DNA of 64,000 nucleotides from Micromonospora sp. WMMD1155 (GTDB taxonomy: Bacteria; Actinomycetota; Actinomycetes; Mycobacteriales; Micromonosporaceae). Position numbers and translations under genes: made by a program. Under the pieces are notes generated by a model. The model was not told where the DNA came from and made no database searches. It saw only the letters and a list, made by a program, of their open reading frames with translations. Below, one piece after another: positions 1 to 64,000 of this stretch (within the stretch, counting starts at the first letter, position 1; each line of letters opens with the position of its first letter). The DNA is taken from assembly GCF_029581275.1 (NCBI RefSeq), contig NZ_CP120742.1:2702501-2766500 (forward strand), written 5' to 3'.

Positions 1-183
1 GACGGGATCACCTACATCGATTACAAGGACACCGCGCTGCTGCGCAAGTTCATCTCCGACCGCGGCAAGATCCGCGCTCGGCGGGTGACCGGCGTGACCT
101 CGCAGCAGCAGCGGCAGATCGCCCGTGCGGTCAAGAACGCCCGTGAGATGGCGCTCCTGCCGTACACGGCCACCACCCGCTGA
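1..183 (+). CDS. rpsR: 30S ribosomal protein S18 (C-terminal part; gene begins upstream)
   Basis: Last 60 residues of ribosomal protein S18, an RNA-binding protein of the 30S platform that contacts S6. The visible part contains the conserved [18 protein letters not shown] core and the [13 protein letters not shown] stretch typical of the family, and ends at TGA 181-183. The reading frame is open to the window edge, so the start lies upstream. It is followed after 14 bases by rplI, which is the usual actinobacterial order rpsF-ssb-rpsR-rplI; the first two would be just outside the window. The N-terminal zinc-ribbon region cannot be assessed. Confidence 0.97.
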
Positions 184-197
184 GAGGAGGCACCGAT

Positions 198-644
198 ATG
201 AAGATCATCCTGACTCAGGAAGTGTCCGGCCTCGGTGCCCCGGGCGACATCGTCGAGGTCAAGAACGGCTACGGCCGTAACTACCTGCTGCCGCAGGGCT
301 TCGCGATCGCCTGGACCAAGGGCGCGGAAAAGCAGGTCACGGTCATCAAGCGGGCCCGTTCGGCCCGTGAGATCCGCGACCTCGACCACGCCAACGAGGT
401 CAAGGCTCAGCTCGAGGGTCTCAAGGTCAACCTGAAGGTCCGCGCCGGCGACGGCGGACGGCTCTTCGGCTCGGTCACCCCGGCCGAGATCGTGGACGCC
501 GTCAAGGCGGCCAGCGGCCCGGTCCTCGACCGGCGTCGGCTGGAGGTGCCCGGTCACATCAAGTCGACCGGCACCTACCCGGTGAAGATCAAGCTGCACC
601 CTGAGGTGACCGCGTCGTTCAACCTGAACGTCGTTCAGGGCTGA
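198..644 (+). CDS. rplI: 50S ribosomal protein L9
   Basis: 148 residues, the normal full length. L9 binds 23S rRNA near the base of the L1 stalk through its N-terminal domain and influences translational fidelity. The N-terminal signature is clear ([20 protein letters not shown] followed by [15 protein letters not shown], residues 2-36). A charged central helix (about 45-75) and the C-terminal domain with GGRLFGSVT follow. ATG 198 is preceded by a strong AGGAGG ribosome-binding site at 185-190. The gene is co-transcribed with rpsR and closed by a strong hairpin at 661-698. Confidence 0.98.
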
Positions 645-660
645 CGTCCGCAACACCACC

Positions 661-698
661 ACGAGGGCCCGCACCGAGCGATCGGTGCGGGCCCTCGT
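661..698 (+). terminator. Strong hairpin terminator after rplI
   Basis: A perfect 17-base inverted repeat (661-677 against 682-698) encloses a GCGA tetraloop 17 bases after the rplI stop. It is GC-rich with no long T tract, as is common for terminators in high-GC actinomycetes. It also lies 70 bases beyond the stop of the convergent gene at 768, so it may work in both directions. Confidence 0.85.
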
Positions 699-767
699 GC
701 GTACCGTCGTCAACCGACCCGCTCAGGGAGCGGGCAGCCGAGCCGTGCCGCGCCACCCGCTGGGCCG

Positions 768-2297
768 TCACCCGATCGGCTGGCCGGTCACCGCGCTGAT
801 CAGCACCGTGGACAGGCCGCCGCCCACCACTGCGGCGGCGACGGCGATGGTCGCCGAGCGCCACGTCGTGCCCACCCGACGCAGCAGAGCCGCCACCACC
901 AGACTGCTCACCAACGCCAAACCGAAGCGCGGCGACCCGGCAAGGAGAGACTCCAACGCACGCGAACGGGCCGAGTCGCACCCGCCCCCGCTGATATCGG
1001 TCACACAACCGGCCGGTGCCTGACCGTCCAACGTCAACAGCCACACGAAGATCAGCATCGCGGGCACCAGGTAACAGGCCGCCGTGTACAGCAACGGCCG
1101 GACCGAACCGCCCGGATCCGGGTCCAGCAGGTCGTCCTCAAGACGTCGAGAGAACGCACCGGAGGCCGCCGACTCGACCCGCCGACGCACCGACGCCGCC
1201 CCGACCGGAGGGCGATCCGCCCGACGTCGTGGTGCCCCACCGCTCGGCACCGGCGCGCTGCGTGGTCGCGGGGCCGTGTAGCCCACCACCGGTGACCGGG
1301 GTGCCGACGTCGTCGGATCCATCCAGCGGGGATCGTCATCGGCCAGCCGGGTGCCGGGCCAGAACCCCTCGTCCCGTGCCGGCCAACCCTCAGCGGCCAC
1401 GGACCGGTCGGAACGCGGCGCCAGCGTCTGGTCCCACTGGTCGTCCTCGATCGCGGACCGCTCCCACTGACCGGTGCGGTCGGACCGCTCCCAGCCGCCG
1501 ACGCTCTCCACCGCCGACCACTGCTCACTCAGATCCGTGCCGGCCGCCGAAGGCCACGCGTGCACGCCCGAGGCGTCCCACGGATCCACCGCAGGCGGAT
1601 AGGACGGCTCGGGCTCAGCCGGCCGGTCCGCCCCTCGAGCCCACGGGTCGGCAGGCGGACGGGTCCAGGACTCCTCCGCCGCACGGCGGCTCCGCCGGGT
1701 GGGGCGCTTCACCTCCGGCTCGGGCGCCGGCGGCTCGCTCGGGGTGGACTCCACATCCCCGCCCGACCAGATCACCTGGGGACGGGCGGTGGACGCCCGA
1801 CGAGGGCGGCGTTCCCGGACCGCACCGGAGACCGGCTCGTCCTCCTCGGCGTCGGCGCGACGACGGCCCGCGTACCCCTGCTCCTGCGGGCGGTCGAGGG
1901 TCCACTCCCGAGTGTGGTCCGAGTCGGGCGCGGCACCGATCGCCGCCTGCTCGCGCCAACCCGTCTCGGTGCCCCGCCGCCGGCGGCTGCTCGACGCCTC
2001 GGTCGACCGTCGGCCGGCACCGGACGTGGGTATCTCGCGGTCGTCCTCGTCCGGTGCCGCGTGGCGGCCGCCGCCGTCCGCGTGCCGGACACCCGACTCC
2101 AGGGCCCACCGGGGCAGGTAGGCGTCGACGGGCTCGTCCTGACCACGGTCCAACGCGCGCCGCCGACTGGAGGTGCGGTAGCGCCCTTCCTCGTCGTACG
2201 GGTCAACCGGAAGGGACGCCGCGCGCTCACTCCACGAGGCGGTCGGCGGGCGCTCGCGCGGGCTGCCATCCCCGCGTCCCCAGTCCCGGTAACTCAC
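768..2297 (-). CDS. Uncharacterised Arg/Pro-rich protein with C-terminal membrane domain
   Basis: 509 residues, not recognised. About the first 385 residues are low-complexity and hydrophilic, rich in Arg, Asp, Pro, Ser and Trp (repeated short runs such as SERA, WERS, WDQ), with no visible fold. The last 110 residues hold three hydrophobic segments: LYTAACYLVPAMLIFVWLL, GLALVSSLVVAALL and ATIAVAAAVVGGGLSTVLI. The loop between the first two contains two cysteines (PAGCVTD, GGGCDSA) that could form an extracytoplasmic disulphide. The GTG start (2297) gives MSYRDWGRG. It converges on rplI and is divergent from dnaB, with about 400 bases between the starts. A role at the envelope is inferred only from the membrane segments. 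Confidence 0.75.
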   Translation of the reverse strand: MSYRDWGRGDGSPRERPPTASWSERAASLPVDPYDEEGRYRTSSRRRALDRGQDEPVDAYLPRWALESGVRHADGGGRHAAPDEDDREIPTSGAGRRSTEASSSRRRRGTETGWREQAAIGAAPDSDHTREWTLDRPQEQGYAGRRRADAEEDEPVSGAVRERRPRRASTARPQVIWSGGDVESTPSEPPAPEPEVKRPTRRSRRAAEESWTRPPADPWARGADRPAEPEPSYPPAVDPWDASGVHAWPSAAGTDLSEQWSAVESVGGWERSDRTGQWERSAIEDDQWDQTLAPRSDRSVAAEGWPARDEGFWPGTRLADDDPRWMDPTTSAPRSPVVGYTAPRPRSAPVPSGGAPRRRADRPPVGAASVRRRVESAASGAFSRRLEDDLLDPDPGGSVRPLLYTAACYLVPAMLIFVWLLTLDGQAPAGCVTDISGGGCDSARSRALESLLAGSPRFGLALVSSLVVAALLRRVGTTWRSATIAVAAAVVGGGLSTVLISAVTGQPIG

Positions 2298-2404
2298 GGC
2301 CGGAGTGTGACCCTTCTGAACCCAAAACGGAATCCGCTGTCCAGGTGTAGCCGTTCGCTGGAGATAGTACGGGACGATCGTGTCACAGAGCCGACCGAAA
2401 TATC

Positions 2405-2545
2405 TTCCTCCACAGGCTGGGGAGCATGTTTCCGCAGGTCAGAAAGCTATGACGAAGAATTCCCCAACAGTTGTCCACAGGCTGTGCACACGCCGCGCAC
2501 ATGCTGTCCACCGACATCCACAGGTTGTCCCGAGGCTCGTCCACC
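2405..2545 (+). promoter_or_regulatory. Cluster of DnaA-box-like 9-mers upstream of dnaB
   Basis: One perfect actinobacterial DnaA box, TTGTCCACA, is at 2471-2479. Near matches are at 2406-2414 (TCCTCCACA), 2482-2490 (CTGTGCACA), 2504-2512 (CTGTCCACC), 2514-2522 (ACATCCACA) and 2537-2545 (TCGTCCACC). They lie in the roughly 400-base non-coding stretch between the divergent gene ending upstream at 2297 and dnaB (2696). The matches were read by eye against TTGTCCACA/TTATCCACA. A regulatory or titration role for DnaA is an inference; this is not oriC, which would be next to dnaA/dnaN. Confidence 0.5.
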
Positions 2546-2695
2546 GGCGTTGTTGAGTCTCTGACCTCGGGGTCCGTATGGTTGGCCCTCGACCGCCGGC
2601 CCGATGGCCCCCGATCGGCCGGCCCGGTCGGACGAGAAGCGTCGTACCCCAGCGGTAGAGCTGGGATCGGGTTCGGCGCAGTGGAGGGGGGACCC

Positions 2696-5600
2696 GTGTC
2701 GGTCACCGACGACATGCGGGCAGAGTCACGCTCCGGCGGAGGTCAACCACCCGCCCAGCGGGACGGCCAGTTCGACAAGACCCCGCCGCAGGACGTGGCA
2801 GCCGAGCAGTGCGTTCTCGGCGGCATGCTGCTCTCCAAGGACGCCATCGCCGACGTCGTCGAGATCCTCAAGACCAACGACTTCTACCGGCCGGTCCACG
2901 CCACCATCTTCGACACCATCCTGGACATCTACGGTCGGGGTGAGCCCGCCGACCCGATCACCGTGGCCGCCGCCCTGACCGACTCCGGTGACCTGGCCCG
3001 CATCGGCGGCGCGCCGTACCTGCACACGCTCATCGCCAGCGTGCCGACCGCCGCGAACGCCGCCTACTACGCGCGGATCGTCAGCGAACGGGCGGTGCTG
3101 CGCCGGCTGGTCGAGGCCGGCACCAAGATCGTGCAGCTGGGCTACGGCACCGCGAGCGGCGGCAGCCGCGACGTGGACGACATCGTGGACCTCGCCCAGC
3201 AGGCCGTCTACGACGTCACCGAACGCCGGGTCAGCGAGGACTTCGCGGTCCTGGCCGACATGTTGCAGCCGACGCTGGACGAGATCGAGGCGGTGGGTGC
3301 GCAGGGTGGTGTGATGACCGGTGTGCCGACCGGCTTCAGCGACCTGGACCGGCTGCTCAACGGCCTGCACGCCGGTCAGTTGGTAATCGTCGCGGGACGA
3401 CCTGGGCTGGGCAAAGCGCTCGCACTCGACACCCCACTGCCGACCCCGGGCGGCTGGACCACGATGGGCGAGATCCGAGTGGGTGATCAACTGATGGCGG
3501 CGGACGGCAGTCCCACCACCGTCACGCACGCCTTCGACGTGATGCATGGCCGGCCCTGCTACGAAGTCGAGTTCTCCGACGGCACGGTCATCGTGGCGGA
3601 CGCGGAGCACCTGTGGAAGACGACCACCCGAGCGAGCAGACGGCAGGGGCCGGTGCGGCAGAGCCGGCGCTGGTCCGAGTCGTCGATGGCCAACGTACGC
3701 GCGGCGCACGAGAGTCTCGGCGCCAGGGGCAACCAGCCCGTCACACTCTTCGACACGATTGCGCAGGTCGGCCCGGAGTTCCGGCATGTCCTGCACACCG
3801 TCGCCCGCGAAGTCGGGTCGATCGGCCGGATCAGCCGCCCCATCGTCCGAGCCGGCAGGACGCGGAACTGGGCGGCGCCCGGCTATCCGGCCGGACCTCT
3901 TCTGAGCGCACTTCTTGAGCGGACCGCACGGAAGGGCAACGCTGACAGCCAGGCCGACCACGGCGGTGTCGTCACCACTGCCGAGATCGCGGCCACACTC
4001 CGCACTGACACCGCCGATCGACGGCTCAACCACGCGGTACGGAACACTGCCCCCCTTCAGCTCCCGGACCGGGAGCTGTTGATCCCGCCGTACACATTGG
4101 GAGTCTGGCTCGGTGATGGGCACACCCACGCCAGCCGCTTCACCACCGCGGATCCGGAGATGGTCACGCACATCGAGGCGGACGGCTTCTCGGTGCGGCC
4201 CGGTGGACCGATGGTCTACACCATCCTCCTGGAGGCAGAGCCTGTCGTTCCGGGGATTGGGGTCTGCGTGGACTGTGGCGTCTCCACCCGTGCGTTGCGC
4301 GAGAATTCAGCAACTCGGAAGTGTGCCGACTGCCACAACAAGAACCGTTCCTTCGTCGGGCTGCTGCGCACGATCGGGGTGGCAGGCGACAAGCACATCC
4401 CAGGCGCCTACCTGCGCGCCTCCGAGGCCCAGCGCCGCGCGTTGCTGGCGGGCCTGATGGACACCGACGGCACTGTCGCCCCTTCAGGCAACCTGCAATA
4501 CACGTCGACCTCCAAGCGGCTGGCAGAGGACGTGCGTGAGCTCGTGGTCAGCCTCGGATACCGCTGCACTGTCAACCGGAAGTCCGTACGCGGCCGCACT
4601 CCGGAATCGTCGATCGCCTACACGTTGAACTTCTCCACACCGGACCCTGTCTTCCGGCTGAAGCGGAAACAGGATGCACACGCCGAACGGCGCCGTACCG
4701 CCTCCGACGTTCGGACGACCTCCCGGTTCATCGTCGACGTCCGGCCGGTCCCCAGCGTGCCCGTGCGCTGCGTGACGGTCGACAACGACGAGCACCTGTA
4801 CCTGGCCGGTCGGGCCATGATCCCGACGCACAACAGCACAGCAAGCATGGACTTCGCCCGGAACGCGGCCATCAGGGCGAACCAGGCGGCGGCCATCTTC
4901 TCGCTGGAGATGAGCAAGGTCGAGATCGTCATGCGACTGCTCTCGGCCGAGGCGCGGGTGCCGTTGCACGTGCTGCGCAGCGGGCAGCTCTCCGACGACG
5001 ACTGGACGAAGCTGGCTCGCTGCATGGGCGAGATCAGCGAGGCGCCGCTCTTCGTGGACGACACGCCGAGCATGAACCTCATGGAGATCCGGGCCAAGGC
5101 GCGGCGGCTCAAGCAGCGGCACGACCTCAAGATGATCGTGGTCGACTATCTCCAACTGATGACCTCACCGAAGCGCACCGAGAGTCGTCAGCAGGAGGTC
5201 GCGGACCTCTCCCGTGGCCTCAAGCTGCTGGCCAAGGAGGTCGAGTGCCCGGTCATCGCGGTCAGTCAGCTGAACCGTGGCCCGGAGCAGCGCACCGACA
5301 AGCGCCCCCAACTGTCCGATTTGCGGGAATCTGGCTGCCTTACGGCGGAGAGCCGAGTGATTCGGGCCGATGACAACACCGAGATCACACTAGGTGAATT
5401 GTTGTCCAACAACACCAAGGACATTCCCGTCTGGGCGTTGGACGAGAGCCTTCGCTACACAGCCCGCACCATGACCCATGTCTTCCCCAGCGGCACTCGC
5501 GAAGTGTTTCGGCTGACCCTTGCGTCGGGCAAGCAGATCGACGCCACGGCGAACCATCCCTTCCTGGCCTTCACGGGGTGGGTGCCACTCGGTGAACTGT

Positions 5601-6796
5601 CGCCGGGAGATCGCATCGCCACGCCACGTCACCTACCGCCGCCGATGATGACCCGCCCGTGGGCCGAGGCGGAGGTGGTGATGTTGGCGCACCTGTTGGG
5701 CGACGGATCCTTCGTGCGACGTCAACCCATCCGGTACGCGAGCTGTGACGAGCTGAACCTTCAGGCCGTGTCCGACGCGGCGAAGCATTTTGGGATTTCG
5801 GCCGTCCGCGACGATTATGCGGCTGCGCGGGTGACGACCCTGCGGCTGCCAGCGCCCTATCGCCTGGCTCGCGGTCGGCGCAACCCGATCGCCGCTTGGC
5901 TGGACGACCTCGGCCTCTTCGGTTTGAGATCGCACGAGAAGTTTCTCCCTCCGGCCGTCTTCAGCCTGCCCAAGGAGCAGATCACCTCCTTCCTGCGGCA
6001 CCTGTGGGCCACCGATGGTTCGGTGACCGTCAACAGCTCAGGCCGCGGCGGGCGCGTCTACTTCTCGTCCACGAGCCGGCGAATGCTCGAAGACATCTCT
6101 CGACTCCTTCTGAGGTACGGCATCACGGCCCGACTGAAGGTGGTGCCAGTTTCGGGGCACCGTCCTCAGTACACGCTCGACATTTCCGGCCGGGACGACC
6201 AGTTGAGGTTCCTGCGCGAAGTCGGCGTGTACGGGCAGCGGTCGGACGGCTGCGCCGCTCTGCTTGCCGCGTTGGAAACGACGGAGAGCAACACCAATGT
6301 CGACACCGTGCCGCGCGAGGTATGGACCAGGGTCAAGGAGATTCTGGTCGAGCAGGGCATGACTCACCGTGAGTTCGCGAAGGCCATCGGCACCCAGTTC
6401 TGTGGAAGTACTCTCTGGAAGCGTGCGCCCAGTCGCTCCCGACTGGCGGCGATCGCCACCGTCCTTGACGCGGCTGACCTGGACCTGCACGCGACCAACG
6501 ACATCTTCTGGGACTCGGTCGTGTCAATCGAGTCGATCGGCGAGCAGGAAGTGTTCGACGCGACCGTCCTCGGTAAGCACAACTTCATCGCCAACGGCAT
6601 CGCCACGCACAACTCGATCGAGCAAGATGCCGATGTTGTCATCCTTCTGCACCGTGACGACTACTACGACAAGGAGTCGCCGCGGGCGGGCGAGGCGGAT
6701 TTCATAATTGCCAAGCATCGGAATGGGCCAACTGACACCGTAACCGTCGCTGCGCAATTGCACCTGTCGAGGTTCGTGGACATGGCGATCGGATGA
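2696..6796 (+). CDS. dnaB: Replicative DNA helicase DnaB, interrupted by two inteins
   Basis: Ring-shaped 5'-3' helicase that unwinds DNA at the fork. The precursor is 1366 residues; removing two inteins leaves a normal 467-residue helicase (residues 1-240, 714-880, 1307-1366). The N-terminal domain starts at PPQDVAAEQCVLGGMLL. The P-loop GRPGLGK|ST is split by intein 1, Walker B is in IVVDYLQLM, and motif DLRESG|SIEQDADVV is split by intein 2. GTG 2696 is chosen because GGAGG (2683-2687) sits 8 bases upstream and the reading frame further upstream has no homology. The stop (6794-6796) overlaps the start of the downstream endonuclease gene by 4 bases. Codons next to each intein site and in the last 33 codons are unusually rich in A/T at the third position compared with the rest of the extein. 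Confidence 0.97.
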   Translation: MSVTDDMRAESRSGGGQPPAQRDGQFDKTPPQDVAAEQCVLGGMLLSKDAIADVVEILKTNDFYRPVHATIFDTILDIYGRGEPADPITVAAALTDSGDLARIGGAPYLHTLIASVPTAANAAYYARIVSERAVLRRLVEAGTKIVQLGYGTASGGSRDVDDIVDLAQQAVYDVTERRVSEDFAVLADMLQPTLDEIEAVGAQGGVMTGVPTGFSDLDRLLNGLHAGQLVIVAGRPGLGKALALDTPLPTPGGWTTMGEIRVGDQLMAADGSPTTVTHAFDVMHGRPCYEVEFSDGTVIVADAEHLWKTTTRASRRQGPVRQSRRWSESSMANVRAAHESLGARGNQPVTLFDTIAQVGPEFRHVLHTVAREVGSIGRISRPIVRAGRTRNWAAPGYPAGPLLSALLERTARKGNADSQADHGGVVTTAEIAATLRTDTADRRLNHAVRNTAPLQLPDRELLIPPYTLGVWLGDGHTHASRFTTADPEMVTHIEADGFSVRPGGPMVYTILLEAEPVVPGIGVCVDCGVSTRALRENSATRKCADCHNKNRSFVGLLRTIGVAGDKHIPGAYLRASEAQRRALLAGLMDTDGTVAPSGNLQYTSTSKRLAEDVRELVVSLGYRCTVNRKSVRGRTPESSIAYTLNFSTPDPVFRLKRKQDAHAERRRTASDVRTTSRFIVDVRPVPSVPVRCVTVDNDEHLYLAGRAMIPTHNSTASMDFARNAAIRANQAAAIFSLEMSKVEIVMRLLSAEARVPLHVLRSGQLSDDDWTKLARCMGEISEAPLFVDDTPSMNLMEIRAKARRLKQRHDLKMIVVDYLQLMTSPKRTESRQQEVADLSRGLKLLAKEVECPVIAVSQLNRGPEQRTDKRPQLSDLRESGCLTAESRVIRADDNTEITLGELLSNNTKDIPVWALDESLRYTARTMTHVFPSGTREVFRLTLASGKQIDATANHPFLAFTGWVPLGELSPGDRIATPRHLPPPMMTRPWAEAEVVMLAHLLGDGSFVRRQPIRYASCDELNLQAVSDAAKHFGISAVRDDYAAARVTTLRLPAPYRLARGRRNPIAAWLDDLGLFGLRSHEKFLPPAVFSLPKEQITSFLRHLWATDGSVTVNSSGRGGRVYFSSTSRRMLEDISRLLLRYGITARLKVVPVSGHRPQYTLDISGRDDQLRFLREVGVYGQRSDGCAALLAALETTESNTNVDTVPREVWTRVKEILVEQGMTHREFAKAIGTQFCGSTLWKRAPSRSRLAAIATVLDAADLDLHATNDIFWDSVVSIESIGEQEVFDATVLGKHNFIANGIATHNSIEQDADVVILLHRDDYYDKESPRAGEADFIIAKHRNGPTDTVTVAAQLHLSRFVDMAIG
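3416..4834 (+). mobile_element. DnaB intein 1 (class-3-like, Ala1) with LAGLIDADG endonuclease
   Basis: 473-residue in-frame intein (precursor residues 241-713) inserted in the Walker A loop between GRPGLGK and ST. It begins with Ala (ALALDTPLPTPGGW), so it lacks the usual Cys/Ser1 nucleophile. It has the class-3 W-C-T set: Trp at intein position 67 (EHLW, block B), Cys at 452 (VRCVTVD, block F) and Thr at 471 (PTHN, block G), followed by Ser+1. Known class-3 inteins, including mycobacterial DnaB examples, start splicing from the block F Cys. A homing endonuclease domain is present, with LAGLIDADG motifs LGVWLGDGH and LLAGLMDTDG. Between them is a CxxC...CxxC pair (CVDC, CADC; about 4264-4335) that resembles a zinc knuckle. 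Splicing and nuclease activity are inferred from intact motifs. Confidence 0.93.
5336..6613 (+). mobile_element. DnaB intein 2 (Cys1 class) with LAGLIDADG endonuclease and HTH-like region
   Basis: 426-residue intein (precursor residues 881-1306) inserted in the conserved DLRESG|SIEQDADVV motif. It begins with Cys1 (CLTAESRVI) and ends VLGKHNFIANGIATHN with Ser+1, the ordinary class-1 arrangement. Block B is visible as ATANHPFL. Two LAGLIDADG motifs (AHLLGDGSF near 5690 and HLWATDGSV near 6000) indicate an endonuclease domain. Between it and the C-terminal splicing blocks lies a helix-turn-helix-like stretch (MTHREFAKAIGTQFCGS, about 6358-6410) that could bind DNA. The sequence is less GC-biased than host genes. 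All visible splicing residues are present, so splicing is expected. Confidence 0.93.
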
Positions 6797-7728
6797 GAGG
6801 CACGAGTGCCCGTCTGACGCCGGCGCAAGTCGAGGATGCCGTGCATCGTGCGGCAACGGGCGAGAGTCTGACTCGAATCGCCAATTCGTACGGTGTCAGT
6901 AGGCAGGCGATTTCTGGTCTGTTGCGTAGGCGAGGGGTGCCTGCGCGGTCCGTTGCCAAGTTGACCGAATTGGAACGCGTGGAAGCGGTCAGGCAGTACG
7001 TCGAGGGTCTGTCGCTGGCAGAGGTTGCGAAGATATTCGGGCTTACAGAGCCTGGAATGCGGGGCTTGTTGATACGGCGCGGTGTAGTGATCCGCCGGGT
7101 TGTTCACACGCTTCGTCACGATGCGTTCGACTTGTTGACGCCGGAGGCATGTTACTGGCTCGGGTTTCTCTTCGCGGACGGGTGCGTCACGTACCGCGCG
7201 CGCCATCTCCCGCAGATCTCCGTTGGCCTCGCCCAGCGCGACCGCGAACACCTTGTCTCGCTTCGTACGTTCCTCGGTTCGACCAGCAGCATCTCAGAAC
7301 CTAGCCCCACGCACGGGTCGTGCCAGTTCTCGGTGCGCTCGACTCGCCTGGCAGAGCGCATGATCCAGTTGGGGAGGTACGAAGGCCCGCTCGGCGAACG
7401 ACTGGGCGAGTCACGCGACTTCTGGCGTGGTGTCGTCGACGGAGACGGCTCAATTGGAAGTTACCGGCGGCCGGGTTATCGATCGTCGGAGTTTGCGCAA
7501 TTCAGGCTGGTGGGAAGTCAGCGTCTGTTGGACGCATTCACTGCATTCCTCAGGAGTCATGGCATCTGCGGCCTCTCTGTTCGCCCCCATAAATCGATCT
7601 ACGGGGTAGGAACGACCTGTGGGCCGGCGAGGGAAATAATTGGTTTGTTGTACGCAGGAGCGTCAGTTGCATTGGCGCGTAAGGCGAGAACCGCGGAGGA
7701 GATCCTGGGCGGACACTTGGCCGGCTGA
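6793..7728 (+). CDS. Free-standing LAGLIDADG homing endonuclease overlapping the end of dnaB
   Basis: 311 residues. Two N-terminal helix-turn-helix units are visible (SLTRIANSYGVSRQAISGLL about 24-43; SLAEVAKIFGLTEPGMRGLL about 74-93), then two LAGLIDADG motifs (YWLGFLFADGCV about 121-132; FWRGVVDGDGSIG about 209-221). No intein splicing blocks flank it, so this is a stand-alone nuclease rather than a third intein. ATG 6793 overlaps the dnaB stop as ATGA, suggesting translational coupling. It uses many A/T-ending codons unlike neighbouring host genes, which is a sign of recent transfer. A nuclease that targets the dnaB 3' end is the simplest reading, but the target is not known. It ends 82 bases before a convergent gene. 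Confidence 0.85.
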   Translation: MRGTSARLTPAQVEDAVHRAATGESLTRIANSYGVSRQAISGLLRRRGVPARSVAKLTELERVEAVRQYVEGLSLAEVAKIFGLTEPGMRGLLIRRGVVIRRVVHTLRHDAFDLLTPEACYWLGFLFADGCVTYRARHLPQISVGLAQRDREHLVSLRTFLGSTSSISEPSPTHGSCQFSVRSTRLAERMIQLGRYEGPLGERLGESRDFWRGVVDGDGSIGSYRRPGYRSSEFAQFRLVGSQRLLDAFTAFLRSHGICGLSVRPHKSIYGVGTTCGPAREIIGLLYAGASVALARKARTAEEILGGHLAG

Positions 7729-7810
7729 CGAACGCTCGCAGCATTGCGAAGAAGGCGGCGTGGTCGACGACATCCACAACATCAGGCGAAAGTGGCGAAG
7801 CGCGACCAGC

Positions 7811-8488
7811 TCAGCCGAGCAGTGGGAACCAGCCCGCCGACTCGCCCAACTCCAGCCGGTCCCGGTCGGTGAGCGGCACGCGTCCGGTGGCCTTCAGGAG
7901 GAAATCGTGGTCGGTCCAGGCGGTGGGGCGTACGGTGTCGTCGCTGAGCAGGCCGTCCATGGTGGTCACCGCGACGCGTGTCGCCAGAGGACCCGGGGGC
8001 GGCGCGCCGGGCAGGTCCACGATCAGGTCCAGGTGGTGGACGACAGCCTCGGTCGTCAGGGTGGCGAGGAAATCCGGTACGCGCAGCACGTGCCCTTGCG
8101 TGGTCACGTACCCCTCGGGGTCGGTCGACGCGGCGGCGCGGACCGCAGCCGGTGCGGTTTCTCGCCAGAGCCGGACGATTCCGGTCGGGCTGTCGAAGGC
8201 GCCGGCCGAGCGTCGGACCCACCAGGCGTGCCGGGTGGCTTCGTCGTCACCGCCGGGGAAGTCACGCCAGTAGCTCACGTCGTCGACGTCGGCGGGGCCC
8301 TCCGTGGGGCTGGCCAGTGCGACGAGCGCGCGTTGGGCGTCGCCGAGCACGTGTAGGAGCAGGTCCGCGACGAGCCAGCCGTGGCAGCGGGTGGATCGTT
8401 GCAGGCCGGCGTCGTCCAGGCCGTCGACCGCCGCGCTGATCCCGGTGTACGCCTGGGCCAGGGCCTCGTCGGCCCGGATCACGGTCAT
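7811..8488 (-). CDS. Maleylpyruvate isomerase (MDMPI)/DinB-fold, mycothiol-family protein
   Basis: 225 residues. The N-terminal half (ALAQAYTGISAAVDGLDDAG, then RCHGWLVADLLLHVLGDAQ) matches the MDMPI N-terminal four-helix DinB-like fold. Conserved histidines are visible in CHGW, LLHVLG and VVHHLDL, the last two being likely metal ligands. In actinobacteria this family includes mycothiol-dependent isomerases and detoxification enzymes. The particular substrate cannot be told. The ATG at 8488 (MTVIRADEALAQ) is preferred to an upstream extension that has no family similarity. The gene converges on the homing endonuclease gene. Confidence 0.8.
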   Translation of the reverse strand: MTVIRADEALAQAYTGISAAVDGLDDAGLQRSTRCHGWLVADLLLHVLGDAQRALVALASPTEGPADVDDVSYWRDFPGGDDEATRHAWWVRRSAGAFDSPTGIVRLWRETAPAAVRAAASTDPEGYVTTQGHVLRVPDFLATLTTEAVVHHLDLIVDLPGAPPPGPLATRVAVTTMDGLLSDDTVRPTAWTDHDFLLKATGRVPLTDRDRLELGESAGWFPLLG

Positions 8489-8576
8489 GCGAACCAGCCT
8501 GGCACGACGGATTCCGCCCACCGATCATCGACGGGGTGGCCGGGGACGCGGCGTGAGGAGCGCACCACGGCGTTGT

Positions 8577-8606
8577 GCCCGGGTCGACGCGTGGATCGAC
8601 CCGGGC
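8577..8606 (-). terminator. Hairpin downstream of the zinc-finger gene
   Basis: Perfect 11-base inverted repeat GCCCGGGTCGA (8577-8587) / TCGACCCGGGC (8596-8606) with an 8-base loop, placed 18 bases beyond the stop of the minus-strand gene at 8625. It has no T tract, so termination is inferred from position and stability. Confidence 0.6.
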
Positions 8607-8624
8607 GCGCTGTCGGCGGTGGGA

Positions 8625-8999
8625 TCAGCCGAACATCTCGTCGAGGAAGCCCTTGCGCTTCTTCTGCCGGTAGTGGCCGTGGTAGCCGTGGTGCTGCTGC
8701 TGGTGGCCGTACGCCGGCGCCGGCGGGTAGCCGTGTGCGGGCGGGGGCGGCGGCGGGACGGCACCGTAGCCAGGCTGGTGGGGGGCCGGGGGCGGCGGGG
8801 GCGGGTAGCCGGCCGGCTGCTGGGCGGGTGCGCCACCGCTCTGTTGGCGGCTCCAGTTGGCCTCCGCCTCGAAGAGCTTCTCCAGCTCGCCGCGGTCCAG
8901 GAAGATGCCTCGGCACTCCCCGCACTGGTCGATGACGACTCCGCTGCGCTCGTACTGGCGCATTTCTCCACGACACTTGGGACAGGTGAGACTACTCAT
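8625..8999 (-). CDS. TFIIB-type zinc-ribbon protein with Pro/Gly/His-rich tail
   Basis: 124 residues. Residues 1-45 form a zf-TFIIB zinc ribbon: CPKC and CGEC (TCPKCRGEM, DQCGECRGIFLDRGELEKL) supply four cysteines. The remainder is a low-complexity tail (Pro runs, then Tyr/Gly/His-rich, ending RQKKRKGFLDEMFG). Proteins of this size with this ribbon are widespread in actinobacteria and functionally uncharacterised; zinc binding is expected from the motif. ATG 8999 is the only sensible start. It lies 22 bases after the phosphoribosyltransferase gene and may be the last gene of a run that begins with the GGDEF-EAL gene at 13614. Confidence 0.85.
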   Translation of the reverse strand: MSSLTCPKCRGEMRQYERSGVVIDQCGECRGIFLDRGELEKLFEAEANWSRQQSGGAPAQQPAGYPPPPPPAPHQPGYGAVPPPPPPAHGYPPAPAYGHQQQHHGYHGHYRQKKRKGFLDEMFG

Positions 9000-9021
9000 C
9001 GCCCGACGGTACCTGCTGGAC

Positions 9022-9654
9022 CTATGCAGTTGCTGTGAGCGCCTCGGTGACTTCTTCGTCGGACACTTCGTGGAAGTCGTCGTAGTAGACGCTCACCGCG
9101 CCGAAGTCCGGTGGGCGTTGGGCGCAGATGACCTGGTCCGCCTCGGCGGCGAGGAGTTCGTAGGCCTCCTGTGCGCCGACCGGGACCGCGACCACGACCC
9201 GGTTCGCCCCGAGTTGACGGGCGACCTCCACGGCGGCGCGGGCGGTCGCACCGGTGGCGAGACCGTCGTCGACGATCACCGCGGTCCGTCGGGTGAGGTC
9301 CAGTGGTGCGCGACCGCCCCGGTAGAGCCGTTCGCGGCGCTCCAGCTCAGCCTGCTCCCGTTGGCTGACCTCGGCGATGTCGTCGCTGCTGAGGCGGCTG
9401 GCCACCGCGTCGTTGAGCACCTGGACACCGCCCGGACCGAGCGCGCCGAAGGCGACCTCCCGGGCCCACGGCATGCCGAGTTTGCGGACGACCAGCACGT
9501 CCAGTGGTGCGCCGAGCCGTTCGGCGACGACCTGGGCGACCGGTACGCCGCCGCGCACGAGGCCGAGGACGACGACGTCGGGTTCGCCGACGAGTGCGGT
9601 GAGCCGGTCGGAGAGCACCCGGCCGGCGTCGGCCCGGTCGCGGTAGGTGGTCAT
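9022..9654 (-). CDS. Phosphoribosyltransferase family protein
   Basis: 210 residues with the type I phosphoribosyltransferase fold. The PRPP-binding signature AVIVDDGLATGATARAA is at about residues 120-136, and the N-terminal VVVLGLVRGGVPVAQVVAERL is typical of the stand-alone ComF/PRT-like proteins of actinobacteria. The reaction would transfer a ribose 5-phosphate group from PRPP, but the acceptor is unknown. The start is ATG 9654, preceded by GAAGG; the longer open frame upstream is read-through over the next gene. It lies 41 bases downstream of the GT87 gene. Confidence 0.85.
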   Translation of the reverse strand: MTTYRDRADAGRVLSDRLTALVGEPDVVVLGLVRGGVPVAQVVAERLGAPLDVLVVRKLGMPWAREVAFGALGPGGVQVLNDAVASRLSSDDIAEVSQREQAELERRERLYRGGRAPLDLTRRTAVIVDDGLATGATARAAVEVARQLGANRVVVAVPVGAQEAYELLAAEADQVICAQRPPDFGAVSVYYDDFHEVSDEEVTEALTATA

Positions 9655-9695
9655 GCCTTCAGGTGTACGCCCTGAGGCGGTCCTGCGTGCGGCAG

Positions 9696-11039
9696 TTACG
9701 CGGAAGAAGCCCGACCGGACACGTGGCCGGGAACCGTGGTCGGCGCCGTGTCGGCGGTGCGGTGCAGGGCAGGTGCCCAGGTGAGCAGGGCGAGCGGGTA
9801 CAGCAGGTAGCCGAAGCGGGTCGAGGGCATCAGTGCGATGGCGGCGAGTAGTCCGTATCCGCAGATGGCGGCGGTGGCGACTGCCGTGCGGGGCGGGCGG
9901 CGGGCGAGTCGGACGGCGATGGCGATGCCCGCTGCGACCAGCAGGGCGGCGGCGATCAGCCGACCGGCGGGCAGCCCGGTGGCGATCAGGTAGCCGGGGA
10001 ACGGGGATTGTGCGGGGCTGGTGACCAGGCCGTGGCCGAGGGGGAAGCGCAGCACGTTCTCGGTCAGCGCGTCGCGGTCGACGAGCATCGCGGGCAGGAG
10101 GGCGGCGACCGGCAGGCCGATCGCACCGGCGGCGACCCGCGCGCCGGCGCGTCGGGTCAGACCCCAGACGATCAGGACCAGGGCGACCGGCCAGGCGAAC
10201 AGTTTCAGCGCGCCGGCCAGCCCGACCGCGAGGCCGGCCCGGCCGGGTCGGTCGGCGGCGGCGAGCGCGAGGGCCAGCAGGCAGAGCGCGAGTACGGGCA
10301 GGTCGTCGCCGCCGGTGGCGAGGGTGAGGGCACAGATCGGCAGGACGGTGGCGGCCTGGACGCCGCGCAGCAGTGCGGCGTTCCGGCGGTGAGCGGTGTC
10401 GGCCTGGTCGGTGTCGGTGGTCGTTCGGCGCAGGGCGGTCACGGCGAGGGCGAGGGCCAGTGCGGTGCCCACCGCGAACCAGACCCGGGAGTCGGTCCAC
10501 CAGGTGTCGGCGAGTGCTCTGGGTAGGCCGAACATCGCCATGCCGGGCTGGTACGGGGTGTAGCCCATCAGTTGCTCGCCGGGTGGCAGGGCGGCGATCG
10601 CGTCCGGCCCGAGGTACGGGGTGCCGTGTTCCAGGAGTCGGGTGCCGGCGTGTTCCACGACCAGCACCTCCTCCTGGGCGCGGTCGGTGCGCCCGCCGGC
10701 CCGCTCGACGCTCTGCCAGAGCAGGGGCAGTAGTGCGGTGCCCGCCCAGGCGAGGGCGGTTATCGCCCAGCGGGCCGGCAGCCCGACCAGCGGCGATGTC
10801 GGTGAGCGTCGGCGTAGCAGCAGTTGGGCGGTCACCACGAGCGTCGCGACCAGGTAGCCGACGGCGGCGACAGCGCCCCAGGCCCGGTGCGGCAGCAGGG
10901 TCGACGTGACCGCGGTGATCGCGGCGAAGATCGTCGAGGCGGCGTAGAGGCCGAGGTCGAGGGCGAGCCCGCCGGCGGCGGTGTCGACCGTCCGCCAGTG
11001 TCGGCGACGGCGGCGGGTGGTCGGGGCGTCGGCGATCAC
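9696..11039 (-). CDS. Polytopic membrane glycosyltransferase, GT87/DUF2029 type
   Basis: 447 residues with about ten hydrophobic segments spread along its length. Members of this GT-C superfamily use polyprenyl-phosphate sugars to mannosylate or arabinosylate envelope lipids and glycans outside the membrane. A GTPYLGPDAIAALPPGEQLMG loop after the third or fourth segment corresponds to the variable extracytoplasmic region. GLAVGLAGALKLFAWPVALVL is typical of the GT87 core (a conserved Lys before the helix). GTG 11039 is used. The gene sits 49 bases after the GGDEF-EAL gene on the same strand. A distant paralogue is at 20400-21845. The acceptor is unknown. Confidence 0.75.
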   Translation of the reverse strand: MIADAPTTRRRRRHWRTVDTAAGGLALDLGLYAASTIFAAITAVTSTLLPHRAWGAVAAVGYLVATLVVTAQLLLRRRSPTSPLVGLPARWAITALAWAGTALLPLLWQSVERAGGRTDRAQEEVLVVEHAGTRLLEHGTPYLGPDAIAALPPGEQLMGYTPYQPGMAMFGLPRALADTWWTDSRVWFAVGTALALALAVTALRRTTTDTDQADTAHRRNAALLRGVQAATVLPICALTLATGGDDLPVLALCLLALALAAADRPGRAGLAVGLAGALKLFAWPVALVLIVWGLTRRAGARVAAGAIGLPVAALLPAMLVDRDALTENVLRFPLGHGLVTSPAQSPFPGYLIATGLPAGRLIAAALLVAAGIAIAVRLARRPPRTAVATAAICGYGLLAAIALMPSTRFGYLLYPLALLTWAPALHRTADTAPTTVPGHVSGRASSA

Positions 11040-11088
11040 GGCGCAAGTCTGGCAGACCGGCTCGCTTCGGCAGCGGGCCGATGCCTGG

Positions 11089-13614
11089 TCAGGCGGGCAG
11101 GTGCGGGAGGCGGTCGGTGCGCGACCGGCCGGTCTGGCGGCGGTTCTGGCTCAACCTGATCACCGCGCCGGCGTCGTGCAGAGGTGCGGCCAGGGTGCCG
11201 GGTCGGCCGCCCGAGCCGCGTTGCATCGCCGCGAGCAGGGTGCCGGCCGGCATCGGCCGGGCGAAGAGGTGCCCCTGACCGGCGACGCAGCCCAACTCCC
11301 AGAGCGCCCGCCGTTGCGGCTCGCTCTCCACCCCCTCGGCCACCACGTCGAGGTCGAGGCTGCGGCCCAGGTCGAGGGTGGAGCGGATGACGGCGGCGGC
11401 CTCCGCGGAGCTGTCCATCGTCGTCACGAAGCTGCGGTCGATCTTCAGCTCGTGGACCGGGATTCGGGAGAGCAGGGAGAGCGACGAGTAGCCGGTGCCG
11501 AAGTCGTCGAGCGCCAGCCGGACTCCCTCGTCGCGGAGCCGGCTGAGCACCCGGTCGACCACGTCGAGTTGGCTGAGCGTCAGCGTCTCGGTCAGCTCCA
11601 GCACCAGTCGGTCCGGTGGTAGGTCGTGGGCGCGCAGACGGGCCAGCACCGAGCCCGGGAACCGCGCGTCGAGCAGGCTGCGTGGGGACACGTTGACCGC
11701 GACCGGCACGTCGAAGCCGGCGTCCCGCCAGCTGGCCGCGGCGATCAATGCCTGGTCGAGGATCGCCTCGGCGAAGGCCGGCAGCAGGCCGGAACGTTCG
11801 ACGGCCTCCAGGAAGCGCAGCGGGTCGATCATGCCGTGGGTGGGGTGGTGCCAGCGGGCCAGCGCCTCGGCGCTGGTCACCTCGCCGGTGCCCAGGTCGA
11901 CGATCGGTTGGAAGTTGACGACGAACTCGTGGTCGGCCACCGCACGTGGCAGGTCGCCGCCGAGGGTGAGGCGGCCCAGGTCGGCGGTGTCCCGCGTCGG
12001 GGCGTACGTGGCGATTCTCTGCCCGGCCCGCTTGGCCTGGTACATGGCGACGTCGGCGCGGCGCAGCAGCTCGGCCATGCCACCACTGGACGGGGCGACC
12101 GAGATCCCGCCGCTGGCCTCCACGCTGATCCGCATGCCGTCCAACTCGAAGGGCTCGTGCAGGGCGGCGAGCAGCGTCTCGGCGCGGTGCGCGGCCACCG
12201 CCGGGGCCGGTAGACCACGCAGGAGTACGGCGAACTCGTCGCCGCCGAGGCGGGCCACCAGGTCACTCGACTGGGCCGCGCCCCGCAACCGGTCGGCTAC
12301 CTGCACCAGCACCTGATCACCGGCGGCGTGCCCGAGTGTGTCGTTGACCTCCTTGAAGTGGTTGAGGTCGATCAGCACCAGGGCGGTCACGCCGTCGGCG
12401 TGGCGGCAGCTCAACTGCTCGGTGCCCTCGTCGAGGAGTTGGCGGCGGTTGGCCAGGTCGGTCAGCGCGTCGTGGGCGGCGGCGTAGGCGTGTTCGTCCG
12501 CCACCCGGGCGAGTTCGGCGTACGCCAGGGCGTTGCGCACGGCGGTGCAGAGGGCGGAGGCGAAGGTGCGCAGGGTGTACTGCTCGCGCTCGGAGAGCTG
12601 CACCGGGCCGCGGAAGCGCAGCCGAAGGACGCCGACGTCGACGGTCCGGTCGTGGCCTTCCAGCGGCGTGGGCACGACTGTGCCGTCCACGTTGGTGGGG
12701 GTGCCGGTCGGGCCGTCGAAGGTGATGCCGCCGGTGCCGCCGCGTACGGTGCGACCGCCGTCCCGCAGCTCGATCTCGACTTCGTCGGCGGAGAACAACT
12801 CGGCGGCCTGGGTGACGGCGGTGGTGAGGACGGCGTCGAGGTCGACCACGTTGAGCGCGTCGGTGGTGCGGGCGAGCCGCTGCCACGCCTGCTGTTCGGT
12901 CCTGGAGCGGATTCTCGTGGAGTAGGCCAGGTGCAGGCTGAGTACGAGTGGTGGGACAGCCAGCAGGAGCTTGAAGTTCGCGTCGAGGATCAGCAGCGTG
13001 CAGACCGCTACGACGAACCGTACGGCGAAGCCGGCGAGTCGAAGGTCGAGGTTGGTCCGGAACTGCTTCGAGATCCTGGTGTTGGAGGCCAGTGCGATGA
13101 CCGGGATCGCCAGTAGGTCGTCCAGCAGGGCAGCGACCAGGTACGAGGCGGCCACCGGCACGACGAGAGCGGCGGTGTTCTCCGGCGGCCAGGTCCAGGC
13201 CGTCATCGCCAGCGTGATGCCGGCACCCCAGGCCACGATGACGTTCTTACCGACGCTGAAGGCCATCTTGATCGGCGGTAGGCGGAGCGAGGCGAACATG
13301 ATGCCCACGGCGGTGCAGAGCACCACCGACTGGGCGGGGGCGAGGGCGAGGCCGATGATGATCGCAGCCTCGGTCCAGCTGATCGAGTGGGTGGTGGATC
13401 GGATCCGCACCCTCGCTTTGACCAGGGTTCCCAGGGCGATGGCGATGGTGAGGGCGACGAGGATCGCGGCATCGTTCGGGGTGGCGGACATCGCCGAGCG
13501 CGCTGCGACCGGTAGCGAGGTTGCCGTGATGACGGTCGCCACAACGACGACGAGACCGACGAGCAGCCGTAGCCGCCGATCGGTCTCAATCTCTCGTCGC
13601 TGAGGAAGGGTCAT
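11089..13614 (-). CDS. Membrane-bound GGDEF-EAL protein (cyclic di-GMP turnover)
   Basis: 841 residues. The N-terminal ~240 residues form about eight membrane helices (MASE-like sensor), followed by a GAF-like region (about 250-380). The GGDEF domain has an intact RLGGDEF signature near residue 455, so diguanylate cyclase activity is possible. The EAL domain has intact EALARW near residue 583 plus DDFGTGYSSLSLLSRIP and LKIDRSFV, so phosphodiesterase activity is possible too. Both catalytic sites look complete, as in the bifunctional regulators that control actinomycete development. The start is ATG 13614. It heads a likely operon with the GT87, phosphoribosyltransferase and zinc-ribbon genes. 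Confidence 0.92.
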   Translation of the reverse strand: MTLPQRREIETDRRLRLLVGLVVVVATVITATSLPVAARSAMSATPNDAAILVALTIAIALGTLVKARVRIRSTTHSISWTEAAIIIGLALAPAQSVVLCTAVGIMFASLRLPPIKMAFSVGKNVIVAWGAGITLAMTAWTWPPENTAALVVPVAASYLVAALLDDLLAIPVIALASNTRISKQFRTNLDLRLAGFAVRFVVAVCTLLILDANFKLLLAVPPLVLSLHLAYSTRIRSRTEQQAWQRLARTTDALNVVDLDAVLTTAVTQAAELFSADEVEIELRDGGRTVRGGTGGITFDGPTGTPTNVDGTVVPTPLEGHDRTVDVGVLRLRFRGPVQLSEREQYTLRTFASALCTAVRNALAYAELARVADEHAYAAAHDALTDLANRRQLLDEGTEQLSCRHADGVTALVLIDLNHFKEVNDTLGHAAGDQVLVQVADRLRGAAQSSDLVARLGGDEFAVLLRGLPAPAVAAHRAETLLAALHEPFELDGMRISVEASGGISVAPSSGGMAELLRRADVAMYQAKRAGQRIATYAPTRDTADLGRLTLGGDLPRAVADHEFVVNFQPIVDLGTGEVTSAEALARWHHPTHGMIDPLRFLEAVERSGLLPAFAEAILDQALIAAASWRDAGFDVPVAVNVSPRSLLDARFPGSVLARLRAHDLPPDRLVLELTETLTLSQLDVVDRVLSRLRDEGVRLALDDFGTGYSSLSLLSRIPVHELKIDRSFVTTMDSSAEAAAVIRSTLDLGRSLDLDVVAEGVESEPQRRALWELGCVAGQGHLFARPMPAGTLLAAMQRGSGGRPGTLAAPLHDAGAVIRLSQNRRQTGRSRTDRLPHLPA

Positions 13615-14320
13615 GCAACTCCCGAAGCCTGCCTCTGCCGTGCTCGTAGCCTACCGTCCGGGGCCTGTGCTCGTCCCCGGTCGAGGGGTCAGTTCCACTC
13701 GCTGCCGCGCATCGCGATGCCCCTCTCTGTGCTGTGTCTATTCGGGACCTACCCCAAAGGGGAGGTCTTCCTCCGAAAGGCAGCTTAAGAGAAGGATCGA
13801 CAGCTTAGAAGAAATAAATGTCGGTATGCGCAACATTAGCCAAGATGGAGTATTTTTGTGACGTTCTGTCCATCGTTGCTGAACGGAGTGCGGTCGGACT
13901 CGCCTCTTCTGGATTCGTTGGACACCTCGCGACTGCAGACGGTATCGGGCGAGATTATGGTCCCGTTATTCGCTGAGTCTGACTCCTCCCGGTAGTCACC
14001 TCATCCGGAGTTTGGCCAAGGCGCAAGGGCGGCACGGGCAGAGTTGGCGCTCCCCGAGTGTCTGGGCGGGCCGGGGAAAGGTGTGAGCCTTCGACTGGAT
14101 CGGGCGGACGGTAGGTGGAATTTGCATCTCGGCCGGCGGCGATGCAACTTGCCGCCGGCAGGGTGCGGCTGCGGATAGGCATTCGAACGAAGCTCCTCAC
14201 CGTAATCTCGGGATCACCGGCGGCCACCCGCTCCACCCCGTGAGCGACAAGTCACCGGAGCCGGGCCGTAGACTTCGTTGCGTGATCGACTGAATACCTC
14301 GTGGCTGAACAAGGGGTCCG
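13615..14320. other. 706-base intergenic region between divergent GGDEF-EAL and SARP genes
   Basis: I see no convincing gene here. Short open frames on both strands lack ribosome-binding sites and similarity. The stretch 13780-13860 is markedly A/T-richer than its surroundings and probably holds promoters. A pair of overlapping inverted repeats lies at 14122-14159 (separate entry). The region presumably carries control sequences for both flanking regulators. Confidence 0.6.
14122..14159 (+). promoter_or_regulatory. Overlapping, mutually exclusive hairpins upstream of the SARP gene
   Basis: TTGCATC (14122-14128) can pair with GATGCAA (14141-14147). The overlapping GCCGGCGGC (14132-14140) can pair perfectly with GCCGCCGGC (14151-14159). 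Both stems cannot form together, because each uses the loop of the other. They lie about 160 bases before the GTG of the regulator. Whether this stretch is transcribed is not known; it could be a leader switch or paired protein sites. Confidence 0.35.
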
Positions 14321-17300
14321 GTGGAGATTCGGGTTCTGGGCGGTCTTTCGGTGCAACTGTCTACCCGCATGCTGCGCCTCGGTACGCCCAAACAGCAGGC
14401 CATCTTCGCGATGCTCGCCTTGCAGCCCGGCCGACTGGTGCCAATGGACGACCTCGTCGACGAGTTATGGGTTGATAGCCCACCGCGATCAGCCGTAGCT
14501 AATGTGCGGACCTATGCGGCCAATCTGCGCCGGACTTTCGAGGCTTTCCCGGGCGGTCAGGTGGTCGTCGCACGCCAGCGCAACGGCTATCGACTCGATG
14601 CGCGTCCGGAACTGATTGACATCTTCTGCTTCGAGTTCGAGCGGTGCGCGGGTAGGGAAGCGCTGGCGGCGGGTCACCTGGATCGTGCCAGGGACCTGCT
14701 GAGCCGGGCCCTGGCGCACTGGCAGGGTCCGATGCTCGCCGGTATCCCCCTCGGACCCGTCCTCACCGCCCGAACCGTGGCCGCCGAAGAGGAGCGGCTG
14801 TCGGCCATGGAGCTCCTGGCCGACGTCCAATTGCGATCAGGCCGGGACGACCTGGCGATTCCGCTGCTACGTGACGTGGTGGCTCGCCACCCTCTCCGTG
14901 AGCCGGCCTACCTCCTTCTCGTGCGTGCGCTGTTCGAGCGGGGATCCACCGCGGAGGCGCTGGCCGCGTACGACGAGATCCGGACAAGGCTCCGCACGGA
15001 GTTGGGGGTCGGTCCGGGAAGCAACCTCCACGATTTGCGCCGCTCCATCGTCGCGGCGGCGTCGCGCCCGAGCCCCGCCTCAAGGGGCGGCGGGATCGGC
15101 CCGGGGCGGTCGGGCGCTGCTGATGCCGATCCGAAAGATCACCTGCCTCGGGCGGTCACCGACTTCGTCGGTCGCGAGGACGTGGTGTCCCGACTGCTGG
15201 CGGAGACCCGGAGAGTCGAGAAGCGGGTGCCCGCCGTGCACATCATCGACGGGATGGCGGGCAGCGGTAAGACCACCCTCGCCGTGCACCTGGCTCGTCG
15301 GCTGTCCGATCGATACCCGGACGCCGCGCTGTTCATCGACCTCAGCGGGCACGGCGAGAAGCGCCAGGTGGAGCCTGGGAGCGCCCTCGTCGTTCTGCTT
15401 CGACAGCTCGGTGTTCCGGCCGAGCGTGTCCCGGTCGAGCTGGACGCGCGAGTGGAGTTGTGGCGGCAGGAACTGGCTCGCCGAAGGTCGGTGGTCGTGC
15501 TCGACAACGCCGCGAGTAGCGAGCAGGTGATGCCCCTGCTGCCGGCCGAGTCGAGCACCGTCGTGTTGGTGACCTCGCGACGACGTCTGTACCACCCGGA
15601 GGTCGGACCGTCGCGGACGCTGCCGCTCCTGAGCCCGCAGGAGAGTGTGGAGCTGCTGAGCCTCAGCATCGGCCGGGACCGGGTCGAAGCAGAGCTGGCG
15701 GCCGCCGCTGAGGTGGTTCGACGGTGCGGACACCTGCCCTTGGCGATTCGGCTGGCCGGTGCCAGGCTGGCACATCGGCGCGGCTGGCGGTTGGCGGATT
15801 TCGTCGAACAGATGGCCGGCGACCCGCTGGTGCTACACCATCTGGCGCAGGAGGAGAGCACCGTCACCGGCGCCTTCGCCGCTTCCTACGAGCCCCTCCC
15901 GGACTCGACCAAACGCGTCTTCCGGTTCCTGGGTCTGTATCCCGGTAACCGTTTCGGGCCGCCCGCAGTCGCCGCACTGACCGGACTGACCTTGGCGCAG
16001 GCCCGCGCGGCGCTGGACGACCTCGTCGACCGGAACCTGGTGGAGGACCTGGAAACCGACCGGTATCGGCTGCATGACCTCATGCGCCAGTACTCCATCG
16101 AACTCTGCTCCCACGACGACTCCCTGGACGACCGTCGACTCGGGCTGGCTCGCCTGTTCGACTTCATGCTGGGGGCGGCGCTGAGGGTCGCCGATCTGCT
16201 GGAGCCCGGCGTCATCAGAACCCAGGTCAGGCACGACCCACCCGGACGGCTCGAACTCGTCGAGGCCCTCGGGGAGCCGACGGTCGACTGGATGGAGGCC
16301 GAACGTACGGACCTGGTGACGATTGTCGTCTCGGCGTTCGAAGCGGGGTTCTACCAGCATGCGTGGCAGTCGGCCCGCGCCCTCTGGCGGTTCTGCTACA
16401 TCCGCGGATATTTCGAGGACATCATCCTGACCCACCGCGCCGGGGTGAAGGCGGCGGAGGCGACCGGGGACGCCGACGCACTGGCGTTGATGAACAACTA
16501 CCTGGCGTCCGCGTACGTCCGCACCGGCAACAAGCGGGGCGCGATCGACCACCTGACACGTTCGGTCGACCTGTCGCGCAACTCGCGGGACGTGTTGAAC
16601 GCCGCCCGATACCGGGCGAACCTTGCCGCCGTCTACTGGTGGAGCGGTCACCTTTCCGAGTCGGTGCGACTCGGCGTCGAGTGTCTGCGTGATTACAAGA
16701 CATACGGGGAGATCGGCGGATCCATCCTGTTGCCGAATCTCGGCTTGGCGCTCACGGCTCTCGGTCGCTACGAGGAGGCGTTGCGGATACATCGCCTGCA
16801 CCTGTGGTGGGCCGGGACGAATTCCGACGAGTTCCACACGCTCAACGCGCTCAGCCACATCGGCGGGGTGCGGGTTCGGATGGGCGACCTCCCCCAGGCG
16901 GTCCGGATTCTGCTGGCCTCGTTGGCTCTGCGGGAGCGCACCGGTCACCGGTACGCGGAGGCCGAGGTACGCAACGACCTCGGGATCGCCTACCGAGGTC
17001 TGGGACGTCTGGCGGAGGCGCAGCAGGAACACGAGATGGCCCGGAAGCTGGCGACCGGCTCCGGCGAGCGGCACGTCGAGGCGGCCGCGTTGAACGAACT
17101 GGGACGCACCCTGCTGGCGCAGGAACGGGGAGGCGAGGCAGCCGAACTCTACGAGGAGGCGCTGCGGCTGGCGACCAGGATCGAGCACCCGTACGAGCAG
17201 GGGCGCGCCCTGGCCGGCCTCGCCGAGCACTTCGCCGGCGTGGACCCGGCGGAGGCCCGGAGGCACTGGGAACGGGCCCTGGCGATCTTTCGACGGATGG

Positions 17301-17380
17301 GCGTGCCGGAGCGCGTCGACGCTGAACGTCGCCTGGCCGAGTTGGCGGGTGTCGAAGCCGACGACCACACCCCGCGCTGA
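14321..17380 (+). CDS. AfsR/SARP-family transcriptional regulator (OmpR-type DBD, BTAD, NB-ARC, TPR)
   Basis: 1019 residues. Residues 1-90 are a winged-helix DNA-binding domain (IRVLGGLSVQL, then TPKQQAIFAMLALQPGRLVPM). A bacterial transcriptional activator domain follows (about 95-250; DIFCFEFERC, LELGVGPG-like end). The NB-ARC ATPase has Walker A GMAGSGKTT near residue 312 and VVVLDNAAS as its Walker B-like strand. The C-terminal third contains TPR repeats (for example ALALMNNYLASAYVRTGNKRGAI). Such large SARPs, like AfsR, integrate signals and switch on secondary metabolism. GTG 14321 has AAGGGG nearby. No biosynthetic cluster is adjacent. An 11-base-period direct repeat follows the gene. 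Confidence 0.92.
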   Translation: MEIRVLGGLSVQLSTRMLRLGTPKQQAIFAMLALQPGRLVPMDDLVDELWVDSPPRSAVANVRTYAANLRRTFEAFPGGQVVVARQRNGYRLDARPELIDIFCFEFERCAGREALAAGHLDRARDLLSRALAHWQGPMLAGIPLGPVLTARTVAAEEERLSAMELLADVQLRSGRDDLAIPLLRDVVARHPLREPAYLLLVRALFERGSTAEALAAYDEIRTRLRTELGVGPGSNLHDLRRSIVAAASRPSPASRGGGIGPGRSGAADADPKDHLPRAVTDFVGREDVVSRLLAETRRVEKRVPAVHIIDGMAGSGKTTLAVHLARRLSDRYPDAALFIDLSGHGEKRQVEPGSALVVLLRQLGVPAERVPVELDARVELWRQELARRRSVVVLDNAASSEQVMPLLPAESSTVVLVTSRRRLYHPEVGPSRTLPLLSPQESVELLSLSIGRDRVEAELAAAAEVVRRCGHLPLAIRLAGARLAHRRGWRLADFVEQMAGDPLVLHHLAQEESTVTGAFAASYEPLPDSTKRVFRFLGLYPGNRFGPPAVAALTGLTLAQARAALDDLVDRNLVEDLETDRYRLHDLMRQYSIELCSHDDSLDDRRLGLARLFDFMLGAALRVADLLEPGVIRTQVRHDPPGRLELVEALGEPTVDWMEAERTDLVTIVVSAFEAGFYQHAWQSARALWRFCYIRGYFEDIILTHRAGVKAAEATGDADALALMNNYLASAYVRTGNKRGAIDHLTRSVDLSRNSRDVLNAARYRANLAAVYWWSGHLSESVRLGVECLRDYKTYGEIGGSILLPNLGLALTALGRYEEALRIHRLHLWWAGTNSDEFHTLNALSHIGGVRVRMGDLPQAVRILLASLALRERTGHRYAEAEVRNDLGIAYRGLGRLAEAQQEHEMARKLATGSGERHVEAAALNELGRTLLAQERGGEAAELYEEALRLATRIEHPYEQGRALAGLAEHFAGVDPAEARRHWERALAIFRRMGVPERVDAERRLAELAGVEADDHTPR

Positions 17381-17395
17381 CCTGGCTCACCTGCG

Positions 17396-17434
17396 CTTAT
17401 CGATTTCTTATCGACCGGCCCGGTAACTTACCGG
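17396..17434 (+). promoter_or_regulatory. 8-base direct repeat with 11-base period plus palindrome between SARP gene and moaC
   Basis: CTTATCGA occurs at 17396-17403 and again at 17407-17414, an 11-base period. It is followed by the near-perfect palindrome CCGGTAACTTACCGG (17420-17434, 7-base arms around a central C). Direct repeats with 11-base spacing are the known binding layout of SARP regulators. The palindrome may instead be a terminator for the regulator gene. moaC starts 208 bases further on. Confidence 0.4.
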
Positions 17435-17641
17435 CCGTATCGGCGAACGGGGGAGGTTCTGTCAGTGGACAGAACCGGTCCGTCGACACGACCCCGCCGA
17501 CAGGTCTCCCCAGCGACCGGGCGGCGGGTCGGTAAGGGAGGAGCGGCGTCGGGCCGACGCGCCGTCAGCACCCGGTGTGGCGGTCAACGCGACGCCGCTC
17601 CTTCTCCAGCGCCGTCGTACCGCACCGATAGGCTCACGAGC

Positions 17642-18133
17642 GTGACCGAACCCGTGCAGCTCAGCCACGTCGACCGAGCCGGCGCGGCCCGCATGGTCGA
17701 CGTCTCCGCCAAGGCGGTGACGGGCCGGCTGGCCGTCGCGGCCGGCCGGCTACGGACCACGCCCGAGGTGATCGACCTGCTGCATCGCGACGGTTTGCCG
17801 AAGGGCGACGCGTTGGCGGTCGGTCGGCTGGCCGGGATCATGGGGGCCAAGCGCACGCCGGATCTGATCCCCCTGTGTCATCCGATCGCGCTGCACGGCG
17901 TCACGGTCGACCTGCTGTTGACCGCCGACACCGTGGAGATCACGGCCACCGCACGCACCGCGGACCGCACGGGGGTGGAGATGGAGGCGCTGACGGCGGT
18001 CGCCGTCGCCGGTCTCGCCCTGGTCGACATGGTCAAGGCGGTCGATCCGGCCGCCTCGGTGGAGGCGGTCCGGGTGCTGCGCAAGGAGGGCGGCAAGACC
18101 GGCGAGTGGGTGCGGCCGGAGGACCGGCCGTGA
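17642..18133 (+). CDS. moaC: Cyclic pyranopterin monophosphate synthase MoaC
   Basis: 163 residues. With MoaA it converts GTP (through 3',8-cyclo-7,8-dihydro-GTP) to cyclic pyranopterin monophosphate, the first step of molybdenum cofactor synthesis. The signature MGAKRTPDLIPLCHP and the TGVEMEALTAV and DMVKAVD motifs are present. The start is GTG 17642 (MTEPVQLSHVD), where family similarity begins; the frame is open upstream but without similarity. The stop overlaps the next gene's GTG by 4 bases (GTGA), so translation is probably coupled. Confidence 0.96.
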   Translation: MTEPVQLSHVDRAGAARMVDVSAKAVTGRLAVAAGRLRTTPEVIDLLHRDGLPKGDALAVGRLAGIMGAKRTPDLIPLCHPIALHGVTVDLLLTADTVEITATARTADRTGVEMEALTAVAVAGLALVDMVKAVDPAASVEAVRVLRKEGGKTGEWVRPEDRP

Positions 18134-18600
18134 TCCGGGCCCGGGTGGTCGTGGCGTCCAACCGGGCCGCGGCCGGCGTCTACGCCGACACCAGCGGTCC
18201 GTTGCTCGTCGCGGGCCTGCGGGAGTTGGGTTGCCAGGTCGACGAGCCGGTGGTGGTGCCCGACGGGGAGCCGGTCGGCGCTGCCCTGCGGGCGGCCCGC
18301 GCCGATGGTGTCGACGTGGTGCTGACCAGCGGTGGCACCGGCGTGACCCCGTCGGATCGGACGCCGGACGTGACCCGGGGCGTGCTGGACTACGAGATCC
18401 CCGGCATCGCCGAGGCGATCCGCGCGCACAGCCGCGACCGGGTGCCCACGGCGGTGCTGTCCCGCGGCCTGGCCGGGGTGGCCGGCCGGATGCTGGTGGT
18501 CAACCTGCCTGGCTCGACCGGCGGCGCCCGGGACGGCCTGGCCGTGCTCGGGCCGATCCTCGGGCACACTGTCGACCAGCTACGTGGCGGCGACCACTGA
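18130..18600 (+). CDS. mog: Molybdopterin adenylyltransferase-type protein (MogA/MoaB family)
   Basis: 156 residues. Proteins of this family adenylylate molybdopterin before molybdate insertion by MoeA. The substrate-binding signature is visible as VVLTSGGTGVTPSDRTPDVT (about residues 62-81), together with EIPGIAEAIR and VVNLPGSTGGARD. GTG 18130 overlaps the moaC stop (GTGA). A 108-base gap separates it from moeA. MogA and MoaB cannot be separated by eye; function in this pathway is clear from the neighbours. Confidence 0.9.
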   Translation: MIRARVVVASNRAAAGVYADTSGPLLVAGLRELGCQVDEPVVVPDGEPVGAALRAARADGVDVVLTSGGTGVTPSDRTPDVTRGVLDYEIPGIAEAIRAHSRDRVPTAVLSRGLAGVAGRMLVVNLPGSTGGARDGLAVLGPILGHTVDQLRGGDH

Positions 18601-18708
18601 CTCAGCGGGGTCACCGGCGCGGCGAGGAGCACCCGGATCGGCGGCGGCACCGCAGCCGGTCCACGGCAGGCCCGGACGGGTGTCGGTGCGTGCCGATAGG
18701 CTCGGTCG

Positions 18709-19968
18709 GTGAGCACGGAAACCGCACCTACCGCGGATCGGGTCGCCGCGCCCCCGCCGGCCGGCTGGGAGGAAGCGCGGTCGCGGGTCTACGCGGTCGG
18801 TCTGGCCGCCGCACTGCCCGCCGTCGCCCGATCACTAGCCGACATCGACGGCTTCACCCTGGCCGAGCCGTTGACCACCCGCACCGACCTTCCGGCCTTC
18901 CCGACTTCCAGCGTGGACGGCTGGGCGGTGCGCGGCACCGGCCCCTGGCGGGTCGTCGGCCGCGTGCTGGCGGGCAGCAGCCCGGCGCCGCTCACCGAGG
19001 ACGGCACGACAGTCGAGATCGCAACCGGTGCCATGGTGCCCGAGGGCGCAACCGCCGTGCTGCGCGTCGAGGAGTCAGCCGCATCCAGCACCGGCCTGAT
19101 CAGCGGCACGCCCCGGCAGACGCCCGAGTGGCGGCGGCCCGGCGAGGAGGCGTACGCCGATGAGGAGCTGTTGCCGGTCGGCACGCCCGTCGACCCGGCG
19201 GTGATCGGCCTGGCGGCCTCCTGTGGGCACGACACGTTGCTGGTCCGGCGGGCACCGCGCGCCGCTCTGCTGGTCTTCGGCGACGAGCTGTTGACCGCGG
19301 GGCCGCCCGCGGCCGGTCGTGTTCGCGACGCGTTGGGTCCGGCGGTGCCCGCGTGGCTTCGGCGCTACGGCTGTCAGGTCCGCCCGTCGGACGTGGTGGG
19401 TCCGGTCGCCGACACGCTGCCCGCGCACGTGGCGGCCCTGCGCTCGGCGTTGGCCGGCGCCGACCTGGTGTGCACCACCGGGGGCACGATGAACGGCCCG
19501 GTCGACCACCTGCACCCGACCCTGGAGGCGCTGGGCGCCGACTACGTGGTCAACACCGTCGCGGTCCGACCGGGCTTCCCGATGCTGCTGGCCCGGTTGG
19601 CCGACCCCGACGGGCGGATCCGGTTCGTGGCCGGGCTGCCGGGCAACCCGCAGTCCGCGATCGTCGCGCTGGTGTCGCTCGTCGCACCGCTACTCGCCGG
19701 CCTCCAGGGCCGCTCGATGCCCGTGCTGCCGCAGGCCACGCTGGCCGAGGCGGTGTCCGGTCGGGGTGACCACACACACCTGGCGCTGGTTCGACTGGAC
19801 CGGGCCGCCGGCACCGCCTACCCGGTGCGACACGTCGGCTCGGCGATGCTGCGTGGCCTGGCCGGCGCGGACGGTTTCGCCGTCATCAGACCCGGCACCA
19901 GGGGCGAGCCGGGTGACCGGGTGCCGATCGTGCCGCTGCCGTTGCTACCCGGGGAGCGTGCGTCATGA
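18709..19968 (+). CDS. moeA: Molybdopterin molybdenumtransferase MoeA
   Basis: 419 residues, a normal length. MoeA inserts molybdate into adenylylated molybdopterin. Visible family motifs are PAFPTSSVDGWAVRG (about 63-77), ATGAMVPEGATAVLRVEE, the MPT-binding CTTGGTMNGPVDHLH (about 258-272) and FVAGLPGNPQSAIVAL. GTG 18709 starts the protein (MSTETAPT). It is the third gene of the moaC-mog-moeA-moaE run and overlaps moaE by 4 bases (ATGA). Confidence 0.95.
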   Translation: MSTETAPTADRVAAPPPAGWEEARSRVYAVGLAAALPAVARSLADIDGFTLAEPLTTRTDLPAFPTSSVDGWAVRGTGPWRVVGRVLAGSSPAPLTEDGTTVEIATGAMVPEGATAVLRVEESAASSTGLISGTPRQTPEWRRPGEEAYADEELLPVGTPVDPAVIGLAASCGHDTLLVRRAPRAALLVFGDELLTAGPPAAGRVRDALGPAVPAWLRRYGCQVRPSDVVGPVADTLPAHVAALRSALAGADLVCTTGGTMNGPVDHLHPTLEALGADYVVNTVAVRPGFPMLLARLADPDGRIRFVAGLPGNPQSAIVALVSLVAPLLAGLQGRSMPVLPQATLAEAVSGRGDHTHLALVRLDRAAGTAYPVRHVGSAMLRGLAGADGFAVIRPGTRGEPGDRVPIVPLPLLPGERAS

Positions 19969-20393
19969 CCGCACCGACGATCACCTACGGTGAAGTCACC
20001 GACCAGCCGCTCGACCTCGCCGCCCACGAGGCGGCGGTCGCCGACCGGCGGGCCGGCGCGGTGGTGTCCTTCCAGGGCGTGGTCCGCGACCACGACCACG
20101 GGCGTCAGGTCACCAGCCTGGAGTACGAGGGGCACCCGAGCGCCGCCCAGGTGCTGCGCGAGGTGGCGGCCGAGATCGCCGCGGAACCCGACGTCTACGC
20201 GGTGGCCGTCTCGCACCGGGTCGGCCCGCTGGCGATCGGCGACGTGGCGTTGGTCGCCGCGGTGAGCACCGCACACCGGGCGGCGGCCTTCGCGGCCTGC
20301 GCCCGGCTGGTCGACGAGGTCAAGGCGCGCCTGCCGATCTGGAAACGGCAGGTCTTCACCGATGGCACCGAGGAGTGGGTCAACTGCCCCTGA
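19965..20393 (+). CDS. moaE: Molybdopterin synthase catalytic subunit MoaE
   Basis: 142 residues. MoaE works with thiocarboxylated MoaD to add two sulphurs to cyclic pyranopterin monophosphate. Family motifs are GAVVSFQGVVRDHDHG (about 27-42), LEYEGHP, SHRVGPLAIGDVAL and the catalytic-lysine region PIWKRQVFTDGTEEWVNC near the end. ATG 19965 overlaps the moeA stop. Its partner MoaD is encoded 12 kb away at 32771-33025. The gene converges on the GT87 gene with a gap of only 6 bases. Confidence 0.95.
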   Translation: MTAPTITYGEVTDQPLDLAAHEAAVADRRAGAVVSFQGVVRDHDHGRQVTSLEYEGHPSAAQVLREVAAEIAAEPDVYAVAVSHRVGPLAIGDVALVAAVSTAHRAAAFAACARLVDEVKARLPIWKRQVFTDGTEEWVNCP

Positions 20394-20399
20394 CCGGGC

Positions 20400-21845
20400 T
20401 CACCGGCGGCTGCTGAGCACCGCCGCCCGGGCGAGCCGGTCGCCGTAGAACGCGGGCTCGGCACCGGGCCGCCAGGGCAGCGTGGCGACCAGCACGATCA
20501 GCGCGACCGCGAGTGAGTTCTCCATCAGGGCCCCGAACAGACCGTCCTGGTAGTGCGACATCTCCGGCAGTTGGTGCTCGTACGGCCAGATCGGGGAGAT
20601 CAGGAAGAGCAGGTAGAGCCCGATCGCGGCGACGCCGTGGCGAAGCCCGGTCAGGGTGGGATACCAGATCGGCGGGCGAAGGCCGTTGACCCCCGGCAGC
20701 CCGCCGAACCCGGGCCCCTGGCCGGTGCGCTGGGGCATCGTGCGGCTCGCCTCCCGGCGACGCACTGCGGCATCGGCCAGCACGATGATCGCCGGGATCA
20801 CCCAGACCAAATGGTGCGTCCAGGAGATCGGGCTGATCACGTTCGCGGTCAGACCGACGAGCGTGAACGCGGTCAGCTCATCACCGTCGGCGCGGGAACT
20901 GGCCGCCCGGGACAGGCCCAGCGCCAGGATCAGCACCGAGAAGGCGAACCAGAGCAGCCCGGGGGTCTCGATCGAGTCGTACAGCCGGGCGAGCAGACCG
21001 GCGAGGGACTGGTTGGGCGTCATGTCCGCCGCGCCGACCCGCTCGGTCTGCCAGAGCACGCTGCCGAAGTACGTCCGTGACTCGTCGCCGACGATCGCGA
21101 AGCTCGCCACCGTCACGCCGATCGTGGTGCCGATGGCGGTGGCCGCCACCCGCCACTGGCGGGTGATGAGCAGGTAGGCGATGAACAGTGCGGGGGTGAG
21201 CTTGACCGCGGTGGCCAGGCCGATGCCGGCACCGGCCCACGCTCCGCCGTAGACGAAACGCAGCAGAGGGCCGTCGCTCGCGGCGTAGTGGGTGCCTCGG
21301 CGGGAGCGCCAGCGGAGGCCGATCAGATCCGCCATGATCAGGGCGAACAGCAGGATGTTGACCTGGCCGTAGCCGAGGGTTTCCCGAGCCGGTTCGATGG
21401 CGACCGCGAGCGGCACCGCCAGGGCCACGGTGAACCACAGTGGCCACGCCAACCGGTCCACGATGGGGCGCAGCAACCCGGCCAGGACCAGCGCCAACGC
21501 GGCGATGCTGGCGGCGGCGTTGACCAAGCCGGCCATGCCGATCGGGAGCTGCGCCATCGGCAACATGGCCAGGCCGGCGAACGGTGGATAGGTGAAGCCC
21601 AGCGTGGTCCCGGGCGCGATGAACTCATAGAGCTCGTGACCGCTCGCCCACCACACCACGGCGCCGTGGTAGATCTTCATATCGAAGAAGTTGTACGGAC
21701 GCCCGAAGGTGCCGATGGCGAGCCATGCGGCGTAGGCGACGGCGGCCACGATGGCGCCCCGTACGACGTTCCTGCGATCGATCCCACGCGTCATGCGTTG
21801 GATTGGGGCGAGGCGGTCCGCCCGTCTACCGACAGCCGTCGGCAT
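20400..21845 (-). CDS. GT87-type membrane mannosyltransferase-like protein
   Basis: 481 residues with about ten membrane segments. The first loop after helix 1 has YNFFDMKIYHGAVVWWASGHELYEF, with the acidic residue and aromatic pattern seen in actinobacterial GT87 alpha-mannosyltransferases, followed by GFTYPPFAGLAMLP. A later LGYGQVNILLFALIMADL is also typical. These enzymes use polyprenyl-phosphomannose to modify phosphatidylinositol mannosides or lipoglycans; the exact acceptor cannot be told. ATG 21845 is preferred because GGGGGTGG lies upstream; the frame extends to 21959 without similarity. It is monocistronic by position. Confidence 0.8.
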   Translation of the reverse strand: MPTAVGRRADRLAPIQRMTRGIDRRNVVRGAIVAAVAYAAWLAIGTFGRPYNFFDMKIYHGAVVWWASGHELYEFIAPGTTLGFTYPPFAGLAMLPMAQLPIGMAGLVNAAASIAALALVLAGLLRPIVDRLAWPLWFTVALAVPLAVAIEPARETLGYGQVNILLFALIMADLIGLRWRSRRGTHYAASDGPLLRFVYGGAWAGAGIGLATAVKLTPALFIAYLLITRQWRVAATAIGTTIGVTVASFAIVGDESRTYFGSVLWQTERVGAADMTPNQSLAGLLARLYDSIETPGLLWFAFSVLILALGLSRAASSRADGDELTAFTLVGLTANVISPISWTHHLVWVIPAIIVLADAAVRRREASRTMPQRTGQGPGFGGLPGVNGLRPPIWYPTLTGLRHGVAAIGLYLLFLISPIWPYEHQLPEMSHYQDGLFGALMENSLAVALIVLVATLPWRPGAEPAFYGDRLARAAVLSSRR

Positions 21846-22060
21846 GGCGTGGCCACCCCCGTACCAAGGTCGTCCTATCCGTCCAGGTCCTGCACGGAGC
21901 CTAGAACGGCGCCTCACGTCAGTGCCTCCCGCGTTATGCGACCGTGTCCGATCCCACACATGTTTTTGACATTTCCACCGCGTTAACGCCTACCGGGTGG
22001 TTCAGGTAATTCGCGGCCTTAGCGGGGGGTGGGGGTGGCTCGGAGACGGATCGATGCAGT

Positions 22061-22606
22061 TCAGCCGGGGAGTCGACGTGCGGTGGAGGCGGATCGGACG
22101 GCGATCCGAGCCTCGCGCCGGGCGGTACGGACGGCGCGCTGCACGGAACGTCGAGAGTGGCCGATGCGATGACCGGTCCGCCACCGCAGACCGGGCTTGC
22201 CGCCGGTGTCGGCGGCGGCCAGCAGCAGACCACCGAGGAGGCCCAGGTTCTTCATGGCGTGGATCTGGTTGTTGTTCCGAGCCGTCGGATCGTCGTTCTT
22301 CCAGAAGGGATGCCCGGCGACCGTCACCGGCACCAGCGTACCGGCGAGGACCAGCGCGGCGGGTCGACTGAGCCGACCGGTGGCCAGCATCAACCCGGCG
22401 CTGAACTGCACCGCGGCGTTGAGTCGGATCAACGTCTCGGTCTCGGTGGGGAAGCTCGGGTGTGCCTTCTTCAGAAGCGGCGCGACCTTCTCGGTCACCG
22501 GCTGGGCGGCCACCACGAGTCGGCCCGGGTCACGGAAGTTGCGGTAACCCTGGACCACGAAGATGCCGCTCAGCATGGCTCGGGCGAGAGAGCGTACGGG
22601 CGTCAT
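22061..22606 (-). CDS. DoxX family membrane protein
   Basis: 181 residues. The N-terminal RSLARAMLSGIFVVQGYRNFRDP, the central LNAAVQFSAGLMLATGRLSRPAALVLAGTL (two hydrophobic segments) and AMKNLGLLGGLLLAAAD give the four-helix DoxX pattern. The last ~50 residues are an Arg-rich cytoplasmic tail. DoxX relatives in actinobacteria have been linked to redox and thiol homeostasis; no specific reaction can be assigned here. ATG 22606 is used. It is divergent from the acetyltransferase gene (133 bases between starts). Confidence 0.85.
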   Translation of the reverse strand: MTPVRSLARAMLSGIFVVQGYRNFRDPGRLVVAAQPVTEKVAPLLKKAHPSFPTETETLIRLNAAVQFSAGLMLATGRLSRPAALVLAGTLVPVTVAGHPFWKNDDPTARNNNQIHAMKNLGLLGGLLLAAADTGGKPGLRWRTGHRIGHSRRSVQRAVRTARREARIAVRSASTARRLPG

Positions 22607-22739
22607 GGATCAGTCATACCCCGTCGCGGCGTTTGCTACCCGGGCAACGGCCGGATCGGATCGGTGCCTGTGCACGTGCGCCACGCCGATTCGAGCGACA
22701 GTCACGGATGGACCGGCTGTGGCGAGTAACGTCGCGCGG

Positions 22740-23288
22740 GTGACCACGCTGCGGCTACGCCCCGAGGATCCGGCCGACGCCGGCTCGGTTCGCCGCGTGC
22801 TGGCCGCCGCCTTCGCCCGTCCGGACGTGGCGACGCCGCCGGAGGTGGGCCTGGTCGACGAGTTGCGGGGCACCGCCGCCTGGCTGCCGGAGTTGGCCAT
22901 GGTCGCCGAGTACGGCGGTGAGGTGGTCGGCTACGCGCTGCTCACCCGGGTACGTGTGCGGCCGGAGCGGGGCTCGGACGTGCCGGTCCTGGCACTCGGC
23001 CCGGTGGCGGTCGCACCGCACCGGCAGCGCGTCGGGCACGGCACGGCCGTCGTGCAGGCCGCGCTGGATGCCTCCACCGAGCTGGGCGAGCGGCTGGTCG
23101 TGGTCCTCGGTGACCCGGCGTTCTACCGCCGGTTCGGGTTCGGCCCGGCGACCGAGCTGGGCCTGACCGGCCCGTGGGCTGGCCTGGGGGAGCCCTGGCA
23201 GGCGTTGGTGCTGCCCCCGTCCACCAGCGAGGAAGGCCCTCCGCCTCGCGGTGAAGTGCTCTTTCCGGCGCCCTGGTCCAAGGTCTGA
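22740..23288 (+). CDS. GNAT family N-acetyltransferase
   Basis: 182 residues with the GNAT fold. The acetyl-CoA pyrophosphate-binding loop is seen in VLALGPVAVAPHRQRVGHGTAVV (about residues 82-104; the RQRVGHG segment is the R/QxxGxG/A loop). DPAFYRRFGFGPATELGL near the end is characteristic of the YhbS-like subgroup of small-molecule acetyltransferases. GTG 22740 starts the domain; the upstream open frame is not similar to anything recognisable. It ends 25 bases before the convergent ATPase gene. The substrate is unknown. Confidence 0.85.
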   Translation: MTTLRLRPEDPADAGSVRRVLAAAFARPDVATPPEVGLVDELRGTAAWLPELAMVAEYGGEVVGYALLTRVRVRPERGSDVPVLALGPVAVAPHRQRVGHGTAVVQAALDASTELGERLVVVLGDPAFYRRFGFGPATELGLTGPWAGLGEPWQALVLPPSTSEEGPPPRGEVLFPAPWSKV

Positions 23289-23313
23289 CCCGCCTCGGCG
23301 CGTTCGACGACGG

Positions 23314-24555
23314 TCAGGCCGGTTGGGTGCGCAGGTACCGGCCGAAGTGCGGCACAGTGAAGGCGACGGTGCCGCGCTCACCGGAGTAGATCAGCCCCTT
23401 CTTGATCAGCGCGTCGCGGGCCGGGGACAGGCTGGCGGGCTTGCGACCGAGAGCCCGGGCGATCTCGGCGGTGGGCACCGCGGCGTCCATGTCGTCGCGG
23501 ACCACCGCTGAGGAGTCCCCCTCGACCGCGGACATGGTGGCCATCGCCCGCATGTACTCGCGTTCGGCGGGGGTGGCCCGTTCGAATCGGGAGCCGAAGA
23601 ACCCGACCGCCAGCTCCGCTTCCGCCTCCGGCGCGGCGACCCGTACGTCGGCGGCGGTGATCGGCGAGCGCGGCGCGTGATCCCAGGTCGCCTTGCCGTA
23701 CGCCTGCACGAAGTAGGGATAGCCTCCGGACTTCTCGTAGAGCAGGTCGAGTGCCTTCTGCTCGTACTCGACCTCCTCGCGCTCGGCCGGCGCGCAGAGC
23801 GCCTGGTCGGCGGCGATCCGGTCGAGCCGGTCGATGCGTTGGTAGCGGAACAACCGTTCGGAGTACGACTTGGCGGCGCTGAGCACCGCCGGCAGGTGCG
23901 GCAGCCCGGCGCCGACCACGATCAGGGGCGCGCCGAGTTGGGACAGCTCGTGGCAGGCGGCGCAGAGCGCCGACACGTCCTCCGGGCCGAGATCCTGCAT
24001 CTCGTCGATGAAGATGGCGATGCCGGTGCCCACGTCACTGGCCACCGCGGCGGCGTCGCTGAGCAGCTCGACGAGGTCGATCTCGATGTCGCCGGAGTCG
24101 GCTCGGCCGCTGGCCGCCGGCACGTCGATGCCGGGCTGCCACCGGTCGCGCAGTTTCGGGGCGGCGCCGCCACGGCCGGATGGGGCGGAGCGCTGGGCGA
24201 ACGCCTTGAGGACGCCGAGGAACGTGTCGATCCGGTCGGGCGCGCGGTGTCGGGGTGCCAGCTCCCGGACCGCCATGTGCAGGGCGGCGGCGACCGGGCG
24301 ACGTAACGACTGGTCCGGTCGTGCCTCGATCTTGCCGCTGCCCCAGAGGTGGTTGATCGCCTGGGAACGGAGGGTGTTGAGCAGGACCGTCTTGCCGACG
24401 CCCCGCAGCCCGGTGAGCATCAGGCTGCGTTCGGGGCGGCCTCGCGCGATGCGTTCCAGCACGATGTCGAAGACGTCCAGCTCGCGCCCCCGCCCGGCGA
24501 GCTCGGGCGGACGCTGACCGGCGCCCGGCGCGTACGGATTGCGGACCGGATCCAC
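23314..24555 (-). CDS. AAA/STAND-type ATP-binding protein with C-terminal winged-helix region
   Basis: 413 residues. It starts DPVRNPYAPGAGQRPPELAGRGREL, an Orc/Cdc6-like lead-in. It has Walker A LTGLRGVGKTVLLNTL (about 48-63) and Walker B IAIFIDEMQDL (about 193-203), a sensor region, and a C-terminal winged-helix-like part (TAEIARALGRKPASLSPARDALIKKGLI). Similar ATPases are widespread in actinobacteria without a known function. GTG 24555 is favoured because the conserved start DPVRNPY follows directly; an ATG lies 14 codons upstream. The gene is preceded by short CTAG-rich inverted repeats (TCTAGC...GCTAGA, 24578-24594) that could be an operator. Confidence 0.8.
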   Translation of the reverse strand: MDPVRNPYAPGAGQRPPELAGRGRELDVFDIVLERIARGRPERSLMLTGLRGVGKTVLLNTLRSQAINHLWGSGKIEARPDQSLRRPVAAALHMAVRELAPRHRAPDRIDTFLGVLKAFAQRSAPSGRGGAAPKLRDRWQPGIDVPAASGRADSGDIEIDLVELLSDAAAVASDVGTGIAIFIDEMQDLGPEDVSALCAACHELSQLGAPLIVVGAGLPHLPAVLSAAKSYSERLFRYQRIDRLDRIAADQALCAPAEREEVEYEQKALDLLYEKSGGYPYFVQAYGKATWDHAPRSPITAADVRVAAPEAEAELAVGFFGSRFERATPAEREYMRAMATMSAVEGDSSAVVRDDMDAAVPTAEIARALGRKPASLSPARDALIKKGLIYSGERGTVAFTVPHFGRYLRTQPA

Positions 24556-24635
24556 GCATTGGAGAGTATCGGGCCCTCTAGCTGCGGGGCTAGACATGGA
24601 TAGATGGGGCTACCGGCGTGTCGAGGCCGTCGAGA

Positions 24636-24681
24636 CAAAACTAGGGCTGTCTAGCTTGGACGCTAGACAGCCCTAGTTTTG
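24636..24681. terminator. 20-bp perfect palindrome with A/T ends, bidirectional terminator
   Basis: CAAAACTAGGGCTGTCTAGC (24636-24655) is perfectly complementary to 24662-24681 around a 6-base loop. It lies just after the minus-strand LppU-like gene (stop at 24693). Read on the minus strand, the stem ends in TTTTG, a plausible intrinsic terminator. It contains CTAG twice, a rare tetramer in actinomycetes, and shares GCTAGAC with the smaller repeat at 24578-24594. Confidence 0.75.
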
Positions 24682-24692
24682 CCAAGCGGCGG

Positions 24693-25535
24693 CTAGCGTT
24701 CCTTCAGGCAGAGGACGTAGTCGAACAGATCGATCGAGTTGTCGTGCACGTAGTTCGCCGTCGCCTGCGGCGCGAGCGTCTCGCACCGGTCCCCATCGGT
24801 GGTAGCCGGAATCCGCAGCAGCACCTGGTAGGTGTTCGGGCCGCACGGCACCTTGCGCAGCTCCGCGTCTTCTTCGGTGCCCTCGTTGACCACACAGTCG
24901 CCCCGGGCGAACTCCTCGTCCGGGTCCGGCAGGTCCGGCAGGTCCGGCGTCGGTACGGCGCTGGGCACGACCGGCGGACGGACCGGCATGCTCACCGACG
25001 GCCTGGGCTCGACGTCGTTGCCGGCGTCCGCGACTCTCCAGATCGCCCAACCGGCCAGGCCGAGGCATGGGCAGAGCAGGAGCAGCACCACCAGCCCGAT
25101 GATGAGAGCGACCTTGCGTCCGTTGTTCTTCGCCGGCGGGACGGGTGGCACACCGAAGCCGCCGGGAGGCGGTGGACCCCACGGCGCGGGCGGCTGACCC
25201 GGCACCGGCCCGGCCGGCGGAAACGGCCCGGGCGGCGGATGACCCGGGCCGGAGGCGGGCGGGTATCCCGCACCGGAGGTCGGCGGGTAACCCGGCCCCG
25301 AGGCGGGCGGCTGACCCGGGCCCGAGGTCGGAGGGGGTGCCCACATCGGCGCGGTGGGCGGCTCCGGATCGCTCGGCGGTGGCCCCCACTGCTGCCGCGT
25401 CGGGTCGTCCGCCGGCGGTGGCGGACCCCACTGGGGCAGTGTCGGATTGACCGGTGGTGAGCCGTCGGACCCGGTGGGAGGGCGCTGCTGAGGGTCGTCC
25501 GGCTGGCCGGAGCCCGGCGGTCCGTAGGTCGTCAT
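24693..25535 (-). CDS. Pro-rich single-pass membrane protein, LppU/SCO3897-like (copy 1)
   Basis: 280 residues. About 135 residues of Pro/Gly repeats (variants of GPGYPPTSGAGYPPASGPG) form a cytoplasmic N-terminal tail. One membrane helix follows (VALIIGLVVLLLLCPCLGLAGWAI). The extracytoplasmic domain carries four cysteines in the order GDCVVN, VPCGPN, DRCETL and YVLCLKER. This is the pattern of the LppU/SCO3897 family of secreted or anchored domains, which probably form two disulphides. The function is unknown. ATG 25535 is used. The gene immediately upstream (25560-26348) is a paralogue with the same architecture, so the pair arose by tandem duplication. Confidence 0.85.
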   Translation of the reverse strand: MTTYGPPGSGQPDDPQQRPPTGSDGSPPVNPTLPQWGPPPPADDPTRQQWGPPPSDPEPPTAPMWAPPPTSGPGQPPASGPGYPPTSGAGYPPASGPGHPPPGPFPPAGPVPGQPPAPWGPPPPGGFGVPPVPPAKNNGRKVALIIGLVVLLLLCPCLGLAGWAIWRVADAGNDVEPRPSVSMPVRPPVVPSAVPTPDLPDLPDPDEEFARGDCVVNEGTEEDAELRKVPCGPNTYQVLLRIPATTDGDRCETLAPQATANYVHDNSIDLFDYVLCLKER

Positions 25536-25559
25536 GTCATATCCCCGGGGTGGGTGGTC

Positions 25560-26348
25560 TCAGCGTTGTTTGAGGCAGAGGACGAAGTCGAGAGTGTCCA
25601 GCTCGCTGTCGAAGAAGTACCAGTTGGTGTAACCCTCGACCTTGCTGCACTTGGCCTCGGCGTCGCGTTCGCCGCTGGTCGCGCCGTCGATCCGGCTCAG
25701 CACCTCGTAGGTCTTCGCGGCACAACCGCTGATCAGCAGCTTGGGCTTGCCACCCGCGGCACCGTCGTTGCGGACACACTGGCCGACCTTGGCGAACCGG
25801 GGGTCGGCCGACGACTCCGGTGCCGCGCCGCTCGGCGTGGGCTCGGCCCCGTCCACATCCGCGTCCGCGCTCGGCTCACCGGCGACCGGCGAATCGCTCG
25901 GCGCGGCCGACGGCACCGGGTCGTCCTGCCCGCGCAGCAGCCAGAACGCGCCACCGGCGGCCACCACCAGCAGTACGACGGCCAGCACCGCGATCAGCGG
26001 CCCCCGACCCCGTCGGCTCGGTGCCGGAGCAGGATCACCGCCGTACGGGTGCTCGTCGGGGCGGTACTGCTGCCCGCCGTACGCCGGGTCGGCCCCGTAC
26101 GTGCCGTAGGGCGACTGCTCGCGCCCGTAGGGCCCCTCGGAACCGCCTCCGTAGGGCGCGGGGCCCTGCCCTCCGTACGGCGCGGGGCCCGGGTCGTCGT
26201 ACGGCCCGGGTCGCCCCTGGGGTGCGCGCGGGTACGACGGGACCGCCGGAGGGTAGGGCTGCTGCACCGGCCGTCCGGGCGTCTCGTCGGGTCGCTGCCC
26301 ACGCCACGGTCCCGGGTCGCCGCCGCCCGGTGGTCCGTAGTTCGTCAT
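25560..26348 (-). CDS. Pro/Gly/Tyr-rich single-pass membrane protein, LppU/SCO3897-like (copy 2)
   Basis: 262 residues with the same layout as the next gene: an N-terminal Pro/Gly/Tyr-rich tail (PYGGQGPAPYGGG), a membrane helix (PLIAVLAVVLLVVAAGGAFWLL) and an exported domain with four cysteines (GQCVRN, SGCAAK, AKCSKV, FVLCLKQR). Both paralogues end in a very similar YVLCLK(E/Q)R / FVLCLKQR tail. ATG 26348 is preferred because AGGAGGG precedes it. The two genes are separated by 24 bases and are probably co-transcribed up to the strong palindrome at 24636-24681. Confidence 0.85.
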   Translation of the reverse strand: MTNYGPPGGGDPGPWRGQRPDETPGRPVQQPYPPAVPSYPRAPQGRPGPYDDPGPAPYGGQGPAPYGGGSEGPYGREQSPYGTYGADPAYGGQQYRPDEHPYGGDPAPAPSRRGRGPLIAVLAVVLLVVAAGGAFWLLRGQDDPVPSAAPSDSPVAGEPSADADVDGAEPTPSGAAPESSADPRFAKVGQCVRNDGAAGGKPKLLISGCAAKTYEVLSRIDGATSGERDAEAKCSKVEGYTNWYFFDSELDTLDFVLCLKQR

Positions 26349-26429
26349 GCCGCCCTCCTGCACGAGTGGTGAGAGGCCGGCCACCAATACGCGACGCCGA
26401 CTCCGACGTCACCGTAGCGTGGTCCACTG

Positions 26430-27434
26430 ATGAGCTCACCTCCACCGAGCGCCGCAGCCCTCGCGGCCCGCCGCGCAGGCGCCACCCCGACACTGATCTG
26501 GACCGCGTTGATCGTGGTCTACCTGCTGTGGGGTTCCACCTATCTGGCCATCCGGATCACGGTGGAGACGCTGCCGCCGCTGCTGTCGGCCGCCCTGCGG
26601 TTCGCCGTGGCCGGTCTGATCCTGGCGGTGGTGCTGCGGCTGCGCCGAGGTCCCGGCGCGCTGCGGGTGGACCGGCGGCAACTCGGGTCCGCCGCGCTGA
26701 TCGGCGTACTCCTGCTCGCCGGTGGTAACGGTCTGGTGGTACTCGCCGAGTCCGGACCTCCCGGGGTGGCGGTGCCCTCCGGTGTCGCCGCGCTGCTGGT
26801 GGCGACGGTTCCGCTGCTGGTGGTGCTGTTGCGCTCGGCCACCGGCGACCGGCCCCCGCTCTGGACGTTCGCCGGGGTCACAGTGGGCTTCGCCGGTCTG
26901 GTCCTGCTGGTGCTGCCCGCCGGCAGTTCGGCGGCGGTGCCGCTGGTGGGCGCGTTGACCGTGGTGGCGGCATCCGTCTCCTGGTCGGTCGGGTCGTTCC
27001 TGTCCGGGCGAGTCCGGATGCCCACCGACCCGTTCGTCGCGACGGTGTACGAGATGGTGGCCGGAGCACTGGCGCTCGCCGTCGTCTCCGCCGGTCGGGG
27101 CGAGCTGAGTGACTTCCACCCGGCGCAGGTCAGCACCCGCTCCTGGTTGGCACTGGGCTACCTCATGGTGGCCGGCTCACTGGTGGCCTTCACCGCGTAC
27201 GTCTGGCTGCTGCACAACGCGCCCATCTCGTTGGTGTCGACGTACGCCTACGTCAACCCCGCTGTCGCGGTGGCGCTCGGCGCGTTGTTGGTCGCCGAGC
27301 CGATCACCCCGCAGGTGCTGCTCGGCGGCGCGGTCATCGTCGCCGGTGTCGCGCTGGTGGTGAGCACCGAACGGCCCCGCCGGGTGAGCGCGGATTCGCG
27401 ATCGGGGACCTCGCCGATGAGCGAGCGCCGCTAA
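26430..27434 (+). CDS. EamA/DMT family transporter
   Basis: 334 residues with ten hydrophobic segments arranged as two EamA repeats. The first repeat starts TALIVVYLLWGSTYLAIRITVETLPP, the classical DMT signature. The second contains SVSWSVGSFLSGRV and AYVWLLHNAPISLVSTYAYVNPAVA. Members export amino acids, metabolites or drugs; the substrate cannot be predicted. It is divergent from the LppU-like pair (81 bases between starts) and followed 10 bases later by the prepilin peptidase gene. Confidence 0.9.
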   Translation: MSSPPPSAAALAARRAGATPTLIWTALIVVYLLWGSTYLAIRITVETLPPLLSAALRFAVAGLILAVVLRLRRGPGALRVDRRQLGSAALIGVLLLAGGNGLVVLAESGPPGVAVPSGVAALLVATVPLLVVLLRSATGDRPPLWTFAGVTVGFAGLVLLVLPAGSSAAVPLVGALTVVAASVSWSVGSFLSGRVRMPTDPFVATVYEMVAGALALAVVSAGRGELSDFHPAQVSTRSWLALGYLMVAGSLVAFTAYVWLLHNAPISLVSTYAYVNPAVAVALGALLVAEPITPQVLLGGAVIVAGVALVVSTERPRRVSADSRSGTSPMSERR

Positions 27435-27444
27435 CGTCCGGCCC

Positions 27445-28086
27445 ATGTCGGCCGCTGCTGTGCTCGGGGTGGCGTGGCTCGGCGGGCTGGTCGGTCTCGT
27501 CGTACCCCCGCTGGCCCGGCGCTTCACCGACCCGCCGGCCCGGCCGCAGCCTCGACGCGGCGAAGGGGGCCGGGTCTGGCTGCCGGTGTCGGCGGCCGTG
27601 TTCGGCGGGCTTGCCGTCACTCGTGGTGACGATCCTGCGTTGCCGGTCTTTCTCCTGGTGGCGGCCGTCGGGCTGGTGCTGGCCCGGGTGGACCTGGCCT
27701 GTCTGCGCCTGCCCGACCCGTTGGTCCGCACCGCCGGGCTGGTGGCCCTCACCGGGCTGACCGGCGCGGCGCTGCTGGCCGACGAGTCGGCCCGACTGGT
27801 CGGCGCGCTGGCCGGCGCGACGGTCGCCGGAGTGGCGCACGTCCTGCTGGCCCTGCTCCCCGGCTCACGACTGGGGTTCGGAGACGTGAAACTCGCCGCG
27901 GTCCTGGGCCTGCCGCTCGGCTGGCTGGGCCGGGATGCCCTGCTCGTCGGGCTGGTCTTGCCACACCTGCTACACGGCGGGCTGGTGGTCGGCCTGCTCG
28001 TCGCGCGGCGGGTCCGCCGGGACACCCTGCTGCCGCTCGGACCGGCCCTGCTCGCGGGCGCCTGGCTCGCTGCCCTACTCGGCTGA
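27445..28086 (+). CDS. A24 family (type IV prepilin) peptidase
   Basis: 213 residues, a compact membrane aspartyl peptidase. The two catalytic aspartates are visible in RVDLACLRLPDPLV (about residues 80-93) and in the GxGDxK motif LGFGDVKLAAVLG (about 147-159). About six hydrophobic segments surround them. The N-methyltransferase domain of classical PilD is absent, as in many actinobacterial TadV-type enzymes. Such peptidases process Tad/Flp pilins or pseudopilins, but no pilus genes are in this window. It ends 55 bases before the palindrome at 28141. Confidence 0.88.
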   Translation: MSAAAVLGVAWLGGLVGLVVPPLARRFTDPPARPQPRRGEGGRVWLPVSAAVFGGLAVTRGDDPALPVFLLVAAVGLVLARVDLACLRLPDPLVRTAGLVALTGLTGAALLADESARLVGALAGATVAGVAHVLLALLPGSRLGFGDVKLAAVLGLPLGWLGRDALLVGLVLPHLLHGGLVVGLLVARRVRRDTLLPLGPALLAGAWLAALLG

Positions 28087-28140
28087 CCAGCCTGTTGCCT
28101 TCACTCTACGTAGCAGCCGTCCGTCGGCCCACTTCAGCGA

Positions 28141-28184
28141 GCGATATACCTGTGAGTCATTCTTATGACTCACAGGTATATCGC
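28141..28184. repeat. Perfect 20-bp palindrome with TCTT loop between convergent genes
   Basis: GCGATATACCTGTGAGTCAT (28141-28160) pairs perfectly with 28165-28184. It is conspicuously A/T-richer than the flanks and lies between the ends of the prepilin peptidase gene (28086) and the EndoQ-UvrD gene (28242). It could stop transcription in both directions, but no T tract follows either side. A protein-binding palindrome or a repeated genomic element is equally possible. Confidence 0.7.
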
Positions 28185-28241
28185 CTGCGCGTAATAGTGC
28201 GGCGAGGGCCCGTGCCGGCCGGCGGCACGACTCTCGGACCG

Positions 28242-31200
28242 TCAGATCAACCGGAGCTGGCGATCCTTGGGGCGGCGGGGTTCCGTCTCGCCGAACCGCT
28301 CGAACAGGCCGGGGTCGACGACGCCGAGGAACGGCGACGGAGCAGAGTCCCGCTCCACACCGTGCCGGGTACGCCGGGCGGCGTGGCTGACGTACAGCCG
28401 GTCCTGGGCGCGGGTGAGGCCGACGAAGAAGAGGCGGCGCTCCTCGGCGACCGCGTCCTCGTCGGGAGTCGAGCCGGGCCACCGCAGCGGCAGCAACCCG
28501 TCCTCGACGCCGATCAGGAAGACCACCGGGAACTCCAGGCCCTTCGCGGCGTGCAGGGTGAGCAGCGTGACCGCCTCCGCGCGTGGGTCGAGCGCGTCCA
28601 CCTCCGCGCCGGTCGCGAGCTGCGACAGGAACGTCTCCAGGTCGTCCCCACAGCGTCGGGCCAGTGGGGTCAGCAGGTCCACGGCCGAGCGGACATCCTC
28701 GGGGCGCACCGCGCCGCCGCCGCCGTCCAGGGTGGGCACGGCGAACCGCTCGGCGACCACCTGCCCGGCAAGCCGCACCCGGGCGGCCAGTGGGCCGGCC
28801 AACCCGTCGGCGTGCCGCAACTCGCGGGCGATGGCCGCCACCCCGGGCCGGTCCCGCAACCGGTCGTGGGACCGCTTCTGCACCGGGATGTTGGCCCGGG
28901 TCAGGGCGTCCACGACGGGCGCGGCCTGCGCGTCGGTGCGGTACAGCACGGCGATGTCGGAGAACGACAACGTGGTGGAGCGGCCGTCGATCCGGCCCGA
29001 GTCCAGCGATCGGTGGGACAGCCCGCCGACCAGCTCGTCGACGGTACGGACCACGAAGTCGGTCTCCTCGGCGACGGACGCCGCCGGGTAACGGCCGACC
29101 AGCGGGGCCTCCGGGTCGAGCCGGGCCGGATCGAGCCGCCGACCACGGACCAGCGAGGACGGCGCGATGGCCTGCACGGCGGCGGCCAGGATCGGCGCCG
29201 ACGAGCGGTAGTTGCGGTTCAGTCGGACCAACCGGGCGTCCGTGAAGTCCTCGGAGAAGCGCAGGAAGTAGCCGACGTCGGCGCCCCGGAACGAGTAGAT
29301 CGCCTGGTCCGGGTCGCCGATCGCGCAGAGGTTGCCGTCCGCCGGGCTGAGCAGCCGCAGCAGCTCGTACTGGGTCGCGTCGACGTCCTGGTACTCGTCG
29401 ACGAAGATCCACCGCCAGCGGTCCCGGTAGCGTTCCACCAGCCCGCGATCGGCCCGCAACAGCTCCACCGGCAGGCTCACCAGCTCGTCCAGGTCGACAA
29501 GGTCCTGCTTGCGCAGCAGCGCCGTGTAGCCGGCGCTGTCGTCACCGGCCTCCGTGCGCGCCGCCGCCCGTTCGGCGTCGTCGGCGATCCGGAAATCGCT
29601 CGGCAGGCCCACGGCTCCGGCGTTCTCCCGCAGGATGGTCAATCCCAGCGCGTGGAACGTGCCGACAGTGACGTCCTCCGCGACCGGGCCGAGCAGACCG
29701 TCGAGGCGGTGCCGAAGCTCCTCGGCGGCCCGACGGGTGAACGTGATCGCCAGACAGTGCTCCGGGAAGACGTTCAGCTCCGCGCAGAGGTACGCGATCC
29801 GGTGGGTGAGTGTCCGGGTCTTGCCGGTGCCCGGCCCGGCGACGATGAGCAGCGGACCGCCGGGTGCGGAGGCGGCCACCCGCTGCATCGCGTCCAGCCG
29901 GTCCAGCAGGCCGGTGCCGACCTCCTCCATCCCGGCGAGCATCGGCTCGAACGGCTCGTGCGGTGACGGCGGCGGCGCGATCGGTGGCGCGGGCGGCGGG
30001 GTCGGCTTTCGCTTCGACTCGGCCTTGGCCGCCGCCGGGCGCTTGGCCGTCGCGCGGGCCGTCGCGCGGGCCGTCGGCTCCGCGGGGCGTCGCTGCGCCG
30101 GCACGGGTACGTCGAACAGCGTCTCCTGTGCCGTGCCCGCGTGGGCACCCAGTTCCGCCGGGTCGAAGAGCGTGATCACCCCGTACTCGCCGTCGTAGCC
30201 CGGCACCCGGCGTACGTCGCCCCGCCGCAACCGCCCGATGCCCTCGGCGAGGAGTTCCCCGCCCGTCTGCGCGATGTCGCCGAGCGGCGTGGTGGTCAGG
30301 ATCTCCAGCTCCGGGCCGAGCGTTGCGACCAGCTCGTTGAGGCGCCCCTCGACCTTCTTCGACCGGGCGCCCACCTTGTTGATCTCACCGAGGATCTCGG
30401 CCAGCGGCACCAGGTGTGTGACGTCCCGGGCGTCCGCCGGCCGGTGCCCCTCCGGACGGTCGGCCAGCTCCTCGATCCGGCTGAGCACGCCCACGGTGAG
30501 CGGCTTGCCGCACTCGGGGCACTTTCCGCCGGCCGCGCGGGTGCGCTCCGGCGGCCAGTTGACGCCGCACAGCCGGTGCCCGTCGGCGTGGTACTTGCCC
30601 TCCTCCGGGAAGAACTCGATCGTCCCGGCCAGGCCGATGCCGGTCCGCAGCGCCTCCCGGACGGCGAAGTAGGTGCGCTCGGCGGTCAGCACCGTCGCCT
30701 CCCGGCCCAGCGCGGGCGGGGAGTGCGCGTCCGAGTTGGACACCAACTGGTAGCCGTCCAGGCTGCCGACCCGCCAGTTCATCGCCGGGTCGGACGAGAG
30801 GCCGGTCTCCACGGCGAAGATGTGCTCGGCCAGGTCGGCGTAGCAGTCGGCGATCGCGTCGAAGCCCGACTTCGAACCCAGCGCGGAGAACCACGGCGTC
30901 CAGATGTGGGCCGGCACCAGGAAGCCGTCCGGGCTGGCCTCCAGGGTGATCTCCAGCAGGTCGCGGGAGTCCAGGCCGAGGATCGGCCGGCCGTCCGAGC
31001 CGAGGTTGCCGATCCGGCCGAGCGCGGTGTTGAACCGCGCCACCGCGTCCAGGTCGGGCAGGTAGATCAGGTGGTGCACCTTGCGGGTCCGGTCGTCCCG
31101 CTTGTAGATGGTGGAGATCTCCACGCTCAGCATGAACCGGACCGGGTCCGCCTCCGCGGCGCTCGCCAGGCGGGGAGGCAGCCGACGGGCGACGTCCCGT

Positions 31201-31472
31201 TCCGCGTCGGCATCGAGCCGGTACAACCCCGGCTCGGCGGGCCGTAGCGTCTCGCGCAGGTGGTCGTACCAGGCCGGATGCGTGAAGTCGCCGGTGCCGA
31301 GCAGACCGATGCCCTTACGCCGGGCCCACCACGCCAGATTCGGGGTGGTGAGGTCGCGGCTGCACGCGCGCGAGTATTTCGAATGGATGTGCAGGTCCGC
31401 GACGAATGGCGGTAGGCCACCGGGGGGTACGGCGCTGAACGGAGGCACGCCGCATCCTGTCACGCCCGCCAC
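28242..31472 (-). CDS. EndoQ-like endonuclease fused to a UvrD/PcrA-type helicase
   Basis: 1076 residues in two parts. Residues ~20-450 resemble endonuclease Q: PHP metal motif DLHIHSKYS (26-34), GTGDFTHPAWYDHLR, HIWTPWFSALGSKSGF, NSDAHSP, and a zinc finger beginning CPECGKPLTVGVLSRIEELA (about residue 316). EndoQ nicks DNA 5' of deaminated bases and abasic sites. A Pro/Ala/Lys linker (about 455-500) leads to a complete SF1 helicase: Walker A AGPGTGKTRTLTHR (about 540), FVDEYQDVD, GDPDQAIYSFRGAD, NRNYRSS, LLTLHAAKGLEFPVVFL and FVGLTRAQDRLYVSHA. GTG 31472 is the longest start; GTG at 31463 or 31448 would still keep the PHP domain. It is the last gene of the moaA-moaD run. Confidence 0.88.
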   Translation of the reverse strand: MAGVTGCGVPPFSAVPPGGLPPFVADLHIHSKYSRACSRDLTTPNLAWWARRKGIGLLGTGDFTHPAWYDHLRETLRPAEPGLYRLDADAERDVARRLPPRLASAAEADPVRFMLSVEISTIYKRDDRTRKVHHLIYLPDLDAVARFNTALGRIGNLGSDGRPILGLDSRDLLEITLEASPDGFLVPAHIWTPWFSALGSKSGFDAIADCYADLAEHIFAVETGLSSDPAMNWRVGSLDGYQLVSNSDAHSPPALGREATVLTAERTYFAVREALRTGIGLAGTIEFFPEEGKYHADGHRLCGVNWPPERTRAAGGKCPECGKPLTVGVLSRIEELADRPEGHRPADARDVTHLVPLAEILGEINKVGARSKKVEGRLNELVATLGPELEILTTTPLGDIAQTGGELLAEGIGRLRRGDVRRVPGYDGEYGVITLFDPAELGAHAGTAQETLFDVPVPAQRRPAEPTARATARATAKRPAAAKAESKRKPTPPPAPPIAPPPSPHEPFEPMLAGMEEVGTGLLDRLDAMQRVAASAPGGPLLIVAGPGTGKTRTLTHRIAYLCAELNVFPEHCLAITFTRRAAEELRHRLDGLLGPVAEDVTVGTFHALGLTILRENAGAVGLPSDFRIADDAERAAARTEAGDDSAGYTALLRKQDLVDLDELVSLPVELLRADRGLVERYRDRWRWIFVDEYQDVDATQYELLRLLSPADGNLCAIGDPDQAIYSFRGADVGYFLRFSEDFTDARLVRLNRNYRSSAPILAAAVQAIAPSSLVRGRRLDPARLDPEAPLVGRYPAASVAEETDFVVRTVDELVGGLSHRSLDSGRIDGRSTTLSFSDIAVLYRTDAQAAPVVDALTRANIPVQKRSHDRLRDRPGVAAIARELRHADGLAGPLAARVRLAGQVVAERFAVPTLDGGGGAVRPEDVRSAVDLLTPLARRCGDDLETFLSQLATGAEVDALDPRAEAVTLLTLHAAKGLEFPVVFLIGVEDGLLPLRWPGSTPDEDAVAEERRLFFVGLTRAQDRLYVSHAARRTRHGVERDSAPSPFLGVVDPGLFERFGETEPRRPKDRQLRLI

Positions 31473-31509
31473 GCCGGCCGCCTGCCGCCACGCGCGGACG
31501 TGACGTCCG

Positions 31510-32757
31510 CTATGCCGAGCGCAACTCGACCAGACTGATCTGCGGCTCGGCCCCGACCCGGACCGGCGGCCCCCAGAAGCCGGCGCCGTTGGTCACGTAG
31601 ACCTTGGTGCCGTCGACCTCGCCGAGGCCGCTGACCACCGGCTGCTCCAGCCGGACGGCCAGGTTGAACGGCACCATCTGGCCGCCGTGGGTGTGCCCGG
31701 ACAGTTGCAGGTCGACCCCGTACGTGGCCGCCTCCACCGCTGCCAACGGCTGGTGGGCGAGCAGCACCACCGGGCGGCTCGGGTCGCGGTCACCGAGGGC
31801 GGCGGCGAAGTCCGGCCCGGCGGCGAGGCCGCTGCCTCCCGTCGCGTCCAGATCGTTCACACCGGCCAGGTCGAGCACGCCACCCCGGGCCTGGATCTCC
31901 TGGCGGCGGTTCTGCAACACCCGCAGGCCGAGCCGGTCGACCTCCTGGACCCACTCCTCCACCCCGGAGTAGTACTCGTGGTTGCCGGTGACGAAGAAGT
32001 TGCCGTACCGGGAGCGAAGGTCGCGCAGCGGCGCGGCGGCCGAGCCGAGTTCGGCGACCGAGCCGTCGACCAGGTCTCCGACGACCGCGACCAGGTCCGC
32101 GTCGAGTCGGTTGATCGCGGCGACGATCCGCTCGGTGTGTGCCCGGCCGCGCAGGGGGCCGAGGTGGATGTCGGAGACGGTCGCGATCCGCAGGCCGTCC
32201 ATGCTGCGGGGAAGCTTGGCGAGCGGGATCTGCACCCGGTCCAGGCGCGGTGGGCCGAGGGCGGTGCGGACGCCGTACCCCACGGTGGCGGTGGCGGTGA
32301 GACCGGCGAAGATGGCCGCGCTACGGGCCAGCAGGAGCCGGCGGGCCGGGTCGTGGTCCGGTGCCGCGACGGCACCGGCGGCCGGCGGATCGGTGGGCCC
32401 GGCCGCACCGACCAGCACCGGTTCGGGCGCGGCGGCGGTCGGCTCCGCGGCGATCACCCGGCGGCGCATCACCAGCCGGGTGACGAGCATCGGCACCTCG
32501 AGCACGACCAGCACGACGAGCAGGTAGAACATCAGTGCGAGCCACAGGTAACCCGGCCAGGCGAGCCAGTAGAGCCCGGCCTGCGTCCCGGCCATGGTCG
32601 CCGGCACGAGCAGCGCCAGCACCAGGGCGGCGATCCCGCCGATCCGTCGCCGACGGCCCGGGGTGGTGGTGTCGCGAACGAGTCGCTTCCACAGGTAGAG
32701 GTGGATGAGGCCGGTGACCGTGGCCAGGACGGTCACGAACCCCAGAACCGCCAACAT
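31510..32757 (-). CDS. Membrane-anchored metallophosphoesterase
   Basis: 415 residues. The N-terminal ~120 residues contain about four hydrophobic segments (for example MLAVLGFVTVLATVTGLIHLYLW). A calcineurin-like phosphoesterase domain follows, with metal-binding motifs ATVSDIHLGPLRG, VVGDLVDGS, VTGNHEYYSG, LLAHQP and LSGHTHGGQM. The order and spacing match the YkuE-like family, which hydrolyses phosphodiesters outside or at the membrane. ATG 32757 is preceded by AGGGAGG; the longer frame upstream is excluded. It lies 13 bases after moaD and 37 bases before the EndoQ-UvrD gene, so it is probably in the same operon. Confidence 0.9.
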   Translation of the reverse strand: MLAVLGFVTVLATVTGLIHLYLWKRLVRDTTTPGRRRRIGGIAALVLALLVPATMAGTQAGLYWLAWPGYLWLALMFYLLVVLVVLEVPMLVTRLVMRRRVIAAEPTAAAPEPVLVGAAGPTDPPAAGAVAAPDHDPARRLLLARSAAIFAGLTATATVGYGVRTALGPPRLDRVQIPLAKLPRSMDGLRIATVSDIHLGPLRGRAHTERIVAAINRLDADLVAVVGDLVDGSVAELGSAAAPLRDLRSRYGNFFVTGNHEYYSGVEEWVQEVDRLGLRVLQNRRQEIQARGGVLDLAGVNDLDATGGSGLAAGPDFAAALGDRDPSRPVVLLAHQPLAAVEAATYGVDLQLSGHTHGGQMVPFNLAVRLEQPVVSGLGEVDGTKVYVTNGAGFWGPPVRVGAEPQISLVELRSA

Positions 32758-32770
32758 GCTTGCGCCTCCC

Positions 32771-33025
32771 TCAGCCGCCCGCGAACGGGGGCAGGACGTC
32801 GATCGTGGCCCCGGCCGGTAGGGGTGCCTGACGATCATGACAGGTGACGCCGTCCACGAGGAAACTCGCCACCCGCAGCACCGCGGCCAGCCGCTCGCCG
32901 TGTCGCTGGGTCAACTCGGCGCTGAGATCGTCGAGCGATCGACCCGCGGTCACGACCTCCTCGGCCCGACCTGCGGCGGCGCGGGCCCCGGCGAAGTAGC
33001 GGACGGTCAGTTGCGTCTGCCCCAT
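32771..33025 (-). CDS. moaD: Molybdopterin synthase sulphur carrier subunit MoaD
   Basis: 84 residues of ubiquitin-like MoaD/ThiS fold. It begins LTVRYFAGARAAAG and ends VLPPFAGG; the C-terminal Gly-Gly becomes a thiocarboxylate that donates sulphur to molybdopterin through MoaE. ATG 33025 follows the moaA stop by three bases. The catalytic partner moaE is in the other molybdenum-cofactor operon at 19965. Confidence 0.93.
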   Translation of the reverse strand: MGQTQLTVRYFAGARAAAGRAEEVVTAGRSLDDLSAELTQRHGERLAAVLRVASFLVDGVTCHDRQAPLPAGATIDVLPPFAGG

Positions 33026-33028
33026 GTC

Positions 33029-34042
33029 TCAGCCCCCGATCGCGGACATCGGCCGGGTCGGCTGGAGGAAGGTGGGATCGTCGATGCCGTGCCCGGCGCG
33101 CTTACCCCACATCGCGGTGCGCCAGCGCCGGGCCAACCCGTCGTCGTCCGCGCCACCGCGCAGCGCGGCGCGCAGGTCGGACTCCTCGGTGGCGAAGAGG
33201 CAGGCACGAACCTGGCCGTCCGCGGTCAGCCGGGTGCGGTCGCAGTCCCCGCAGAACGGGCGGGTGACGCTGGCGATCACACCGACCCGCGCGGGGCCGC
33301 CGTCGACCAACCACGTCTCCGCCGGTGCCGCCCCGCGCTCGGCCGGGTCGGGGCTGAGATCGAAGGCGGTACGCAGGGAGGTCAGGATCTCCTCGGCCGT
33401 CACCATCGTGCCGCGGTCCCAGCCGTGCTGGGCGTCCAACGGCATCTGCTCGATGATCCGCAACTGGTAGTCGTGGTCCAGGGCGAAGCGCAGCAGGGCC
33501 GGTGCCTCGTCCTCGTTGACCCCGCGCATCAGGACGGAGTTGATTTTCACGGGGCTCAGCCCGGCGGCCTTCGCCCCGGCGAGCCCGGCCAACACCGCGT
33601 CCAGGCGGGGGCGGCGGGTGAGCCGCTCGAACCGGCCCGGATCCAGGGTGTCCAGTGAGACGTTCACCCGGTCCAGGCCGGCCGCGCTCAGCGCCGGAGC
33701 CAGCCGGTCCAGACCGATGCCGTTGGTGGTCAGCGAGACCCGGGGGCGGGGCTGCAACGCGGCCACCGCGCTGACGATGCCGACCAGCCCCGGTCGGATC
33801 AGCGGCTCACCACCGGTGAACCGCACCTCGGTCACACCGAGACGCTCGACGGCCACCCGGACCAGCCGGACGATCTCCTCGTCGGTCAGCAACTGGGGAC
33901 CGGCCAGCCAGGGCAGACCTTCGGCCGGCATGCAGTAGGTGCAGCGCAGGTTGCACTTGTCGGTGAGGGACACGCGCAGGTCCCGGGCGACGCGGTCGTA
34001 CCGGTCGACGAGGACCCCGTCGGTCCCCGGGGCGACGCTCAC
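33029..34042 (-). CDS. moaA: GTP 3',8-cyclase MoaA
   Basis: 337 residues, a radical SAM enzyme for the first step of molybdenum cofactor synthesis. The N-terminal cluster motif is CNLRCTYCMPAEGLPWL (CxxxCxxC, about 28-44), with GGEPL for SAM binding. The second cluster is in the C-terminal region RPFCGDCDRTRLTADGQ...CLF, and the protein ends with the essential Gly-Gly tail (SAIGG). The start is GTG 34042, which overlaps the stop of the upstream kinase-like gene by 4 bases. Translational coupling to that gene is therefore likely. Confidence 0.96.
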   Translation of the reverse strand: MSVAPGTDGVLVDRYDRVARDLRVSLTDKCNLRCTYCMPAEGLPWLAGPQLLTDEEIVRLVRVAVERLGVTEVRFTGGEPLIRPGLVGIVSAVAALQPRPRVSLTTNGIGLDRLAPALSAAGLDRVNVSLDTLDPGRFERLTRRPRLDAVLAGLAGAKAAGLSPVKINSVLMRGVNEDEAPALLRFALDHDYQLRIIEQMPLDAQHGWDRGTMVTAEEILTSLRTAFDLSPDPAERGAAPAETWLVDGGPARVGVIASVTRPFCGDCDRTRLTADGQVRACLFATEESDLRAALRGGADDDGLARRWRTAMWGKRAGHGIDDPTFLQPTRPMSAIGG

Positions 34043-34953
34043 CTGTCGACCGTAGCGCGCTCGGCCCGCCCCAGGGCGGCACGGGCGGTCCGGACCACCG
34101 CATCTCGGTAGCTGGCGCCGAACAGTGCGGTGTGCACGAGCAGCAGATGCAGTTGGTGCAGAGGCAGTCGAGCCTGCCAGCCGTCCGGCAACGGCCAGCT
34201 CTCCTGATAGGCGGCCAGCACCCGATCCAGGTGCGGGACGCCGCCGAAGAGCGCGAGTTGGGCGAGGTCTGTCTCCCGGTGCCCACCGTGGGCTGCCGGG
34301 TCGACGAGCCAGGCCCGGTCGTCGGCTCCCCACAGCACGTTGCCCGGCCACAGGTCGCCGTGGACGCGCGCGGGCGGCTCGTCGCCGCCCATCCCGTCGA
34401 CCCGGTCGATGACCTGCTCGACCACCGTGACGTCGGCGCCGGTCAGCGCACCACCGTCGACCGAACGTCGGAGATGGGGGAGGAGTCGTCGCTCGGCGAA
34501 CCACGTCGACCAGGGCCCGTCGGTGAGGGTGTTGTCCTGTGGGAGCGACCCGATGAAGCCGAGCCAGGGCGCACCGAAGCCGGCCGACCCCGCCCGATGC
34601 AGGTCGGCCAACTCCCGGCCGAAGCGTTCGGCGGCCTCCGGCGTCGGCTCGCCGGGCTCCACCCAGTCGAGCGCCAGCAGGTCCGGCAATGCCACGATCA
34701 CCTCGGGTACGCCGACGGCGCCGGCCTCCCGCAGCCACCGCAACCCGGCGGCCTCGGCGGCGAAGAAGCCCTCCGGTGCCGCCCGGTCTGCCCTTTCGGG
34801 CCAGGACTTGGCGAAGACGGAGTGGCCGTCGTCCAGGGTGAGCCGGGCGGCGTCGCAGATGTTTCCACCGGCGACCGGCGTCTCCCGGATGCGCTGGTGG
34901 GTCCGGAAGGTCGGCAGGTGTGCCGGGTGCGCGCGTAGGTACACCAGGTCCAT
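34039..34953 (-). CDS. Fructosamine kinase-like protein
   Basis: 304 residues with the fructosamine/aminoglycoside kinase fold. GGNICDAARLTLDDGHSVFAKSW carries the ATP-binding lysine (about 30-52). HGDLWPGNVLW is the catalytic loop and LVDPAAHGGHRETDLAQL the metal-binding DPA motif. Family members phosphorylate ketoamines on glycated proteins or small molecules, starting their removal. ATG 34953 is preferred to the longer frame because similarity starts at MDLVYLRA. It leads the run kinase-moaA-moaD-metallophosphoesterase-EndoQ/UvrD; why a deglycation-type kinase is coupled to moaA is unclear. Confidence 0.87.
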   Translation of the reverse strand: MDLVYLRAHPAHLPTFRTHQRIRETPVAGGNICDAARLTLDDGHSVFAKSWPERADRAAPEGFFAAEAAGLRWLREAGAVGVPEVIVALPDLLALDWVEPGEPTPEAAERFGRELADLHRAGSAGFGAPWLGFIGSLPQDNTLTDGPWSTWFAERRLLPHLRRSVDGGALTGADVTVVEQVIDRVDGMGGDEPPARVHGDLWPGNVLWGADDRAWLVDPAAHGGHRETDLAQLALFGGVPHLDRVLAAYQESWPLPDGWQARLPLHQLHLLLVHTALFGASYRDAVVRTARAALGRAERATVDR

Positions 34954-35061
34954 CAGCGCACGGTAACCGCTCCCCACGACACCACGGCCCCGCCCGACGC
35001 AGATCGGCCGTCCTCCGACACCCGTGGAAGTGGGCTGAGCAGGGAAAACACGGTGAGTAAC

Positions 35062-35087
35062 TGTGGATAAGCCGCGTGTCGTCCACA
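35062..35087. promoter_or_regulatory. Inverted pair of DnaA-box-like sites between divergent genes
   Basis: TGTGGATAA at 35062-35070 is the exact reverse complement of the classical DnaA box TTATCCACA. TCGTCCACA at 35079-35087 is a one-mismatch match to TTGTCCACA on the other strand. They sit in the 174-base gap between the divergent kinase (34953) and DUF4192 (35128) genes. The pair also forms the inverted repeat CTGTGGA...TCCACAG. Confidence 0.45.
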
Positions 35088-35127
35088 GGGGCAGCGGCCC
35101 CGAATCGGCCGGCAGCACGCTACCGGC

Positions 35128-36174
35128 ATGACAGCGATCGAACGTTCTCAGCTCACCGTCCGCTCACCCGCCGACCTGATCGCCGCCGTGCCGTACCTGC
35201 TCGGGTTCCATCCCACCGACAGCGTGGTGGCCGTGGCGTTGCTCGGTCGGCAGATCATCTTCGCCGCCCGCGCGGATCTGCCCGAGCCGTCGACCGATCC
35301 GGCCGAGCGGGCGCGGCACCTGGCCGGCGTGATCCGCAGGCAGGGCGCGGAGTCGGCCACCGTGGTCGGCTACGGGTCGGCGGATCGGGTCACCCCGGCG
35401 GTGGACGCGGTGCGCGTCGCACTGGCCGCCGGTGGGACGGAGGTGCTCGACGCGTTGCGGGTCACCGAGGGCCGCTGGTGGTCCTACCTCTGTGCCGAGC
35501 CTGACTGCTGCCCGCCCGAGGGTCGGCGCTACGACCCGAGCGCCAACCCGGTGACCGCCTCAGCGGTCTTCGCCGGCCAGGTCGCCCTCCCCGACCGGGC
35601 CGCCTTGGTGGCGCAGGTGGCACCTGTCGACGGGCCGCCCCGGGAGGCGGTACGCGCGGCCACCGCCCGCGCCGAGCTGAGGATCACCGAGCTGATCGAG
35701 CAGGCGCCCGAGAGTGATCTGCTCGGTGGGCGGGCTCTGCGCTCCGCCGGGGTGGCGGCGGTTCGTGCGGCGCAGCGTCGGCAGCGGCGCGACGAGCGGC
35801 TCGACGACGACGAGGTGGCCTGGCTGAGCCTCCTGATGACCCACCTCCCGGTCCGGGATCACGCCTGGGAACGCACCGACGGTCGGGACCGGGACATCGC
35901 TCTCTGGACCGACGTGCTGCGCCGGGCCGAGCCGGAGTTGATCGCCGCGCCGGGGGCACTGCTGGCGTTCGCGGCCTGGCGCGCGGGGCAGGGGGCGCTG
36001 GCGGCTGTCGCGCTCGAACGCACGCTCAGCCTGCACCCCGACTACTCGCTGGCGGTGTTGCTGGACGACCTGCTCCGGCGGGGCGTGCCGCCGTCCGAGC
36101 TGGACGGCTGGCCGTCGGTCGGCATGCCGGGCGTGCTCCGCCCCCGCCGGAGGAGCCGACGTGGTCGCCGCTGA
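35128..36174 (+). CDS. DUF4192 domain protein
   Basis: 348 residues, one full-length DUF4192 domain. Recognisable stretches are VRSPADLIAAVPYLLGFHPTDSVV at the N-terminus, VVGYGSADRVTPAVD, and the C-terminal PGALLAFAAWRAGQGALAAVALE with LHPDYSLAVLLDDLLRRGVPP. The family is confined to actinobacteria and has no assigned function. A region with WWSYLCAEPDCCPPEG contains three cysteines that could bind metal. ATG 35128 is used. The toxin gene's longest frame overlaps its last 14 bases. Confidence 0.88.
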   Translation: MTAIERSQLTVRSPADLIAAVPYLLGFHPTDSVVAVALLGRQIIFAARADLPEPSTDPAERARHLAGVIRRQGAESATVVGYGSADRVTPAVDAVRVALAAGGTEVLDALRVTEGRWWSYLCAEPDCCPPEGRRYDPSANPVTASAVFAGQVALPDRAALVAQVAPVDGPPREAVRAATARAELRITELIEQAPESDLLGGRALRSAGVAAVRAAQRRQRRDERLDDDEVAWLSLLMTHLPVRDHAWERTDGRDRDIALWTDVLRRAEPELIAAPGALLAFAAWRAGQGALAAVALERTLSLHPDYSLAVLLDDLLRRGVPPSELDGWPSVGMPGVLRPRRRSRRGRR

Positions 36175-36577
36175 GGAGCCGCTCCCCGATTGCCGTCCCG
36201 ACCCGGGACGACTCCCGCCAGCTGTATCGCAATTTTGCTATAGTCGGCTCTGGCCGGTCCTCTTTCACCCAGAGGCCGCGACCGAGCTGCAAGCCATACC
36301 CGTGCTCGAACAGACGGCCGTCGGGCACGCGGTCGAAAAGCTGGAGAGCCTTGGCCCCAACCTCGGCTACCCGCACTCCAGCAGGATCAGAATCGCCGAC
36401 AAGCTTCGTGAGCTGCGCCCACGCGGAGGGCGCAGTCGGTGGCGCGTCTTCTACACACAGGTGGGCGACGCTTTCGTGGTCGGCGCCATCGGCCCAGAGG
36501 CCAAGGTCAGCCAGCGGAACTTCACCCGGGCTGTCGCAGCGGCAGAGCGAAGGATCAAGGATGTGGAGGTGGACTGA
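36161..36577 (+). CDS. RelE/HigB-type toxin (phage Gp49-like); start unclear
   Basis: The recognisable toxin part runs from WPVLFHPEAATELQAIP to the end, about 112 residues. KLRELRPRGGRSRWRVFYTQ is the conserved RNase-type core of HigB/Gp49 toxins, which cleave mRNA on ribosomes. The longest frame starts at GTG 36161 inside the DUF4192 gene, but a -10-like TATAGT with a palindrome (36225-36244) lies downstream of that codon. In related proteins translation begins just before WPVLF; here the codon there is CTC and no ATG, GTG or TTG is in frame at that place. The gene may use an odd start, or be weakened. Its stop overlaps the antitoxin ATG by one base. Confidence 0.8.
   Translation: MVAAEEPLPDCRPDPGRLPPAVSQFCYSRLWPVLFHPEAATELQAIPVLEQTAVGHAVEKLESLGPNLGYPHSSRIRIADKLRELRPRGGRSRWRVFYTQVGDAFVVGAIGPEAKVSQRNFTRAVAAAERRIKDVEVD
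36225..36244 (+). promoter_or_regulatory. Palindromic operator overlapping a -10-like box of the toxin-antitoxin pair
   Basis: TATCGCAATTTTGCTATA (36225-36242) is an imperfect palindrome (7 of 9 arm positions pair). It overlaps TATAGT (36239-36244), a good -10 hexamer, while no convincing -35 is visible. Auto-repression by the HigA antitoxin at such a site is the usual arrangement in this family; here it is inferred from position. Confidence 0.5.
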
Positions 36578-36894
36578 TGAAGCGTTCCGAACTCAAGACC
36601 TCGCAGCAGGTCATCGACGATGCCGGTCGGCAGGACCCGGCCTTCCGCGCAGAGTGGGATCGGACAGCCTTCGCCCGCGAGGTCGCACTGCGTATCGTGC
36701 GGTACCGCGCCGACAATGAATTGACCCAGACCGCCCTCGCGCGCGCGGTGGGCATGACCCAGTCGGTCATCGCGCGACTCGAGGCCGGCGACCAGCCGCC
36801 GTCGATCGCCACACTCGCCAAGCTCTCCAAGGGCACCGGCATGGTGTTCGACGTCAAGATCTCTCACGGCGCGGTCGAGATCGTGGCTGCCTAG
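36577..36894 (+). CDS. HigA-type antitoxin, XRE helix-turn-helix protein
   Basis: 105 residues. The XRE helix-turn-helix is clear: ELTQTALARAVGMTQSVIARLEAGDQPPS (about residues 48-76), followed by IATLAKLSKGTGMVFDVKI. The N-terminal part (residues 1-40) would contact the toxin. ATG 36577 overlaps the toxin stop (TGATG), and GGAGG precedes it. The toxin-first gene order is characteristic of HigBA, as opposed to most type II systems. It neutralises the HigB-like protein and probably represses its own promoter. Confidence 0.88.
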   Translation: MKRSELKTSQQVIDDAGRQDPAFRAEWDRTAFAREVALRIVRYRADNELTQTALARAVGMTQSVIARLEAGDQPPSIATLAKLSKGTGMVFDVKISHGAVEIVAA

Positions 36895-36958
36895 CCGGCC
36901 GCGCCCAGCTCCGGGCGGTCCAGGCGGCAACCAGCCGGTGTCGGTGGCGCGATCGGGG

Positions 36959-37037
36959 TTGATCGACTCGGCTTCCTGAACAACGGGGTGTCCCGGTCGT
37001 CAGGATGCCCCGATATCAACGAACCCGAGTGGATCAA
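36959..37037. repeat. 79-bp imperfect palindromic intergenic element (copy A)
   Basis: The two arms, read outward-in, match at 27 of 39 positions. Shared blocks are TTGATC, ACTCGG, TTC, CGGGG and TCC. The ends are TTGATCGACT on the left and the complement of TTGATCCACT on the right. It is in the 320-base gap between higA and the GAP-family gene. Another element at 48159-48233 has the same TGATCCACT end and a central GGGGG/CCCCC. No open frame is present, so it looks like a miniature palindromic element rather than a gene. Confidence 0.65.
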
Positions 37038-37061
37038 GGGTTGGCTAGTGGTCAACGCTGC

Positions 37062-37113
37062 CCCAGGTCGATCGCCCAGGTCGATCGCCCAGGTCGATCG
37101 CCCAGGTCGATCG
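37062..37113 (+). repeat. Four perfect tandem copies of a 13-bp unit
   Basis: CCCAGGTCGATCG is repeated four times without mismatch (37062-37074, 37075-37087, 37088-37100, 37101-37113). Each unit contains the palindrome CGATCG. The array lies about 100 bases before the GTG (37215) of the GAP-family gene, where a promoter or operator could be. Confidence 0.85.
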
Positions 37114-37214
37114 CCCGGGGCGGGCCCCTCGGCAAGCGCATCCCTCGAACGATGTACCCGGTTCTCCCTTTCACGATCGACGCGGCGACACCTCCGGCCA
37201 CGCAGAATGATCTC

Positions 37215-37922
37215 GTGAGCCCCGAATTGCCGCTGTCGCTGGCCGGGCTGGCGCTGATCGACAGCACCAGCATCGGCACCCTGTTCATCCCGGTCTGGCT
37301 GCTGCTCGCCCCCGGGCCGGTCAACGCCCGACGGATCCTGGGCTACCTCGCCACGATCGCGGGGTTCTACCTGGCGGTGGGGCTGCTGCTGGTCTTCGGT
37401 GGCAGCACGCTGGCGGACGCGCTGGGCGGTGCGCTGGACAACCGCGTGGTGCTCTGGGCGCAACTCGTCCTGGGCGTCGGCATGCTGGCGCTCAGCTTCC
37501 GCTACGACGGCAAACGGCGTCCGCGTACCGGTGGCGTGCTGCGATGGCGGGACCGGGCCACCGCCGGTGACTCCTCGGCCCGGTGGTTGGTCGGGCTCGC
37601 GCTGCTCGCCGCGCTCGCCGAGGTGGCGACCATGCTGCCGTACCTCGGTGCGGTGGGGCTGTTGGCCACCTCCGGGGTCGGTTCGGCGACCGTGGTGGTG
37701 CTGCTGGCCGGATACTGCCTGGTCATGGTGCTGCCAGCGGTCCTCCTGCTGGGTGCCAGGTCGGCCCGCCCGACGATGGTCGAGCCGGTGCTCGCCCGAC
37801 TCAACAACTGGATCGTCAACAAGGCCGGTGGTGCCTTCGGCTGGATCCTCGGCATCGCCGGTTTCCTGATCGCCCGTGACGCCGCCGTCCGACTCGGCCT
37901 GTTCGGCCTGCTCGATCGCTGA
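37215..37922 (+). CDS. GAP (Sap/GPL-addressing) family membrane protein
   Basis: 235 residues with six hydrophobic segments in the LysE-like layout. The N-terminal PLSLAGLALIDSTSIGTLFIPVWLLLAP and the central LLAALAEVATMLPYLGAVGLLATSGVG are characteristic of GAP/Sap proteins. In mycobacteria relatives assist export of cell-surface glycopeptidolipids; the cargo here is unknown. GTG 37215 begins the similar region; an in-frame ATG at 37152 would add 21 residues. The 13-base tandem array lies just upstream. It ends three bases before the convergent fdhD gene. Confidence 0.82.
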   Translation: MSPELPLSLAGLALIDSTSIGTLFIPVWLLLAPGPVNARRILGYLATIAGFYLAVGLLLVFGGSTLADALGGALDNRVVLWAQLVLGVGMLALSFRYDGKRRPRTGGVLRWRDRATAGDSSARWLVGLALLAALAEVATMLPYLGAVGLLATSGVGSATVVVLLAGYCLVMVLPAVLLLGARSARPTMVEPVLARLNNWIVNKAGGAFGWILGIAGFLIARDAAVRLGLFGLLDR

Positions 37923-37925
37923 GCG

Positions 37926-38792
37926 TCAGGCCGACTGCTCCACCCTGATCCGCTGTGCCCCGGCGTAGACGTTCATCGTCCGGCCGCGTAGGAAACCGAC
38001 CAGTGTCATCCCCGCCTCGTCGGCCAGTTCGACGGCGAGGGTGCTCGGGGCGGACACCGCGGCCAGCAGCGGCAGCCCCGCCATCCACGCCTTCTGGGTC
38101 AGCTCGAAGCTGGCCCGCCCGGAGACCAGCAGCAGGTGCCCGGCCAGTGGGAGGCGTCGTTCCCGGACCGCCCAGCCGATCACCTTGTCCACGGCGTTGT
38201 GCCGGCCCACGTCCTCCCGCAGCACCACCAGCTCACCGTCGGAGGTGAACAGCCCCGCCGCGTGGAGTCCACCGGTCCGGTCGAAGCCGCGCTGGGCGGC
38301 GCGGAGCCGGTCGGGCAGGTCGGCGAGGAGCGTGGCCGGCACAGTCAGCGGGTCCGCCGCGACCGGGAACAGTGACCGGGTGCGTACCGCGTCGATGCTC
38401 GCCTTGCCACAGACACCGCAGGAACTGGTCGTGTAGAAGTTCCGGGACGGGTCGGTGGTCGGTTCCGGCACGCCGGGCGCGAGCACCACGTCCACCACGT
38501 TGTACGTGTTCGGCGTCTCCGCGCCCGCGCAGAGCTGCGCGGTCGACACGTCGTCGGTCGACCGGATCAGCCCCTCGGTCAGGAGGAAACCGATCGCCAG
38601 GTCCAGGTCGTCGCCGGGCGTACGCATGGTGACGGCGAGCGGCCGTCGGCGGCCGGGACCGGCCGCGCCCACCCGGATCTCCAGCGGCTCCTCCACGGCG
38701 AGGGTGTCCGGACGACGGACGGCCCCACGCCCGGAGGTCGCCGCATCCAGGTCGATTCGGAGTACGCCCCGTCGATCAGTTGCCCGTCCCAT
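37926..38792 (-). CDS. fdhD: Formate dehydrogenase accessory sulphurtransferase FdhD
   Basis: 288 residues. FdhD carries sulphur from a cysteine desulphurase to the molybdenum cofactor of formate dehydrogenase. The catalytic CxxC is in [17 protein letters not shown] (about 145-161). Other family parts are [32 protein letters not shown] and [24 protein letters not shown] 38792 has GGAGG upstream. No formate dehydrogenase gene is in the window. It is divergent from mobA, with a palindromic element in the gap. Confidence 0.95.
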
Positions 38793-38881
38793 CCCGCCAT
38801 CCTCCACCCCAGGCCGGCCCGCCCGCACGACCACCGGCCGTAAGCGCCCCCGCCCCCACCCCGCCCCCGTCCTGGTGCGTC

Positions 38882-38936
38882 GATCATGAAGTTGTCCGCG
38901 CGTGTCGTCGGCGTGTTGACCGACAACTTCATGATC
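38882..38936. repeat. Intergenic palindrome with 15-bp perfect arms
   Basis: GATCATGAAGTTGTC (38882-38896) pairs perfectly with GACAACTTCATGATC (38922-38936) around a 25-base spacer. It is in the gap between the divergent fdhD and mobA genes, 90 bases from fdhD and 98 bases from mobA. It begins and ends with a GATCA/TGATC motif like the elements at 36959 and 48159 but has a different core. Confidence 0.7.
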
Positions 38937-39033
38937 ACCGGGGCGAGGGGTCGGGTCAGCACAGTTGGAGGAGGCGGTTGCGGGCCTGAGCGGCACCGGC
39001 ACGATCGGGCGCTGGCGCGGCTACCGTGGCCGG

Positions 39034-39708
39034 GTGGAGACGTACGCCGCTGTGGTGCTCGCGGGTGGGGTCGCCCGCCGGATGGGCGGGGTCGACAAGC
39101 CCGCGCTCCCGGTCGGCGGCCGGCCGATGCGCGACCGGGTGTTCGCCGCCGTCACCGACGCGACGCCACGGGTGCTTGTCGGTCCGGCCGACGCCGTGCC
39201 CCCGGGCGTGCGGGTCGTCCGGGAGGACCCACCGGGCGGCGGCCCGGTCGCCGCGGCGGCTGCCGGCCTGGCGCTGCTGGACCCCGACACCAGCCTGGTC
39301 GCGCTGCTCGCCGCCGACCTGCCGCTGCTCACCCGGGCCGCGATCGGGTACCTGCTGAACCACCTCGACCGGGAGACCTTCGACACCGAACCGGCGACCG
39401 ACGGCCTCGCTCCGGCACCGTCGGCTCGCAGTGGCCTCGGCAGCGAGCGGCGACCTGACGGGGTGTGCTTCGTCGACGGCGACGGACGGCGGCAGTCACT
39501 CTGCGGCGTGTGGCGGGTCGCCGCGTTGCGGGCCGGGCTGGACCGGTTGACGGCCGAGCGGGACGGCGGTCTCTCCGGAGCCCCGGTCCGCGCGCTGCTG
39601 GCCGGTCTCGTGGTGCGGGAGGTGGCCTGGTCCGGCGAGGGCCCGCCGCCCTGGTTCGACTGCGACACTGACGAGGACGTACGCCGGGCGGAGGAGTGGG
39701 CGCGATGA
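39034..39708 (+). CDS. mobA: Molybdenum cofactor guanylyltransferase (MobA-like)
   Basis: 224 residues. MobA attaches GMP to molybdopterin to make the bis-MGD cofactor. The N-terminal nucleotide-binding signature is AAVVLAGGVARRMGGVDKPAL (about residues 4-24). LVALLAADLPLLTR contains the metal-binding aspartate, and DCDTDEDV is near the end. GTG 39034 begins at METYAAVV. Bis-MGD is used by formate dehydrogenase and nitrate reductase, which fits the neighbouring fdhD. The stop overlaps the DUF6457 gene (ATGA). Confidence 0.88.
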   Translation: METYAAVVLAGGVARRMGGVDKPALPVGGRPMRDRVFAAVTDATPRVLVGPADAVPPGVRVVREDPPGGGPVAAAAAGLALLDPDTSLVALLAADLPLLTRAAIGYLLNHLDRETFDTEPATDGLAPAPSARSGLGSERRPDGVCFVDGDGRRQSLCGVWRVAALRAGLDRLTAERDGGLSGAPVRALLAGLVVREVAWSGEGPPPWFDCDTDEDVRRAEEWAR

Positions 39709-39971
39709 CGGTGATGGACGACTGGGTGACCGCTGCGTGCGCCGAGTTGGAGTTGGACCCGGCCGGGGTGCCCGTCCCGGCGGTGCTGGATCTGGCTCGC
39801 GACGTCGCCCACCAGGTGTTGCGGCCGGGCGCGCCGGTCAGCGCGTACCTGCTCGGGGTGGCCGTCGGTCGGGGTGCTGACCCGGCGGACGCCGCGGCCC
39901 GGCTCCGAGCGCTGGCCGGCTCCTGGCCGGTCGAGTTGGGGGCCGACCCCACGGACCCGACGGCTCCCTGA
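39705..39971 (+). CDS. Small DUF6457-type protein, coupled to mobA
   Basis: 88 residues, helical and acidic: VMDDWVTAACAELELD, then VLDLARDVAHQVLRPGAPVSAYLLGVAVG. Proteins of this kind follow mobA in many actinobacteria, sometimes fused to it, and have no assigned function. ATG 39705 overlaps the mobA stop, suggesting an obligate partner or stabiliser of the guanylyltransferase; that is inference from gene order. The next gene starts 81 bases later. Confidence 0.75.
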   Translation: MTVMDDWVTAACAELELDPAGVPVPAVLDLARDVAHQVLRPGAPVSAYLLGVAVGRGADPADAAARLRALAGSWPVELGADPTDPTAP

Positions 39972-40052
39972 CCGCCGTTGTCCGATCCCGGTCCGGGCTG
40001 ATTCGACGCACGGGTGGCGTGGGTAGGGTGATCGTGACGGACGGAGGCGATC

Positions 40053-41150
40053 ATGACGGCTGACCACCCCTCGGCCTCGGACGGTGAGCTGCCCGGTAGC
40101 GCGGCGGAGTCGATCCTGCTCGACGAGCCCAGCACCACCGACCTGCGGGCGAAGGTGACCGAGGCGTGGCGGGAGTTCGCCCGCGCGCTCGCCGTACGAC
40201 TGCGGGACCTTCCGGTGGGCGCGCACCTCGACGTGACCCTCGATCCCACCGCCTCCGGCACCGGAGACGCCGTCTACTCGATCAGCGTCGACGTGGGCGG
40301 TGACGGCGCGCTGTCCGCCCGCGCGGTCGGCAACGCCACGCTGCCGGCCGGCTACCGACTGGACCGGGGCGCGGTGGCGGACATGATCGCGCTCGGGTGG
40401 TCGCCGCCCGGGGTGGTCGCCGGCTCCGGCGGTTCCTTCGGGCTGGACGCCACGACGGCCGACTCGACCCGGATCGCCGCGTTGCTCTCCCGCACGCTGC
40501 GCGACGTCTACGGCGCCCCACACCCGGCCTTCCTCGTCTACCTGGTGCACGACGCCGACGGCGAGCCGTTGGCGGTGGACGCGCTGGGCACGGCGCGCAG
40601 CGAGTTCGGTCCGGACGCCGATGTCGAGGCCGACCTGGAGGAGGCGCTGGCGGAGGCGGCTGCCGCGCAGGCCGAGCGGGACGACGTGCTCGACCTGGCG
40701 GACCGGGTCCGTACCGTGGTCTCCACGATGTTGAAGTCGGACACCGACCGGTTGCAGGTCGACTCGGACGGCGACATCAACATCCGGGCCGGTTCGGCGA
40801 TGGTCTTCGTGCGGGTGCGGGACAACCCACCCCTGGTGGACGTCTTCTCCCCGATCCTCACCGAGGTGGAGCCGACCGAGCGGCTCTACGTGAAGCTCTC
40901 CGAGCTGACCAACCGGATGCCGATCGGCCGTCTCTACTGCGCCGACGACACCGTCTGGGCGTCCATCCCGGTCTTCGGCCGCAATTTCCAGGCCACCCAT
41001 CTGATGCTCGCGGTGCAGGTGATGACCGGTCTCGCCGACGAGTTGGACGACCGTCTGCACGGCGAGTTCGGCGGTAAGCGGTTCTTCGGCGAGGGTGACA
41101 AGCCGGTTCGGCGCGACGACGCGGAGCACCGCACCGGGATGTATCTCTAA
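40053..41150 (+). CDS. YbjN/type III chaperone-fold (TY-Chap-like) protein
   Basis: 365 residues. The C-terminal half (IRAGSAMVFVRVRDNPPLVDVFSPILTEVEPTERLYVKLSELT, quoted here as a region near residues 240-290) has the beta-rich fold of YbjN and T3SS chaperone-like proteins common in Micromonosporaceae. The first half is a separate alpha/beta unit, followed by an acidic helix (DVEADLEEALAEAAAAQAER, about 189-208). Peptide binding has been proposed for such domains; the partner is unknown. ATG 40053 is used. The final TAA shares 4 bases with the convergent oxidoreductase gene's stop. Confidence 0.7.
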   Translation: MTADHPSASDGELPGSAAESILLDEPSTTDLRAKVTEAWREFARALAVRLRDLPVGAHLDVTLDPTASGTGDAVYSISVDVGGDGALSARAVGNATLPAGYRLDRGAVADMIALGWSPPGVVAGSGGSFGLDATTADSTRIAALLSRTLRDVYGAPHPAFLVYLVHDADGEPLAVDALGTARSEFGPDADVEADLEEALAEAAAAQAERDDVLDLADRVRTVVSTMLKSDTDRLQVDSDGDINIRAGSAMVFVRVRDNPPLVDVFSPILTEVEPTERLYVKLSELTNRMPIGRLYCADDTVWASIPVFGRNFQATHLMLAVQVMTGLADELDDRLHGEFGGKRFFGEGDKPVRRDDAEHRTGMYL

Positions 41151-42103
41151 AGCCTGTCCAGCAGGGTCTTGCCGACCGTCGTGCGCGCTTCGATCGCGGC
41201 GTGCGCGTCGGCGGCGCGTTCCAACGGGAATCGCTGACCGATCAGCGGTCGTAGGCGGCCGGCAACCGCGTCGGCCAGGGCCTGCCGGGTGTACGCCCGC
41301 AGCCGCGCGGGTGGCACGTTCGGCCGGATCTGGGTGACCTGCCGTGCCGCGGCGACCTCCGCCGAGACCGGGGACCACTCGCCGCTGGCCAAGCCGAAGC
41401 TGATCATGCGACCGCCCGGTTCCACCAGGTCGAATGCCGCCTGAGCCGTCGCCCCGCCGACACCGTCGAACACCACGTCGACTCCGCCCATCGCTGCTCG
41501 GACCAGGTCGGGCCAGTCGGGCCGGCGGTAGTCGACCGCCAGTTCGGCGCCCAGGCCGGGTAGCAGCTCGACCTTGCGCTGCCCACCGGCCGCGCCGACC
41601 ACCCGCGCGCCGGACCGGGACGCGAGCTGCACCAGCAGATTGCCCACGCCGCCGGCGGCGGCCTCCACCAGCACCCGGTCACCCGGCCGGACAGCCACCG
41701 CCTCGACCAGCATGATGGCGGTACGCCCGTCGGCCAGCAGCGCCACCGCCTCGTCCAGGGCCAGTTCGGCGGGCACCTCGATCGGGGCGGACGCGTCCAC
41801 CACCACGCGTTCGGCGTACGCGCCGGAGCCGCCGGTGGCGCTGATCACCCGACGCCCGGTCAGCGTCGGGTCGACGTCCGACCCGACGGCGGTGATCACT
41901 CCGCCGGCCCCGTTGCCGGGGATCAGCGGTGGGGTGACCCGGAACGGGCCGGGGCGACCGGAGCGCTGCTGTGTCTCGACGAAGGTGATGTTCACGTGCG
42001 CCACGTCGATCAGCACCTGGTCGGGGCCGGGCGTCGGGTCGGGTGTGGTTTCGGGCACCAGCACCTCGGGCCCGCCGAACTCGTGTAGCCAGATCGCCCG
42101 CAT
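41147..42103 (-). CDS. Zinc-binding-dehydrogenase-family quinone oxidoreductase
   Basis: 318 residues, an MDR-superfamily protein. MRAIWLHEFGGPEVL opens the GroES-like half. The Rossmann half has the dinucleotide motif VLVEAAAGGVGNLLVQLA (about 142-159; the AAxGGVG variant of NADPH:quinone reductases) and DVVFDGVGG. No cysteine ligands for catalytic zinc are seen, so it is a zinc-free quinone-reductase-type enzyme rather than an alcohol dehydrogenase. ATG 42103 has GGAGGGGG upstream. Substrates are unknown. The gene follows the Lrp-type regulator on the same strand after 59 bases. Confidence 0.88.
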   Translation of the reverse strand: MRAIWLHEFGGPEVLVPETTPDPTPGPDQVLIDVAHVNITFVETQQRSGRPGPFRVTPPLIPGNGAGGVITAVGSDVDPTLTGRRVISATGGSGAYAERVVVDASAPIEVPAELALDEAVALLADGRTAIMLVEAVAVRPGDRVLVEAAAGGVGNLLVQLASRSGARVVGAAGGQRKVELLPGLGAELAVDYRRPDWPDLVRAAMGGVDVVFDGVGGATAQAAFDLVEPGGRMISFGLASGEWSPVSAEVAAARQVTQIRPNVPPARLRAYTRQALADAVAGRLRPLIGQRFPLERAADAHAAIEARTTVGKTLLDRL

Positions 42104-42162
42104 GTCTCCCCCTCCGCGTCGTGTCCGCACGCACCACTGGAGCAGGTGAACCCGGCTTGAGG

Positions 42163-42624
42163 TCAAGCCCCGTTCGACGGGCCCACGCCCGGTGACTCGA
42201 CCAGCCTGGAGAGCACGATGGTGCTGCGGGTGGACGTCACGAAGGACTCGGCCCGCAACCGTTCCAGTGCCGCCTCCAGGTGGGCGATGTCGGCGGCCCG
42301 CAGGTGTACGAGCGCGTCCGCCTCGCCGGAGACGGTGTAGGCGCCGACCACCTCCGGGTGCCGGCGGGTGGCAACGCCGATCTGTGCGGGTGTCGTCCGG
42401 CCGGCGCAGAACAGCTCGACGAAGGCCTCGGTGGTCCACCCGACGGCGGCCGGATCCACCACGGCCGTGAATCCCCTGATCACGCCGGTGGCCCGGAGCC
42501 GGTCGACGCGACGCTTGACGGCTGGGGCGGAGAGTGACACCCGGGTGCCGATGTCGGCGTACGACGCTCGGGCGTCCGCGACGAGTAACGCAATGATCCG
42601 CTGGTCGACCGCGTCTATCTGCAA
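42163..42624 (-). CDS. Lrp/AsnC family transcriptional regulator
   Basis: 153 residues. Residues 1-60 are the Lrp helix-turn-helix (QIDAVDQRIIALLVADARAS, then LSAPAVKRRVDRL). The remainder is the RAM ligand-sensing domain (GEADALVHLRAADIAHLEAAL). TTG 42624 is chosen because AGAGGCGG precedes it; a TTG at 42645 has no ribosome-binding site. It is divergent from the dimethylargininase gene, with starts about 60 bases apart. An Lrp regulator next to an arginine-metabolism gene is a common layout, so it probably senses an amino acid and controls that gene. Confidence 0.92.
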   Translation of the reverse strand: MQIDAVDQRIIALLVADARASYADIGTRVSLSAPAVKRRVDRLRATGVIRGFTAVVDPAAVGWTTEAFVELFCAGRTTPAQIGVATRRHPEVVGAYTVSGEADALVHLRAADIAHLEAALERLRAESFVTSTRSTIVLSRLVESPGVGPSNGA

Positions 42625-42686
42625 CGTTCCGCCTCTGGGAAGCAACGGTTGTGGCTGTTACCAAAGTTCTACGGTACCTACTCTTG

Positions 42687-43517
42687 GTGACCGTGAACCA
42701 GCAGCGATTCCCGCGAAAGCGGACATATCTCATGTGCTCGCCGGAGCATTTCGCGGTCGAGTACGCGATCAATCCGTGGATGGACGTGACCACCCCGGTC
42801 GACCGGGACCTGGCCGTCAAACAGTGGGACCGGCTGCGCGAGACGCTGATCGGCCTCGGCCACGAGGTGCACCTGCTCACGCCCGAGCACGGCCTGCCCG
42901 ACATGGTCTACGCCGCCAACGGCGCCTTCACCGTCGACGGCAGTGTCTACGGCGCACGGTTCAAGCACGAGCAGCGGGCCGCCGAGGCCGCGGCTCACCA
43001 CGCCTTCTACGAGTCGCAGGGCTGGCGGTTCGTCGCGCCGAGCGAGACCAACGAGGGCGAGGGCGACTTCGCGTACGTGCCGGAGGCGCACGGCGGGCTC
43101 ATCCTGGCCGGGCACGGCTTCCGGACCGAGATTCCGGCGCACGCCGAGGCGCAGGAGGCGTTGGGCCGTCCGGTGGTGTCGCTGCGGCTGATCGACCCGC
43201 GCTTCTACCACCTCGACGTGGCGCTCGCGGCGATCGACGACTCGAACGTCGTCTACTTCCCGGGCGCGTTCTCCGCCGCCAGCCAGCGGGTGCTCACCCA
43301 GCTCTTCCCGGACGCGGTGATCGCCGACGACGAGGACGCGATGGCCTTCGGGCTCAACCTGGTCAGCGACGGTGCCAACGTGGTGCTCAACAGCGAGGCG
43401 ACCCGCCTCGCGGGCAAGCTGAAGGCCGCCGGCTACACCCCGGTTCCGGTCGAGCTGGCCGAGCTGAAGAAGGGCGGCGGCAGTGTGAAGTGCTGCATCG
43501 CCGAGCTGCGGCACTGA
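42687..43517 (+). CDS. ddaH: Dimethylargininase (N-dimethylarginine dimethylaminohydrolase)
   Basis: 276 residues of the amidinotransferase superfamily. The enzyme hydrolyses methylated arginines to citrulline and methylamines. Conserved parts are RTYLMCSPEHFAVEYAINPWMD at the start, ANGAFTVDGSV, GEGDFAYV, YHLDVALAAID with the catalytic His, and the C-terminal GGGSVKCCIAELRH with the nucleophilic Cys (residue 269 or 270). GTG 42687 (or 42693) fits best; the frame continues upstream to 42651. Its divergent Lrp neighbour is the likely regulator. A second family member, arginine deiminase, is at 54583. Confidence 0.87.
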   Translation: MTVNQQRFPRKRTYLMCSPEHFAVEYAINPWMDVTTPVDRDLAVKQWDRLRETLIGLGHEVHLLTPEHGLPDMVYAANGAFTVDGSVYGARFKHEQRAAEAAAHHAFYESQGWRFVAPSETNEGEGDFAYVPEAHGGLILAGHGFRTEIPAHAEAQEALGRPVVSLRLIDPRFYHLDVALAAIDDSNVVYFPGAFSAASQRVLTQLFPDAVIADDEDAMAFGLNLVSDGANVVLNSEATRLAGKLKAAGYTPVPVELAELKKGGGSVKCCIAELRH

Positions 43518-43537
43518 CCGCACGTCAGCTCGTACGC

Positions 43538-43573
43538 CAGGGGCCGGCTTCCCGAACGGGAGACCGGCCCCTG
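43538..43573. terminator. Hairpin terminator between ddaH and the ABC binding protein gene
   Basis: CAGGGGCCGG (43538-43547) pairs with CCGGCCCCTG (43564-43573), and the inner TTCCCG/CGGGA extends the stem. It is 20 bases after the ddaH stop and 19 bases beyond the stop of the convergent gene, so it serves both. Confidence 0.8.
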
Positions 43574-43592
43574 ACCTCGTCGTGGCGGGTGC

Positions 43593-44780
43593 TCAGCCCA
43601 GCGTGGCCAGCTCGTTGATCAGCACGTTCGACATGACCTGACCGTCGCGCTGCACCTCTCGCAGGTACCACTTCTGCTGCGGGGTGCGCGGCTGGTTGAA
43701 CTGCCAGATGCCGCGCGGGCTGTCGATCTGGCCGATCTTGCCCAGGGCAAGGTTGACGTCCTTCGGCGTGGGCTTTCCGCCGGTCAGCTGGATGGCCTGG
43801 TCGAGCACCTGTGCCGCGTCGTACGACGCCATGGCGTAGGTGGTGGGCGTGACCTGGTGCTTCTTGCGGTAGGCCGAGGCGAAGACCCGGTTGGAGGTGT
43901 TGTTCAGGTCGGCCGAGTAGTTCAGCGCGGTCTGGATGCCCAGCGCGTTCTCCTTCAGGTTCTCCAGCACGGTGCCCTCGGTGAGGAAGCCGGGCGCGTA
44001 GATGGGCCCGGAGAACTTCTCCCGAAGCTGCTTGATGAACTCCACGGCGGCCGCCCCGGCGAAGAAGCAGAAGACGGCGGTCGGCTTCTTGGCCAGCGCC
44101 TTGCTGATGTCCGAGGCGTAGGTGGTCTTGCCCGGGTTGGCGGTGGCGCTCGTGTACGTCACCGGGTCGCTGATCCGCGAGTCGGTCGCGCCGAACTCCT
44201 GCTTGAAGCCACGCACCACGTCGGGACTGCCGACGTTCTCCGGCACGATGATCGCGACGCGGCCGTTGGCCGGCAACTGGTCGCGCAGGTAGCGGCCCAG
44301 CGCGCGGCCCGCCTCGTCCAGCACGTACGACGTCCGCCAGATGTAGAAGACGCTCTGCAGACTGCTCGGTGAGGCGTTCGAGCCGATCAGCGGGACGCGC
44401 GCCTCCTCGACGGTGTCCCGGATGCCGACCATCACCGCCGAGTTGACCACGCCGGTGAGCGCCAGCACGCCCTGCTTGAGCAGGCCCTCGACGGCGGCCT
44501 TGCCCGTCTTCGCGGTGTCACCCTCGTCGGCGGTCAACAGCTCGACCGGGTGTCCACCCAACTTCTGGTCGTGCAGGTCCAGGAAGATCTGGAAACCGTT
44601 GGTGATGTCGTCGCCGATGCTCTTGAACCCGCCGCCCTGCGGCGTGATCAGACCGATCTTGACCGGGCTGAGGTCAGCGGCCGGTTGGGCGTCGGTGTCG
44701 GAGCCACATCCGGCGACGAACCCGGTCGTACCGAGCGCGGCCAACAGTTGGAGCGCCCGCCTGCGATTCATCTGCGACAC
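43593..44780 (-). CDS. ABC-type branched-chain amino acid/urea-like substrate-binding lipoprotein
   Basis: 395 residues. A twin-arginine-like leader (MNRRRALQLLAALGTTGF) ends in the lipobox VAGC, so the mature protein is a lipoprotein. The domain is of the periplasmic type I Leu/Ile/Val-urea family: VKIGLITPQGGGFKSIGDD, NSAVMVGIRDTVEEARVPLIGS and YAMASYDAAQVLDQAI. The GTG at 44780 is preferred because GGAAGG lies at the right distance; ATG 44771 is the alternative. No permease or ATPase genes are adjacent, so it is an orphan or acts with a distant transporter. The ligand is unknown. Confidence 0.88.
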   Translation of the reverse strand: MSQMNRRRALQLLAALGTTGFVAGCGSDTDAQPAADLSPVKIGLITPQGGGFKSIGDDITNGFQIFLDLHDQKLGGHPVELLTADEGDTAKTGKAAVEGLLKQGVLALTGVVNSAVMVGIRDTVEEARVPLIGSNASPSSLQSVFYIWRTSYVLDEAGRALGRYLRDQLPANGRVAIIVPENVGSPDVVRGFKQEFGATDSRISDPVTYTSATANPGKTTYASDISKALAKKPTAVFCFFAGAAAVEFIKQLREKFSGPIYAPGFLTEGTVLENLKENALGIQTALNYSADLNNTSNRVFASAYRKKHQVTPTTYAMASYDAAQVLDQAIQLTGGKPTPKDVNLALGKIGQIDSPRGIWQFNQPRTPQQKWYLREVQRDGQVMSNVLINELATLG

Positions 44781-44860
44781 CGAGTTCCTTCCAGGAAGCA
44801 TTGCAGGGCCGAACACCGCCCCTCCGGCGTTCTACCTGGTCCGCGACGCTGCGTCAATGG

Positions 44861-45658
44861 CTAGTGATCATCGTGCAGGGACCGCAACATAACGAGGACC
44901 TGAGGCCACGCCGGCGACTCCGGATCGATCAGCCCGAAATGCTCGCATCCGGGCAGTTCAACAAGGGAGATATCGGATCCTGCGGCACGGGCCCCCGCGA
45001 CGAAGTCCCGGCTCATCTCCGCCGGCACCTGGTGATCCTCCGAGCCGTGCATCACTACTGTGCGTGTCCGGATGGGTACCAGCATCCGTGGATCGGCTGC
45101 CGCGTACCGGTCCGGGACCTCGGTCGGACCGCCGCCGAGCAACGCGGCCACCGCACCCCCGTCCAGGTCCCGCCGGTACGCCTCACCCAGGTCGGCCACC
45201 GGGGCCAGCGCGAGCACCCCGGCCACCGTCGCCGGGGCGGTCGCCGCCACGTACATCGCCAGGTGGCCGCCGGCGGAGTGCCCGAGCAGGATCGGCGCGG
45301 CCCGGCTCACCCGGCCCGGCAGCGCGTCGGCGGCCAGCGCGGGCAACTCGGCCACCCCGGTCAGCACGTCGGTGAACGTGCCCGGCCAGCCGCCTCCCGG
45401 CTGCCCGGTCCGCCGGTACTCCACCTGCGCCACCGGGTGACCGGCGGCGGCGAGTGCCGCGGCCAACGGGCCGGTGTGCCGTCTGTCGTACTCGGCCCGC
45501 CAGAAACCGCCGTGCACCACGACGACCAGCGGCCGGGCCGGGCCGGTCCCCGCCGGGCGGCGCAGGTCGGCCACCTGATCCGGGTGGTCCCCGTACGCGA
45601 CGGTCCGGTCGGGTTTCGGCGCGGGCCGGGTCAACACGGCGCGCGGGTCGGCAGGCAT
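44861..45658 (-). CDS. Alpha/beta hydrolase (esterase/kynurenine formamidase-like)
   Basis: 265 residues. The oxyanion motif VVVVHGGFWRAEYDR (HGGxW, about 45-59) and the nucleophile elbow GHSAGGHLAMY (about 124-134) are clear. Later VVMHGSEDHQVP and CEHFGLID supply the acid and histidine. HGGFW is found in the subgroup that includes bacterial kynurenine formamidases and carboxylesterases; the substrate cannot be decided. ATG 45658 is used. It is divergent from bpa. Confidence 0.87.
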   Translation of the reverse strand: MPADPRAVLTRPAPKPDRTVAYGDHPDQVADLRRPAGTGPARPLVVVVHGGFWRAEYDRRHTGPLAAALAAAGHPVAQVEYRRTGQPGGGWPGTFTDVLTGVAELPALAADALPGRVSRAAPILLGHSAGGHLAMYVAATAPATVAGVLALAPVADLGEAYRRDLDGGAVAALLGGGPTEVPDRYAAADPRMLVPIRTRTVVMHGSEDHQVPAEMSRDFVAGARAAGSDISLVELPGCEHFGLIDPESPAWPQVLVMLRSLHDDH

Positions 45659-45751
45659 GGCGCGACGGTAGCGCGCCCCGGCCGGGTGGTTCGGCCCCGG
45701 GAGTAGGTCCCGGGCGGCATGGTTCGCAACCGCTGGGTAAAGATGGACCCC

Positions 45752-46345
45752 ATGACCGACGCGCGTTCCGCTGGACAAGACGAGCCCGGCACCGACGACT
45801 CCGGCCACTCCGGCACCGTTGTGGTGGTCGGCCCGGACGGGCAGCCGATCGGCACGATGCAGACCGACGAGGGGCAGGGCGAAGACCCGACCCGCCTGGT
45901 CGAACAGCCGGCCAAGGTGATGCGGATCGGCAGCATGATCAAGCAGTTGCTCGAGGAGGTGAAGGCGGCACCTCTCGACGACGCCAGCCGCAACCGGATG
46001 CGGGAGATCCACGAGCGGTCGATCGTCGAGCTCAAGGAGGGCCTCGCCCCCGAGCTTCGGGACGAGTTGGAGCGCATCTCGCTGCCCTTCACCGAGGACA
46101 AGACCCCCAGCGAGGGCGAGTTGCGGATCGCGCACGCCCAGCTCGTCGGTTGGCTGGAGGGCCTGTTCCACGGCATCCAGGCGGCCCTGGTGGCTCAGCA
46201 GATGGCCGCGCGGGTTCAGTTGGAGCAGATGCGCGGGGGCCGCCAGGCTCTGCCCAGCGGCCCCGGCGGGATGGTCCCCGGGATGCCGTCGGGCATCGGC
46301 CAGCCCGGCGGCGGTGAGGGCCACAGCACCGGCCAGTACCTCTGA
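45752..46345 (+). CDS. bpa: Bacterial proteasome activator Bpa
   Basis: 197 residues. Bpa (PafE) forms a ring that opens the 20S proteasome gate without ATP and feeds it unfolded proteins. The conserved core begins RLVEQPAKVMRIGSMIKQLL, followed by LDDASRNRMREIHERSI and AQLVGWLEGLFHGIQAAL. The protein ends in GQYL, the HbYX-like tail that docks into the proteasome. This is a close match to the mycobacterial protein in the parts I can recall. ATG 45752 is chosen; ATG 45743 is possible. It ends five bases from the convergent HAD gene. The proteasome genes themselves are not here. Confidence 0.94.
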   Translation: MTDARSAGQDEPGTDDSGHSGTVVVVGPDGQPIGTMQTDEGQGEDPTRLVEQPAKVMRIGSMIKQLLEEVKAAPLDDASRNRMREIHERSIVELKEGLAPELRDELERISLPFTEDKTPSEGELRIAHAQLVGWLEGLFHGIQAALVAQQMAARVQLEQMRGGRQALPSGPGGMVPGMPSGIGQPGGGEGHSTGQYL

Positions 46346-46350
46346 CCGAC

Positions 46351-47163
46351 TCAGCCCACCCCGAAGATCTTTTCCAGGTACGCCGCCACGCCGTCCTCGG
46401 AGTTCGTCGTCGTCACCTCGTCGGCGACCGCCAGGACGGCGCGGTGCGCGTTGGCGACCGCCACGCCCCGCCCGGCCCAGGTCAGCATCGGCACGTCGTT
46501 GGGCATGTCGCCGAAGGCCACCACGTCGGCGGCGTCCACCCCGATCCGATCGCAGTACCAGGCCAGGCCCGCCGCCTTGGTGACTCCGGCCGCGGAGATC
46601 TCCACCAGGCCGGACGACGACGAGTGGGTGGCCTCGGCGAGCCCCGCCACGGCGGTGGCGATCAGCTCGGCGAAGGCGTCCGGGTCCTGCTCACCGGCTC
46701 GGGCGAGGAGCTTCACCGCCGGAAGGGAGAGCAACTCCTCCGGCGTCTCGATCGCTCGGATGCCCTCCGGGTCGACATCCCAGCGCAGTGGGTAGTGCGC
46801 CTCGTGCCGCATCTGCCGGCTGTCCAGGATCTCCACGGCGAAGCTGATCCCGGGCACCTCGGCGCGTAGCCGCTGGGCCACCTCGGCGAGGTGCTGCGGC
46901 GCGAGCGGGTCGGCGCGGAGCACCTCGTCGTCGACCGGGTCGTAGACCACGGCCCCGTTGGCGCAGACCGCCGGTAGGGGCTCGGCCAGTTGGTCGTACA
47001 CCATCTTGAGCCAGCGGACCGGACGGCCGGTGACCAGGATGACCGGCGTGCCTCGCGCGGAGATCCGCGCGAGCACGTCGGCGGTGCGTGGGCTGACGGT
47101 GTGGTCGTCGCGGATCAGCGTGCCGTCGATGTCGGTGGCGATCAGGCGGGGTGTCTCTCCCAT
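46351..47163 (-). CDS. Cof-type HAD-IIB hydrolase (copy 2 of a tandem pair)
   Basis: 270 residues. HAD motif I is LIATDIDGTLIRDD (aspartates at about residues 11 and 13), motif II VILVTGRP, motif III with VKLLA and motif IV VVAFGDMPNDVPML. The type IIB cap lies between motifs II and III. Such enzymes dephosphorylate sugar phosphates, FMN or other small phosphates. ATG 47163 overlaps the stop of the upstream paralogue by one base (TGATG), so the two are translated from one message. Confidence 0.92.
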   Translation of the reverse strand: MGETPRLIATDIDGTLIRDDHTVSPRTADVLARISARGTPVILVTGRPVRWLKMVYDQLAEPLPAVCANGAVVYDPVDDEVLRADPLAPQHLAEVAQRLRAEVPGISFAVEILDSRQMRHEAHYPLRWDVDPEGIRAIETPEELLSLPAVKLLARAGEQDPDAFAELIATAVAGLAEATHSSSSGLVEISAAGVTKAAGLAWYCDRIGVDAADVVAFGDMPNDVPMLTWAGRGVAVANAHRAVLAVADEVTTTNSEDGVAAYLEKIFGVG

Positions 47164-47984
47164 CACCGGGACAGTAGCCGGTCCAGATATACCGCCACTC
47201 CGTCGTCGTCGTTGCGCAGGGTCACCTCGTCGGCGGCGGCACGGACGTCCGGGTGCGCGTTGGCCACCGCCACCCGCGCCCAGCCGGCCCACTCGAACAT
47301 CGGCAGGTCGTTGGGCATGTCGCCGAAGACCAGCACATCGGCCGGGTCGACCCCGAGCGTCTGCGCCACCACGGTCAACCCGCTCGCCTTGTCCACGCCG
47401 GGCGGGCAGATCTCGATGAAGCCGAGCCCGGCCTGGGTGAGCGTGGCGACCTGCGGTGAGACGATCCGGCGGGCCACCGCCAGCAGTTCGTCCACGTGGT
47501 GGTCGGCGGTCCGGGCGAACGCCTTGATCACGTCGCAGGAGAGGCACTCCGCGCGGCTCCGCGCCTCGAACCGGTCCTGGTAGGGCCAACTCTCGTGGTA
47601 GTCACCCCAGAGCGGGGCGTCGTGCTCGTCGGACGCCTCGACCATCACCGTCAGCGGCCCGACCTCGGCCTCCAGGTCGGCGAGCAGCCGGGCCAGCACC
47701 TCGGCGGGGAGCCGCTCGTCGCGCAACACCACCGGGCCCGACGGGTCGCTCTGGTCGACCACCCGCCCGCCGCCGGCCATCACCAGGAAGTCGGCGGCGC
47801 GGATGTCGTTGCGGGTCAACTCGGTCAGCCGAGGGCCGCGACCGGTCGCGCCGACCACCGGAATCCCGGCGGCCCGCACCCGGTCGAGCACCCCATGGGT
47901 GTACGCGGAGACGGTGTCGTCGCTGCGGACGAGCGTCCCGTCGAGGTCGGTCGCGATCAGCTTGGGCAGTCCCGGGCGGGTCAT
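47163..47984 (-). CDS. Cof-type HAD-IIB hydrolase (copy 1 of a tandem pair)
   Basis: 273 residues with the same four HAD motifs as the following gene: LIATDLDGTLVRSDD, VVGATGRG, a lysine in VIKAFAR, and VLVFGDMPNDLPMFEWAG. The C-terminal ends of both proteins also agree (DDDGVAVYLDRLL versus SEDGVAAYLEKIF), so the pair is a tandem duplication. ATG 47984 has GGAGG five bases upstream. Likely small-molecule phosphatase; the substrate is not assignable. Confidence 0.92.
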   Translation of the reverse strand: MTRPGLPKLIATDLDGTLVRSDDTVSAYTHGVLDRVRAAGIPVVGATGRGPRLTELTRNDIRAADFLVMAGGGRVVDQSDPSGPVVLRDERLPAEVLARLLADLEAEVGPLTVMVEASDEHDAPLWGDYHESWPYQDRFEARSRAECLSCDVIKAFARTADHHVDELLAVARRIVSPQVATLTQAGLGFIEICPPGVDKASGLTVVAQTLGVDPADVLVFGDMPNDLPMFEWAGWARVAVANAHPDVRAAADEVTLRNDDDGVAVYLDRLLSR

Positions 47985-48158
47985 CGTTCCTCCTTCGCCC
48001 GCCGCCGTCGCAGCCTGCCGTGCGGTCGGGAAGCCGAGGCCCGGCGTGACGGCGGGCAGCAACCGTACCTCGGGAAAAGGGCCCCAACCATGTCTTCCAG
48101 GCGAATCGGTCACCAACGACGGCAGACGTCCGGCCATCAGTCGGAGGTGCCCACCGCG

Positions 48159-48233
48159 TGATCCACTTCCAGGTCGGCGACTCGGGGGCGTTGCGGTGCC
48201 GGACACCCCCACTTCGGCGACCTGGAGTGGGCC
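48159..48233. repeat. About 75-bp imperfect palindromic intergenic element (copy B)
   Basis: The left arm starts TGATCCACTTCCAGGTCGGC (48159-48178) and reaches GGGGG at 48184-48188. The right arm starts CCCCC at 48206-48210 and ends GACCTGGAGTGG at 48219-48230. Reading the right arm in reverse gives CCACTCCAGGTCGCCGA against CCACTTCCAGGTCGGCGA, differing by one extra base and one mismatch. It lies in the 286-base gap between the HAD gene start (47984) and the end of the next gene (48271). Its TGATCCACT end and G5/C5 core resemble copy A at 36959-37037. I see nothing else in this gap. Confidence 0.7.
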
Positions 48234-48270
48234 AACCGGCGGTCGCCGGGGGGCAGCGGCCCGGGACGGG

Positions 48271-48999
48271 TCAGGTCTGGTTGTCCGGGCGGGCGAAGGG
48301 AGTGGCGGGAGTGACGGTCAGGTCGGCTGGGCCGGGGAGGCCGTCGTCGACCGGGCCACGGTGCCGGCGGCGCCAGCCGCGTGCCGCTGAGCCGTCTCCC
48401 GCCTGCTCGTCGCCCGCCGGTGCGGGCGTGGTGTTCGACGCCAGCCGCAGCGCCGCGCCGAGCAGCACACAGGCGGCGAACGCCATCACCAGACCCCGGC
48501 CGTACTCCGTCCGGAAGCCGTCCTGCGTCGAGTAGAAGAAGGTCCGCTGGCCGGAGTCGTTGAGGGTGGCCGTTGCGGCGACCAGCAACGCCAGCAGCGC
48601 ACCGGCCAGGGTCAGACCGACCAGCCGGGCGTTCGACCGCACCGCCGCCGTGCCGCGCAGCGCGAGTGCCACCGTGCAGACCAGGACGAGGAGCCCCACC
48701 AGGTAGCCGGTACCGAAGCCGCCGACCTCGGACACCCCGGCGGGCACCTCGATCGTGGTGTCCCCCTCCGGCCCAGCGTTCGGGAGGCTCATCACCAACC
48801 ACTCGCCGACCATCGACGCGACCCCGGCCACCGCGCCCAGACCGGCCAGCAGCAGGGGCAGCCGAGGGTCCTGCACGAACCCGGCCACCGACCAACCGAA
48901 CCGGCCGCGCGGAGTCGGATCGTCGTCGGCACCCCACTCGATGACGGCTGGACCGTCGGACCGGTCGCCCTGCCGTGGGATCGGTAGCTCCTCGGGCAT
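48271..48999 (-). CDS. Uncharacterised four-helix membrane protein
   Basis: 242 residues, not recognised. Four hydrophobic segments are visible: LPLLLAGLGAVAGVASMVGEWLV, GTGYLVGLLVLVCTVALAL, LVGLTLAGALLALLVAATATL and GLVMAFAACVLLGAALRLA. The N-terminal 40 residues and the last 60 are hydrophilic (cytoplasmic by the positive-inside rule, with a RRRH run). ATG 48999 has AAGGATG upstream. It stands alone between the palindromic element and the divergent osmC-like gene. No function can be given. Confidence 0.72.
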   Translation of the reverse strand: MPEELPIPRQGDRSDGPAVIEWGADDDPTPRGRFGWSVAGFVQDPRLPLLLAGLGAVAGVASMVGEWLVMSLPNAGPEGDTTIEVPAGVSEVGGFGTGYLVGLLVLVCTVALALRGTAAVRSNARLVGLTLAGALLALLVAATATLNDSGQRTFFYSTQDGFRTEYGRGLVMAFAACVLLGAALRLASNTTPAPAGDEQAGDGSAARGWRRRHRGPVDDGLPGPADLTVTPATPFARPDNQT

Positions 49000-49130
49000 C
49001 GGACATCCTTCCGCCGGTCACGGACCTGGGTCGAATCATGGCACAGCCGGCGGCGCGTGACGGGGATCGCAGGGCGTGCGTCCGCGCCGGTCGGTCGCTC
49101 GGCGGTCACCTTTCCGCTAGCGTTCTCTGC

Positions 49131-49562
49131 ATGCCTATCCGTACCGCTTCAGCACAATGGCAGGGCAATCTCACCGAGGGTGCCGGCACCGTCCGCACCG
49201 GTAAGGGTGGCCTGTCCGGCAACTACTCCTTCAAGTCGCGCTTCGAGGAGGGCGAGGGCACCAACCCGGAGGAGCTGATCGCCGCCGCGCATGCGGGCTG
49301 CTTCTCGATGGCGTTCTCGAAGGCCCTCGCCGACGCCGGCTCGACGCCCACCTCGGTCGAGACCACCGCGAAGGTCCACCTGGACAAGACCGACGCCGGG
49401 ATGACCGTGACCCGCATCGACCTGGAGACCGTCGGCCAGGTTCCGGGCATCGACGACGCGGAGTTCCAGAAGCTCGCCGAGGCCGCCAAGGCCAACTGCC
49501 CGATCTCCCGACTGCTCTCGCCGGGTGCCGAGATCACCCTCAACGCGCGCCTGGCTTCCTGA
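49131..49562 (+). CDS. osmC: OsmC-family peroxiredoxin
   Basis: 143 residues. OsmC/Ohr proteins reduce organic hydroperoxides with a pair of cysteines. Here Cys57 is in AAAHAGCFSMAFSKAL and Cys123 in KANCPISRLL, both in the conserved positions, and GTNPEELIAAAHAGCF is the OsmC signature. The N-terminal MPIRTASAQWQGNLTEGAG is typical of OsmC rather than Ohr. ATG 49131 begins the similar region. It is divergent from the preceding membrane-protein gene and closed by the hairpin at 49589-49631. Confidence 0.95.
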   Translation: MPIRTASAQWQGNLTEGAGTVRTGKGGLSGNYSFKSRFEEGEGTNPEELIAAAHAGCFSMAFSKALADAGSTPTSVETTAKVHLDKTDAGMTVTRIDLETVGQVPGIDDAEFQKLAEAAKANCPISRLLSPGAEITLNARLAS

Positions 49563-49588
49563 GCCGGTCGATCCGACACCGCTCGACC

Positions 49589-49631
49589 ACGGAGAGAGTC
49601 TCCGCCCACCCCGGGCGGTCGCTCTCTCCGT
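49589..49631 (+). terminator. Hairpin terminator after osmC
   Basis: ACGGAGAGAG (49589-49598) pairs with CTCTCTCCGT (49622-49631), and the inner CCGCCC/GGGCGG (49602-49607, 49613-49618) extends the stem. It lies 27 bases past the osmC stop and 62 bases before the next gene. Confidence 0.8.
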
Positions 49632-49692
49632 GACCCGCGGAGCCGGTCGGCCGCACCGCTGACCCGGCGGGCCGGACCCGCCATCGGGCAGA

Positions 49693-50055
49693 ATGGGTGA
49701 GGTGCCGGTGGAGATGACCCGCGAGCGCTTCGAGGAGTTGGTCGGCGAGGCCCTCGACGAGGTGCCCGAAGAGCTGCTCGGCCTGATGAACAACGTGGTG
49801 ATCCTCGTCGAGGACGACCCGCCGCCGGGCGAGCAAGACCTGCTCGGCCTCTACGAGGGCCACGCCCTCACCAGCCGTGGCTGGGACTACTCCGGCGTGC
49901 TGCCGGACCGGATCTTCATCTACCGACACCCGATCCTGCGGATCTGCGACGATGACGACGACGTCGTCGACGAGGTGGCGGTCACCGTGGTGCACGAGAT
50001 CGCCCACCACTTCGGCATCGACGACGAGCGACTGCACGCACTGGGCTGGGGCTGA
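49693..50055 (+). CDS. Minimal zincin metallopeptidase-family protein
   Basis: 120 residues. The zinc-binding HEIAHHFGID (HExxHxxxxxD, about 104-113) near the C-terminus, together with ERFEELVGEALDEVPEELLGLMNNVVILVED, is the hallmark of the small MMP_TTHA0227-like minimal zincins. Substrates are not known for the family. ATG 49693 (MGEVPVEMTRERF) is used; an internal ATG eight codons later is possible. It precedes the AIM24 gene by about 100 bases. Confidence 0.9.
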   Translation: MGEVPVEMTRERFEELVGEALDEVPEELLGLMNNVVILVEDDPPPGEQDLLGLYEGHALTSRGWDYSGVLPDRIFIYRHPILRICDDDDDVVDEVAVTVVHEIAHHFGIDDERLHALGWG

Positions 50056-50157
50056 CCCCCCGGGGGGCCGGCGGTCGCCGCGCCACCCGTGCCGTGGTTG
50101 CCCCCTTAACCTACCGTCGGTGCAGCGACCGCGAATCCCTGTCAGGAGGCACCTTTC

Positions 50158-50880
50158 ATGCGCAGCGAGCTGTTCTCCTCGGAGAACCTGGAGAAGGAGT
50201 CCGCTCAGCCCGGCATGCGGCTGCAGAACTCCAAGATGCTGAAGATCGAACTCAACGGCGAGGCGATGGCCCGGGTCGGCTCGATGGTCGCCTACCAGGG
50301 GAACGTGCAGTTCCAGGCGCTCGGCTCGGGCGGCCTCGGCAAGTTCCTCAAGCAGAAGCTCACCGGCGAGGGTGTCCCGCTGATGAAGGTCTCCGGCCAG
50401 GGTGACGTCTTCCTCGCCGAGCTGGCCAAGGACGTGCACATCATCGACCTGGAGCCGGGTGACGCACTCTCCATCAACGGCTCCAGCGTGCTCGCCTTCG
50501 ACTCGACCCTCCAGTACGACATCAGGATGGTCGGCGGCGCCGGTATGGCCTCCTCGTCCGGCCTGTTCAACTGCGTCTTCAGCGGCTACGGACGGATCGC
50601 CATCACCACCAAGGGCACCCCGGTCGTGCTCAACGTGGACGCCCCCACGTACGTCGACCCGCAGGCCGCGGTCTGCTGGTCGGCCAGCCTCCAGACCGGC
50701 TACCACCGGGCCGAGCAACTGGGCCTCGGCACGCTGCTGGGTCGCCGCACCGGTGAATCGTTCACGATGAGCTTCGCCGGTCAGGGCTTCGTCGTGGTGC
50801 AGCCGTCCGAGGAGCCGCCGGTCATGGGCAGCGGTCAACAGCAGCAGGAGGGCGGTCTGCTCGGCGGTCTGCTGAGCTGA
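50158..50880 (+). CDS. AIM24 family protein
   Basis: 240 residues. The AIM24 beta-helix-like domain is recognised by SMVAYQGNVQFQALGSGGLG, FLKQKLTGEGVPLMKVSGQG, DVFLAELAKDVHIIDLE and the C-terminal LLGRRTGESFTMSFAGQGFVVVQPSEE. The last residues are Gln/Gly-rich. Family members are named after a mitochondrial protein and are of unknown function in bacteria. ATG 50158 has AGGAGG just upstream (50142-50147). It ends at a hairpin shared with the convergent pheA gene. Confidence 0.9.
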   Translation: MRSELFSSENLEKESAQPGMRLQNSKMLKIELNGEAMARVGSMVAYQGNVQFQALGSGGLGKFLKQKLTGEGVPLMKVSGQGDVFLAELAKDVHIIDLEPGDALSINGSSVLAFDSTLQYDIRMVGGAGMASSSGLFNCVFSGYGRIAITTKGTPVVLNVDAPTYVDPQAAVCWSASLQTGYHRAEQLGLGTLLGRRTGESFTMSFAGQGFVVVQPSEEPPVMGSGQQQQEGGLLGGLLS

Positions 50881-50890
50881 CCGCCGGGCG

Positions 50891-50915
50891 GGGCGCTCCC
50901 GGAACCGGGGCGCCC
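50891..50915. terminator. GC-rich hairpin between convergent AIM24 and pheA genes
   Basis: GGGCGCTCCCGG (50891-50902) pairs with CCGGGGCGCCC (50905-50915) with a single bulged T and a two-base loop. It occupies the 42-base gap between the stops of the two convergent genes, so bidirectional termination is likely. Confidence 0.65.
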
Positions 50916-50922
50916 GGCCCGC

Positions 50923-51879
50923 TCAGGTCAACTCGCCGGTGCGCAGCCGAGCCAACCACGCCGCCGCGTCGGCGTAGTCGACGTCGGAGAGGCCGGCGGG
51001 CGCGGGCACCGGCCGTTCGCCGGCCGTCTCGGCCCACCGGTGCCGGGGGTACGAGCCCAGGAAGCGGACGTCGGCGCAGACCCGGCGCAGCCCCTGCAGC
51101 GCCTCGCCCAGGCGTACGTCGGCCACGTGCCCGGTGCAGTCCAGGAAGAAGACGTACCGGCCCAGGGCCTCACCGGTCGGGCGGGACTCGATCCGGGTCA
51201 GGTTGACCCCGCGCACGGCCAGTTCCATGAGCACCGACAGCAGGGCGCCGACCCGGTCGTGGGCGATGTAGACAGCGAGCGAGGTGAGGTCGTCGCCGGT
51301 CGGCGGCGGGGGCGGCCCCGGCCGGGACACCAGCGCGAACCGGGTCACCGCGTCGGGGTGATCCGCGATCTTGTCGGCGAGGATCGCGAGCCGGTGCCGG
51401 GCCGCCCCGATCGGTGCGCAGATCGCCGCGTCGTACTCGCCCGCCCCGGCACCGGCGGCAGCGGCCCCGTTGGACAGCACGTCGACCACCACGCCGTCCG
51501 GCAGATGGTCACGCAGCCAACCTCGGCACTGGGTGGACGCCTGTGGGTGGGCCGCCACGGTCCGGATCGACGTCAACGAGGTGCCCGGTCGGGCACCGAG
51601 CACGAACTCCACCGGCAGGATCACCTCCCGGGTGATCACCAGCGGCTCGCCCTCGGCCATCTCGTCCAGCGTGACGCCCACCGCGCCACCGATCGAGTTC
51701 TCCAAGGGCACCAGCGCGGCGTCGGCGTCCCCGGCCCGGACGCTGTCCAGAGCCTCCCCGACGCTACGGGCGGGCGTACGGGTGCCGCGCTCGGCGGCGG
51801 GGACGGAGCGCAGGGCCTGCTCGGCGAAGGTCCCCTCCGGCCCGAGGTAGACGAAGCGTGTCGGCGGTGTTCCCGGCAT
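50923..51879 (-). CDS. pheA: Prephenate dehydratase
   Basis: 318 residues. Converts prephenate to phenylpyruvate in phenylalanine synthesis. The catalytic domain starts RFVYLGPEGTFAEQAL and has VPLENSIGGAVGVTLD (the conserved Glu-Asn-Ser), HPQASTQCRGWL and the TRF signature (DAVTRFALVSR). An ACT domain follows (LSVLMELAVRGVNLTRIESRP, about 212-232) for feedback by phenylalanine. There is no chorismate mutase part, as is usual in actinobacteria. ATG 51879 is used. It is 10 bases after a lipoprotein gene on the same strand. Confidence 0.96.
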   Translation of the reverse strand: MPGTPPTRFVYLGPEGTFAEQALRSVPAAERGTRTPARSVGEALDSVRAGDADAALVPLENSIGGAVGVTLDEMAEGEPLVITREVILPVEFVLGARPGTSLTSIRTVAAHPQASTQCRGWLRDHLPDGVVVDVLSNGAAAAGAGAGEYDAAICAPIGAARHRLAILADKIADHPDAVTRFALVSRPGPPPPPTGDDLTSLAVYIAHDRVGALLSVLMELAVRGVNLTRIESRPTGEALGRYVFFLDCTGHVADVRLGEALQGLRRVCADVRFLGSYPRHRWAETAGERPVPAPAGLSDVDYADAAAWLARLRTGELT

Positions 51880-51889
51880 GCCGATCAGC

Positions 51890-52504
51890 CTACGCACCCG
51901 GCCGGGTGGCCGGACCAGCCTCACAGGCCAGGGCGCGGATTCCGGGCGGCCCGGCGGCGCGTACCTCGATGGTGCAGACGTCGGTGCCGGCGGTGACCAG
52001 CTCCGGGGCGCTCGCCCGGCCCCGGGTGACCACCTGGAGCTCTTCGTGCCCGGTCACCGCCAGCACGGTGAACTGCCAGTCGGCGGCGCAGAGTGGCCCG
52101 GTGCGGACCTGGACCCGGACGTTGGCCGGGAGCACCCCGGCCCGGCCACGGAGCAACTGCACCACCCGCTGCCCGGTCGGCCCGTTGCGGCAGGCCGTCG
52201 CGACCGACCCGGCGTCGGTGGTCGGCGTGACCGGAACGGAGGGCGGCGCGGTCACCGGTGGGGTGGTGGGTGCGATGCTCGGGCCGGGCGCCGGTGCAGA
52301 CGCGCTGCCGGTGGGCAGGGCGGTCGGCGTCCTCACCCCGGGAGGCGCGCCACACCCGGACAGCGCCGCGACGGCGAACACCGCGAGCGTGACCGCCAGG
52401 GTGCGTGCGGGGGCGTGGCCGGTCGTCCGGGAGCGGGTCGCCGGCGGGACGTGGATCGTCGTCCGCGCCGGGGGAGGCGCGGGGCGGGGTGGGGTGAACG
52501 GCAC
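51890..52504 (-). CDS. Putative lipoprotein of unknown function
   Basis: 204 residues. A signal peptide with lipobox (LAVTLAVFAVAALSGC, Cys about 51) suggests membrane anchoring. It is preceded by an unusually long Arg/Pro-rich N-terminus, so the true start may be further inside. A Pro/Thr/Ala linker follows. The C-terminal ~100 residues have three cysteines (TACRNG, PLCAADW, DVCTIEV). No family recognised. It probably shares a transcript with pheA (10-base gap), although the two functions do not obviously belong together. Confidence 0.7.
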   Translation of the reverse strand: MPFTPPRPAPPPARTTIHVPPATRSRTTGHAPARTLAVTLAVFAVAALSGCGAPPGVRTPTALPTGSASAPAPGPSIAPTTPPVTAPPSVPVTPTTDAGSVATACRNGPTGQRVVQLLRGRAGVLPANVRVQVRTGPLCAADWQFTVLAVTGHEELQVVTRGRASAPELVTAGTDVCTIEVRAAGPPGIRALACEAGPATRPGA

Positions 52505-52589
52505 GGGCCGATCCTCGGGACATCGGAGAATTCGTCACGGCCGGGGTGGCCGAGCCCATCGTAGGGTGAGCGGCCCTCGGGGGTGAAGA

Positions 52590-52979
52590 TCAGCCGGTGA
52601 CCCGGTGCCCGGCGCGCTGTAGCGCGGCCGTGCCCTCGGTCAGCCGGACGGCCGGCACCAACAGGTAGTCGGTGTCGAAGGTGGAGAAGGTGACCACGCT
52701 GACCCGTGCCTCGGCCAGCGGGTCGACGAGCGCGGCCAGGCTGCCGACTCCGCCCGGTTCCGCGGACGCGGTGACCCGGAGACAGCGCCACACGGTCTCC
52801 ACCACGGTCTGCGCCGGAGCCCGATCCGTCGGGCAGATCACCGAGATCCCGTCGGAGGTCCAGCTCACCGTGACGACGTCGGTGTCACCGAGGCCGTTCG
52901 ACATCGCTTCCGGCAGCGGGGTGCCGGCCGCCAGCCGACACACAGCGTATTCCCCGGGCAGTAGAGCGATATCGAGCAT
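52590..52979 (-). CDS. ACT-domain protein (CASTOR-like pair of ACT domains)
   Basis: 129 residues forming two ACT-like halves: LPGEYAVCRLAAGTPLPEAMSNG, then WTSDGISVICPTDRAP, and VGSLAALVDPLAEARVSVVTFSTFDTDYLLVP. The second half is a typical ligand-binding ACT motif ending with a sensor-like STFDTDYLLV. Such small proteins probably sense amino acids; no partner is visible. ATG 52979. It precedes the lipoprotein-pheA pair by 85 bases on the same strand, which makes an amino-acid regulatory role plausible but unproven. Confidence 0.82.
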   Translation of the reverse strand: MLDIALLPGEYAVCRLAAGTPLPEAMSNGLGDTDVVTVSWTSDGISVICPTDRAPAQTVVETVWRCLRVTASAEPGGVGSLAALVDPLAEARVSVVTFSTFDTDYLLVPAVRLTEGTAALQRAGHRVTG

Positions 52980-53054
52980 GATGGCACTTTACGGGTTGCG
53001 CGAGGGCTCCTCCGAGCATCGCCGCGTGCGGTGAACGACACACTCCGCCGCAGG

Positions 53055-53546
53055 TCAGACCTCAGAGAAGAAGGTGAGCGAGCCGGCGACGGCGCCGTCG
53101 GTGAGCACCGGCGTGGAGATCGCGTCGACGGTCGCGTCGGAGCTGCTAGGCGAGGCGGCCTGCACTCGGAGTAACCCACGAGCGAGTCGGCCGGACGAGA
53201 GCGCCAGCAGGGGCGGGATCTTGTCGATCTCGGCCTCGGTCAGCACGCCCCGGTTGGCGGTGAAGTCGAGCAGGCGCAACCCGCCGTCGAGTAGTGGCCG
53301 CCCGATCAGACCGCCCGGCTCGCCCAGGCAGAGCAGCTCGCAGCCGGCCGTGGAGATCGCCACCACCCTCGTGTCGGCGTCGATCAGCAGGCACGGCTCG
53401 TCGGCCCGGGACACCGTCGAGGACCATTGGCCGACATTGTCGGACTCCGGCTCTGTCGAGGCTCGCGCCGCCGGCACGAACGCTTCCGAGAGCGAAAGTT
53501 CGACGTGGGCCACCGCGCCTCCTATGTGCACCGATCGACTGTCCAC
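53055..53546 (-). CDS. PAS-domain protein
   Basis: 163 residues. The middle section has the PAS pattern: PCLLIDADTRVVAISTAGCELL, GEPGGLIGRPLLDGGLRLLDF and a C-terminal beta sheet ending VLTDGAVAGSLTFFSEV. The N-terminal 45 residues are not conserved. No output domain is attached, so it would act by contacting another protein. The GTG start at 53546 (MDSRSVHIG) is the longest option; GTG at 53531 is possible. It is 75 bases upstream of the ACT gene on the same strand. Confidence 0.7.
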   Translation of the reverse strand: MDSRSVHIGGAVAHVELSLSEAFVPAARASTEPESDNVGQWSSTVSRADEPCLLIDADTRVVAISTAGCELLCLGEPGGLIGRPLLDGGLRLLDFTANRGVLTEAEIDKIPPLLALSSGRLARGLLRVQAASPSSSDATVDAISTPVLTDGAVAGSLTFFSEV

Positions 53547-53681
53547 GCTAGCGGGTCGCCGACGGAATCACCGAGCGCACCGGGTCACCGGACCGCGCAG
53601 TCTGCACCGACGCGGCTGGTGACGGCGCGAAACCGGTGAGGTGAACGGGGGGACCGGAGCCGCGTGGCGTCGCCGGTGACG

Positions 53682-54419
53682 TTACCGGCGGTGGGCCGGC
53701 TTGTCAGCGGCCGTTCGGCCCTCGTCGTACCACCGGTAGTCGGCCGTTGGACGGTACGTGCCGTTCAACCAGGTGCTGGGGTGCTGTGCGACCCGGGAGA
53801 GCTTCTCGGCCGTGGCCGGGCTGATCCGGCTGCCACCAGCCACGAGAAGCCGGTCCAGCTCCCGGTGGGTGGCCATCAGACAGTCCTTAGGGAGGCCGTA
53901 GACACTGATCACGCCGGAGCCGACGAAGGTCAGCACCGGAGTCACCGGGACGGGCAGCCCCACCGCGTCGGAGAGGGCCTTGCTGGCCCGCTTGGCGTCC
54001 CGGCGGGACTCGGCCACGTACGGGGGACGCTTGCCGTTGATCTGCACGACGTCGCCGGCGACGAGCACCCTGGCCCGACCGTGGTCGGCGATGGTCACCG
54101 CGAAGAGGCCGCTCGGCCCGATGGCGAGGAACCCGGCACGGTCGTCCTGACCGTGGTCGAGGACGTCTGTCACGTCCGTACGCGGCCACTCGATGACGTG
54201 CCAGGCGGGCCCGAGGTGGTCGAGCTGGCCCAGTGCCCGCGCGCCGGCCGCCTCCAGGCGACGCGCACCCCGCTCGGCCCGACGACGGCGGGCCCATTCG
54301 AGGGGTGTCGGACGGACTGGTGCGAGAACCCCCGGCGACTCGACCCGGGGGTGTGGCACCGCGACGGGCGGCAGTGCCCGGGCGGACGGTACGGCTCGTC
54401 GTGCGGGAAAGACAGTCAT
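53682..54419 (-). CDS. NERD-like (nuclease-related domain) protein
   Basis: 245 residues. The N-terminal 60 residues are Arg/Pro-rich and hydrophilic. Then DHLGPAWHVIEWP, GFLAIGPSGLFAVTIADHGRARVLVAGDVVQINGK and ESRRDAKRASKALSDAV follow the pattern of NERD domains, whose typical members may bind or cut DNA. The catalytic lysine of restriction-endonuclease-like folds is not certain. ATG 54419 has GGAGG upstream. It is divergent from arginine deiminase, with 163 bases between starts. Confidence 0.7.
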   Translation of the reverse strand: MTVFPARRAVPSARALPPVAVPHPRVESPGVLAPVRPTPLEWARRRRAERGARRLEAAGARALGQLDHLGPAWHVIEWPRTDVTDVLDHGQDDRAGFLAIGPSGLFAVTIADHGRARVLVAGDVVQINGKRPPYVAESRRDAKRASKALSDAVGLPVPVTPVLTFVGSGVISVYGLPKDCLMATHRELDRLLVAGGSRISPATAEKLSRVAQHPSTWLNGTYRPTADYRWYDEGRTAADKPAHRR

Positions 54420-54509
54420 CGTGACCTCCGGCAAAAGGTCCCTCGAAGTTATGTCCCCACTACCCTACGTTGTCACTCCCGGTGTTCGGCAAGCCGGAGC
54501 GCCGGAATG

Positions 54510-54540
54510 ACTGTGGATGAATGCCATATTCATCCACAGT
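54510..54540. promoter_or_regulatory. 13-bp perfect inverted repeat before arcA
   Basis: ACTGTGGATGAAT (54510-54522) and ATTCATCCACAGT (54528-54540) flank a GCCAT spacer, 43 bases before the arcA GTG. Each arm carries TCATCCACA, one base from the classical DnaA box TTATCCACA. It could be an operator for the divergent NERD-like and arcA genes or a paired DnaA site. Confidence 0.6.
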
Positions 54541-54582
54541 TCTTTTGTCGGATGCCGCCAAACCCTGCCCTACGCTGCGGGA

Positions 54583-55812
54583 GTGACCCACTACGTCGAC
54601 AGTGAAGTCGGCCGGCTCGGCACAGTGCTGCTGCACCGGCCCGGCCCCGAACTGGCCCGGCTCACCCCGCGCAACAACGACTCGCTCCTGTTCGACGCGA
54701 TCCCCTGGGTCGGGCGCGCCCAGGAGGAGCACGACGCCTTCGCCGCCGCCCTGCGCCAACGCGGGGTCGAGGTGCTCTACCTGGCCACCCTGTTGGCCGA
54801 GACACTCGCCGTGGCGGACGCCCGCGCCGAACTCACCGAACAGGTGTTGCGCTCCCGGCGACTCGGGGACACCCTGCGCGCCCGCGTCTCCGACCACCTC
54901 TCCTACCTGGACCCGGCGGCCCTGGCCGACGTGCTCACCGCCGGGCTGGCCCACGAGGAGCTGCGGATCAGCTCGGAACGACCGGGCGGGCTGGTCTACA
55001 CCCTGATGAACAGGCACGACTTCGTCATCGATCCGTTGCCGAACCTGTTGTTCACCCGCGACTCGTCGCTCTGGATCGGCGACCGGGTCGGTGTCACCAG
55101 CTTGGCGATGCCCGCACGCCGCCGCGAGACCACCCTGACCGACGCCATCTACCGTCACCACCCACGGTTCGCCGGTACCGAGTTCGTCTACCGCCCGAAC
55201 CTGGAACACCTGGAGGGCGGGGACGTGCTGCTGCTCGCGCCCGGGGTGCTGGCGGTGGGGGTGGGCGAGCGGACCACACCGGCCGGTGCCGAACGCCTCG
55301 GCAGGCAGGTCTTCGCGGCCGGTCTGGCCCACACCATCCTGGTGGTGCCGATCGCGCAGAAACGCGCCACCATGCACCTCGACACGGTCTGCACGATGGT
55401 CGACGTGGACGCCGTACTGATGTACCCCAACATCGCGAGCACGCTGTCCGCGTACACCGTGATCGCCGGAGCGGACGGTGCGGACCCGCGGGTGGACGGT
55501 CCGGCGCCGTTCCTGCGCGCCGCCGCCGACGCGATGGACCTCGACGTGCTCCGGGTCATCGACACCGGGCTGGATCCGGTCACCGCGGAACGCGAGCAGT
55601 GGGACGACGGCAACAACACCCTCGCCCTGGCGCCTCGACTCTGCGTCGGCTACGAGCGCAACACCGAGACCAACGCCCAGTTGGAGCGGGCCGGTATCGA
55701 GGTGATCCCGATCGCCGGGTCCGAGTTGGGTTCCGGCCGGGGCGGCCCACGCTGCATGTCCTGCCCGATCACCCGCGACCCGTTGCGGGGAAGGGCACCC
55801 TCGCCGGAATAG
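54583..55812 (+). CDS. arcA: Arginine deiminase
   Basis: 409 residues. Hydrolyses arginine to citrulline and ammonia. Conserved parts are [23 protein letters not shown] at the start, [41 protein letters not shown] and the C-terminal [12 protein letters not shown], where Cys391 is the catalytic nucleophile by homology. GTG 54583 is the first codon of the similar region. The other arginine deiminase pathway genes (arcB, arcC, arcD) are absent here, so the enzyme probably serves nitrogen metabolism or pH rather than an operonic pathway. Confidence 0.96.
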
Positions 55813-55822
55813 GCGCCCTTCC
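55789..55822. terminator. Hairpin at the end of arcA
   Basis: GGAAGGGC (55789-55796) pairs with GCCCTTCC (55815-55822), with the arcA stop codon in the loop. It sits between convergent arcA and the DUF5926 gene and could terminate both. Confidence 0.55.
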
Positions 55823-55827
55823 GCGGC

Positions 55828-56715
55828 TCAGCGGAGGGTGAGCTGGCGACCGAGTAGACCCTGGCGGGCGCGTCGGCCGGCGGCGTCCAGTGGGCCGTCG
55901 GCGGCCAGTGCCTCCGCGTAGCGCTTGGCGAACTGCGCCACCGGGTCCTCCCAGTCCGTCGCCGGAGTCTCCTCCGGCAGGTCCCACACCGGGACCAGGC
56001 GGCCGTGCGCGCGGAACATGCCGGCGAACTTGGTCTGCTCGCCGAGCGTCAGCGAGCCGGCCGCGCCGAGACGGGCCAGCGCGTCCAGGGCGGCGTCCTC
56101 GTCGTCCGGCAACACCCAGCGCACGTGCGCCTTCTCCGGCACCTGGCACCAGTACGCGGCCTTCGCCGCGGTCAGCCGTACCGTCGGGTAGACGGCCGCG
56201 TTCGCCCGCTCCAGGGACGCCTGGACGGTCGGGTCGTCGGCGGCCCCGGGGTCGAGCCAGAACTCGAAGCCCTCGTGCATGCTGACGTCCAGTGGGCCGT
56301 CCACGAGGATGTCCTGCAGGCGTGGGCCGGGGCCGGGCAACGGGGGCACGGACACCTGACCGCCCGGCTCGGTCCGCAGGGCGCAGAGCAGCGCCTCGGC
56401 CAGGTCCCGGGAGACGTCACCGGACTGCTGGTGGCGCTGAAGGCCGATGAGCACCCGGCCGTCCGGCTTGGTGATCGCCGGCGCGGCCATCGGCAGCACC
56501 GTGGCGAGCGTCGCCGACCGGTCGCCGAACTCCTCGACCAGGGCGGGTGCCAGTCGCAGCGGCGCGGAGGCCGCCGGCACCAGCTCGCGCAGGGCGATCC
56601 ACTCGGGCTCGTCGACCAACCCGTCGAACGGACGCGGCACGAAGATGTCCCGCACCTTGTCCTTGCGGGGGGCGGTGTCGGCGGCGGTGCGCTGGCTCTT
56701 TCGACGCTTGCTCAC
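55828..56715 (-). CDS. DUF5926 family protein
   Basis: 295 residues. The basic N-terminus (VSKRRKSQRTAADTAPRKDKVRDIFVPRPFDGL) and GLVDEPEWIALRELVPAASAPLRL are diagnostic of this actinobacterial family, together with MAAPAITKPDGRVLIGLQRH and PDDEDAALDALARL. Function is unknown; relatives have sometimes been labelled SecA-like, which I do not see support for. GTG 56715 is chosen because similarity starts there. It converges on arcA. Confidence 0.85.
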   Translation of the reverse strand: MSKRRKSQRTAADTAPRKDKVRDIFVPRPFDGLVDEPEWIALRELVPAASAPLRLAPALVEEFGDRSATLATVLPMAAPAITKPDGRVLIGLQRHQQSGDVSRDLAEALLCALRTEPGGQVSVPPLPGPGPRLQDILVDGPLDVSMHEGFEFWLDPGAADDPTVQASLERANAAVYPTVRLTAAKAAYWCQVPEKAHVRWVLPDDEDAALDALARLGAAGSLTLGEQTKFAGMFRAHGRLVPVWDLPEETPATDWEDPVAQFAKRYAEALAADGPLDAAGRRARQGLLGRQLTLR

Positions 56716-56820
56716 GGCGTCACAGCCTAGAGGCCCGACCGGCTCGCCGTGGGCCGGACCCACCCGACCTCCGCCCGGCGGCCACCGAAGTCGCCACCAC
56801 CCGGGGGCGTTCGGCGGGGT

Positions 56821-57282
56821 TCAGCCCGCCGGCACCAGGCCGGGTCGGGGTGTCGGCGCCGGATCGAACTCCGCCCAGACGCGCTGGCCCATGCCGTCCC
56901 GTTCGGCCCCCCAGCGGGTCGCCAGACCGGCGACGATGTGCAGTCCGCGACCGTCCGCCGCGTCCAGGCCGGCCGTCCGGATCCGCGGGCCGGTGCTCGC
57001 GCCGCCGTCGGTGACCCGCAACTGGATCAGCGGACCCTCGGCCGAGGACCGTAGCCGCCAGGCGACCCGGATGACTCCGCCGGGCAGCGGCCGGGCGTGC
57101 CGCACCGCGTTACCCACCAGCTCCGCGAGCACCGCGATCAGATCCGCGAGGAGCGTCGGGGGTACGACGTCCGCCAGCTCGTCGGCGAGCCGGTGCCGGG
57201 CCAGCCGTGCCCCGGCCGGATGGTGGGGAACCACCACGCACCATGCCCGATCCGTCACTGCCGCTGCCACCGTCGCCTCCAC
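56821..57282 (-). CDS. RsbW-like ATP-binding (serine kinase/anti-sigma) protein
   Basis: 153 residues, a GHKL ATPase. N box: LIAVLAELVGNAVRHARPLPGG (about 48-69). G1 box: VTDGGASTGPRI. A later DGRGLHIVAGLATRWG acts as the G2 loop. This size and order match RsbW/SpoIIAB-type kinases that bind and control sigma factors or their antagonists. No sigma factor or anti-anti-sigma gene is adjacent. It starts 15 bases after the stop of the histidine kinase gene, so the two are probably co-transcribed. Confidence 0.87.
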   Translation of the reverse strand: MEATVAAAVTDRAWCVVVPHHPAGARLARHRLADELADVVPPTLLADLIAVLAELVGNAVRHARPLPGGVIRVAWRLRSSAEGPLIQLRVTDGGASTGPRIRTAGLDAADGRGLHIVAGLATRWGAERDGMGQRVWAEFDPAPTPRPGLVPAG

Positions 57283-57297
57283 GTCGCGCCACCTCGG

Positions 57298-58752
57298 TCA
57301 ACAGCGGGGTAGTCGCACCTCTGCGACCGTACCGCCGCCCGTTCTCGGACGTAGGGATACCCATCCATTCTGTTGTTCAACGATCCGGCGGACGAGATAG
57401 AGGCCGAGACCCGCCCCCGGGTAGCCGCGTCGGTCGCCGGACTCGCCCTGCCAGAACCTGTCGAACGCGCGCTCCACGTGCTCCGGTCGAATGCCGATGC
57501 CCCGGTCGCTGACCCGGAACGCTACCAGTTGGCCGTCGACCGAGGCGGTGATCTCGATCGGGGAGTCCGGTGAAGAATACTTGCCGGCGTTGGTCGTCAA
57601 CTCGGTCAACACCGTGGCCAGGCTGGGCCGGTGACCGAGCGCCTTGGGCAGGTCGTTCGGGAGCAGCAGCACCAGCCGACGGCGCAACTCCGCGGGCAGG
57701 TCGACGACTGCGGCACGCAGCGCCTCGCCGAGGTCGAACGGTGTCGCCGGTTCGTCGCCCGGCCCCGCCTCGGCGGCCGAGGAGAGGAGACGGTCGACCA
57801 ACCGGGCCAGCTCGTTGGCGCGCTGCCCGATCACCCGGGCGGCCTGCCGCCGATCCACCTCGGTCAGCGACTCCCAGTGGTCGGTGAGCGTGTCCGCGTA
57901 CCCCTTGATCACGGTGACCGGCGTCCGTAGCTCGTGGCTGGTCACGGCGACGAACAGATCGCGGTCGTGGTCGCGTTGCTGCTGGTCGGTGATGTCGCGG
58001 AAGGTGACCACCCGGAGCGTGCCCGGGCCGGGCAGGTCGCCGGAGGTGATCCGTAGCCAGCGGCCGTCCGGCATCCGGTGGTCCCGCACCTGACCGGAGG
58101 GCGGCAGCGGGAACGGCAGGGGGCGGCTCAGCGCCTGCTCGGCCGCCCGGCCGGTGACCTGGGCGGCGGCCGGGTTCCACAGTCGGACGTGCCCGTCCCG
58201 GTCGACGACTGCCAACCCGTCGGCTAGTGCCGCCACCACCGGGCCGTCACCGTGCACCGGCAGGCCGCTCTGGTCGCCGTACATGTGCGCGACGCAGGAC
58301 GCGAGGTAGGCGACCACCCCCTGCTGCTCCGGGCCCGGTTCGCCGTCGCCCGGGTAGAGCGCGTGCAGGCTGCCCACGGTGTGGCCGCCGATCTCCGCCC
58401 GGGAGACCACCATCCAGCGCAGGTCGCTGCCGGCCAGCTCGGCGGCCAGTTTGCCGTTGAGGTGGCCCACCCGCACCTGGCGTGCCCGAGGCCCGGCGAG
58501 CAGGCAGACGGTGTCCGGGTCGTCGACCGCCAGCGGACGGCCGAGGGCCCACTCCGCGGCGCCGGTCGCGGAGATCACCCGACCGCCGGTCGGGCCGAAC
58601 TCGACGAACGCCATGCCTGTCGCACCGATCGCCGGCTGGGCCACCCGGAGCAGTTGGGTGAGGACCGGCAGGCCCGCGTCCCCAGAGTTGATCATCTCGA
58701 TGACGACTGTGTGGCCGCCGAGGAGAGCGGGAAAATCGATACGCTCCGGCAT
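57298..58752 (-). CDS. Cytosolic GAF-PAS sensor histidine kinase without adjacent response regulator
   Basis: 484 residues, no membrane segments. The first ~170 residues are GAF-like, then a PAS domain (VVAALADGLAVVDRDGHVRLWNPAAAQVTG). The kinase core has the H box VTSHELRTPVTVIKG (phospho-acceptor His273), N box VLTELTTNAGKYS, and RVSDRGIGIRPEHVERAFDRF and GAGLGLYLVRRIVEQQNGW. All catalytic residues look intact. ATG 58752 is used; the much longer open frame upstream is read-through. No response regulator is nearby, and the next gene is an RsbW-like kinase, so output may go through that protein. Confidence 0.93.
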   Translation of the reverse strand: MPERIDFPALLGGHTVVIEMINSGDAGLPVLTQLLRVAQPAIGATGMAFVEFGPTGGRVISATGAAEWALGRPLAVDDPDTVCLLAGPRARQVRVGHLNGKLAAELAGSDLRWMVVSRAEIGGHTVGSLHALYPGDGEPGPEQQGVVAYLASCVAHMYGDQSGLPVHGDGPVVAALADGLAVVDRDGHVRLWNPAAAQVTGRAAEQALSRPLPFPLPPSGQVRDHRMPDGRWLRITSGDLPGPGTLRVVTFRDITDQQQRDHDRDLFVAVTSHELRTPVTVIKGYADTLTDHWESLTEVDRRQAARVIGQRANELARLVDRLLSSAAEAGPGDEPATPFDLGEALRAAVVDLPAELRRRLVLLLPNDLPKALGHRPSLATVLTELTTNAGKYSSPDSPIEITASVDGQLVAFRVSDRGIGIRPEHVERAFDRFWQGESGDRRGYPGAGLGLYLVRRIVEQQNGWVSLRPRTGGGTVAEVRLPRC

Positions 58753-58799
58753 GTGCCGAGTCTGCCCGGTCGACTCGGATTCGGACACCCCCGGCCGAG

Positions 58800-59588
58800 T
58801 CAGCGGCCCAGTCGGGCGAGGGCGTACGCCGGCCGGTCGGTGATGATCCCGTCGACCCCGGCGGACAGCACCAGCTCCAGGTCGGTCGGTTCGTTGACCG
58901 TCCAGACGTACACCTGGTTGCCGGCCGCACGCAGTGCGGGCAGCAGCTGCGGCCGACCCCGGACCAGACCGATGCCCGGCCCGGCGATCCGGGTGCCGAA
59001 CGGCAGCCGACCCAGCCGCAACCAGCGTGGCAACCCCTCCAGCAACAGCACGGTGGGCAGGGTCGGGGCCAGCTCCCGGACCCGGCGGACCGCCAGCGGC
59101 GAGAACGACATGACGGTGACCTGCACCGGGTCGTCCGGCGCCGGGTCGGCCAGCCCGTACCGGCGCAGCATGGTGACCAGTCGTCGCTCCACGTTCGAGC
59201 CGTAGCGCGACGGGTGCTTCGTCTCCACCAGCAGCCGGACCGGCCGACCCGCGTCGAGTACGGCGTCCAACAGCCGGGCCAGGGTCAGCAACCGCGTGTG
59301 CGACTCGTCCGGCGGCAGGTCGCCGGTCGGTGCGCTGCCCGGATGCCACGAGCCGAAGTCCAGCGCGTCCAACTCGGCGAGCGTTCGCGCGCTGACCAGA
59401 CCGCGACCGTTGCTGGTGCGGTCGAGTCGACGGTCGTGTACGCACACCAGGTGCCCGTCCCGGGTCAGCCGGACGTCGCACTCCAGCCCGTCGGCGCCCT
59501 CGTCGAGAGCGCGCAGGTACGCGGCGAGGGTGTGCTCGGGCAGGTCGTACGAGGCGCCGCGGTGCGCGAAGACCAGTGGGCCGCCCAT
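58800..59588 (-). CDS. Glycerophosphodiester phosphodiesterase
   Basis: 262 residues. Hydrolyses glycerophosphodiesters to an alcohol and glycerol 3-phosphate. Active-site motifs are FAHRGASYDLPEHTLAAYL (HRG, with LPEHT for the usual PENT), EGADGLECDVRLTRDGHLVCVHD (E..D metal ligands and the second histidine) and RLLVETK. The C-terminal WTVNEPTDLELVLSAGVDGIITDRP is also typical. ATG 59588. It lies 10 bases after the rhodanese gene and 47 bases before the histidine kinase gene, on the same strand. Confidence 0.94.
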   Translation of the reverse strand: MGGPLVFAHRGASYDLPEHTLAAYLRALDEGADGLECDVRLTRDGHLVCVHDRRLDRTSNGRGLVSARTLAELDALDFGSWHPGSAPTGDLPPDESHTRLLTLARLLDAVLDAGRPVRLLVETKHPSRYGSNVERRLVTMLRRYGLADPAPDDPVQVTVMSFSPLAVRRVRELAPTLPTVLLLEGLPRWLRLGRLPFGTRIAGPGIGLVRGRPQLLPALRAAGNQVYVWTVNEPTDLELVLSAGVDGIITDRPAYALARLGR

Positions 59589-59598
59589 CCCGCCCGCC

Positions 59599-59946
59599 TC
59601 AGATGACCTGGCCGGGCTGCCCGTCCGCGTCGACCACCGGTCGGCCGACCGCCGCCCACTGGCGCATCCCACCGTCGGCGTTACGCACCCGGTCCCACCC
59701 GTTGTTGACCAGGTAGGCGACGACCTGGGCGGAACGCCCGCCGGAGCGGCAGACGACGGCCACGTCCCGGTCGGTGGGCACCTCGGCCATCCGTGCCGGT
59801 AACTCCATCATCGGCAGGTGGTGGGCGGCGGGAGCGTGGCCGGCGGCCCACTCGTCGGCCTCCCGCACATCCAGCAGGTAGGTCTCGTCGTCGATCTCGG
59901 TCACGGGCACGGTGGGAACCTGGGGTCCGAACACAGGAAGCAACAC
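59599..59946 (-). CDS. Single-domain rhodanese
   Basis: 115 residues. The active-site loop is VVCRSGGRSAQV (Cys about 67), preceded by YLLDVREADEWAAGHAPAAHHLPM. Such proteins transfer a sulphane sulphur to a nucleophilic acceptor. GTG 59946 is the longest start; GTG 59934 (MFGPQVPTV) is close behind. It is probably the first gene of the rhodanese-GDPD-histidine kinase-RsbW run. The acceptor is unknown. Confidence 0.92.
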   Translation of the reverse strand: MLLPVFGPQVPTVPVTEIDDETYLLDVREADEWAAGHAPAAHHLPMMELPARMAEVPTDRDVAVVCRSGGRSAQVVAYLVNNGWDRVRNADGGMRQWAAVGRPVVDADGQPGQVI

Positions 59947-59992
59947 TAGATCCTCGTCGGCCGGATCGGCACCGACAGGGCCGTCGCCACCG

Positions 59993-60955
59993 TCACAACC
60001 GGGTCACCCAGCGCGGGTTGGCCTGTGCCCAGGCCGGCACCCGAGTGCCGCGAACCGCCTCGAAGAGCCCGTTGCCCCCGTTGTCCAGCACCACGTACGA
60101 GACCTCGTCGATGGTCTGCGGTGACGACGGCACCTGGACGCCGCGCATCCCGTCGGGCGGCAGCGCGCGCAGCGCGAGGAGCAGATCCTCCAGGGGTACG
60201 CCGTTGGTGTCGACCGTCAACGACCCGCCGACCGCCCGGAGCACCTGGTCGAACTTGACCGGGTTGCTGCGCAGGTCCGCCTTGCCGGCGCTGTCCAGCA
60301 TCGCCCGGAGCAACTGTTGCTGGTGGTGCTGTCGGTCGTAGTCGCCACCGGGCAGGTCGTAGCGCTGTCGTACGTAGTCCAGCGCCTGTGCCCCGTCCAT
60401 GCGCTGACAGCCGGTGGGGAAGACCCGGTCGGTGTGGATCGAGCGGACCTCGGTGTCCACGCACATCTCCACCCCGCCGAGCAGGTCGATGACCTTGCGG
60501 AAGCCGGAGAAGTCGATGAGTGCGGCGCCGTCGAACCGGATGCCGGTGAGCCGGTGCAGGGTGGCGGAGAGCAGACGGGCGCCGGCCTGCCCACCTCCGC
60601 CGTGCTCGTACGCCGCGTTGATCTTGTCTTGGCCGCCGCCGAAGCCGTTTCCGGGCGGGATGGCGACCAGCAGGTCACGCGGGATGGACACCAGGTACGC
60701 CTCCCGCTGCCCGGCGGGTACGTGCACGATGAGGATGGTGTCCGAGCGTTGGTCCGGCCCGCTGTCGCCCGGTCGGCGATCCGAGCCGACCAGGAGGTAG
60801 TTGAGGGGCCCGTCCAGGTCGGTGCGGTCGGTGCGGGCGTCGGCGTCGAGCAACTGCTCCTTGGTCACCGTTCGGTCGTACCGGTTGCTGAGCGTCTTGA
60901 GCCCGACCATGGCGAGCCCGGCCAGCAGGACGAGGGCCAGGCCGATGCCGAGCAT
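59993..60955 (-). CDS. LytR-CpsA-Psr (LCP) family ligase 1
   Basis: 320 residues. LCP enzymes attach teichoic-acid-like or arabinogalactan polymers to peptidoglycan from undecaprenyl-linked precursors. One N-terminal helix (IGLALVLLAGLAMVGL) anchors it. The catalytic part has VGSDRRPGDSGPDQRSDTI (metal- and pyrophosphate-binding Asp/Arg), VSIPRDLLV, and MDGAQALDYVRQRYDLPGG with the conserved DYVRxR. ATG 60955 is the only in-frame standard start after the upstream stop, but its N-terminus is shorter than those of the other two. First of three tandem LCP genes. Confidence 0.9.
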   Translation of the reverse strand: MLGIGLALVLLAGLAMVGLKTLSNRYDRTVTKEQLLDADARTDRTDLDGPLNYLLVGSDRRPGDSGPDQRSDTILIVHVPAGQREAYLVSIPRDLLVAIPPGNGFGGGQDKINAAYEHGGGGQAGARLLSATLHRLTGIRFDGAALIDFSGFRKVIDLLGGVEMCVDTEVRSIHTDRVFPTGCQRMDGAQALDYVRQRYDLPGGDYDRQHHQQQLLRAMLDSAGKADLRSNPVKFDQVLRAVGGSLTVDTNGVPLEDLLLALRALPPDGMRGVQVPSSPQTIDEVSYVVLDNGGNGLFEAVRGTRVPAWAQANPRWVTRL

Positions 60956-61131
60956 GATCCGCGACCCGCGGGCGGGGCGTGCGGGGGTGGACGGTGCCGG
61001 TGCGCTCCGGCCCGCCGTGTTCCGCCCCCACCTGGACGTGACCGCCTCCCCGCAGCCGCACGTGAAACCTGCTCACGTCAAGGCTACGGGCGGTGACGAC
61101 GCCGTCGCTGGCTTTCCGCCACTCCCGGTCG

Positions 61132-62394
61132 TCACTTGCGGGTGGAGATCACCTCGGGGTGGGTGAAGACGAACTCGGCGAGCTTGTCCTGCTTGACGGC
61201 CTGGAACATCGCCATCGTCTCTTCGCTCAGGCCCTCGGTGTTGTTGCCGTTGGCGTGGAAGGTGCCGCCGTTGGTCTTGAGCATGGTCAGCTCGTTGGCG
61301 GTGACCCCGCGCATGGTGAAGATGAAGTTCTCGATCGCCACGCCGCCGGTGTCCAGCACGAAAGCCTTGCCAGCCGCCTTGATCAGGTTGTTCATCTTGG
61401 CCGGGTTGGTCAACATCCCGCCGTCGGTGGCCTTCTTGGCCATCGCCTTGATCAGCTGCTGCTGGTTGGCCTGCCGGTCGTAGTCGCCGTTCTTGAGTGA
61501 CTTGCGCTGCCGGGAGTAGTCGAGCGCGGCCCAACCCTCCATCTCCTGGCAGCCCTTCTTGTGCACCACCGGGGTCCGCGGCTTGCCGGTCTTCTTGGCG
61601 TCCGCGTTCCACATCGGCTTGCCGTCGACGTACGACATGTGCAGCGACTTGACCTCCTGGCTGACGCAGATGCGCACCGTGCCCAGGGTGTCGATGACGT
61701 TCTTGAAGCCGCCGAAGTTGATGATCGCCGCGCCGTCGAAGCTGATCCCGGTGAGCCGCTTGATGGTCTGCGCCATCAGCTGCGCGCCACCCTCCCAGCC
61801 GCCACCGTTGGCGGCACCGGCCTGGAACGCGCCGTTGATCTTTCCGGTGCCGCCGGCGTAGCCGCTCTTCTTGAACGGAGGGATCTGCGCCTCGGTGTCC
61901 CGAGGGATCGAGATCAGGTACGCCTGGTCGTGGGTGGCGGGGATGTGCAGGATGATGATGCTGTCCGAGCGCACGTCGTCGGCCGCCCAGCGCTCCCGGG
62001 CGTCCACGCCGAGCAGCAGCATGTCGATCGGACCGTCGAGGCTCGCCCCGCCCTCGGCGTCGGACTTGCCGGCGTCGCCCAGCAGGTTACGTTGCGCGAT
62101 GTCCCCGGTTGCCTGGCCGATCAGCACCTTGCCGCCGACGATGCCAACGCCGCTGCCGAGCATCAGCACCGCCCCGAACACCACTGTCAGTCGGGCCCAC
62201 AGTGGGTCCTTGCGCTTGGTCCGCTTCTTCGCCGGCCCGCCACCACCAGCAGGGCCGCCACCGCCGACGCCGGGCGGCCGCGCACCCGGCCCGCCGCCCG
62301 AGGCGCGTGCCTGCACGGGTATGGCTGCGGCAGCACGACCGCTGGGCGCGGCGGACCCGGGGGACGAAGGGCGACGACTGGCCTGAACCGGCAT
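61132..62394 (-). CDS. LytR-CpsA-Psr (LCP) family ligase 2
   Basis: 420 residues. The N-terminal ~70 residues are Pro/Gly/Ala-rich and end in a basic patch (KKRTKRKD), then a membrane helix (LTVVFGAVLMLGSGVGIVGG). The LCP domain has LLLGVDARERWAADDVRSDSI, ISIPRDTEA, and MEGWAALDYSRQRKSLKNGDYDRQ with the catalytic arginines. It is closer to copy 1 than to copy 3 in the region around INGAFQAG. ATG 62394. An intergenic gap of 176 bases separates it from the end of LCP 1. Confidence 0.92.
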   Translation of the reverse strand: MPVQASRRPSSPGSAAPSGRAAAAIPVQARASGGGPGARPPGVGGGGPAGGGGPAKKRTKRKDPLWARLTVVFGAVLMLGSGVGIVGGKVLIGQATGDIAQRNLLGDAGKSDAEGGASLDGPIDMLLLGVDARERWAADDVRSDSIIILHIPATHDQAYLISIPRDTEAQIPPFKKSGYAGGTGKINGAFQAGAANGGGWEGGAQLMAQTIKRLTGISFDGAAIINFGGFKNVIDTLGTVRICVSQEVKSLHMSYVDGKPMWNADAKKTGKPRTPVVHKKGCQEMEGWAALDYSRQRKSLKNGDYDRQANQQQLIKAMAKKATDGGMLTNPAKMNNLIKAAGKAFVLDTGGVAIENFIFTMRGVTANELTMLKTNGGTFHANGNNTEGLSEETMAMFQAVKQDKLAEFVFTHPEVISTRK

Positions 62395-62569
62395 GCGTGC
62401 TCCAGCTCGTGATCAGGAGGGGGCGGCACCACTGTACGGACATCAATTCGACTTTGCGAGTTCAGCTCGGGTCAATCCGGACGTCAACTTCCACGGACTC
62501 GGTCGATCGTCGCCACTCGATGAGCCGAACGGCGGGCCAGTGGTCGGCCGTCGGGCCCTCCGCCCCCGG

Positions 62570-63796
62570 TCAGCCGCCGTCGTTGCTCTTCGGCGGATTG
62601 GCAGTGACCCAGTCCTCCATGGTGTCCGCCGACATGGCCCGGTACATGGCGAGCGCCTTCTCCCGGTCCGAAACCACCACCGACTCGCCGTTGATCGTGT
62701 CGCTGCCCGAGTTCGGGCTGGTCACGAAGGTGAGGTTCTCACCGCGCAGGTTCCGGAACTGCAGCGCCATGTCTGTAACCGAGAAACCCTGGTCGACGGT
62801 TACGGCCGCGGTGACCGACTTGAGGAAATCGTTGAGCTTCTTCGGGTTCGCCAGCGTGCCGCTGCTCGCCGCCTTGTCCATCAGCGCCCGCAGGAACTCC
62901 TGCTGGTGCCGCATCCGGGCGAAGTCCCCGTCCGGGAACTGCTTACGCTGCCGGATCCAGTCCAGAGCCTCCGCGCCGTCCATGTGGTTCGTGCCCTTGG
63001 TGAACGTCCGGTACGGCTTGTGGATCGACGTGATGGTCCGTTCCACCTTCAGGTCCACCCCGCCGAGGGCGTCGGTGACCTCCTTGAACCCACCGAAGTC
63101 GATCGCCATCACGTGGTCGATCCGAACATCGGTGAAGCACTCCACCGTGCGGACCGCCAGCGGCAGGCCGCCGAACGCGAACGCCGCGTTGATCTTCGCG
63201 CGGTCACCGGAGTCGCAGGCCGCGCCGGCACTCTCCGGGATCGGCACGTAGAGGTCGCGTGGGATGGAGACCAGGTACGCCTTCTGGTGGTCCGCCGGGA
63301 TGTGCATCACGATGATCGTGTCGGCACGCCACTGACTCTTGGTGTCGACCGGCGCGTCCGGGTCCCGCGAGTCGCTGCCGACCAGCAGGATGTTCAGCGC
63401 GCCGTCGACCGGCTTGACCGGACGGCCTCCGGTGATCTCCGCGAACGGGTCGGTGCGGGCCAGGTCGTTGTTGAGGTTGCGGGCGTAGAGCCAGCCGCCA
63501 ACGCCGGCGAGGAGCGCCAGCACCAGCACCGCGACCCCGGCCACGAGGGCGATCCGACCCCAGCGCGGCCGCGGGCCACGTCGCCCCGGCCCACCGGTGC
63601 CACCCGGGCCGCCCGGCCCCCTGGGCCCCTTCGGGCCGCCGGGCCGGGGCTCCTCCTCGTCGTACGACGGGTAGAAGCGTGCCTCGGTCGGACGGGCGCG
63701 CCCGGAGGCGCCCCGATCGGGACCGGGCACCGAGGCGCGCCCGGCGCTGCGGTGCTGGAACGGATGAGGGACGCCGGCAGACGAAGTCGCGGACAT
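62570..63796 (-). CDS. LytR-CpsA-Psr (LCP) family ligase 3
   Basis: 408 residues. The N-terminal 75 residues are Gly/Pro/Arg-rich (cytoplasmic). A single helix follows (IALVAGVAVLVLALLAGVGGWLY). The LCP domain shows ILLVGSDSRDPDAPV, RADTIIVMHIP, VSIPRDLYVPIP and MDGAEALDWIRQRKQFPDGDFARMR. It lacks the C-terminal LytR_C part. ATG 63796. It is upstream of the other two on the same strand, after the end of a sugar-nucleotide epimerase gene; the set suggests an envelope polysaccharide attachment locus. Confidence 0.92.
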   Translation of the reverse strand: MSATSSAGVPHPFQHRSAGRASVPGPDRGASGRARPTEARFYPSYDEEEPRPGGPKGPRGPGGPGGTGGPGRRGPRPRWGRIALVAGVAVLVLALLAGVGGWLYARNLNNDLARTDPFAEITGGRPVKPVDGALNILLVGSDSRDPDAPVDTKSQWRADTIIVMHIPADHQKAYLVSIPRDLYVPIPESAGAACDSGDRAKINAAFAFGGLPLAVRTVECFTDVRIDHVMAIDFGGFKEVTDALGGVDLKVERTITSIHKPYRTFTKGTNHMDGAEALDWIRQRKQFPDGDFARMRHQQEFLRALMDKAASSGTLANPKKLNDFLKSVTAAVTVDQGFSVTDMALQFRNLRGENLTFVTSPNSGSDTINGESVVVSDREKALAMYRAMSADTMEDWVTANPPKSNDGG

Positions 63797-63872
63797 GTAA
63801 CTCAGGGTACGTAGCGGGAGCCACCACCGCCTTCAGGCGACACTCAGCGGCAGGCGGTACGCGACGGACCGG

Positions 63873-64000
63873 TTACCCTAGCCGCGCCCGGAAGTACTCG
63901 ATCGTGCGTCGAAGGCCGTCTTCGGGCGCCACCGTCGGCTCGTATCCGAGCAGTTCGCGGGCGAGCGTGAGGTCGGGGCGGCGCATCTCCGGGTCGTCCG
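63873..64000 (-). CDS. Sugar-nucleotide epimerase/decarboxylase of the SDR superfamily (C-terminal end)
   Basis: Only the last 42 residues are inside the window (stop at 63873-63875; the gene continues past 64000). [20 protein letters not shown] and [13 protein letters not shown] form the standard end of UDP-glucuronate decarboxylases and related NDP-sugar epimerases (RRPDI..A...LGW-P...L..GL..TI.YF). It would supply UDP-sugars for surface polysaccharides, which fits the adjacent LCP genes. The exact enzyme cannot be set from this part. Confidence 0.8.

Follow-up and report, generated by a model that had tools for sequence, protein, structure and literature searches.

The window, the whole stretch of 64,000 nucleotides analyzed here, carries the replicative helicase gene dnaB at 2696..6796 on the + strand (NCBIfam NF005852, 1284 bits). 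In the window's list of open reading frames, dnaB runs uninterrupted from its GTG start at 2696 to its TGA stop at 6794-6796, and 2 inteins are embedded in it. Intein 1 (3416..4834, +, 473 aa) is inserted in the P-loop, between G-K and S. It starts with Ala, ends in HN, and is followed by Ser, and inspection by eye places W in block B, C in block F, and T in block G. With no nucleophile at position 1 and this W/C/T triplet, which defines class 3 in the available sections of PMC6195587, it appears to be a class 3 intein. Its best solved relatives (6rix, 6riy, and 6bs8) are short chains named "Replicative DNA helicase". Intein 2 (5336..6613, +, 426 aa) follows the DLRESG part of the motif that continues with S. 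Its Cys1, C-terminal HN, +1 Ser, and splicing-domain matches (PF14890 and TIGR01443) indicate class 1, and its best solved relatives are 4o1r ("Replicative DNA helicase") and 1mi8 ("DnaB intein"). Two LAGLIDADG-like motifs were seen by eye in each intein; the Pfam matches listed include Hom_end for intein 1 and LAGLIDADG_3 for intein 2. Motifs and solved relatives thus bear out the original prediction of an Ala1, class-3-like intein in the P-loop and a Cys1 intein in the DLRESG-S motif. Behind intein 2, exon 3 of dnaB (6614..6796, +) comprises 60 codons and the stop. Codon numbers below count extein codons only, 441 in total, and codons 419-439 correspond to positions 6728-6790.

Two DnaB inteins of these classes have precedent. 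According to the available sections of PMC6195587, Mycobacterium smegmatis DnaBi1 is a class 3 intein in the P-loop and DnaBi2 a class 1 intein in the H4 motif, a DNA-binding loop. Since number, classes, and the P-loop and H4-loop positions agree, the intein part of the finding is of a known kind. DnaBi1 differs in having no homing domain, whereas both Micromonospora inteins contain LAGLIDADG motifs, and those sections of PMC6195587 mention no free-standing nuclease for M. smegmatis DnaB. The novel component is the third element, a free-standing nuclease gene; both intein kinds are already known from mycobacterial DnaB.

This gene (6793..7728, +) encodes an HTH-HTH-LAGLIDADG endonuclease of 311 aa, and its ATG lies on the dnaB stop (ATGA). 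Pfam HTH_23 and HTH_28 each match 2 stretches of the protein, corresponding to 2 HTH units with model helices at residues 10-46 and 59-95. The LAGLIDADG motifs are FADG and DGDG, and the fold is that of a pseudo-dimeric LAGLIDADG protein, so that each of the 3 elements has its own motif pair, as predicted. No splicing domain was found in the protein by Pfam or NCBIfam. A separate LAGLIDADG gene starting on the dnaB stop, with 2 HTH units and no splicing blocks, had been proposed from the letters of the window, and the domain searches confirmed it. The acidic motifs (ADG and DGDG) are retained in all 13 intact Micromonospora copies, and residues D129, D216, and D218 are invariant across 32 aligned sequences. 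A median dN/dS of 0.186 (38 pairs out of 78, those with dS <2) indicates purifying selection on the nuclease. Its GC3 ranges from 0.61 to 0.81.

The gene lies outside introns and inteins, as in intronless homing. Within 5200-8600, an Rfam search that reached E 1 found no group I intron; such an origin was rejected, the sole match being a chance mir-10 hit (E 0.65). Derivation from either intein was likewise rejected, as BLASTP similarity to both was not significant. The PHROG profile phrog_4645 matches residues 23-304 of the protein with E 1e-25, and phage records (the best 15 of 92) show 22.7-25.2% identity to it over 93-95%. On viral contigs, of which 80 of 81 loci were kept, a DnaB-like gene of 24-29% identity was present on the fetched stretch of 5 loci.

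With a cutoff of E 1e-10, relatives of the nuclease turned up in 24 of 354 family genomes, 23 from Micromonospora and 1 from Virgisporangium; in all 24, the match comes immediately after dnaB exon 3 and has the same orientation. It had been proposed that the association would be due to chance if the gene occurred at many unrelated loci and never beside dnaB; such a distribution was not seen in the 354 family genomes, and because the placement recurs in every family carrier, it exceeds chance. Within the genus we count 24 carriers among 160 genomes, including as a broken carrier genome G169, which has a remnant at E 4e-4 on a contig that stops 379 bp past dnaB. Thirteen of these 24 copies are intact, with reading frames that begin at an NTG overlapping the dnaB stop (ATGA in 9, GTGA in 3, and TTGA in 1); the other 11 are either broken or cut off. 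In Virgisporangium, the copy comes after the dnaB stop, with no start-stop overlap. In nuclease-free genomes, the dnaB stop is followed by intergenic DNA. A convergent open reading frame (7811..8521, -) marks the empty locus; by eye, its end lies close behind dnaB in several nuclease-free genomes. Among 397 sampled genomes of the order, no match was obtained beyond Micromonospora, and 200 genomes of another family gave none. The class sample gave 7 of 394 genomes above threshold: the window's own, 5 with HTH pieces, and 1 with a distant LAGLIDADG gene. The last adjoins an rtcB-like gene. A very large protein set held 469 relatives at E 1e-5, with Nonomuraea and metagenome proteins among the 120 of 469 listed. 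Together, these data support a free-standing nuclease gene tied to dnaB. In the literature searched, with most subscription papers outside the search, no free-standing nuclease beside a bacterial dnaB was found.

To compare dnaB with and without the elements, as the original prediction had suggested, 160 loci (153 from Micromonospora and 7 others) and later 46 more were fetched. With the window, this gave 207 family loci, 160 from the genus and 47 of the 194 family genomes from other genera, namely genomes hand-picked among intein-free dnaB genes and the Virgisporangium carrier. On the dnaB tree, at least 21 changes are needed to account for the 24 carriers, a patchy presence. Distances between nucleases follow those of the dnaB core moderately (Mantel r 0.35, p 0.002), and the nuclease may therefore have a partly vertical history. 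Compared with the same core, codons 419-439 gave r 0.18 (p 0.04) and codons 390-408 gave r 0.02 (p 0.44). Tree conflict was accordingly rejected as proof of transfer, and since tree distances give no clear conflict, the case for mobility rests mainly on the patchy distribution.

A first look at the alignment of exon 3 distinguished typical carriers, with ATA ATY (I-I), from non-carriers, with ATY GTN (I-V). The difference falls in codons 409-418, where the usual stretch reads DFIVAKHRNG, with F-I-V-A-K-H as the usual form of the candidate homing site. In the window, the altered form occupies 6698..6727 (+; gat ttc ATA ATt gcc aag cat cgg aat ggg, DFIIAKHRNG), and it was recognized by base association and by a codon-usage island. 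FIIA is present in 12 of the 13 intact genus carriers and LIVA in the remaining one. Among 136 non-carriers, FIVA occurs in 102 and FIIA in 24, of which 8 have ATAA. The carrier allele in Micromonospora thus differs at the putative target in the neighboring gene, again as in intronless homing; the Virgisporangium carrier retains the usual FIVA. Every intact genus copy (13/13) is accompanied by a non-usual site, against 7 of 11 broken ones (p 0.03); all 4 genus carriers that retain the usual FIVA have broken copies. Together with purifying selection and the 21 or more changes on the dnaB tree, this matches the cycle of invasion, decay, and loss of homing elements.

Every base of the 441 extein codons was then tested for association with each element in 154 of the 160 genus genomes by Fisher tests (1019 tests); the other 6 genomes, 5 of them without exon 1, were added later. 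The strongest signals for intein 1 (codons 211-223) and intein 2 (codons 376-388) fell at their own insertion sites and serve as a positive control for the scan. For the nuclease, the strongest signals were at codons 411-413 (best 1e-8 to 1e-7) and at the junction codon 440; the scan of intact copies against none omits the 11 broken carriers. Codon 440 is the strongest single column, a signal forced by the NTGA start-stop overlap. The association at the site persisted in paired tests on a tree built from the rest of dnaB. Of 15 independent pairs, 10.4 linked ATAA to the nuclease and 0.3 opposed the link (median p 0.002); with intact carriers only, the counts were 8.1 versus 0 of 10 pairs (p 0.008). 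Plain FII gave a weaker result (8.7 versus 0.6, p 0.012; intact carriers 6.0 versus 0, p 0.03). For 160 control columns elsewhere in dnaB, the largest difference with intact carriers was 3.0; within exon 3, codon 416 was a further prominent column. We also considered FIIA without a nuclease as the trace of a lost nuclease; codon 440 does not support this, being changed in 1 of the 8 ATAA non-carriers and in 24 of 128 others, with no excess. The proposal that each element has its own target in dnaB gains from these site signals as far as the nuclease is concerned: its target is probably in dnaB, apart from both intein sites. Association alone does not tell whether the change protects the carrier or is simply carried along with the nuclease.

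Codon usage singled out the same stretch. GC3 at codons 409-418 is 0.595, compared with 0.872 for the lowest of 298 ten-codon background windows, which overlap one another; in Micromonospora, the background windows of dnaB average 0.946. The 40 windows of lowest GC3 in dnaB all fall in the 409-418 region or around the 2 intein sites. Codons 409-418 are therefore one of 3 codon-usage islands in dnaB, the other 2 being the intein sites. Isoleucine is encoded by ATA at 71 of 3934 codons, and codons 411 and 390 account for 29 and 24 of these. Micromonospora non-carriers, too, have a low GC3 in the island (0.611), as expected if hosts escaped through recoding; 46 nuclease-free genomes of other genera have 0.848. 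Within the island, carriers of any kind hardly differ from non-carriers (0.504 versus 0.611, p 0.04; intact carriers, p 0.23).

A clearer difference lies between the island and the nuclease gene. GC3 at codons 419-439 is 0.752 in carriers and 0.926 in non-carriers (p 6e-8), with a rough paired p of 0.001; the pairing is imperfect, as genomes without exon 1 were matched on exon 2 alone and over-picked, and partners were shared between carriers; the divergence controls on exons 1 and 2 were spoiled and left out. These codons look foreign in composition in nuclease carriers. On the other side of the island, codons 390-408 show no clear difference (0.849 versus 0.892, p 0.07; intact carriers 0.907, p 0.65). 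Carriers also have a lower GC3 in the island at intein 2 (codons 370-389; p 5e-4; rough paired p 0.015), and for the exon-2 core, carriers and their nearest non-carriers differ with a rough paired p of 0.046. Such a break in composition would be expected if a cut at the island had been repaired from a carrier chromosome. The low GC3 at codons 419-439 could alternatively come from selection for mRNA that is weakly structured ahead of the nuclease start.

Judged from sequence comparisons, 6793-7728 is likely to be a free-standing LAGLIDADG homing endonuclease gene behind dnaB that spreads by intronless homing together with an altered, resistant dnaB 3' end. The nuclease would be made through translation coupled to that of dnaB and would cut nuclease-free dnaB within about codons 409-418, 66-95 bp upstream of the place of the nuclease gene. 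Repair from the carrier chromosome would bring in the nuclease gene together with the altered site and the final 20-odd codons of dnaB. The altered sequence, in most cases with GTN changed to ATN (V to I) and often with the rare ATA before it, would shield the carrier. Because the cut would fall in an essential, conserved gene, error-prone repair would be lethal, and survivors would be those that copied the element or had a variant site. We give even chances to a broader proposal, namely a natural home-and-rescue drive, in which a dnaB-attacking nuclease is joined by the stop-start overlap to a recoded, uncuttable dnaB 3' end; repeated waves of the nuclease and both inteins would have left 3 codon-usage scars, with hosts escaping by synonymous recoding of the cut sites.

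The nuclease could instead be a dnaB-bound homing endonuclease with its target elsewhere (near the dnaB stop, the end of the downstream gene, or the intein-2 site), the changes at codons 411-416 hitch-hiking in the conversion tract. Codon 440 as the strongest column would suit such a target, though that signal is forced by the NTGA overlap, and so would the differing GC3 of the intein-2 island and the tendency of nuclease and intein 2 to avoid each other. Hitch-hiking, however, does not explain why the island is deeper in Micromonospora non-carriers than in other genera, and codons 390-408, which separate the island from the intein-2 site, show no clear difference; moreover, the 409-418 island equals those at the intein sites in depth. 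We regard a target elsewhere as unlikely. That the changes at codons 409-418 and 419-439 were selected for expression of the overlapping gene, by weak mRNA structure or re-initiation, and not for resistance, appears less probable still. They do lie just upstream of the nuclease start, and GC3 at codons 419-439 is lower in carriers, but mRNA structure leaves the V to I change unexplained, the 409-418 island is low in non-carriers too, and the other 2 islands, of like kind, are at intein sites.

We see very little probability in either of 2 further explanations. WhiA, a domesticated regulator, has a LAGLIDADG domain without nuclease residues and is fixed in its clade. A WhiA-like, non-cutting LAGLIDADG-HTH regulator of the dnaB region is difficult to reconcile with acidic motifs kept in every intact copy, the invariant aspartates, and a gene restricted to 24 of 160 genus genomes; a parasite better fits the patchy presence and the 11 of 24 copies broken or cut off. 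The third island might also be the site of an extinct or unsampled third intein, independent of the nuclease, as its shape resembles that of the islands at the intein sites. Base identity at the island nevertheless tracks nuclease presence, and no third intein was found at codons 409-418: exon 3 is free of inserts to the stop in 207 of 207 family genomes, with an altered tail in G219. A homing nuclease that cuts dnaB at the island remains our preferred reading.

The 3 elements had been predicted to form a layered system whose members protect or help each other; the counts do not support this. Intein 1 and the nuclease are independent, the nuclease being present in 13 of 74 genomes with intein 1 and 11 of 80 without, and 11 of the 24 carriers in the genus have an intein-free dnaB. 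Across the 154 genus genomes, no pair of elements showed a significant positive association, and all 3 elements occur together only in the window's genome among 160 Micromonospora. Intein 2 is present in 1 of 24 nuclease carriers and 45 of 136 non-carriers (p 0.003), an avoidance that is not secure, as p is 0.12 for intact copies alone and a median of 0.07 in tree-paired tests. If real, the relation is one of competition, not co-operation. The candidate nuclease site and the intein-2 site are 84-113 bp apart, so that the repair tract of either element would tend to erase the other. In Haloferax, the inteins MCM-a and MCM-d, with neighboring targets in the replicative helicase gene, hinder each other's homing (available text of PMC10643990). 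Nearby nuclease targets in one replicative helicase gene are a possible cause of the avoidance here as well, with the difference that both Haloferax partners are inteins and one Micromonospora partner is free-standing.

The case described here is chromosomal and concerns a gene essential for replication; the 160 genomes of one genus include carriers as well as broken copies and altered sites, and sample all 3 homing elements. If the proposed mechanism is true, Micromonospora would allow direct tests of how the elements home, how targets escape, and how neighboring elements interfere. The scan of codon usage and base association found 2 known insertion sites unaided, together with a third stretch, and may be usable for finding the targets of other free-standing homing nucleases.

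In T4 intronless homing, the genes of the carrier are spared through sequence difference. The T4 seg and mob endonucleases (SegF/gene 56, SegG/gene 32, and MobE/nrdB) are described as intronless homing in the available text of PMC2988022, where 7 T4 free-standing endonucleases are apparently promoterless, lie on an upstream transcript, and have their flanks co-converted. By analogy, the Micromonospora nuclease would spread in a like mode: its gene lies outside any intron or intein and near the conserved gene that is cut, a cut that we infer for Micromonospora. On the same source, the T4 enzymes are phage nucleases of the GIY-YIG or HNH type that cut at distances of hundreds to thousands of bp, whereas the Micromonospora enzyme is a chromosomal LAGLIDADG protein whose start codon overlaps the stop of an essential gene and whose putative site is 66-95 bp away. 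The examples of intronless homing in the available text of PMC2988022 and PMC3984707 are all from phages, and a 2026 preprint states, in the part available, that free-standing homing genes are generally restricted to intergenic targets (PMC13405050).

By profile, the nuclease shares its architecture with phage HTH-LAGLIDADG endonucleases (PHROG 4645; the endonuclease of the recombinase-gene intron of Staphylococcus phage 812), which are distant relatives and, in 2 of the best 15 of 92 records, labeled as intron-encoded. F-CphI at psbA and the "fractured gene" endonucleases of split inteins are reportedly also free-standing nucleases near an intron- or intein-bearing gene, and are said to aim at the intron or intein insertion site; the candidate site in Micromonospora, in contrast, is separate from both intein sites. 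The arrangement further resembles the home-and-rescue of gene-drive designers, and in the HomeR drive the rescue gene is reportedly recoded. As outlined in the available text of PMC7968924, HomeR likewise directs a nuclease against an essential gene and links it to a rescue, and differs from the Micromonospora locus in being synthetic, Cas9-based, and built in Drosophila.

In genus Micromonospora, islands of codon usage in dnaB also lie at both intein insertion sites. The island at the intein-1 site covers extein codons 205-230 (window positions about 3389-3415 and 4835-4885), and that at the intein-2 site covers codons 370-392 (about 5303-5335 and 6614-6649). At the intein-1 site, the +1 Ser codon begins with AG in all 74 alleles that carry intein 1 and with TC in 71 of the 80 intein-1-free alleles. 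The TC spelling in the intein-1-free alleles looks like an escape from intein-1 homing. The rare codon ATA occupies extein codon 390 (6641-6643) in 24 of 160 genomes, of which 3 carry intein 2 and 3 carry the nuclease.

At one locus (L361, genome G219), the dnaB gene bears intein 2 and a different tail replaces the final residues beyond PTDTV; the nuclease is absent there. A second exon-3-like stretch of dnaB, with 58-90% identity, was found in 5 of the 11 genus genomes searched (loci L362-L366).

Two viral contigs each carry a distant relative of the nuclease (24-25% identity) and, some 330-340 bp downstream of it on that strand, a DnaB-like stretch (2595-3251 with 3594-4100 in L333, and 5001-5678 with 6011-6517 in L347). 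A further distant relative, at 5953-6831 of locus L262 from a Solirubrobacteraceae MAG, shows 37% identity across part of the LAGLIDADG domain. It is positioned directly behind an ssb-like ORF, and rplI-like and dnaB-like ORFs follow downstream; the ssb-like and rplI-like ORFs were named by eye, the dnaB-like ORF was not. In a genome of another family, a free-standing LAGLIDADG gene (L267, 1423-2304) has its end adjoining that of a convergent ORF, named rtcB-like by eye.
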